Virus record (IMG/VR): IMGVR_UViG_3300028653_000048
Coordinates: 1 to 26,793 of that record
Length of the DNA stretch: 26,793 nucleotides
Reading direction: 5' to 3' (one strand)
Origin: a virus
Shown in pieces: positions 1-26,793 of this stretch (position 1 is its first letter; each line of letters opens with the position of its first letter). Under the pieces are notes generated by a model, which had not been told where the DNA came from, did not search any database, and was given only the letters and a program-made list of their open reading frames with translations. The position numbers were made by a program, and so were the translations under genes.

Positions 1-1
1 G

Positions 2-349
2 CAGTCCGAGCGCCGCAAGATCACGGAGCGCCAGACAATGTTCGGCGAGGCCTGGGAGCAAACACTCGCTCTGGCCGCCCAGATTGAGGGCGTCGACGTC
101 GACCCGGCCGCCCAGGTGCGCTGGAAGGACACCGAGGCTCGCGCTTACGCGGCCACCGTTGATGCGCTCGGCAAGCTCGCCCAGATGCTGCAGATCCCGG
201 TCGAAGAGCTGTGGGAAAAGGTCCCCGGCGTGACGCAGGCTGACGTCCAACGATGGAAGGCTGCCCGCGCCAAAGGCGACTCCATGGCGCAGCTCGGCGC
301 GCTTCTGGATCGCCAGGCGACGCAGCTCGGTTCTGGGGTGACGGGCTGA
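2..349 (+). CDS. Phage portal protein, C-terminal fragment
   Basis: This is the end of a gene that begins before the window; the frame is open from base 2, and the first internal ATG (38) is probably not the start. About 115 residues are visible: a helical segment, an acidic middle, a heptad-like stretch (LAQMLQIPVEELWEKVPG) and a Gln/Ala-rich tail. The portal identity rests on this tail resembling SPP1 gp6-type portals and on the next genes being a MuF-like minor head protein, scaffold and capsid, the standard order. The portal is the dodecameric DNA-entry ring at one capsid vertex. The stop TGA (347-349) shares one base with the next ATG. The catalytic-free portal core is outside the window, so the name is inferred mainly from context. 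Confidence 0.72.
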   Translation, partial: QSERRKITERQTMFGEAWEQTLALAAQIEGVDVDPAAQVRWKDTEARAYAATVDALGKLAQMLQIPVEELWEKVPGVTQADVQRWKAARAKGDSMAQLGALLDRQATQLGSGVTG

Positions 350-1077
350 TGGCGAGCACCGCCGTCGGCGCGACGCTCACAATCCTGCACCGTCAGCGGC
401 AACTGGCGCTGCGCTCCTCGCTGATCTCCGAGATCGCCCGGCTGTTCCCCGGCTGGAAGCTGAACGACGAGAGCAGCTACGAGATGCTGCAGGCCGGCCT
501 GATCTACCTGGTCAACCAGGGATCGCAGAAGTCGGCCGAGCTCGCCGCCAGCTACTACCAGCTCTTCCGCCAGGTAGAGGCGCCGGGTGCGGAGGCGCTC
601 CCGAAGGTCGTGCTTTCCGCCGCGCCTCCGATCGAGCAGATCCGCACGGCGCTGCGCGTGACGTCAAAGGGAGCGGCCTATCGCTCTCTCGGCGCCGGCA
701 TGGACTACCCGCAGGCGATGGCGAATGCGCTCGTCCAGGTCAGCGGATCCATGAGCCGCATCGCGCTCGACTCGGGTCGCGACACGATCATGGACAACGT
801 GCGCTCCGACCCCAGGGCGGTCGGTTGGGCTCGCGAGGGCTCCGGAGAGGAGTGCGCCTTCTGCGCGATGCTCATCTCCCGGGGCCCGGTCTACAAGGAA
901 GAGACCGTCGACTTCGAGGCTCACGACCACTGCGTCTGCTTCGGCACTCCGGTGTACGACATGGCGGCCGGCTGGTCGGACCAGGCGCGCGAATACAGCG
1001 ACATGTGGAGCCAGACGGGCGACCTGAACGGATTCAGGTCCGCCCTCACTGAGCGGGCCGCCGCCACGGCGGCCTGA
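349..1077 (+). CDS. MuF-like minor head protein
   Basis: Predicted minor capsid protein of about 242 residues, likely incorporated in the prohead next to the portal. The start is taken as the ATG at 349, overlapping the portal stop by one base; the same frame is open further upstream but that part lies inside the portal gene. Around residues 158-205 there is a Cys/His cluster: CAFC, then a downstream HDHCVCF, within a segment starting VGWAREGSGEEC. This CxxC...HxxCxC pattern is typical of the MuF / phage minor-head family. The N-terminal half is helical. Position between portal and scaffold agrees. MuF-family proteins sometimes carry C-terminal toxin domains, but here the protein ends soon after the MuF core, so no effector domain is seen. 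Confidence 0.78.
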   Translation: MASTAVGATLTILHRQRQLALRSSLISEIARLFPGWKLNDESSYEMLQAGLIYLVNQGSQKSAELAASYYQLFRQVEAPGAEALPKVVLSAAPPIEQIRTALRVTSKGAAYRSLGAGMDYPQAMANALVQVSGSMSRIALDSGRDTIMDNVRSDPRAVGWAREGSGEECAFCAMLISRGPVYKEETVDFEAHDHCVCFGTPVYDMAAGWSDQAREYSDMWSQTGDLNGFRSALTERAAATAA

Positions 1078-1102
1078 CACCACCCCCGACACGGGAGAAG
1101 AA

Positions 1103-1651
1103 GTGGATCCCAAGGACAAAGACAAGCAGGACGGCGCCGGCGGCGAGCCCGACCCCAAAGACGGCGCAGGTGACGACGGCCAGGACGGCGCCGGCGGCGA
1201 ACCCGACTGGAAGGCCGAGGCCGAGAAGTGGAAGGGCCTCTCGCGCAAGCACGAGACCCAGGCGAAACAGAACTCGGACGCCGCCAAGCGGCTGAAGGAG
1301 CTCGAGGACGCCGACAAGTCGGAGCTGCAGAAGGCGAACGACACGGCTGCGACTGAGAAGGCCCGCGCGGACGCCGCCGAGGCCAAGGCCACGCGGTTCG
1401 AGGTCGCCGCGGAGCTGGGCATCCAGGCCAAGCACATGAAGTACCTCACCGGGTCCACCAAGGAAGAGATCGAGGAGTCCGGCAAGGGCATCCTCGAGGA
1501 CTTCCCCGAGAGCTACGGCGAATCCGCCATGGAAGACGCCAAGAAGAAGCCGACACGGCCCAAGGAGCGGCTGCGTCCGGGCGCGGCTCCCAACGAGGAG
1601 CCCGACGAGACCGACCCGCGCAAACTCGCGGCTTCTGTGCCGCGGCTCTAG
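1103..1651 (+). CDS. Capsid scaffolding protein
   Basis: Predicted scaffold, about 182 residues, which would direct procapsid assembly and then leave the head. It starts at GTG 1103 after a GGGAGAAG ribosome site. The protein is very acidic and Lys/Glu/Ala-rich, with an N-terminal low-complexity region (two copies of QDGAGGEPD), a long predicted coiled coil (roughly residues 33-105, EKWKGLSRKHETQAKQ onward) and a basic Pro/Arg-rich end. This composition, the length and the position directly upstream of the major capsid gene are typical of phage scaffolds. No protease motif is visible, so a separate maturation protease, if any, would be elsewhere. Assignment rests on composition and gene order rather than on a catalytic motif. 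Confidence 0.75.
   Translation: MDPKDKDKQDGAGGEPDPKDGAGDDGQDGAGGEPDWKAEAEKWKGLSRKHETQAKQNSDAAKRLKELEDADKSELQKANDTAATEKARADAAEAKATRFEVAAELGIQAKHMKYLTGSTKEEIEESGKGILEDFPESYGESAMEDAKKKPTRPKERLRPGAAPNEEPDETDPRKLAASVPRL
1127..1207 (+). repeat. Imperfect 27-bp direct repeat in the scaffold gene
   Basis: Bases 1127-1153 and 1181-1207 are near-identical (one mismatch seen), 54 bp apart, and each encodes QDGAGGEPD. The repeat lies in the disordered acidic N-terminus of the scaffold and probably reflects in-frame duplication. Confidence 0.8.
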
Positions 1652-1662
1652 GAGCAGGAGAC

Positions 1663-2613
1663 ATGGCCAACTCATTCATTAAGGCGACCAAGGTAGTCAA
1701 CACGGCGCTCGGCGTGCTCATGCGCGAGACCGTGCTCGCGCAGCTCGTCTGGCGCGACGCGGTGGGCGACTTCGCCGGCGCGAAGGACGACACGATCACG
1801 ATCCGCGTGCCGGCCTACATGACGGCGCGCACGCGGCAGCTGCGTTCGGCGGGTCCGATCACGATCGACGAGCTCGCCGAGACCTCCGTCGACGTGAAGC
1901 TCGACACGGACGTCTACAAGGGCGTCAAGGTCACGGACGAGAACATGACCCTGGACATCAGCGATTTCGGCGTCCAGGTCATGAACCCGATCCTGCGCGC
2001 CATCGTCGAGGGCATCGACGACGAGATCGCGGACGAGATCTCCGCCGCGGACTTCGCACTCACCGAGAACTTCAGCAAGACCAAGCCTCTCTCGAGCGTG
2101 CTGTCCTGCCGCCGGAAGCTGAACGACGCCCGTGTGCCCAAGCGTGACCGGGTGCTCGCCGTCGGGTCGGAGCTCGAGCAGTACATCCTCGAGGACCTCG
2201 CCCGTCGCAACATCGCCGGGCCCGGCGCCTCGCAGGACGCGCTGACGGACGCGACCCTCGCCCTCAACTACGGCGGCTTCCGCGTGGTGCAGGTCGACTC
2301 GTTCGCGCCCGACGAGGGCTTCGCCTTCCACCGGACGGCGTTCCCGCTCGTCAGCCGCGCACCGGCCGTGCCGGACGGCGTAGCCTGGGGCGCGGTCGCC
2401 TCAGCGGAAGGCTTCGCCATCCGGACCATCAAGGACTACGACCCGTCGAACCTCACGGACCGCTGCATCGGTAACTGCTGGATCGGCACCGGCGTGGTCA
2501 AGGACGACGGCGACCTGAACGACGACGGCCAGTTCATCCCCGAGGACGGCAGCGGCTCCGGCAGCCCGATCCTCGTGCGTGCCGTCAAGCTCGCCATCCC
2601 CGGCGGCTCCTGA
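1663..2613 (+). CDS. Major capsid protein (P22 coat/HK97 fold type)
   Basis: Predicted major head protein, 316 residues. It starts at ATG 1663 after an AGGAG ribosome site (GGAGCAGGAG). The N-terminus (MANSFIKATKVVNTALGVLM) followed by a segment containing VWRDAVGDFAGAKDDTI and VPAYM is characteristic of P22-coat-like capsid proteins of Gram-positive phages, as is the late sequence FHRTAFPLVSRAP. It follows the scaffold gene. A Gly/Ser/Asp-rich stretch (about residues 285-300) near the C-terminus could be a surface loop; exposed Ser and Thr there would be plausible acceptors for the sugar-modifying enzymes encoded directly downstream, but that link is inference. The stop at 2611 is in the same frame as the next gene. 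Confidence 0.88.
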   Translation: MANSFIKATKVVNTALGVLMRETVLAQLVWRDAVGDFAGAKDDTITIRVPAYMTARTRQLRSAGPITIDELAETSVDVKLDTDVYKGVKVTDENMTLDISDFGVQVMNPILRAIVEGIDDEIADEISAADFALTENFSKTKPLSSVLSCRRKLNDARVPKRDRVLAVGSELEQYILEDLARRNIAGPGASQDALTDATLALNYGGFRVVQVDSFAPDEGFAFHRTAFPLVSRAPAVPDGVAWGAVASAEGFAIRTIKDYDPSNLTDRCIGNCWIGTGVVKDDGDLNDDGQFIPEDGSGSGSPILVRAVKLAIPGGS

Positions 2614-2619
2614 GTCGCC

Positions 2620-3264
2620 TTGATCCCCAGGTCCCTTCACCAGTTCTGGACCGGGCCGGCCATGCCGGCGGCGTTCGTGAAGTTCGCCGCCGGCTGGCGC
2701 CGCCTGCATCCGGACTGGGAGTACAGGTTGTGGGGCGAGGACGACGTCGCGTCGCTCTCGCTCCACAACCGGGACCTCTACGACCGGGCCGAGGAGCTCT
2801 GTCCGAACTTCTCCGGGCAACTGAAGTCGGACATCCTGCGCTACGAGCTTCTCTACCAGTTCGGCGGCGTCTGGGTCGACACGGATTTCGAATGTCTCAA
2901 GCCGATCGACGAATTGCTCGACGGGGTGCGATGCTTCGCGGCCTGGGAGATCGAGCAGCGCGTCGTCAACAACGCCATCCTGGGCTGCGAGCCCGGCGAC
3001 CGCTTCATGGACTTTCTCGTGATGGGCCTGATCGCGTCCGTCGTTCCCAGCCGCGGCCAGCGTCCGAGCAAGATCAGCGGTCCCCACTACCTGACCACCT
3101 GCTATGAGAACCGAGCCTGCGCGGGGCAGCTGACCGTCCTCCCGCAGGAGTTCTTTTACCCCTATGCCTGCAACGAGCTCGACCGTGCCGGCGAGGACTT
3201 CCCCGAGTCCTATGCCGTGCACCACTGGGCCAATCAACGCCGACTCCGGAGGAAGCCCCTGTGA
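2620..3264 (+). CDS. GT32-type glycosyltransferase (OCH1/TcdA-TcdB catalytic family)
   Basis: Predicted cytoplasmic sugar transferase of 214 residues that would use a nucleotide sugar with a divalent metal. The TTG start at 2620 is the only possible start that keeps the hallmark N-terminus IPRSLHQFW, and a stop (2611) closes the frame just upstream. The family core is clear: SDILRYELLYQFGGVWVDTD at about residues 70-89, where D87-T88-D89 is the metal/nucleotide-binding DXD motif, and a late HHW. No signal peptide or membrane helix is seen. It begins six bases after the capsid stop and overlaps the next gene by four bases, so it belongs to the head operon. Acceptor and sugar cannot be read from sequence; virion glycosylation is the leading guess. 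Confidence 0.86.
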   Translation: MIPRSLHQFWTGPAMPAAFVKFAAGWRRLHPDWEYRLWGEDDVASLSLHNRDLYDRAEELCPNFSGQLKSDILRYELLYQFGGVWVDTDFECLKPIDELLDGVRCFAAWEIEQRVVNNAILGCEPGDRFMDFLVMGLIASVVPSRGQRPSKISGPHYLTTCYENRACAGQLTVLPQEFFYPYACNELDRAGEDFPESYAVHHWANQRRLRRKPL

Positions 3265-3896
3265 AGCTGAGCGCCTCGATCATGGCGCATCCGTCGCGCG
3301 CCGACTGGGTGAAGCATCTCCAGGGCCACACTGGGATCCCGAGCGACTGCGTCGCCTGGGACCGCGGTGACGGGCTCTGGGACACCTGCTCTCGCGCCTG
3401 GCAGTGCCACGATCCGAAGGCCACGCACCATCTGGTGCTCCAGGACGACGCCCTCGTCTGTCGTGACCTGATCGCCGGCCTCGAGGATGGCCTCGAGAAG
3501 ACGCCGGCGCAGTTCTGCTGCCTGTACGTCGGGACGCCGCACGAGGGCGCCCGCGGCGTCCGGAAGGTCGACGAGCTGACCGCGCGGGCCGACCATGTGG
3601 GCGCCTCCTGGATCGTGATCGGCTCCATCCGGTGGGGGATCGCGCTCGTCCTCCCCACGGAGGTCGTCGACGACATGCTGCGCTGGTGCGAGCACGCTGA
3701 GGGCGCGGATGATGAGCGCATCGGCCGCTACTGCCGAGACGTCCTGCGCTGGAACGTCTGGCACCCCTGGCCGTCGCTGGTCGACCATCGCGCCGGCGGG
3801 TCTCTCGTCGGCCATTCCACCACGATCGCGCGCCGCTTCATCGGCGAGGACGCCTCGGCTCTCGATTTCGACTGGGAAGGCGCGGTGATCTCATGA
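3261..3896 (+). CDS. Phage glycosyltransferase-like protein, copy 1
   Basis: About 211 residues, starting at GTG 3261 in a GTGA overlap with the previous stop. The fold looks GT-A like: SIMAHPSR at the N-terminus, a WDT motif near residue 40, and HHLVLQDDALVCRDL at residues 56-70, where the QDD triad is the likely DXD-like metal site. The end, with WPSLVDH, a SLV motif and FIGEDASALDFDW, matches a family I recognise from actinobacteriophages that is annotated as glycosyltransferase. It shares this whole pattern with the gene at 5031, so the two are paralogues. No secretion signal is seen. Biochemical activity of the family is less certain than that of the GT32 gene upstream. Confidence 0.72.
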   Translation: MKLSASIMAHPSRADWVKHLQGHTGIPSDCVAWDRGDGLWDTCSRAWQCHDPKATHHLVLQDDALVCRDLIAGLEDGLEKTPAQFCCLYVGTPHEGARGVRKVDELTARADHVGASWIVIGSIRWGIALVLPTEVVDDMLRWCEHAEGADDERIGRYCRDVLRWNVWHPWPSLVDHRAGGSLVGHSTTIARRFIGEDASALDFDWEGAVIS

Positions 3897-4477
3897 GAAT
3901 CTCGCTGACCTTCGACACCGAGCATCCCGACAAGCCATGCCGGCCGGGGAACACGCTGCGTCGACTCGACGACCTGGCCTTCGCCGGAGTCAAGGCGACC
4001 TTCTTCATCCAGGGACTGTGGGCCCAGGCCTATCCGGAGCTGACGCAGCGCATCGTCCGCGACGGGCATGCGATCGCGAATCATTCCTGGTGGCACGCCA
4101 GCACGACCCTGCATACCGACGAGGGCGTTCGCCTGACTGTGACGAAGACCGAGGACGTGCTGAAGCGCCTCACTGGCGCGCGGACCCGCCTCTTCCGTCC
4201 CCCCTATGGCAACGGCCTCGAGGATGAGCGGGTGATCCGCATCGTCGAGAGCCTGGGCTATGACGTCGTCGGCTGGGACGTCGACTCTGAGGACTGGGAC
4301 CCGGCGATGACTGCGGACCGGCTCCTGGAGCGCGTCCCCGCGCAGCTCGAGACGGCCGGCGGAAATCCGGTCATCGTCTTCCATTCATGGCCCGACTGCT
4401 CGGCCGACGCGCTCCCCGAGCTCATCTTCGACCTGCGCCGCAGGGGCTGCGAGTTCTCTGTGATGGAGCCGTCGTGA
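3893..4477 (+). CDS. NodB-type polysaccharide deacetylase
   Basis: Predicted metal-dependent carbohydrate N- or O-deacetylase (CE4/NodB homology domain), 194 residues, essentially only the catalytic domain. Motifs in order: TFDTEH (D8 as probable base; the usual second Asp is Thr, with Glu10 next, as in DxE variants), HSWWH (H64 and H68 metal ligands), RPPYG (R102-G106), GWDVDSEDW (127-135) and IVFHSW (H164). All five motifs are present, so it is probably active. There is no signal peptide, unlike secreted peptidoglycan deacetylases, so it should act in the cytoplasm. It overlaps both neighbours by four bases. Acting on a sugar attached by the flanking transferases, such as an N-acetylated hexose, is a reasonable inference. 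Confidence 0.87.
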   Translation: MRISLTFDTEHPDKPCRPGNTLRRLDDLAFAGVKATFFIQGLWAQAYPELTQRIVRDGHAIANHSWWHASTTLHTDEGVRLTVTKTEDVLKRLTGARTRLFRPPYGNGLEDERVIRIVESLGYDVVGWDVDSEDWDPAMTADRLLERVPAQLETAGGNPVIVFHSWPDCSADALPELIFDLRRRGCEFSVMEPS

Positions 4478-5034
4478 GCGGCGTCTCGGACTACTGGGAA
4501 GAGCGCTACCTAGCCGGAAAGCGGGGCTCTGGTCCCGGCTCCCGGGGCGAGGCCGCCGAACGCAAGGCCGCGTTCGTCAATGCGCTGATCGCCGAGCATG
4601 AGGTCAACCGCGTGATCGACTGGGGCTGCGGCGACGGAGAGATCGCCCGCCGGCTCGTATGCCGCCGCTACGTCGGACTGGACGTGTCCCCCGCCGCGAT
4701 CGCGCTCTGCCAAGAGATCGTTGAGCTCCCCCGGCGCACCTGGATCGCCTTCGATGGATGGCGCCGTCCCCAAATGCCGGAGGCCCAGCTCTCGCTCTCC
4801 CTGGACGTGATCTTCCACCTGACCGAGGAGCGTCTCTACCGGCGCCACCTGCGCCTCGTCTTCGGCGCGGCGCCGCTCGTGTGCATCCACTCGTCCAATC
4901 GCAACGAGGAAGGCGAGTCGCACGTCCTGCACCGCGAGTTCGTTCCCGACGTTCCGAAGGGCTGGGAGGTCCTGCATCGTCCCGACGACGAGCGCGAGAT
5001 CGGCTTCTGGGTCTTCCGGAGGGCCGAGACGTGA
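4474..5034 (+). CDS. SAM-dependent methyltransferase (class I)
   Basis: Predicted methyltransferase of 186 residues. The start is GTG 4474, in a GTGA overlap with the deacetylase stop; a longer open frame upstream is unsupported. Motif I is clear: VIDWGCGDGEIARR at about residues 47-60, followed by the acidic ribose-binding Asp in YVGLDVS (residue 70). The N-terminus SDYWEERY resembles small methyltransferases found in phage and polysaccharide loci. The DPPY/NPPY motif of DNA adenine methylases is absent, so DNA modification is unlikely. Its place between a deacetylase and a glycosyltransferase suggests methylation of a sugar or modified amino sugar, but the substrate cannot be read from sequence. 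Confidence 0.8.
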   Translation: MSGVSDYWEERYLAGKRGSGPGSRGEAAERKAAFVNALIAEHEVNRVIDWGCGDGEIARRLVCRRYVGLDVSPAAIALCQEIVELPRRTWIAFDGWRRPQMPEAQLSLSLDVIFHLTEERLYRRHLRLVFGAAPLVCIHSSNRNEEGESHVLHREFVPDVPKGWEVLHRPDDEREIGFWVFRRAET

Positions 5035-5849
5035 CGCAGCTCTCGCTGTCGGTCGCGATGATGGCGCACCCGAAGCGCCGCGCTCAGGTGGACGAGATTC
5101 TCGCGCGCCTCGATCGCGGCGACGTGCAGGTTGTCTGGGACGAGTGCCAGAGCCGCTGGGATACAGGGAAGCGGGCGATGCTCGCGCACGACCCGACCTG
5201 CACGCACCACGCCGTGATCCAGGACGACGTCCTGGTCTGCCGCGATCTCTTCGCCGGCATGCTGAAGGCGCTCGAAAGCGTGCCCGCTGGCGCCCCGGTG
5301 TGCGGCTACGTCGGCCGCGTGCGCCCGTATGCCGAGATCGTCACCTACGCGGCCGCCAGGGCGCGTCTCACAGGCGCCTCCTGGCTGACCATGCACACCC
5401 TGAACTGGGGTCCGCTGATCATCGTCCCGACCGCGGAGATCCCCGACATGATCGCCCACTGCGACCCGCTGAAGGACATCCCCAACTACGACCGCCGTCT
5501 CTCGCGCTTCTTCGAGCTCGAGCGGCACGTGAAGATCTGGTACACGTGGCCCTCCGTCGTCGACCACGCAGATGGTCCCTCGCTGGTCCCGGGACGCATC
5601 GGCACGGACCGCCGGAAGGCCGTGCACACCCGGGTCGCGCACACATTCCTCGGCGCGGACCGTTCGGCGCTCGAGATCGACTGGTCGGGTGACGTTATCG
5701 ACATCGATGCGGCCGCCCTTGCCAACGACAAGATCACCTATCGCAACTCCGCCACCGGCCAGGAGTTGCACCTGCGTCCCACCAGCCCGCGGGCCCGGCG
5801 CCTGCAGGGTCTGCCGGCCTGGGAGCTCGTCATGGAGGGAGTCCAATGA
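5031..5849 (+). CDS. Phage glycosyltransferase-like protein, copy 2, with C-terminal extension
   Basis: About 272 residues from GTG 5031 (GTGA overlap with the methyltransferase stop). It is a paralogue of the gene at 3261: SVAMMAHPKR, SRWDTGKRAM, HHAVIQDDVLVCRDLF (QDD at residues 64-66), a WPSVVDH motif, SLVPGR and FLGADRSALEIDW occur in the same order. After that common end it carries about 50 more residues (nt 5698-5849) including ITYRNSATGQELHLRP and a final LQGLPAWELV. That extension resembles the small proteins often encoded between capsid and head-tail adaptor genes in actinophages, so this may be a fusion with a virion-associated domain. Predicted cytoplasmic; donor and acceptor unknown. 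Confidence 0.72.
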   Translation: MTQLSLSVAMMAHPKRRAQVDEILARLDRGDVQVVWDECQSRWDTGKRAMLAHDPTCTHHAVIQDDVLVCRDLFAGMLKALESVPAGAPVCGYVGRVRPYAEIVTYAAARARLTGASWLTMHTLNWGPLIIVPTAEIPDMIAHCDPLKDIPNYDRRLSRFFELERHVKIWYTWPSVVDHADGPSLVPGRIGTDRRKAVHTRVAHTFLGADRSALEIDWSGDVIDIDAAALANDKITYRNSATGQELHLRPTSPRARRLQGLPAWELVMEGVQ

Positions 5850-6301
5850 GCAACGGCTTCGTCACCTTCGAGGACTTCCAGCTGCGCTACGAGAACGTCG
5901 TCCCGGCCGCCGACCAGGAGCGCGTCGCGATCCTGATCGAAGACGCCTGCGGACTCGCGGAGGACCTGCTCAACAAGAGCCTCGCCGGCATGCCCAGCGT
6001 CCCCAGGACTGTCGTCTCCACCATCTGTAAGGCCGCGCGCCGGGCGTATGAGAACCCCGACGGCCTCCAAGGCGAGACGATCGGTGATTACAGCTGGCGT
6101 GTCGGGACAGCGGCCGAGGGCGGCCTGTACTTCACCCCGAACGAGGCGCGCCTGATGCGCCGGGCCGTGAAGCGCTCAAGCATCGGCACGATCGAGCTCC
6201 AGGGCATGCTCCCCGACTCAATCGACAGCGACCGTTTCCTCCCCGACGCGAACAGCCCCGGGGAGCCGATCCTCTGGTTCGACTACGAGGACATGACGTG
6301 A
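5846..6301 (+). CDS. Head-to-tail adaptor (connector) protein
   Basis: About 151 residues, starting in an ATGA overlap with the upstream glycosyltransferase-like gene. The protein is mostly helical, with a central GLQGETIGDYSWRVG and a following FTPNEARLMRR. This combination is typical of the adaptor (HK97 gp6 / SPP1 gp15-like) proteins of actinophages that sit under the portal ring. It is the first of four short neck genes in a row, all coupled by 4-base overlaps. Recognition is by family pattern and position; the exact subfamily was not checked. Confidence 0.82.
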   Translation: MSNGFVTFEDFQLRYENVVPAADQERVAILIEDACGLAEDLLNKSLAGMPSVPRTVVSTICKAARRAYENPDGLQGETIGDYSWRVGTAAEGGLYFTPNEARLMRRAVKRSSIGTIELQGMLPDSIDSDRFLPDANSPGEPILWFDYEDMT

Positions 6302-6612
6302 GGGAGTTTCCGGCAAGGCTCAAGCGCGATCGGGCTACGGTGCGGACCTACCGCGGAGAAAGCAGCGTGGAGCCGATCCTGAGCGACGCCGTGACGGTGG
6401 CGGGCAAGTGGTCGCTCACGCGACAGCTGGCGCGCAACGACGCCGGCGACGAGGTGCTGTGCGAGCTGGTCGGCTATGTGAGCCCGAGCGCGGCGGCGCT
6501 CTTCCCGCCGAAGAGCGAGGTCACGGCCTGCGGGCGCACCGGGTTGGTCATCTCCCTGGGCACGTCTTCGAGGCCCGGGCAGGCAGTCCTGACGAAGGTG
6601 ATGTGCACGTGA
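6298..6612 (+). CDS. Head-to-tail stopper (head closure) protein
   Basis: About 104 residues from GTG 6298 (GTGA overlap). The predicted protein is beta-rich, with RLKRDRATVRTYRG near the start and a Gly/Val-rich end (GRTGLVISLGTSSRPGQ). Length, composition and position between adaptor and tail-completion genes match the stopper class (SPP1 gp16-like), which closes the filled head before tail joining. There is no catalytic motif, and the call depends mainly on gene order. Confidence 0.68.
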   Translation: MREFPARLKRDRATVRTYRGESSVEPILSDAVTVAGKWSLTRQLARNDAGDEVLCELVGYVSPSAAALFPPKSEVTACGRTGLVISLGTSSRPGQAVLTKVMCT

Positions 6613-7013
6613 GCGATGCTCAGGTGAAATGGATGGGCGACAAGGTCAAGGCCCGGACCCGCCGCGGCGGAATCTCGGGCCTGAAGGGCTGGGCGAACGC
6701 CGTGCTGAAGCGCGCGGATGAGCTCGTTCCCGAGGCGCCGAAAGGCGTGCCCGGCGCCGGCTACCTGAAGAAGTCCGGCAAAGTGACGATCGATGAGGCG
6801 CGCGGCGTCGCCGCGGTCTCGTTCGCTTCTCCGCCCAAGCGTTCGGATGGACGCAAGCAGCCGAGCGCCGGCCTGGCCGTGCTGGTGCACGAAGACATGA
6901 CGGCCCAGCATGCGCCGGGCAAGCAGGCGAAGTACCTCGAGCAGCCGGTGAACGAGTCGCGCTCCGTTGCGCCCTTCACCATGAAGACGTCGATCGGCCG
7001 GGAGTTCAAATGA
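6609..7013 (+). CDS. Tail-completion / HK97 gp10-like neck protein
   Basis: About 134 residues from GTG 6609 (GTGA overlap with the stopper stop). A longer open frame upstream lies inside the stopper gene and is not supported. The sequence has an N-terminal helix (ISGLKGWANAVLKRADELVP), then a beta region, and a VLVHEDMTAQHAPGKQAKYL segment followed by PFT. The HED...AKYLEQP stretch is typical of the HK97 gp10-like family that joins head to tail. It lies in the expected third position of the neck gene set. Confidence 0.72.
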   Translation: MSDAQVKWMGDKVKARTRRGGISGLKGWANAVLKRADELVPEAPKGVPGAGYLKKSGKVTIDEARGVAAVSFASPPKRSDGRKQPSAGLAVLVHEDMTAQHAPGKQAKYLEQPVNESRSVAPFTMKTSIGREFK

Positions 7014-7453
7014 GCGGCCTGAAGACGAACCTGGCCGTGGGGATCGCCGAGCTGCTGGACGAGCTCAAGATTGGCATCTACAGCACGAGCTCCGCGCACG
7101 ATCCGGAGGCGAGCCTTCCGCTGATCAAGATCGCGCGAGTCCCCGACGAGCCCGGCCGTCTGATCACGCTCACCACCTACCCCGTGAGCGACGACACGGG
7201 GGTCCCGAACTCCGTCGTCATGCTGCAGGTCAGGTGCCGCTGGGACAGCCGGGATCCGCGGCCAGCAGATGACCTGGACGACGCGATCTTCCAGGCGCTC
7301 CAGCAATTCTCCGGGGTCTTGAGTACCGGGGTGCGGGTCGGCTACTGCCGGCGAATCTCAGGCGCTCCGCTCGGCGAGGACGAACGCGAGCGGCGCTCAG
7401 TGTCCAGCAACTACTCCGTCTCGGTCTACTGGCCGACAGGCAACCGCCACTAG
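7010..7453 (+). CDS. Tail terminator protein
   Basis: About 147 residues, ATGA overlap with the previous gene. It starts with a helix (NLAVGIAELLDELKIGIY) and has a mixed alpha/beta body containing VVMLQVRCRWDSRDPR, DDLDDAIFQAL and a final SSNYSVSVYWPTGNR. The pattern of an N-terminal helix, a strand with VQVR-like residues and a DxLxDAIF helix is usual for siphophage tail terminators (lambda gpU / minor tail family), which cap the tail tube. It sits immediately before the tail-tube gene, as expected. Confidence 0.74.
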   Translation: MSGLKTNLAVGIAELLDELKIGIYSTSSAHDPEASLPLIKIARVPDEPGRLITLTTYPVSDDTGVPNSVVMLQVRCRWDSRDPRPADDLDDAIFQALQQFSGVLSTGVRVGYCRRISGAPLGEDERERRSVSSNYSVSVYWPTGNRH

Positions 7454-7469
7454 CGAAGGAGAGCACGAC

Positions 7470-7970
7470 ATGACCGTCACGCCCAGAACAGAGCCCGGAT
7501 CGCCCACCTACGCGAAGAAGTGGTGGTGGGACGTCAACATCGGCACCCACGAGGCCCCCGACTGGCTCGAGATCGGGAGCTTCAACAACTTCAACATGGA
7601 GATCAACCCGACGACGAAGGACAACTCCACGTATCAGAGCGGAAAGTGGGGCTCCGACGTCACCACGAAGCTCAAGTACGCCCTCAACGCAAAGTTCATC
7701 CGCAACACGCTGCCGACCGACCCGTCGGCCTACGATCCCGGTCAGGAGGTCATGCGCGAGTACGGCTTCCTGACGGGTCCGGCCGGCCGCGTCGAGACGC
7801 GCTGGTACGAGATGGACGACGAAGGCCCTCGCGAAGAGGCCTACCAGGGCTACCAGACCGTGCAGTGGAAGCCCGATCCCGGAGCTGATGACGACCTCTC
7901 TACGGTGTCGGTAGTCTGCCCCGGACAGGGCACGCCGGAACCGATCGCGCATCCCTCGCCGAACAGCTGA
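7470..7970 (+). CDS. Major tail (tube) protein
   Basis: About 166 residues, start ATG 7470 after a GAAGGAGAG ribosome site, the first gene after the overlapping neck block with its own strong site, which fits a highly expressed protein. The sequence has WWWDVNIGTHEAPDWLEIG, NNFNMEINPTTKD and repeated beta-strand patterns, with a late VQWKPDPGADDDLSTVSV. Small tube proteins of actinophage siphoviruses look like this, and the following two genes (chaperone, tape measure) confirm the module. It forms the hexameric rings of the tail. Confidence 0.8.
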   Translation: MTVTPRTEPGSPTYAKKWWWDVNIGTHEAPDWLEIGSFNNFNMEINPTTKDNSTYQSGKWGSDVTTKLKYALNAKFIRNTLPTDPSAYDPGQEVMREYGFLTGPAGRVETRWYEMDDEGPREEAYQGYQTVQWKPDPGADDDLSTVSVVCPGQGTPEPIAHPSPNS

Positions 7971-7978
7971 GGTCGCTC

Positions 7979-8440
7979 ATGTTCCGCGACCTCGACGATT
8001 TCCTCGAGGAGCCGCTGCAGCTGACGATCCGGGGGAGGACGTTCACCTTCCCCGGGTCGATCAGCGCACGCACCGGCCTTCAGCTCCAGCGCATGCACCA
8101 GCTGGCCGTCGCGGCCCACGAGGGCGAGCTCGACGCCGATACGCCGGCGATCACGAAAGAGAACCGGGAGCATCTGTTTGACGAGATGCTCGGTGAAGCC
8201 AAAGAGCAGCTGCTCGACTACGCGACCCAGCGGGAGTACGAGCTCGTGAGCGGCACCCTCTTCAACGTCCACATGTACGGCCGCGAGGTCGCCGAGATGG
8301 TCTGGAACTCCCAGGGGGAAACGCTCGCCCCGAGCGCGACGCGGAGCGGCAGCCCGCGCTCACGTCCTCGGGGCTCCCGCGGTGGATCGACGAAATCAAA
8401 GCCCCGGGCCCGAAAGGCCCGACCTGGCGGGAAGTCCTGA
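7979..8440 (+). CDS. Tail assembly chaperone, unshifted form
   Basis: About 153 residues in the unshifted frame, starting at ATG 7979. The first 110 or so residues look like a genuine, acidic helical chaperone (FRDLDDFLEEPLQLTIRGR, EMLGEAKEQLLDYA, LFNVHMYGREVAEMVW). The last 40 residues are Ser/Arg/Pro-rich and look like the out-of-frame reading of the downstream coding sequence, so part of the translation probably shifts before the end. The protein would bind the tape measure during tail-tube assembly. Located between tail tube and tape measure, as is universal for this gene pair. Confidence 0.8.
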   Translation: MFRDLDDFLEEPLQLTIRGRTFTFPGSISARTGLQLQRMHQLAVAAHEGELDADTPAITKENREHLFDEMLGEAKEQLLDYATQREYELVSGTLFNVHMYGREVAEMVWNSQGETLAPSATRSGSPRSRPRGSRGGSTKSKPRARKARPGGKS

Positions 8441-8607
8441 GTCTGTGGCGGCTCGTGGAGGCCGACATGCATGAAATCTACGGCATCGACGTGAGCTCAT
8501 CTGAAGTTCTCGACGAGCGCACCTGGCGCTGGCTGGGCGCGCGGGTAACCGGGCTCTTCGAGCGTCCCTGCCACTCGCGCGTCGGCCGCGCCCTGGGAAG
8601 GAGCTGA
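7979..8607 (+). CDS. Tail assembly chaperone, -1 frameshifted long form
   Basis: Predicted product of a programmed -1 ribosomal frameshift near 8314-8320, about 209 residues. The -1 frame is open from the G-run to TGA 8605 with no stop. It encodes LTSSGLPRWIDEIK, TWREVLSLWRLVEADMHEIYG, then ERTWRWLGARVTGLFE, a pattern typical of the second chaperone segment in actinophages. No good independent start or ribosome site precedes this second segment; the first in-frame ATG (8467) would lose most of it. The stop TGA ends one base before the tape-measure ATG. The long form is probably made in a minority of translations and binds the tape measure with the short form. Confidence 0.78.
8314..8320 (+). 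promoter_or_regulatory. Candidate -1 frameshift slippery site
   Basis: The zero frame reads CAG GGG GAA ACG across a run of five G and three A (GGGGGAAAC). Slipping back one base keeps GGG pairing in the P site and brings the ribosome into the frame open to 8605. It is not the perfect lambda-type heptamer, since the A-site GAA would re-pair with GGA. The exact slip codon is inferred. Confidence 0.6.
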
Positions 8608-8608
8608 G

Positions 8609-10507
8609 ATGCCTCCTTCCATGACCGTCGGCGATCTCGTTGCCTACCTGAAGCTCGACGATTCGGACTTCAACCGCAAGCTCGACGCCAATCACAAGAA
8701 GTTCCTCGGTACCGGCAGCGCGCTCAACAACGCCGCCAATGTCGGGGCCGTGGGCTTCGGCGTGCTCAGCGCCGCGATCATCAAGAGCACGGCCGACTAC
8801 ATGGCCTATGGCGCGGAGATCCGGCAGACAGAGCGATCGACAGGCGCGAACGCTCAGACGGCATCGAAGCTCGTCGGCGAGTGGAAGCGGTACGGCGTCG
8901 AGACCACGGCCGCCACCATGGGCACGAAGAAGCTGATGATGGCGATCGATGGGGCGCGCAGCGGCAACGCCAGCGCGGCCAAGGACTTCGAGGACCTCGG
9001 GATCTCCGTCGACAAGCTGAAGAGCATGAACGACACCGAGGCGATCGACGCCACCCGCAACGCCCTGGCCGGCATGGCCGCAGGCGCTGAACGGAGTCGC
9101 ATCGCTACCGATCTCCTGGGCCGTGGCTCGATTCAGATGAGCGCCTGGTACTCGGCGTCCGCGGATTCGATGATGGAGACCGATCAGAAGCTCAAGGACG
9201 CTGGGCTGATCTGGAGCGACGAGCAGGAGAAGAAGTACGCCGACGCAGTCAAGGCTGACGCCGAGCTCAAGATCGCCATGATGGGACTCGAGCAGACGAT
9301 CGCTCAAGAGGTCCTGCCGGCCATCGATCCGCTCATCAACTTCCTGAGCGACACGCTCGACAAGATGGGCCCGCTCGCGAAGGCGATCCCGTTCGTGACG
9401 CTGGCTCTCGGCGGATTCGTCGCCGTGGTGAAGATCAACAACGCGCTCAGGAGCGCCTGGGGCGATACCTTCGGCAGGCTGATCCCGAAACTGGCCGCGG
9501 AGACCACGGCGACCGAAGCAGAGACGGCCGCGCTCGGTGAGCAGACCGCGGCGATAGAGGAGAACACGATCGCTCGCGGAGAGAACGGGGCCGCGGCGCT
9601 CGGAGGCGGAGCGGAGGCGCTTGCCGGAGGAGGAGCGACGATGGCAGCCGGAGCCATCGGGACCGGCACCGCGGGCATGGGCGCAGGTAGCGCCGTTGCT
9701 GGCGGCGGCGTGGCGGCGATGGCGGGTGCCGTGGCCGGAATCATCGGGACGCTGGCCGTTGCGGGAGCCGCGGCGGTACTCGTGCAGAAGCTCGTCGGCG
9801 ATTGGGCCATCGGAGACGGCACGGGTGCTGCCAAAGTCAAGACGTATCAGGAACAGGGAGCTACGTTCCATCCCGCGGGCGGCAAGGGCGGCGCGGTCGT
9901 GCTCGTGGCACCTCACGGCTCGACGTTGAACTGGGAGGACGCAAAGTCCCGGTATGACCCGCTCATCTCGTCGTCCCACGCGCAGACAGACGCAACCGAT
10001 AAGAGCACCGCGGCGACCAAGGAGAACACTGCGGCCGTGAAGGACAGCACGGCCTCGCAGAAGTCGCTGGCGCAATCCATCCTCGACGATGCCGCCAAGG
10101 CCGCCGGCGCGGTCACGCAGCCGATGTCCAACAAGGAGTTCCTCAAGTACGCCGCCACGCTCCATCCCCTGCCGAACGCCGACAACGCACCGGTCCCGTA
10201 TGTGCCGACGCAGAAGCTCCCCAAGCGCAAAGCCGCGCACGGCGCCCACTTCAGGACGAACGGTCCCCTGCTCCTGCTGGTCGGCGACAACCCAAGCGGA
10301 CAAGAGGACGTGGATGTGACGCCGCGAGCCGGTGGCAAGCCCCGCGGTTCGGGCGGCGGAGACACGTACTACATCACGGTCCCGATCGCCATCGAGAAGC
10401 TCATCGGCACCGACGCGCGCAGCGTGCGCCAGATGGGCGACAAGATCGAGCAGCGGCTGGCACGGAAGACCAGGTACTCGCGCGAAGCGAGGTCGTCCAG
10501 TGGCTGA
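8609..10507 (+). CDS. Tape measure protein
   Basis: About 632 residues, starting at ATG 8609 after GGAAGGAG. It sets tail length; at the usual rule of about 0.15 nm per residue the tail would be near 95 nm. Order of parts: N-terminal LVAYLKLDDSDFNRKLDANH, a long helical region, a hydrophobic segment near residues 255-280 (IPFVTLALGGFVAVVKI), a Thr/Glu/Ala coiled stretch, a Gly/Ala-rich stretch leading into a second hydrophobic segment (about 369-396, AGAVAGIIGTLAVAGAAAVL), then a low-complexity Thr/Ser/Ala region. There is no lytic transglycosylase or peptidase motif in it. The large open frame on the opposite strand here is a GC-driven shadow. Confidence 0.9.
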   Translation: MPPSMTVGDLVAYLKLDDSDFNRKLDANHKKFLGTGSALNNAANVGAVGFGVLSAAIIKSTADYMAYGAEIRQTERSTGANAQTASKLVGEWKRYGVETTAATMGTKKLMMAIDGARSGNASAAKDFEDLGISVDKLKSMNDTEAIDATRNALAGMAAGAERSRIATDLLGRGSIQMSAWYSASADSMMETDQKLKDAGLIWSDEQEKKYADAVKADAELKIAMMGLEQTIAQEVLPAIDPLINFLSDTLDKMGPLAKAIPFVTLALGGFVAVVKINNALRSAWGDTFGRLIPKLAAETTATEAETAALGEQTAAIEENTIARGENGAAALGGGAEALAGGGATMAAGAIGTGTAGMGAGSAVAGGGVAAMAGAVAGIIGTLAVAGAAAVLVQKLVGDWAIGDGTGAAKVKTYQEQGATFHPAGGKGGAVVLVAPHGSTLNWEDAKSRYDPLISSSHAQTDATDKSTAATKENTAAVKDSTASQKSLAQSILDDAAKAAGAVTQPMSNKEFLKYAATLHPLPNADNAPVPYVPTQKLPKRKAAHGAHFRTNGPLLLLVGDNPSGQEDVDVTPRAGGKPRGSGGGDTYYITVPIAIEKLIGTDARSVRQMGDKIEQRLARKTRYSREARSSSG

Positions 10508-10913
10508 GGACTACACGACCGTCCGCCTTGGCAGCTTCGAGTTCGAGGCCTACCGGATCACGGAGTCGCCTCCGAACCGCAGCGTCGGGACGAGCGCCAA
10601 TCCATTGGCGGCCGAGCCGGCGCAGACCACCGACTTCCTCTCTGGATACCAGGAGCTCAAGATCGACGGCTTCCTCCAGGGTCTCGAGTCGGGCGGGAGG
10701 ACCCCGGGAGAGGACCTGCAGCGGCAGAAGCGCGCTCTGAAGGCTGAGGTCAAGAAGAACTCGAACTCGCTCCAGATCGCCTATCGGGGCGCCGCCTCCG
10801 TCGAGAAATGGCGCGTCTTCAAGAATCCCACCGGGCCGACCTTCGTCTATGACGAGGACGCCGATTCGGCCTACATCATGGACGTCTCCGTGACGCTCAA
10901 CTGCCTGCCCTGA
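10500..10913 (+). CDS. Distal tail / minor tail protein
   Basis: About 137 residues. The GTG at 10500 overlaps the end of the tape-measure gene by eight bases and gives VAEDYTTVRLGSFEFEAYRI. A basic helical part (QRQKRALKAEVKKNSNSLQI) is followed by a beta-rich end with a VYDEDADSAYIMDVSVTLN pattern. Directly after the tape measure is the usual place for the distal tail protein, which forms the ring joining tube to tip. The protein is shorter than most two-domain Dit proteins (about 250 residues), so it may be only an N-terminal-type domain, or another minor tail protein. Confidence 0.55.
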   Translation: MAEDYTTVRLGSFEFEAYRITESPPNRSVGTSANPLAAEPAQTTDFLSGYQELKIDGFLQGLESGGRTPGEDLQRQKRALKAEVKKNSNSLQIAYRGAASVEKWRVFKNPTGPTFVYDEDADSAYIMDVSVTLNCLP

Positions 10914-10930
10914 AGGAAGGAGGCCAGCGC

Positions 10931-11350
10931 ATGCCGCTCGATCCCGCAGAAGCCGCTCGGCACGCCGAGGACCACCTGAGCACCTACCCGACTATCTACG
11001 TGGAGCTCACGTCGGACGAACCCGACGACGACACTCTGGGGACCCCGGTCGCCTACACCGGCTACGTCGGACCGCTGGCCATGGCCGCTGCAGCCTTCAC
11101 CCACGACGGCGCGGGGAAGCTGACCGCGAACGTGGTCGCCGACTTCGGCGACCCGGAGGCCGGCACTCCCGAGACGTCCGCCGTCGCCGTCGAGTTCTAC
11201 TCGAGCTCCGCCAAGACCTACCGGATCGCCTACGAGGAGCTCGACGCACCGCTCGATATCGACGAAACCACTCCGCATGTCCGCTTCCCCGTGGGCGCGC
11301 TCGTGATCTCGTTCGGCTCGCCTGACATCTCCGGGGACGGCGAACCATGA
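10931..11350 (+). CDS. Tail-tip protein of the phage tail-fibre-like family
   Basis: About 139 residues, ATG 10931 after GAAGGAGG. Predicted mostly beta strands. The opening TIYVELTSDEPDDDTLGTPV and the final HVRFPVGALVISFG fit a widespread small phage protein family annotated as tail fibre protein, in which a conserved Y/F-containing front and a late F-x-x-GxL strand recur. It overlaps the next gene by four bases (ATGA), so the two are translated together. The exact role (tip decoration or fibre attachment) is unknown. Confidence 0.5.
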   Translation: MPLDPAEAARHAEDHLSTYPTIYVELTSDEPDDDTLGTPVAYTGYVGPLAMAAAAFTHDGAGKLTANVVADFGDPEAGTPETSAVAVEFYSSSAKTYRIAYEELDAPLDIDETTPHVRFPVGALVISFGSPDISGDGEP

Positions 11351-11808
11351 GCATCGCGGCGGGCATGACGATCACCAAGCTCTTCGTCGTCGAGAATCCT
11401 TCGACTCGGGCGGCCGTCGACGCCGACGCGCTGCCGACCGGGGAGCTGTACGTGGCCGGCGCCGCGGACGCGGCGACGGTGACCGTGTCGCATATCTCCA
11501 CCGGGCTCTACAAAGCTTCCATCCTCCTGCCGGCGCTCACCGACGGACAGGTCTGCGACCTCGTGGTCTCCTACTCCATCAGCTCGGTCGCCATCAAGGA
11601 CGTCGTCTGGAGTGACGCCGCCGACGCGCTCGACCGCATCCGCAAGGTGCTGTTCAACCGCCTCGAGACCGACCCGGCGACCGGGCAGATGACCCTCTAC
11701 GACGACGACTCGGAGACCGCGCTGATGAGCTGCAACCTCTGGGAAGGCACCGACATGTCGCAGGCCTACCGCGGCGCCGGCATCAACCGCCGGGAGCAGC
11801 TGACCTGA
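11347..11808 (+). CDS. Minor tail protein (beta-rich N-terminus)
   Basis: About 153 residues, starting in an ATGA overlap. The first two thirds resemble a small Ig- or jelly-roll-like module (MTITKLFVVENPSTRAAVDA, GAADAATVTVSHISTGLYKA), similar in outline to N-termini of BppU-like tail proteins. The last third has DALDRIRKVLFNRLETDPAT and QMTLYDDDSETAL, a segment seen in other phage tail proteins. No catalytic motif. It lies in the tail-tip region upstream of the hub, so it is a probable baseplate part. Confidence 0.5.
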   Translation: MSIAAGMTITKLFVVENPSTRAAVDADALPTGELYVAGAADAATVTVSHISTGLYKASILLPALTDGQVCDLVVSYSISSVAIKDVVWSDAADALDRIRKVLFNRLETDPATGQMTLYDDDSETALMSCNLWEGTDMSQAYRGAGINRREQLT

Positions 11809-12557
11809 TGGCCCAGCCCTCTCTCGTCACCCGAGGGCTGGGAGCCCAGGGCAGCCTCATCGGGGCCGGCATGGGCACCGTGGCGCAGACCACGTCCACG
11901 GGGCTCTCCTGCACCGTCGACGCGCACGTCCGCATCACCGCGGCGCTCCGCATCGTCCTCGACGACGAGGGCCTCTCATGCGCCGTCCAGGCGCCGCTCA
12001 CAATCAGCGCCGTCCTCGACGATGAGTCCTACCTCGCGGCCCCCATGCTGCGTCTGGTCGCGCCGATGGCCTACCACCGTCCGGCGCTCTTCGCGGAGGA
12101 CATCACACTGGGCGAGGACTACAGCGTCGCCGAGGATCTGACGGCCTTCTACGGCGGCGCGAACGTGCGCCCGCAGATCCGCCGCTTCAGTCTCAAGCTC
12201 GGCGGCAAGGAAGTCCGCCGCGAGCTGCTGTCAGATCTGGAGTTCGAGCTGACGACAGCCGGCGGGCCGGAGACCGCGACAGTCACGCAGTTTCGCAGCG
12301 CGAAGGCGCTGCCGGCTGCCATCCTCAAGCGCCTGGTCTGCACCTACAAGGGCCAGCGCCTCTTCGGCGGCCGGCTCGAAGGCCGCACGCGCGACCTCGA
12401 GGAAGACGGCATGGGCACGACCCTGACGTTCAAGGGCACGATCTGCGATCTCGAGAACCGCGGGACCTTCCGCTGCGACTACGTCGATAGCGACCTCGAG
12501 CACTGGTCTCTCGACCAGCCTCCGGGTACCGGCGGGGATGCGGGCGGGCCGGACTGA
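11808..12557 (+). CDS. Tail-tip/baseplate protein, hub N-terminal-like
   Basis: About 249 residues from ATG 11808, sharing one base with the previous stop. The N-terminus has LVTRGLGAQGSLIGAG followed by two copies of a short beta unit (SCTVDAHVRITA and SCAVQAPLTISA, each ending near LDDE). The second half (about residues 125-240) has KLGGKEVRRELLSDLEFEL and TYKGQRLFGGRLEGRTR, resembling the first beta domain of tail hub proteins. The next gene looks like the remainder of the hub, so together they may form one structural unit encoded in two pieces. No enzyme motif is seen. Confidence 0.5.
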   Translation: MAQPSLVTRGLGAQGSLIGAGMGTVAQTTSTGLSCTVDAHVRITAALRIVLDDEGLSCAVQAPLTISAVLDDESYLAAPMLRLVAPMAYHRPALFAEDITLGEDYSVAEDLTAFYGGANVRPQIRRFSLKLGGKEVRRELLSDLEFELTTAGGPETATVTQFRSAKALPAAILKRLVCTYKGQRLFGGRLEGRTRDLEEDGMGTTLTFKGTICDLENRGTFRCDYVDSDLEHWSLDQPPGTGGDAGGPD

Positions 12558-13843
12558 TGGCCGACTACGACATCGGCCGCGACGCCCGCGGCATCTACCT
12601 GTTCAGCCAGTGGGGCGGCAAGTATTCGTCCACGGAGACGCCTGAGGGGTCGTTCGCGAACCCGAGCTCGCACCCCGGGAGCGCCGGCCGCATCTACTGG
12701 CAGCTATACGACGGGGTCAACACGACTGACTGCATCCGGCTGCTCGAGCTCGAGCTGCGCATGGGCGGCTGGTGGGCTTGGGGCGAGAGCTGGCTGCAGT
12801 TCAGCGTCTACGGACGCCGGACCCTCGACGGCAAAAACCGCTGCTGCGTCTACCGGCAGGTCATCCGCCGCTTCGGAGCTGAGGACGACCCTCACGACTG
12901 GCACCACGTGCCGCCGCTCTCGCTGTACTTCGACAAGGACGAGGAGGTGCGCTGCATCGTCGGGCGCATCGAGGCCCTCGGGACGTTCGCCGAGCAGCCG
13001 ATCACGAGCATCCCCGCCAAGACGCGCAGGTATTGGGACCAGATCGGCATCCAGAGCCCGCCGCCGCACGGGGTCATCGTCAAGAAGGCGCGCGTCTTCG
13101 GCAAGGCGCCCGTGCACTACCGCTCCGGCAAGGCCGTCATCTACGTCACCGACGCCATCAAGGACATCATCGCGCCCAAGTTCAAGGCGAAGGGCCTGAA
13201 GGGGACGCTCGCCGTGGACCAGCTCTACTTCAAGGAGCTGCCGAAGACGGAGCGCGACGCCCTCGAGGAAGCCAACGCCATGCTGGGACGCGACTACTTC
13301 GCCTGGTCAGACGACGAGATCACCTTCCAGGGCCACGACGCCGGCAGGGTGAGGCGCCTCGACATCACCGACCCGCGCGTGACGTTCGGACTCTCCGACG
13401 ACGTCGACCAGACGCGGAGTCGCGTCCTCGTGCAGTTCACCAACCGGCTCGGCAAGCCCCGGGAAGTCCTGGTGAAGGGGAACGCCCCGGTGCTCCGCGG
13501 ACAGGTCCGTTCGACCACGATCTCGGCTCCGGACTCCGTGAAGACGCTGCGGGGCGCGCGCCTCTACGGAAAACGCTACCTGCGTGACCGCAAGAAGCTG
13601 ACGCAGTCCAACACCGTGACGGTCCGCGGCGTGATCCCCGGCTTCGGCGACGCGCTCCTGGTGCGTCCCGGCGAGCGGGTCACGCTGGTCGGCGCCAAGG
13701 GAGCGACGAAGCGCATGCGGATCACGACGGTACGTCCCCGTCCTCTCGACTGGGAGTCCGAACTCTCGTTCGATATCGAGCCCTGGCGGCTGGACAGGTG
13801 GCTCGCCGCCCATGCCGCCCAGGGCCACACCGTCAGATTGTGA
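12557..13843 (+). CDS. Baseplate hub / tail tip protein
   Basis: About 428 residues, the ATG at 12557 sharing one base with the previous stop. Predicted large mixed alpha/beta protein. The N-terminal 130 residues are aromatic-rich (YDIGRDARGIYLFSQWGG, GGWWAWGESWLQF) and may be a carbohydrate- or tip-specific domain. The later part has SGKAVIYVTDAIKDIIAP, ALEEANAMLGRDYFAW and, near the end, VTVRGVIPGFGDALLVRPGE followed by WESELSFDIEP. These late motifs are typical of hub (gp27-like) proteins of actinophage siphoviruses, which form the trimeric tip under the tube. No peptidase or lysozyme domain is seen in this gene. Confidence 0.65.
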   Translation: MADYDIGRDARGIYLFSQWGGKYSSTETPEGSFANPSSHPGSAGRIYWQLYDGVNTTDCIRLLELELRMGGWWAWGESWLQFSVYGRRTLDGKNRCCVYRQVIRRFGAEDDPHDWHHVPPLSLYFDKDEEVRCIVGRIEALGTFAEQPITSIPAKTRRYWDQIGIQSPPPHGVIVKKARVFGKAPVHYRSGKAVIYVTDAIKDIIAPKFKAKGLKGTLAVDQLYFKELPKTERDALEEANAMLGRDYFAWSDDEITFQGHDAGRVRRLDITDPRVTFGLSDDVDQTRSRVLVQFTNRLGKPREVLVKGNAPVLRGQVRSTTISAPDSVKTLRGARLYGKRYLRDRKKLTQSNTVTVRGVIPGFGDALLVRPGERVTLVGAKGATKRMRITTVRPRPLDWESELSFDIEPWRLDRWLAAHAAQGHTVRL

Positions 13844-13853
13844 GGAGGCGAGG

Positions 13854-14219
13854 ATGGCTAATGACACCACGGGCATCGTTGGCGACCGGAGGCGCAACCC
13901 GTTCCCGTCGATGAACGACACCGAGTACGAGCTGTTCCTCCTCACCATCGAGAAGTCGGTGAACAAGGGCGTCTCCGAGGCCATGGCCAAGTACCGGCAG
14001 AACAGCTGTGAGCCGCACGTGACGAGTACGGGCCACCTGAACACCGCCGTCTTCGGCTCAACCGAGCACGGGATCATCGGCCTGGACGACCGTGTGTCTT
14101 CGCTCGAGCGCGCCATGGCCACCCTGTCGCGAGTCACGTGGATCGCTGTCTCGGCCTTCATCGTCGCCTTCATCGGCCTGCTCGTCGGCATCATCCAGTT
14201 CGCCATCGTCGGGAGGTAG
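13854..14219 (+). CDS. Small coiled-coil membrane protein, holin/XhlA-like
   Basis: About 121 residues from ATG 13854 with a strong GAGGAGGCGAGG ribosome site; the frame is open 42 bases further upstream but without a site. Residues 75-92 form a short coiled coil (LDDRVSSLERAMATLSR) and residues 93-117 a single hydrophobic helix (WIAVSAFIVAFIGLLVGIIQ). One C-terminal helix after an amphipathic coil resembles XhlA/hemolysin-like lysis accessory proteins. It lies between the hub and the lipoprotein gene, two genes upstream of the endolysin, so it is a candidate holin or lysis helper. The alternative is a membrane-anchored tail protein. Confidence 0.5.
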   Translation: MANDTTGIVGDRRRNPFPSMNDTEYELFLLTIEKSVNKGVSEAMAKYRQNSCEPHVTSTGHLNTAVFGSTEHGIIGLDDRVSSLERAMATLSRVTWIAVSAFIVAFIGLLVGIIQFAIVGR

Positions 14220-14224
14220 AGACC

Positions 14225-15409
14225 GTGCGCAGACTCACGCCCATCATCCTCATCGCCGCGCTCGCGCTCCTGCTCGCCGGCTGCGGCGAGACCGCCATCA
14301 CGGGGCAGCTCCCGAGCGGCGTGGACGTCGCCTCCGGACAGTACATCGCCACGGTCGACGCCGCCGGCGGGTACGCGGTCGTGCCCTACACGCCGCAGCC
14401 GGTGCCCACGGTGACCGTCACGGCGACCCCGCTGCCGGGTCCGACCGTCACGGTGACCGCGACTGCGTCGCCGAGCACGTCCGCCACGCCCACGGTGACG
14501 CCGACGCCCACGCCGACCAGCACGGCCGTTGCGGCCGGACCTGCCACGGGCACCGTCTTCACCAAGTCCAGCGCGCTCCACCTGACTTCCGGCCATGACC
14601 TGGTCTACAACGGCGTCGATTTCGAGGGCTCCGGCTACGGCTCCGGCGACTGGGGCGCGCTCGTCTTCCTCGAGGCGCAGGGCCCGCTCTACAACATTAC
14701 CTTCAAGAACTGCATCATCGGCACCAACACGAACACCGGGAACGGCGTCAAGATCGTCGACCTCGGGGGCGGCCGCGTCCACGACATCACCTTCGATCAC
14801 TGCGCCTTCAAGTACCAGCCGCGCATGGGCTTCGAGGTCAACGGGCGCTCGATCGAGAACGGCGTCGGCGGCCAGGGCTACCTGCGCGTCAACCTCACCA
14901 ACTGCACCTTCGCCGCCTCGGCCGGCGAGGCCGTCTCCTACGACTCCAACGTGGGCGACCTCTCCGGCTACTGCACGGTCTCCGGCAACGTCATCGCCGG
15001 CGCCGGCGTCGGCACCACCTACCAGTACGCCAAGACCTTTGAGATCAACGGGACCCGGAACATGACCGTGCGGAACAACACGGTCGGCGCCGGGCGCGAC
15101 GGCATCTTGAACCTGCAGGGCCGCGACTCGCAGCCCGTCAACTGGACCTTCAGCGGCAACACCTGGGACGGCACCTCCATCCCGGCCGGCGTCACGCCCG
15201 CCTACGAGCTCGCGTTCTTCCAGAACATCAAGGGCGGCCTCACCATGGCGGACCGCATCGTCAACGGCGGCGGCTACCCGTCGACGACCTGGGGCTACAT
15301 GACCGGCTGCACCGGGCTTGACCTCTCCGCCTGCACCGTGACCGGAGCTCCCAAGCAGTTCCCGTCCGGGTACATCGCGAGCTCGTCCGGCAACACGTGG
15401 CCGAAGTGA
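14225..15409 (+). CDS. Predicted beta-helix lipoprotein (surface protein)
   Basis: About 394 residues from GTG 14225, after a GGGAGGT ribosome site. The N-terminus is a lipoprotein signal: two Arg, a hydrophobic core and the lipobox LAGC (C20), so the mature protein should be a membrane-anchored lipoprotein outside the cell. Then a Thr/Pro/Val-rich linker (about residues 60-105, e.g. VTPTPTPTSTAV), then repeated short rungs such as NITFKNCIIG, DITFDHCAF, VNLTNCTF and MTVRNNTV. These match a right-handed parallel beta-helix as in tailspikes and pectate lyases. No catalytic set can be pointed to, so enzyme, decoy receptor or exclusion factor are all open. It lies between a holin-like gene and the endolysin. 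Confidence 0.75.
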   Translation: MRRLTPIILIAALALLLAGCGETAITGQLPSGVDVASGQYIATVDAAGGYAVVPYTPQPVPTVTVTATPLPGPTVTVTATASPSTSATPTVTPTPTPTSTAVAAGPATGTVFTKSSALHLTSGHDLVYNGVDFEGSGYGSGDWGALVFLEAQGPLYNITFKNCIIGTNTNTGNGVKIVDLGGGRVHDITFDHCAFKYQPRMGFEVNGRSIENGVGGQGYLRVNLTNCTFAASAGEAVSYDSNVGDLSGYCTVSGNVIAGAGVGTTYQYAKTFEINGTRNMTVRNNTVGAGRDGILNLQGRDSQPVNWTFSGNTWDGTSIPAGVTPAYELAFFQNIKGGLTMADRIVNGGGYPSTTWGYMTGCTGLDLSACTVTGAPKQFPSGYIASSSGNTWPK

Positions 15410-15420
15410 AAGGGGAGGTC

Positions 15421-16221
15421 ATGCGCCTGCTCACCCTCACGACCCCATACATGCAGGGCCCGGACGTCGCCCTGATGCAGGCCGCGCTGATCAAGCGCGG
15501 CTGGCTCGGCAAGGACCACACTCACGGGCAGTTCGGGAAGGCCACGGCGGACGCTTGCTACCGGGCCAAGTGGCACCTTGGCTACCAGGACGTCACGCAC
15601 GGCGGCGGCGGCCTCTTGTACGACTACCTGACCGGCGCCCGCAAGCCGACCGCAGCCATGGTCAAGCGCGCGCACGAGCGCGCGGCCGCAGCCGCCGGCG
15701 ACAAGCTCCGCGCCGGCGCTGTCGCCTACCTACACAGCCACCTCGGCGACCGCGAGCGCACCGGCCACAACGACTGCTTCGCGACCGACTGGTGGTATGG
15801 CCGGCACGTCGACGGGAGCCGCGACTGGGGACCGTGGTGCATGATGGGCGCGAGCGCCGCCTACGCCCACGCCGGCAGCTCGCTCTTCCGGGCCGGCGCG
15901 TACTACGCCAGCTGCAGCGCGCTGCTCGCCGACGTCGACCGCGGCCGGCACGGGCTCGCCTACGTGCACGATTTCCACGACCTGCTCCCCGGTGATCTCA
16001 CGTTCTGGCGCCTCTACCCGGGAAAGAGCTACACGAGCTGGGAGCGGTGCGATCACATCGAGACCGCGCGCGCTCCGGGAGTGCATGTCGGGTCGGTCCT
16101 CACGATCGGCTGCAACACCATCCCGCAGAACGGCAACGGCGACGAGGCCAACGGCGGCGGCGTCTACGAGCGCAGCCGGCCGGTGAGCCTGCTCTACCGC
16201 GTCGTGCGAGTGGGCGCCTGA
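15421..16221 (+). CDS. Endolysin: peptidoglycan-binding domain plus CHAP/NlpC-like peptidase
   Basis: About 266 residues, ATG 15421 after AAAGGGGAGGTC; an upstream GTG is possible but has a worse site. Residues 10-55 look like a PG-binding-1 repeat (MQGPDVALMQAALIKRGWLG followed by QFGKATADACYRAKW). Residues 115-231 resemble a CHAP/NlpC-type Cys peptidase: the segment RDWGPWCMMGASAAY has C140 as probable nucleophile, and CDHIETA has H212 as probable catalytic His. There is no signal peptide, so it would need a holin to reach the wall. The alternative is a tail-associated lysin used at entry, since it lies among tail genes. Confidence 0.78.
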   Translation: MRLLTLTTPYMQGPDVALMQAALIKRGWLGKDHTHGQFGKATADACYRAKWHLGYQDVTHGGGGLLYDYLTGARKPTAAMVKRAHERAAAAAGDKLRAGAVAYLHSHLGDRERTGHNDCFATDWWYGRHVDGSRDWGPWCMMGASAAYAHAGSSLFRAGAYYASCSALLADVDRGRHGLAYVHDFHDLLPGDLTFWRLYPGKSYTSWERCDHIETARAPGVHVGSVLTIGCNTIPQNGNGDEANGGGVYERSRPVSLLYRVVRVGA

Positions 16222-18053
16222 TGCAGCCTGGAGTCACGCCAGGAGCGACCTTCGAGTTCCACGCGGCGCGCTGCAACGGCGGCGGCCTGCCGGGCATCAA
16301 CTCACCGCTCACCGTGATCGCGAAGGACACGAGCGGCAACGGCAACGACGCTACTCTGGTCGGCTTCGGCGGCCTCGTCATCGGGAACCCGGACAACAAC
16401 CCGACTACAACGGTCACCGACCTCGCGAACAAGAAGCGCGGCTCACAGTTCCCTGTGCAGCTGGTCGCGCCCATCACGAAGCTCACCGCGTACCTGCGGA
16501 ACACGGGGACCGGCCACGCTGCCTGCCACGTCAAGGGGCTCATCTACGCCGACAGCGCGGGCGCTCCCGGCGCTCTGCTTGCGACGACCAACGAGGTCGC
16601 CATCGCCGACAACATGGCGACGACCGCAGTCGACCTCACGCTCGCCTCTCCGTACACCCCGACGTCGACTAGCCCGCTCTGGCTGGTCGTGCACGGGGAC
16701 GCCTCATGTACCGGGCTTCAGTTGTGGTACGTCAGCCTCCCCGATGGCGTGTCCTGTCTCGGCGCTGATACCTACGCCGATGGTCCCAGCGACCCGTTCG
16801 GCAGCAACACGCCCGGCGTGGCCTACTTCGCCATCTCGGCCACGTTCGCAGGAGCCATCGGCCGCGAGTGGTCCGGTTATGAGGGCGACACGACGAGCAA
16901 GGTGCCGGTCTACAAGGCCGTCAATCTCGCCGTGAACCCGTCCTTTGAGACCGACTCGAACTCAGACGGGCTGGCTGACCACGCCTCGTACTACACGGCC
17001 ATCGCTGGGACGCGGGCCTACACGCGACCCGCCGGTAGGGTGTCCGGCGTCTGTCAGCGCATGGTGCAGACGGGCGGCGTGGGCGATTCGGCCCTGAGCG
17101 CCGGGCTCGTCGCGCAGCGGACTCTTCCCGGCACCGTGAACCCCGGCGACGTCATCGCCTTTTCGGCATGGGTGAAGGGAAGCACTACCGGGTGCACCAT
17201 CCAAATGGTCCCCGTGATTCGCGCCGCTGGCGGGACTGCATCCGGAGCGAACATGCTCGGCCCGACCATCACGCTCTCGGGGTCGTGGCAACGGGTCTAC
17301 GGCGAATACTCTGCCGGTGCCTACGCCAACTATGCGGACCTCACCCTGCGCACCGTGGGCGACTTCGACAACGGCGACGTGCTCGACCTCTACGTCGACG
17401 ACGTGACGATTGAGAAGCGCGGCTGGATGGCCGGGGCCTACTTCACAGACCCCGTCGCGGCATCCGGCGGGCCTCACCTGACGCTCGACGGTAGCGATGA
17501 CACGGTGAACCTTCCGGCCGCTGTTGCTCCCGGTCTCGGGGATTTCAGCCTAGACGGGTGGGTCTACCTGCCCGCGCACATGCTCGCTAATCACGGGATG
17601 CTTCTGGGCTGCAACTTCAACGGCCCCGGCGGCTACGGCATCTATGTGGGCGACACCGCCACCGAGCCGCAGACGTTCTACCTTCAGACGTTCTTGTGCA
17701 CGTCGGCAGCGGGCGACCGCCTCACGACCGGGAACCCGCCGGGCGTCACCGCGAACGCTTGGCACCACTTCGCCTCGACGTTCGACCGCGACGGAAACAT
17801 GCGGGCGTGGCTTGACGGCGTGGCGGGCTCGAACGTAGCTATCTCGTCGAAGTCGACGCTCAACCTCACGACCGCGCCGAACATCGGCACCTACTCCGGC
17901 TGGTTCGCGTCCTTCATGCTCCAGTCGGTCCGCGTCTACCCGTTCGTCCTGAGTGACGCTCAGATAGCTCAGAACTACGCCGCCGGTCCCTTCTGGCTCA
18001 ACCACTCGGCTCGCGGCCCGGTCAACAGTCTCGGCAGGAGGATGGTCGCATGA
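16221..18053 (+). CDS. Receptor-binding protein with carbohydrate-binding and LamG domains
   Basis: About 610 residues from ATG 16221, one-base overlap with the endolysin stop. Order: an N-terminal beta-sandwich (residues 60-220, with KLTAYLRNTGTGHAACHVKG); a CBM4/9-like middle beginning at NLAVNPSFETDSNSDGLADH and containing IAFSAWVKGSTTGC and LYVDDVTIEKRGW; and a C-terminal LamG/concanavalin-like domain (GPHLTLDGSDDTVNLP, FSLDGWVYLP, WHHFASTFDRDGNMRAWLDG, QSVRVYPFVLSDAQIAQNY). Several sugar-binding domains in one tail gene point to host surface recognition. There is no signal peptide, so it is most likely a virion protein. No glycosidase motif is seen. Confidence 0.8.
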   Translation: MQPGVTPGATFEFHAARCNGGGLPGINSPLTVIAKDTSGNGNDATLVGFGGLVIGNPDNNPTTTVTDLANKKRGSQFPVQLVAPITKLTAYLRNTGTGHAACHVKGLIYADSAGAPGALLATTNEVAIADNMATTAVDLTLASPYTPTSTSPLWLVVHGDASCTGLQLWYVSLPDGVSCLGADTYADGPSDPFGSNTPGVAYFAISATFAGAIGREWSGYEGDTTSKVPVYKAVNLAVNPSFETDSNSDGLADHASYYTAIAGTRAYTRPAGRVSGVCQRMVQTGGVGDSALSAGLVAQRTLPGTVNPGDVIAFSAWVKGSTTGCTIQMVPVIRAAGGTASGANMLGPTITLSGSWQRVYGEYSAGAYANYADLTLRTVGDFDNGDVLDLYVDDVTIEKRGWMAGAYFTDPVAASGGPHLTLDGSDDTVNLPAAVAPGLGDFSLDGWVYLPAHMLANHGMLLGCNFNGPGGYGIYVGDTATEPQTFYLQTFLCTSAAGDRLTTGNPPGVTANAWHHFASTFDRDGNMRAWLDGVAGSNVAISSKSTLNLTTAPNIGTYSGWFASFMLQSVRVYPFVLSDAQIAQNYAAGPFWLNHSARGPVNSLGRRMVA

Positions 18054-20065
18054 GCCTCTTCAAGCGCGGCACGCTGTACTACTCGCACCAGTTCCACAAC
18101 GACCTCGGGACGGCAGAGAACCCGACAGCACCGGAGGCGCAGCTCCTCAAGCCGGATGGGTCGTGGGCCGCGCTGACCGCTCCCGCCCAGCAGAACAGCA
18201 AGGTCGGCCTGTTCGGCGGCTCGCTCGACATGAGCAACGCCAGCACGTACCCCGTGGGGCGCTACGTCCTGCGCATCGCCGGGACTGTGACCACGGCGAA
18301 GGTCGTCGGGCTGACGGAGGCCTTCGAGTTGGTGGAGAGCCTGCCCGACGACGTGGCCGCGCTCGCCGCGACGGCCGTCTGGGGCGCAGGCACGAAGGCG
18401 CTCACCGACAAGGCGGGCTTCAGCCTAGCCGCCGACCAGGCTGTCAACGTCACGAAGGTGGGCGGCACGGCGCAGACCGCTGGTGACATCTACGGCCAAA
18501 TCGCCATCCTCCGGACCCGGCTCGGCGTGCCCAGTGTCGATTTGACGACCGACGTGGCAGCAGTCAAGAGTGACACGGCTGCGGTGAAGGCGAAGACAGA
18601 CAACATCCCCTCCAGCCCGGCGGCGGTCGGCTCGGCTATGGCACTGACGAGCGCATACGACCACGCGAAGGACGACGTCTATGGGCGCCTGGGCGCGCCC
18701 ACGGGCGCGAGCATCGCAGCCGACATCGCCACCCGCTTGGCGGCTGCCGGGTACACGGCCCCCGACAACGCGACCATCTCTGCCATCGCCGGGTACGTCG
18801 ACACAGAGGTCGCCGCCATCAAGGCGAAGACGGACAACCTGCCCGCGACTCCGGCCAGCAAGGCCGACGCCGACGCGGCGACCAGCGCAGCCAACGACGC
18901 CAAGGCGAGCGCCGATCTCGCGAACAGGACGGCCCCCGACAACGCGGGTGTTGCCGCCATCAAGGCCAAAACCGACAACCTGCCGGCCTCGCCGGCGGCC
19001 ACGGGCGCTGCCATGTCGCTCACGACGGCCGAGCGGAACAACATCGCGAGCACCGTCTGGACGACCACCAGTCGTCAGCTCTCAGTCGGCGGCATCTCGG
19101 CCATCGTCGCCGCCATCTGGGACGAGGTCACGAGCTCGCACAGCACGACGGGCAGCTTCGCCAAGCTGCTCAAGGACTACCTGGACGCCGCGGTCTCAGC
19201 CGTGAAGGCGAAGACCGACGGGTTGCCGGCGGATCCGGCGAGCGAATCGCTCCTCGAGGCCGCGGTCGCCGCCATCCCGCAGCCCGACCTCAGTCGCCTG
19301 GACGTCGCGGTATCGACGCGCCTTGCGGCGAGCTCGTATGCCGCCCCGGACAACAGCGGCGTCGCCGCCATCAAGGCCAAGACCGACAACCTGCCGAGTG
19401 ACCCCGCCGACGAGTCGCTGCTTGAAGCGGCGATCGCGGCGGCGACTCCCGAGATCGATCTGAGCACCGTGACGCTGCCGCTCGCCGCAGTGAAGGCCAG
19501 GACCGACAACCTGCCGGCGGACCCGGCCAGCCAGGCGGACATCCTCGAGGCTCTGTCCGACGCTCTCGACCTGAGCGCGGTGACCTCGGCGATCGCGGCT
19601 CTGGGAGAGCCGGCTCAGGCGGATGCCCTGAACGCTCTCGAGGTGCTCGTCCAGGCTGTGAAGGCCGTCACCGACGGAATCGACGCGAGCCCGCTGACCG
19701 TGACCTTCGAGAGCCCCGTATCGGCCTCCGGGGTTGTGACGGTAGAGCAGGGTGACAGCTACGCAGTGAGCCACGGTCGGATCGGGCTGCCCTTCCTGGT
19801 CGCCGACAGCTCTCACTCCATGAGCCTGGACGGGGACGGCGTGACCGTACAGCTGCGCTCGTCACAGCAGACCTGGGAGGCCGCGAGCGTAGTCAGTACC
19901 GAGGCCGGCTGGACGGTGATCTTCACGCCGACGGTCGCCGAGACGGCTGCGCTGACCATCTCCGAGCAGATCTACAAGCTGATGGCGATCTACGGCGAGG
20001 ACGACGTGCGCAGTTTCGCCCGCGGCACGCTCACGGTGGAGGCCGAGATCCCAGAGATCCCCTGA
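18050..20065 (+). CDS. Repeat-rich tail fibre
   Basis: About 671 residues, ATGA overlap with the receptor-binding gene. The N-terminus (YYSHQFHNDLGTAENPTAPE onward) is an Ig/BppU-like module, then about 400 residues of Ala/Asp/Lys-rich heptad-like sequence with seven copies of a unit close to A(I/V)KAKTDNLPxxPA. Such units are common in phage fibre stalks and are expected to form a trimeric coiled or mixed shaft. A TSSHSTTGSFAKLLKDYLDA segment sits within the repeats, and the C-terminus is a beta-rich tip (GVVTVEQGDSYAVSHGRIG to AEIPEIP). It ends the tail module; a stem-loop follows at 20083. Confidence 0.8.
   Translation: MSLFKRGTLYYSHQFHNDLGTAENPTAPEAQLLKPDGSWAALTAPAQQNSKVGLFGGSLDMSNASTYPVGRYVLRIAGTVTTAKVVGLTEAFELVESLPDDVAALAATAVWGAGTKALTDKAGFSLAADQAVNVTKVGGTAQTAGDIYGQIAILRTRLGVPSVDLTTDVAAVKSDTAAVKAKTDNIPSSPAAVGSAMALTSAYDHAKDDVYGRLGAPTGASIAADIATRLAAAGYTAPDNATISAIAGYVDTEVAAIKAKTDNLPATPASKADADAATSAANDAKASADLANRTAPDNAGVAAIKAKTDNLPASPAATGAAMSLTTAERNNIASTVWTTTSRQLSVGGISAIVAAIWDEVTSSHSTTGSFAKLLKDYLDAAVSAVKAKTDGLPADPASESLLEAAVAAIPQPDLSRLDVAVSTRLAASSYAAPDNSGVAAIKAKTDNLPSDPADESLLEAAIAAATPEIDLSTVTLPLAAVKARTDNLPADPASQADILEALSDALDLSAVTSAIAALGEPAQADALNALEVLVQAVKAVTDGIDASPLTVTFESPVSASGVVTVEQGDSYAVSHGRIGLPFLVADSSHSMSLDGDGVTVQLRSSQQTWEAASVVSTEAGWTVIFTPTVAETAALTISEQIYKLMAIYGEDDVRSFARGTLTVEAEIPEIP
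18581..19684 (+). repeat. Seven degenerate 30-bp repeats coding AIKAKTDNLP
   Basis: Copies at 18581, 18815, 18956, 19199, 19367, 19487 and 19655, each about 30 bp; the last copy is divergent (AVKAVTDGID). Spacing is 234, 141, 243, 168, 120 and 168 bp, always a multiple of three. They encode a coil unit of the fibre shaft. Confidence 0.85.
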
Positions 20066-20082
20066 GGTCTCAGAAACGCACG

Positions 20083-20118
20083 CCGGCGGTCTGCAGTCCG
20101 CAGTGACCGGACCGCCGG
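20083..20118 (+). terminator. Stem-loop after the tail fibre gene
   Basis: CCGGCGGT (20083-20090) pairs with ACCGCCGG (20111-20118), with a 20-base loop that can itself form CTGC/GCAG. It lies just after the fibre stop. No T-run follows, so termination would be weak or Rho-assisted. It may separate the late operon from the next gene. Confidence 0.45.
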
Positions 20119-20134
20119 TGATAGTCTCGCCCGG
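20119..20134 (+). promoter_or_regulatory. Candidate extended -10 promoter for a leaderless HEPN-like mRNA
   Basis: TG at 20119-20120, one spacer base, then TAGTCT (20122-20127), matching the actinobacterial extended -10 pattern TGN-TANNNT. A start 6-8 bases downstream falls on the GTG at 20134. No ribosome site precedes that GTG. The -35 region is poor. Inference from spacing only. Confidence 0.4.
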
Positions 20135-20796
20135 TGGACGGGAACCGCTCTCTATCGTGGACGGCGGAGCGACGCGCCTCGCTCGACTCGTGGTCTGCAC
20201 GACACGGCAGACCCGAGCTCGTGGGATTGATCGAGGAGGCTCTGCTCTGCATTGACGGGATCGAGTACCTGCTGGCACTCGACGAAGCGGTCCTGGGAGC
20301 TCTCGGAGACTCAGTCCGGAGCGAGCGCGAGAGGGTCATCGAGCTGTCCCACGTACGATGGGCCACCGTGAACGCCATCACGGCGGTCGACCTCTGCGCT
20401 GCGGCGCTGACGAAGCTGCTGAATGTCCCCTGGAACAGCCGACGCGAGCCCTCTCTCAGCGACTGGAAGCGGGGCAGGCTCCGGAAGTTCCGCGAGTCCA
20501 CGCCTGAAGCCGCGGAGACCTGGGTGAACTCACACGATCGCAGCTACAACAGCATCGTGAAGTGGTCGAGACACCGGCTCGTCCACGGGACGATCGAAAG
20601 GATCGGAGATCCACCGGGAGACCGCTCGGCCAACCTCTGGCTCTTCGACCTCAAGGGAGTCCACTCGCTGAGGATAGACGGCCGAGGAATCATGGAGATC
20701 TCCGCGCGAGTGGCGAAGGACAGCGTCGGCAGGTTCATCGCGGCACTGGACGCCGAGCTGCTCGCTCCCGGAGAGGAGCCCCTGGTCACCGACTAG
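20134..20796 (+). CDS. Predicted HEPN-like protein (possible moron)
   Basis: About 220 residues from GTG 20134, with no ribosome site but a -10-like element correctly placed for a leaderless mRNA. The protein is mostly helical. Residues 146-151 read RHRLVH inside VKWSRHRLVHGTI, an R-x4-H motif as in HEPN domains, many of which are RNases in toxins and abortive-infection systems. Other long helices surround it (VRWATVNAITAVDLCAAALT). There is no homologue I can name. It stands between the fibre and the convergent zinc-ribbon gene, outside the late operon, which suits a lysogeny-expressed moron such as an exclusion or toxin-type gene. HEPN assignment rests on one short motif, and some HEPN domains are not nucleases. 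Confidence 0.5.
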   Translation: MDGNRSLSWTAERRASLDSWSARHGRPELVGLIEEALLCIDGIEYLLALDEAVLGALGDSVRSERERVIELSHVRWATVNAITAVDLCAAALTKLLNVPWNSRREPSLSDWKRGRLRKFRESTPEAAETWVNSHDRSYNSIVKWSRHRLVHGTIERIGDPPGDRSANLWLFDLKGVHSLRIDGRGIMEISARVAKDSVGRFIAALDAELLAPGEEPLVTD

Positions 20797-20802
20797 GAAG
20801 GC

Positions 20803-21231
20803 TCAGAAGGAGGCCCTGGCGCACGCATACACGACGAGCGCCAGGAACAGGACCAGGATGATCCCGAGGATCGTCAGCGCCACTGCGTAGGCCGCCCCGA
20901 TCCCGACCTTCACTTTATCCCCGGCGGAGAGCGGCTGGCCCGCCTGCCGCTTCGCTACTGCGCTGGCCGTGAGGGACTTCACCGTGGAGCTGCCGCCGAG
21001 CTTGTGGCCACAGTGGGGGCACGCCTTCGCCTGGTAGCTCACGGTACCGCCGCATGCCGGGCAGTTTACGAGCGCGGCTGCCGGCCGAGCGCGCGGCGCG
21101 GACGGCACGCTCTGCGGCTGAGCTGCCGGAGCTGCGACTGCGTCCATCCTCGATCCGCAGAATGCGCAGACCGCGGAAACTCCCGGGTTCGAGCCGCCGC
21201 ATTTCGGACACCTGCTGACCTGGCTGCTCAA
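20803..21231 (-). CDS. Double zinc-ribbon membrane protein
   Basis: About 142 residues on the minus strand, start TTG at 21231 after an AAAGGAGGGG ribosome site; a longer open frame upstream lacks a site. Two zinc ribbons are visible: CPKC (8-11) with CAFC (22-25), and CPAC (57-60) with CPHC (71-74), joined by an Ala/Pro linker. A C-terminal hydrophobic helix follows (about 109-137, GIGAAYAVALTILGIILVLF). This is a typical tail-anchored zinc-ribbon protein with the ribbons in the cytoplasm. It is the only minus-strand gene I accept, and it converges on the HEPN-like gene with a six-base gap. Its function is unknown; a moron affecting the host membrane or superinfection is possible. Confidence 0.72.
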   Translation of the reverse strand: MSSQVSRCPKCGGSNPGVSAVCAFCGSRMDAVAAPAAQPQSVPSAPRARPAAALVNCPACGGTVSYQAKACPHCGHKLGGSSTVKSLTASAVAKRQAGQPLSAGDKVKVGIGAAYAVALTILGIILVLFLALVVYACARASF

Positions 21232-21368
21232 CGTCCCCTCCTTTGCCGGGCCCCCTTCCCTGTGTCGACAGAGTAGCACCCCCGCTTGAATGCGCTCCCC
21301 TCCCGCAGACCCGTCTGCCAACCGTGGGAGCCTTGGACCGTCAGCGAAGCGGCCCAAGGGAGGCGCGC

Positions 21369-22085
21369 ATGCGCCGATCGACAGTCCTCATCCTGGTCAT
21401 CATGGCGCTCGTCGCCGCGATCATCGTCCTCATGGGGGTCAGCCTGACTCCCGGAGCGAAGGCAGCCAACTCTCCGAGTCCATCGCCGAGCTGGTCTGCG
21501 ACCCCGTCACCGACTCCTTCCCCGGCGCCAGCGGAATTGGTCCGCCACGCGCTCCAGACGCGGAAGAACGCGCTCCGGGCATGGCGCAGGTGGAATCGGG
21601 CGCGGCGCTGCTTCTGCCTCGGAAATCGCCCGTTCGGTCCGGCGACCCCGCAGAGGGGAGCGACGGCCGAGACATGGAGCAAGGCGGCGGCCGGCTGGAA
21701 GGCGAACCGCGTTGACTGGCTAAGGCGATTCCGGCATCTGCGGGAGCGCATGAAGCACCCGGGCGGGAGCTCGAATGGCGCGCGCTGGATGCCGCTCGCC
21801 CGGTGGGTAGGGTGGCCGCGCGCAACTCTCAGCCAACTCTCATGCCTGATCATGAATGAGAGTTCAGGAATCGAGCGGAACATCAGCGCGACGAACGACT
21901 GGGGACTGACGCAGCTGCACCGCGGACCGGACGGCTGGGAGTCCACCTTCTGCCACGTCATGCACGCCGCCTGGGCGAAGACGCTCGACCCCGAGTACAA
22001 CCTCCGCTTCGCCCTCTACATCTGGCGCATCGTCCAGCACGGATCGTTCCTGCCAGCGTGGCGCGGCGATCCGGCGGTGAGCTGA
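21369..22085 (+). CDS. Secreted lytic transglycosylase-like protein (SLT/lysozyme-like)
   Basis: About 238 residues, ATG 21369 after AAGGGAGG. An N-terminal signal peptide or signal anchor (RRSTVLILVIMALVAAIIV) is followed by a possible AKA cleavage site near residue 32. Then comes a Ser/Pro linker (SPSPSPSWSATPSPTPSPAP), a basic helical part, and a C-terminal lysozyme-like domain: SCLIMNESSGIERN with E164 as likely catalytic Glu, DWGLTQLHRG in the place of the usual GLMQ motif, and a late YNLRFALYIWR segment. The protein should act outside the membrane without a holin. It may be a lysis enzyme, an entry factor expressed late, or a wall-remodelling moron. It overlaps the next gene by one to three bases. 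Confidence 0.78.
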   Translation: MRRSTVLILVIMALVAAIIVLMGVSLTPGAKAANSPSPSPSWSATPSPTPSPAPAELVRHALQTRKNALRAWRRWNRARRCFCLGNRPFGPATPQRGATAETWSKAAAGWKANRVDWLRRFRHLRERMKHPGGSSNGARWMPLARWVGWPRATLSQLSCLIMNESSGIERNISATNDWGLTQLHRGPDGWESTFCHVMHAAWAKTLDPEYNLRFALYIWRIVQHGSFLPAWRGDPAVS

Positions 22086-22264
22086 TGGCTATCCTCAGAT
22101 CGCACGTCATCCGGGTCGGCCGTCGTCGCTGGCTCGTGTCCTATGAGGGTCTGAGCTTCAAGAACGGCCGCGTCGTCGTCCTGGAGAACGGCGACAAGGT
22201 GGGCACGGCCGACGTCACGGTGCACGTTGAGCGGGTCCCGTGGTGGAAGGTCTGGGTGCGATGA
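22085..22264 (+). CDS. Small hypothetical protein
   Basis: 59 residues, ATG 22085 sharing one base with the previous TGA. Basic, beta-rich, ending PWWKVWVR, with a YEGLSFKNGRVVVLENGDK stretch. No known family recognised. It sits in the short operon between the transglycosylase and the zinc-finger genes and is translationally coupled, which supports it being a real gene. Confidence 0.6.
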   Translation: MAILRSHVIRVGRRRWLVSYEGLSFKNGRVVVLENGDKVGTADVTVHVERVPWWKVWVR

Positions 22265-22509
22265 TGACCGGCTCCCCCTGGCGCCGGCGTCTCCCGAGAG
22301 TCCGCGTCGCCGGCGAGCACCGCGGCCACGCCACCGGCCTTCCCGTACTCGTGATGGTCTGCCGCCGCTGCCGCCACGTCGCCGGGGCATCGTCGTGCGC
22401 CTCGTGGACATACCGGGAGGGGTCCGGGTGGCTGTGCCCGAGATGCGCGGGGCGGCGGGGGCTGTGGGAGCGGATCAAGGACTCGTGGCGGGGGAAGTGT
22501 CGCCGCTAG
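22261..22509 (+). CDS. Small Cys-rich (zinc-finger-like) protein
   Basis: 82 residues from ATG 22261, ATGA overlap with the previous stop. Cys pairs: CRRC near residue 35 and CPRC near residue 65, with a single Cys between (SSCASW), giving a zinc-finger-like spacing. Very Arg-rich, so it could bind nucleic acid. Its last 25 bases overlap the next gene in another frame. The overlap chain supports it; codon usage alone does not prove it. Confidence 0.55.
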   Translation: MMTGSPWRRRLPRVRVAGEHRGHATGLPVLVMVCRRCRHVAGASSCASWTYREGSGWLCPRCAGRRGLWERIKDSWRGKCRR

Positions 22510-23492
22510 TCGCCCACTCTCCCCAGGGCGCCGGAGAAGCGGTCCTGTACCCGGCCGAGCCGCGCGAGATCCGCGTCTGCGCTCACCCGGACTGCGACAC
22601 GAGGCTGAGGCGCGGACACGGGCCGTACTGCTGCCTGCATGAGCACGATCAGCCCCTGACCAGGACGCAGGCGATCATGGACGCGAAGGTCCGCCGAGAG
22701 GGAACGCGCCGATCCGCGGAGGTCCGCACGAAGACATGCGCGCTTGAGAGCTGCGGCCACGATTTTGAGACCAGGAGCGGCAGAGCGCGCTACTGCTCCA
22801 ACCGCTGCCGGGCGAGGGCGTACAAGGAGCGCCAGAAGAGCGGTGCCCGGGACCGGGAGCTGGATCGTCACGCGGAGATGGAGGACACAATGGCGAGCAT
22901 CAAACAGCGGTTGCGGGAGCATCTCGAGGGGCGAAGAGGAGCGTGGTGTGATCCGGAGGACCTGATGAAATCCGCCCGCATCAACTCGAGGGGAAGTCTC
23001 CAAGGACACATCTGCCACCTGCGCAAGGAAGGTCTCGACGTCGAGACCGGCGAGCGCGGTTACCGGGTCCGTCCAACGGCCGTGGCTGCGGAAGAGTCCA
23101 AGGACGAACGCCCGCTCCACGAGATCATGCTCGGGCAGAACATCGCGAACCTGAAAGATGCGCCGAGCACCCCTGCCGGCGCAGCTCCGGATCTCCCCCC
23201 GGAGCAGCCCGCGGAACCCCCGGCGGCTCCATCCCCCTCCACGACGGAGCCGCCGGCCGCGGGCATCGACCCCGAGGACGGCATGACGGACCAGGAAGCA
23301 GCGGACCGGCTATGCGATGCGATCTTCGCCGAGATCGACGTCGACCCCGAGGTCGCGGCCATCTCCGCGATCGTCGAGGGGCTGCGTCCATTGACGCTCG
23401 GGGCGAAGAAACGGGTGCTGACCTACGTGATGGACCGGGAGTTCTGCGACGAGCCAGACCCGTCTGCCGTGCGTGAGAGCCTGAGTCGGTAG
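22485..23492 (+). CDS. Zinc-finger and winged-helix DNA-binding protein
   Basis: About 335 residues. The start is uncertain: GTG 22485 is chosen because it has AAGGA upstream; GTG 22497 is an alternative, and the upstream open frame has poor codon-like composition. Residues 32-54 form a first Cys/His cluster (CAHPDC, then YCCLHEH). Residues 85-108 form a second (CALESC, then ARYCSNRCRARAYKERQ), as in small zinc-ribbon proteins. Residues 131-190 look like a winged helix (KQRLREHLEGRRGAWCDPED, LQGHICHLRKEGLDVETGER). A Pro/Ala linker and an acidic end follow. Probably a transcription or late-gene regulator, or a DNA-binding accessory protein. Confidence 0.65.
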   Translation: MAGEVSPLVAHSPQGAGEAVLYPAEPREIRVCAHPDCDTRLRRGHGPYCCLHEHDQPLTRTQAIMDAKVRREGTRRSAEVRTKTCALESCGHDFETRSGRARYCSNRCRARAYKERQKSGARDRELDRHAEMEDTMASIKQRLREHLEGRRGAWCDPEDLMKSARINSRGSLQGHICHLRKEGLDVETGERGYRVRPTAVAAEESKDERPLHEIMLGQNIANLKDAPSTPAGAAPDLPPEQPAEPPAAPSPSTTEPPAAGIDPEDGMTDQEAADRLCDAIFAEIDVDPEVAAISAIVEGLRPLTLGAKKRVLTYVMDREFCDEPDPSAVRESLSR

Positions 23493-23525
23493 CTACCCCG
23501 CCCGAGGGTACCCGAAGGAGGCATC

Positions 23526-23852
23526 ATGAGCCTGATCGAGTTCGTGAACCTGATCGTGCTCGCGTTGCTGGGAGGCTTCCTCACCTTCCTCGCGACGCAG
23601 CTCATCAAGCAGAAGGCTTGGCCCGCCAGGGTCAAACTGGCCCTGTCGTTCGTGCTGGCCGCGGTCTTCGCCCTGGCGACCGCCTGGAAGGCTGGCGATG
23701 TGCTCGGCTTCGCGTCAGCCTGGCACGGAATGACGGCCCAGGCGTTCGTCACTTACTTCGTCACGTACTGGACCGTGGCCACCGTCTGGTACCACGTGGT
23801 CTTCAAGGGCGTGCCCTGGGCAGTGGGCCTGGGAGCGTTCCCGAAGAAGTGA
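23526..23852 (+). CDS. Three-TM holin-like membrane protein
   Basis: 108 residues from ATG 23526 with an excellent site (GAAGGAGG, then ATC ATG). Three hydrophobic helices near residues 4-27 (EFVNLIVLALLGGFLTFLA), 36-57 (VKLALSFVLAAVFALATAWK) and 74-93 (FVTYFVTYWTVATVWYHVVF), and a short basic tail. Length and topology match phage holins, and it follows the transglycosylase operon. It is followed directly by the strong terminator at 23907. As there is also a holin-like gene at 13854, which one acts as holin cannot be decided from sequence. Confidence 0.65.
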   Translation: MSLIEFVNLIVLALLGGFLTFLATQLIKQKAWPARVKLALSFVLAAVFALATAWKAGDVLGFASAWHGMTAQAFVTYFVTYWTVATVWYHVVFKGVPWAVGLGAFPKK

Positions 23853-23858
23853 AAGAGT

Positions 23859-23876
23859 GCCGGCCTTCGGGTCGGC
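23859..23876 (+). terminator. UUCG tetraloop hairpin after the holin-like gene
   Basis: GCCGGCC and GGTCGGC (one G-U pair) close a TTCG tetraloop seven bases after the stop. It has no T-run. It may stabilise the mRNA end or add to the larger hairpin downstream. Confidence 0.5.
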
Positions 23877-23906
23877 GCGGTGGGGCGAATGGGTCCTCCC
23901 CCCACA

Positions 23907-23950
23907 GAGCCCCCGGCGCGCGGTACGCACGCGCCGGGGGCTCGTCTCGT
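23907..23950 (+). terminator. Strong intrinsic terminator
   Basis: Perfect 14-bp stem (23907-23920 with 23930-23943, GAGCCCCCGGCGCG and its complement), 9-base loop, followed by a pyrimidine-rich stretch (CGTCTCGTCTTTCC). It closes the holin-like operon before the next promoter. Confidence 0.82.
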
Positions 23951-24076
23951 CTTTCCGTCCCGGGGTCTTGATAGCGTCCGGATCGCGCCACGTGGACCCG
24001 GTCATCGGTCCTTCCCCCCGCCGCGTCGCAGCAGCAGGCTGTGAGCGAATCGCCCCTGTTCAGCCTCAGAAGTTCC

Positions 24077-24134
24077 ATACCCCTCATGGGTATTTGGCAA
24101 GGCTTGACAGAAAGGTGGGGGGTATGTACGATAC
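24077..24134 (+). promoter_or_regulatory. Candidate repressor/operator repeats at the regulatory promoter
   Basis: A perfect 6-bp inverted repeat ATACCC-N5-GGGTAT (24077-24093) lies just upstream of the -35, and a second inverted repeat GTAT-N5-ATAC (24122-24134) covers the -10. GGGTAT occurs again at 24120-24125, 32 bp (about three helical turns) after the copy at 24088. The pattern suits an operator bound by a small HTH protein. Confidence 0.5.
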
Positions 24135-24140
24135 GGGCCA
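24104..24140 (+). promoter_or_regulatory. Consensus sigma-70-type promoter, leaderless
   Basis: TTGACA (24104-24109), 17-base spacer, TACGAT (24127-24132). The expected start falls at about 24138-24141, on the ATG at 24140, and no ribosome site precedes it. It is the best match to consensus seen in the window. Confidence 0.75.
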
Positions 24141-24361
24141 TGGCAGCAGATCGCCCAGCCCAGGGACGTCCCGAGGTGAGCCCTCAGGAGGCCGCCCGCA
24201 TCATGGTCGCGCGAGGCCTCAAAGTGTCAAGCCGGACCGTCCACCGCGAGATCGAGCGCGGAAAGCTGCCGGCTCGGACCACGGAAGAGGGCTGGAAGAA
24301 GATCGCCGCAGACGACCTGGACGAATACATCGCAAACCAGAAGAAGGGAGTCCGCCCCTGA
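24140..24361 (+). CDS. Small HTH regulator, excisionase/MerR-like
   Basis: 73 residues from ATG 24140, preceded by the strong promoter and operator repeats and read as leaderless. An upstream in-frame start (24041) lies before the promoter and is rejected. The helix-turn-helix core is visible: VSPQEAARIMVARGLKVSSR followed by TVHREIERGKLPARTTEEGW, with a C-terminal DLDEYI. This is the HTH_17/excisionase (or MerR-like) layout with a wing containing TTEEGW. Probable excisionase-like directionality factor or phage regulator. It is the first gene of the regulatory region. Confidence 0.7.
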   Translation: MAADRPAQGRPEVSPQEAARIMVARGLKVSSRTVHREIERGKLPARTTEEGWKKIAADDLDEYIANQKKGVRP

Positions 24362-24404
24362 TGCACTGACGCCCCAGTGACCGCGCTCGTAGAGGAGGAC
24401 CAAA

Positions 24405-24593
24405 GTGAGCGCGAAAAAGAAAGGACGCCCGGTGCGCGAACACCGAGGCGCCCAGACTTGTGAGAACGCGACCGTCCGCCAAGACAACCGGCTCTCGCCG
24501 TGCATTGTGTCCTATCCTGCTCAAAATAGCAAGCATTCAGCTTGTCTGCGGCGGGAATCCGGCACATGCGCGGCGGCAGCCCTGCTGCCGTGA
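24405..24593 (+). CDS. Possible small ORF, uncertain
   Basis: 62 residues from GTG 24405, after a good AGAGGAGGA site. The start (SAKKKGRPVREHRGAQTC) is basic and plausible, but the second half runs through an AT-richer regulatory-looking stretch and overlaps the start of the next gene, with no recognised family. It could be a short real peptide, or a site without a gene. Confidence 0.3.
   Translation: MSAKKKGRPVREHRGAQTCENATVRQDNRLSPCIVSYPAQNSKHSACLRRESGTCAAAALLP
24530..24544 (+). promoter_or_regulatory. Inverted repeat, candidate operator
   Basis: CAAGC-ATTCA-GCTTG is a perfect 5-bp inverted repeat 21 bases upstream of the ATG at 24566. It lies in the most AT-rich patch nearby (about 24500-24545), so it may be an operator for the next regulatory gene. 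No clear -35/-10 pair was found. Confidence 0.35.
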
Positions 24594-24778
24594 CCGGCGC
24601 TCCGATCCTCCCGAATGCCGTCTACGACCGCGAGCAAGCGGCCGAGCTGCTCGGCATCGGGGACACCAAACTCCGTGAGCTCGTCGAGTCGGGCCAGCTG
24701 AGCCGACTCCCGTACACGAGTACCTGGCGCTTCTACGGCGCCCAGCTCATGCGCTTCCTCGAGGAGGCCTCCCGATGA
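24566..24778 (+). CDS. Second small HTH DNA-binding protein
   Basis: 70 residues from ATG 24566; GTG 24590 and TTG 24542 are alternatives. The core VYDREQAAELLGIGDTKLRE, then LVESGQLSRLPYTSTWRFYG and LMRFLEEA, is a helix-turn-helix 17 (excisionase/MerR-like) fold with a wing. Its stop overlaps the next ATG by four bases. Two such small DNA-binding proteins in tandem are usual in temperate phage regulatory regions. It could be an excisionase, or a transcription regulator of the early operon that follows. Confidence 0.68.
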   Translation: MRGGSPAAVTGAPILPNAVYDREQAAELLGIGDTKLRELVESGQLSRLPYTSTWRFYGAQLMRFLEEASR

Positions 24779-24960
24779 GGCCCGCCCTCTCCGACGTCCT
24801 GCTGAGCTTCGCGCTCTACGCAGGTCTCACCGTCGTCCCCGCTCTCCTGGCCGGCACGATCCTCGCCGTCCTCGGCATCCCGCACGTCGCCACCGTCGTC
24901 GCGATCGCGGCCGTCGTCGGCGTCTGCGGCGTCGCCGGGCGATGCCTCTGGAGGACCTGA
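24775..24960 (+). CDS. Small two-TM membrane protein
   Basis: 61 residues, ATGA overlap; GAGGAGG upstream. Two hydrophobic helices (VLLSFALYAGLTVVPALLAG to AVLGI, and VATVVAIAAVVGVCGVAG) joined by a Gly/Pro turn. No family recognised. It begins a run of short overlapping early genes. Confidence 0.65.
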   Translation: MRPALSDVLLSFALYAGLTVVPALLAGTILAVLGIPHVATVVAIAAVVGVCGVAGRCLWRT

Positions 24961-24961
24961 C

Positions 24962-25060
24962 ATGCGCCTCTACGCCTTCTGCATCATCATCCTGGTCGTC
25001 GGCCTCATCGGCATGCTCACGGCGATCGCGCTCCTCGGACTCCGGGCGGCGGGCCAATGA
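24962..25060 (+). CDS. Tiny membrane peptide (32 residues)
   Basis: ATG 24962 follows a strong TCTGGAGGACCTGAC site six bases away, and it ends with TGA overlapping the next ATG by four bases. The peptide is one hydrophobic helix (YAFCIIILVVGLIGMLTAIA) with a short basic tail (LRAAGQ). The overlap on its 3' end and the ribosome site make it a credible gene despite its size. Function unknown. Confidence 0.6.
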   Translation: MRLYAFCIIILVVGLIGMLTAIALLGLRAAGQ

Positions 25061-25338
25061 TCCCCGCCTTCCTCTGGACGAGCCCGTGCGTTGCCTGTAC
25101 CGACGACGACTGCGACCTCGACGGGTGCACCCGCTACCGCGCCGCTCACCGCATCGTCGACGCGGCAGGCCGGCTGGCGGCCACCATCGGGGAGCTCGAG
25201 CTCACGGCCGCCGACCGGCGCCGCGCCGCGGCCTCCCTGGCGACGGCGATCGGAGAGGCACTCTCGCTTTGCGCCGGCCGCCTCGACCGCGAATCCTTCC
25301 TTGCCGCCTGCGGCCTCACGCCGGAGGTCCAGCCGTGA
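25057..25338 (+). CDS. Hypothetical early protein, Cys-rich N-terminus
   Basis: 93 residues, ATGA overlap. The first 25 residues have four Cys (SPCVACTDDDCDLDGCTRY), possibly a small metal site; the rest is Ala-rich and helical (AADRRRAAASLATAIGEAL). No family recognised. Coupled by four-base overlap to the next gene. Confidence 0.6.
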   Translation: MIPAFLWTSPCVACTDDDCDLDGCTRYRAAHRIVDAAGRLAATIGELELTAADRRRAAASLATAIGEALSLCAGRLDRESFLAACGLTPEVQP

Positions 25339-25568
25339 CCACCGTCAACAAGTTCGTCGGCCGGGTCATCCAGGAGAACGGGGACCGCGTGCACGAGCTC
25401 TGGCACATGCGCGGTTACTACGTCCTGCGGCTCCACGTGCGCGAGTTCGGCGAGCTGCGCCACATGAAGCACTGCGATCGCATCCTGACCGACCGCCAGG
25501 CCGGCGAGTGGACGGAGATGCTCCAGCGCGGTGTCGGCTACGTGCCCGGGATCGAGGGAGCCGCATGA
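25335..25568 (+). CDS. Hypothetical early protein
   Basis: 77 residues from GTG 25335 (GTGA overlap); a longer open frame upstream is rejected because it covers two accepted genes. Contains a beta segment (GRVIQENGDRVHELWHMRGY, LRLHVREFGELRHMKH) and a helix (LTDRQAGEWTEML). No family recognised. Confidence 0.6.
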   Translation: MTTVNKFVGRVIQENGDRVHELWHMRGYYVLRLHVREFGELRHMKHCDRILTDRQAGEWTEMLQRGVGYVPGIEGAA

Positions 25569-25807
25569 CCCTGAAGCCAGAGTATCCACGCGGCGACCCA
25601 AAGGACCGCTGGCTGGGGAACGCGGAGACGTTCGAGCGCAACCGCCAGCTCTGCCAGGAGACCGCCGACCGCCACCGCATGACCGGCAACGACGCCGGCG
25701 CCGCCGAGTTCGACGCATCCGCCAAACACTGGACGACCCTGCGGGACGCTGAGCAGCGACGCGAGGAATTGCGCGCCGCGAACCGCCGCGTGCACAGGCG
25801 CTACTGA
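25565..25807 (+). CDS. Hypothetical early protein, helical
   Basis: 80 residues from ATG 25565 (ATGA overlap). Rich in Arg, Glu and Ala, with a long coiled stretch (SAKHWTTLRDAEQRREELRA). No family recognised. It comes 12 bases before the recombinase gene. Confidence 0.55.
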   Translation: MTLKPEYPRGDPKDRWLGNAETFERNRQLCQETADRHRMTGNDAGAAEFDASAKHWTTLRDAEQRREELRAANRRVHRRY

Positions 25808-25819
25808 GAGGACCCCCTG

Positions 25820-26569
25820 ATGCAGACCTCCGAATCCATCGACCAGCTGGCCGTGTCGCTGGTGAACTTCACCGAACAGGTGAAGAACCCGCTGGCAGAC
25901 CAGACGGCCAAGGTGAAGCACCGCAACGGCGGTGAGCACACGATCAACTACCCGGACTTCTCCGCCGTTGTCGAGTCGAACCGGCCCCTTCTGGCGCAGT
26001 TCGACCTCGCCGTCGTCCAGACCATGCTGGTCCAGGGCGACATGGTAGGCGCGGCGACCATGATCATCCACGGATCCGGCCAGTGGGTGCTTCTGGACCC
26101 CTTCTACGTCCCGGCGGGCGAGACGCCGCAGGACTTCGGCGGCGCGATCTCCTACTCCCGCCGCTACAGCTACTTCGCCGCCCTCGGCCTGGTGGCTAGT
26201 GACGACCACGGGCAGGCGCCGCAGGCCTCGCGGCCGAAGGCCGGGCCTGGGCCGGCAACGCCGGCCCAGCAGAAGAAGATAGGCGCTGAGGCCGGAAAGG
26301 CGGGAGTCGGAGACGACGAGCTCGCTGCTGTCTTGGAGCGCCGCTACAAGGTCGAGACGACTGGGGAGCTGACGAAGGAGCAGGCCTCGGACCTCATCGA
26401 CCGTCTGGCGGCTGAGGGCGAGCGCCGCAGGGCTGCCGCCGCGGCCGGTGCGGACCCGGTCACCGGAGAGGTCGCGGCCGGCGACGAACCGCCCGGCATG
26501 GACGCCGAGGAGTACCGCCAGAGCCGCGGCCAGGGACCAGCTCCCGCGGACGGCGGGACGATGCTGTGA
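25820..26569 (+). CDS. erf: ERF-family single-strand annealing recombinase
   Basis: 249 residues, ATG 25820 with GAGAGGA upstream. ERF domain over about residues 1-135: DFSAVVESNRPLLAQFDLAV, MIIHGSGQWVLLDPFYVP and the hallmark AISYSRRYSYFAALGLVASD followed by DHGQA. These proteins coat and anneal single-stranded DNA in phage recombination and genome circularisation. The rest is a Pro/Ala linker and a helical segment (ATPAQQKKIGAEAGK, LTKEQASDLIDRLAA) often seen at the end of phage recombination proteins, then an acidic, disordered tail, where such proteins often contact SSB. Overlaps the next gene by one base. Confidence 0.88.
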   Translation: MQTSESIDQLAVSLVNFTEQVKNPLADQTAKVKHRNGGEHTINYPDFSAVVESNRPLLAQFDLAVVQTMLVQGDMVGAATMIIHGSGQWVLLDPFYVPAGETPQDFGGAISYSRRYSYFAALGLVASDDHGQAPQASRPKAGPGPATPAQQKKIGAEAGKAGVGDDELAAVLERRYKVETTGELTKEQASDLIDRLAAEGERRRAAAAAGADPVTGEVAAGDEPPGMDAEEYRQSRGQGPAPADGGTML

Positions 26570-26793
26570 TGGACGCTTCACAGATCGACCATGCCTGGTA
26601 CGGATCGCACCTCGCCCACGATGGAGCCCGCGAGGTCGTGCGCCTGCGCAGCTCCGGGGCGGCCCTGTCCCTCCGCGGCTCGATCGAGCACTGGACGGCG
26701 CCCGGCTACAGCCAGCGCACCGCTCCGGCCGGGCGTATCTGCTCGTGCCCGGGATGCGCGACGACGCTCAGCATCTACAACAAGGGCGATCGC
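26569..26793 (+). CDS. Cys-rich protein, 3' end cut by window
   Basis: Begins at ATG 26569, one-base overlap with the recombinase stop, and runs off the window (75 codons visible). The visible part has an N-terminal helix and, late, ICSCPGCATTLSIYNKGDR, a CxCxxC pattern followed by a conserved-looking YN. Similar small Cys/YN clusters occur in phage zinc-binding proteins, but the protein end is missing, so no name is given. Confidence 0.6.
   Translation, partial: MDASQIDHAWYGSHLAHDGAREVVRLRSSGAALSLRGSIEHWTAPGYSQRTAPAGRICSCPGCATTLSIYNKGDR

Follow-up and report, generated by a model that had tools for sequence, protein, structure and literature searches.

The DNA analysed here (the window) is a virus record of 26.8 kb, whose phage source is known from the sequence alone. 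Because the window has a GC content of 68%, the host is probably a high-GC Gram-positive-type bacterium. The tape measure gene (8609-10507; PHROG, E = 1e-13) is separated by several probable tail genes from 12557-13843 (plus strand), which is assigned to a probable tail protein by position only and has no database match. The next plus-strand gene, 13854-14219, encodes a small protein of 121 aa with one C-terminal membrane span. It is followed after 5 nt by the lipoprotein gene under study (14225-15409, plus strand; 394 aa, GTG start, TGA stop at 15407-15409) and, after a further gap of 11 nt, by an endolysin gene (15421-16221, plus strand; PHROG, E = 3e-6, with a weak Pfam match to PG_binding_1 at E = 0.012, below the cut-off). 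Further downstream, 16203-18053 encodes a LamG protein (Pfam, E = 5.5e-12) and 18050-20065 a long fibre-repeat protein.

In position and topology, the 121-aa protein resembles a lysis-cassette product. In Attoomi, Moss and Mudpuppy, too, small proteins that span the membrane near their C-terminus are encoded beside lysis genes, which suggests that 13854-14219 encodes a lysis-cassette membrane protein. Since 14225-15409 is packed between this gene and the endolysin gene, it probably belongs to the late genes of the lysis cassette and not to those of lysogeny, and the gene order points to late expression together with the endolysin.

Gene start and lipoprotein signal

The coordinates and frame given to this ORF in the first-pass annotation check out. 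A ribosome-binding site (GGGAGG, 14211-14216, plus strand) is located 8 nt ahead of the GTG at 14225. The sole in-frame start on the 5' side (14138) lies within the preceding gene and the next one on the 3' side (14321) lacks a good ribosome-binding site, so there is no good alternative start that would remove the export signal.

PROSITE profile PS51257 defines a lipoprotein by a positively charged n-region, a hydrophobic core and a lipobox ending in a Cys at position 15-35. Residues 1-20 of the product (14225-14284, plus strand; MRRLTPIILIAALALLLAGC) match this profile, with a hydrophobic core that scores 2.29 and the lipobox LAGC that had been noticed at the outset, in which C20 is the predicted lipidated Cys. 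As a chance control, all start codons followed by at least 50 open codons were scored in the six frames of the window; only 4 of 858 pass, including the gene under study and two nested starts in one frame. The LptM signal/lipobox model resembles the N-terminus weakly (E = 0.0037, below the cut-off of the model). Tat export was set aside, as the RRLTP stretch lacks the twin-arginine consensus. Judged by sequence, the product is a bacterial lipoprotein according to this definition, with a mature part of 375 residues.

Linker and predicted beta-helix domain

The signal is followed at residues 58-106 (14396-14542, plus strand) by a linker of 49 residues that is 33% Thr and 22% Pro, in agreement with the initial reading of a Thr/Pro linker. 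A match to PHROG 15511 (E = 2e-5) was dismissed as low-complexity similarity of the linker (residues 55-115).

The remaining 288 residues (107-394; 14543-15406, plus strand) form a predicted right-handed beta-helix domain of about nine rungs, with repeats such as ITFKNCII, ITFDHCAF, VNLTNCTF and MTVRNNTV. The rung motif occurs eight times in residues 119-394 against a mean of 1.02 in shuffled sequences, and none of 20,000 shuffles reaches eight. A stricter motif occurs four times (0.13 expected), which again none of 20,000 shuffles reaches. These values are optimistic because the motif was devised after the protein had been read, yet they bear out the rungs described initially. The spacing between nine rungs, which were chosen by eye around the motif matches, is 27, 30, 34, 28, 30, 27, 32 and 26 residues, or roughly 29. 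By its rung pattern alone, the sequence of the product fits the definition of a right-handed beta-helix.

Lipobox and rungs were also scored elsewhere as a control. At the tail/lysis junctions of eight actinophages with a related capsid, no protein has a lipobox and no long protein is rich in rungs, the sole protein with p < 0.01 for the same motif being a membrane protein of 73 aa (two motifs, p = 0.007). A chromosome-wide survey of comparison loci yielded six lipobox candidates among 4372 ORFs, none of them rung-rich.

Structure models of the product have low confidence. The AlphaFold2 single-sequence models reach a pLDDT of 41.0 for the full-length protein and of 45.6 for the domain (pTM 0.52), in which the first hundred residues are modelled best (block means of 51-77). 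All Foldseek matches are non-significant (best E = 0.3 in the PDB and 0.09 in the viral set). In the PDB lists right-handed beta-helices predominate, represented by pectate lyases of family 3, hemolysin A and tailspikes. The viral list is less uniform and is headed by a phage pectate lyase fragment. Taken with the rungs and their spacing, these models and matches make a beta-helix fold of residues 107-394 likely. The architecture of a membrane-anchored, predicted beta-helix, as proposed in the first-pass annotation, is supported by lipobox and rungs. The protein is predicted to be lipid-anchored outside the host membrane, with a rod-shaped domain of a sugar-binding type on a flexible stalk.

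Relatives and known surface proteins

No homologue was detected by tblastn of the full protein and the domain in 50,697 phage records (E up to 10), nor in IMG/VR, the GTDB contigs, 12 capsid-related genomes and records, 397 genomes from the phylum of a Streptomyces genome or 301 genomes from the phylum of a Chloroflexi MAG. These results rule out close relatives and not distant ones, because the contig scans require near-exact 8-residue words and the searches of the 698 genomes had no positive control. A sequence search of the PDB and PADLOC gave no match either. Searches for sister phages with the upstream tail, endolysin, tape measure and LamG genes returned nothing useful, and the fibre-repeat gene gave repeat-based matches only. 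Neither the window as a whole nor its tail and lysis genes have a close relative in these searches. Capsids from metagenome contigs and from Streptomyces, Mycobacterium, Arthrobacter and other phages share approximately 30-49% identity with that of the window. The closest capsid among the GTDB contigs (47%; locus L025, 10001-10927) is found on a contig binned as a Chloroflexi MAG, where the neighbouring head genes are conserved too and the tail genes are not shared.

Phage-encoded surface lipoproteins are an established kind of protein. Llp of phage T5 is a lipoprotein that blocks receptor use and whose gene adjoins the receptor-binding protein gene; such exclusion proteins keep phages from adsorbing to fragments of lysed cells and to cells already infected, and other coliphages carry lipoprotein genes downstream of a gpJ-like tail-tip gene (PMC9586334). 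The present product resembles T5 Llp and Cor as a phage lipoprotein with a proposed anti-adsorption role towards cells and debris. The Llp and Cor genes adjoin tail-tip or receptor-binding genes (PMC9586334); here a probable tail gene with no database match lies upstream, with one small gene in between. Llp is described as small and acting at an outer-membrane protein receptor, whereas the mature part here has 375 residues with a stalk and a predicted beta-helix, and unlike those of Llp and Cor its gene precedes an endolysin gene.

The lipoprotein Ltp of Streptococcus thermophilus phage TP-J34 sits outside the membrane of its Gram-positive host and prevents DNA from being injected; its gene is part of the lysogeny module and transcribed in the prophage (PMC3952083). 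An outer-face lipid anchor, predicted in our case, and a disordered stretch ahead of the folded domain are common to both proteins. However, Ltp has 142 aa and two repeat (helix-turn-helix) domains, which were not found in our product in Pfam, PHROGs and NCBIfam scans, and the gene studied here lies with late genes between the tail and endolysin genes instead of in a lysogeny module. Protein gp41 of Cutibacterium acnes phages, an Ltp-like candidate proposed for superinfection exclusion, shares a signal or transmembrane N-terminus, a disordered region and a C-terminal domain of mainly beta structure, but it has about 180 aa and a predicted cystatin/VirB8-like fold, with no beta-helix (PMC11480721).

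The label 'tailspike-like' given initially holds for the resemblance in fold only. Tailspikes and depolymerases with a right-handed beta-helix share the predicted fold class and appear in the fold-search lists, but the product has no sequence match or significant fold match to any tailspike, and its N-terminus is a lipoprotein signal, with no particle-binding domain recognised there. To our knowledge, tailspikes as a class normally carry no export signal. Polysaccharide lyase family 3 is represented by the top PDB fold match of both models, a pectate lyase of Caldicellulosiruptor bescii close in size to the domain, but with E values no better than 0.3, TM-scores of at most about 0.4 and 9-14% identity, the match gives no evidence of membership. 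No lyase or hydrolase family matched above its cut-off, the best Pfam match being DUF4957, far below it (E = 0.12). The product therefore departs from Ltp, Llp/Cor, tailspikes and the named lyase families in defining features that were tested; it belongs to a known kind, the phage-encoded surface lipoprotein, as a variant with a predicted beta-helix outside every named family tested. A phage lipoprotein with a beta-helix was not found described in a limited check of the open-access literature.

Possible roles and further genes of the window

The protein most likely masks or trims host surface sugars late in infection. We tentatively place first, as possible and short of probable, receptor masking by a protein that is anchored at the cell surface and binds glycans; T5 Llp and TP-J34 Ltp use other folds to exclude phages. 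The product would be exported by Sec as a lipoprotein, the signal being cut ahead of C20 and C20 lipidated, which would leave the protein suspended on the outer side of the cytoplasmic membrane. Its Thr/Pro stalk of 49 residues would extend into or through the cell wall and present the right-handed beta-helix, which would bind an envelope glycan. Produced late with the tail and lysis proteins, the protein would occupy the glycan receptor of the phage's own tail, so that superinfecting phages would be excluded and new progeny would not stick to the dying cell or its debris.

Several observations are consistent with receptor masking. Lipobox, start and ribosome-binding site are all in place, the rung pattern far exceeds that of the shuffles, the fold-search lists mostly contain glycan-acting right-handed beta-helices, and the gene is tightly packed after the probable tail and membrane-span genes and ahead of the endolysin gene. 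T5 Llp (PMC9586334) and TP-J34 Ltp (PMC3952083) provide precedents. Against it stand the absence of homologues in the searches above and the low confidence of the structure models. Moreover, T5-type exclusion proteins are described as products of early infection, whereas this gene is placed among late genes, and the neighbouring probable tail protein, which has no database match, may not be the receptor-binding protein.

Close behind masking comes a second mechanism, in which the protein would act in the lysis cassette as a polysaccharide lyase or hydrolase tethered to the membrane; together with the endolysin it would trim wall-linked or capsular glycan, so that cells open and virions escape. 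The endolysin gene directly downstream, 11 nt away, speaks equally for this lysis role; family 3 pectate lyases head the fold-search lists, which include other polysaccharide-active beta-helices, and a fragment of a phage pectate lyase leads the viral list. The phage also has other sugar- or wall-active genes, namely a polysaccharide deacetylase (3893-4477) and an exported transglycosylase-like protein (21369-22085). Against it, no lyase or hydrolase family matched above the cut-off, no fold match is significant and catalytic residues cannot be placed without an alignment. We rate this role, too, as possible and short of probable, a little below masking. The balance tips slightly to masking because T5-type exclusion genes adjoin receptor-binding or tail-tip genes (PMC9586334) and a probable tail gene lies upstream here.

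The other two explanations are less likely than masking or glycan cleavage. The protein might be a tail appendage of the virion (tailspike or fibre) with a signal-like N-terminus, or one used for assembly, and a lipobox that is not used or unimportant. Its position among tail genes, with LamG and fibre-repeat proteins downstream, fits this idea, and a tail protein of Microbacterium phage Min1, encoded at the tail/lysis junction, combines collagen-like and beta-helix-like parts. Such an appendage is improbable given the complete lipoprotein signal, the well-placed ribosome-binding site with no good alternative start, the lack of a lipobox in any junction protein of the eight actinophages and the fact that no trimerisation or particle-binding domain was recognised in the product. 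A moron that alters the cell surface of the lysogen was one of the functions suggested initially. Phage exclusion lipoproteins can be of this type, as shown by Ltp, which is encoded in a lysogeny module and transcribed in the prophage (PMC3952083). Here this function is weakened further and quite improbable, as the gene sits inside a tightly packed same-strand run of late tail and lysis genes (gaps of 5 and 11 nt), a scan of 12000-18500 for sigma-70-type sites gave neither a consensus promoter nor a terminator, and the window, itself a fragment, has no recognised integrase or repressor.

It is conceivable, if doubtful, that a tailspike-type glycan-binding or -cleaving beta-helix was moved from the virion to a lipid anchor on the infected cell and became a late surface tool that masks or destroys the phage's own receptor, so that progeny leave cleanly. 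If true, this would be another route of receptor control beside Ltp and Llp. Of the exclusion lipoproteins compared here, Llp targets a protein receptor and Ltp the injecting phage; a lipid-anchored beta-helix would suggest cell-side action on a glycan receptor by phages of Gram-positive-type hosts. A single gene would then suffice to test whether the receptor is masked or removed at lysis.

Some further observations were made alongside. The Min1 tail protein (locus L110, 33162-35519), which was noticed through a beta-helix-like fold match, seems split over several reading frames, none of which shows an export signal, and is overlapped in the public annotation by a doubtful opposite-strand gene. 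In the window, a block between the capsid and connector genes (2620-5849) encodes a DXD glycosyltransferase (PF04488, E = 4e-13) and the deacetylase (PF01522, E = 2e-27), which is similar to PdaB. Its other products are a protein with a weak match to methyltransferases and, from 3261-3896 and 5040-5849, two proteins of unknown family that resemble each other; the block possibly serves glycosylation of the virion or cell surface. In the second exported protein (21369-22085), a strongly hydrophobic segment at the N-terminus is accompanied by a Ser/Pro linker, and transglycosylases (SLT) are matched weakly (E = 0.11, below the cut-off); the protein is perhaps a secreted wall hydrolase. Unlike the other genes of the window, which are mostly on the plus strand, 20803-21357 is on the minus strand and encodes, as judged by eye, a double zinc-ribbon protein with a C-terminal membrane span. 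A 108-aa protein with at least two membrane spans (23526-23852) has a holin-like topology far from the endolysin gene, and 25820-26569 encodes an ERF-family single-strand annealing protein (E = 3e-11) with a weakly GemA-like C-terminal part.
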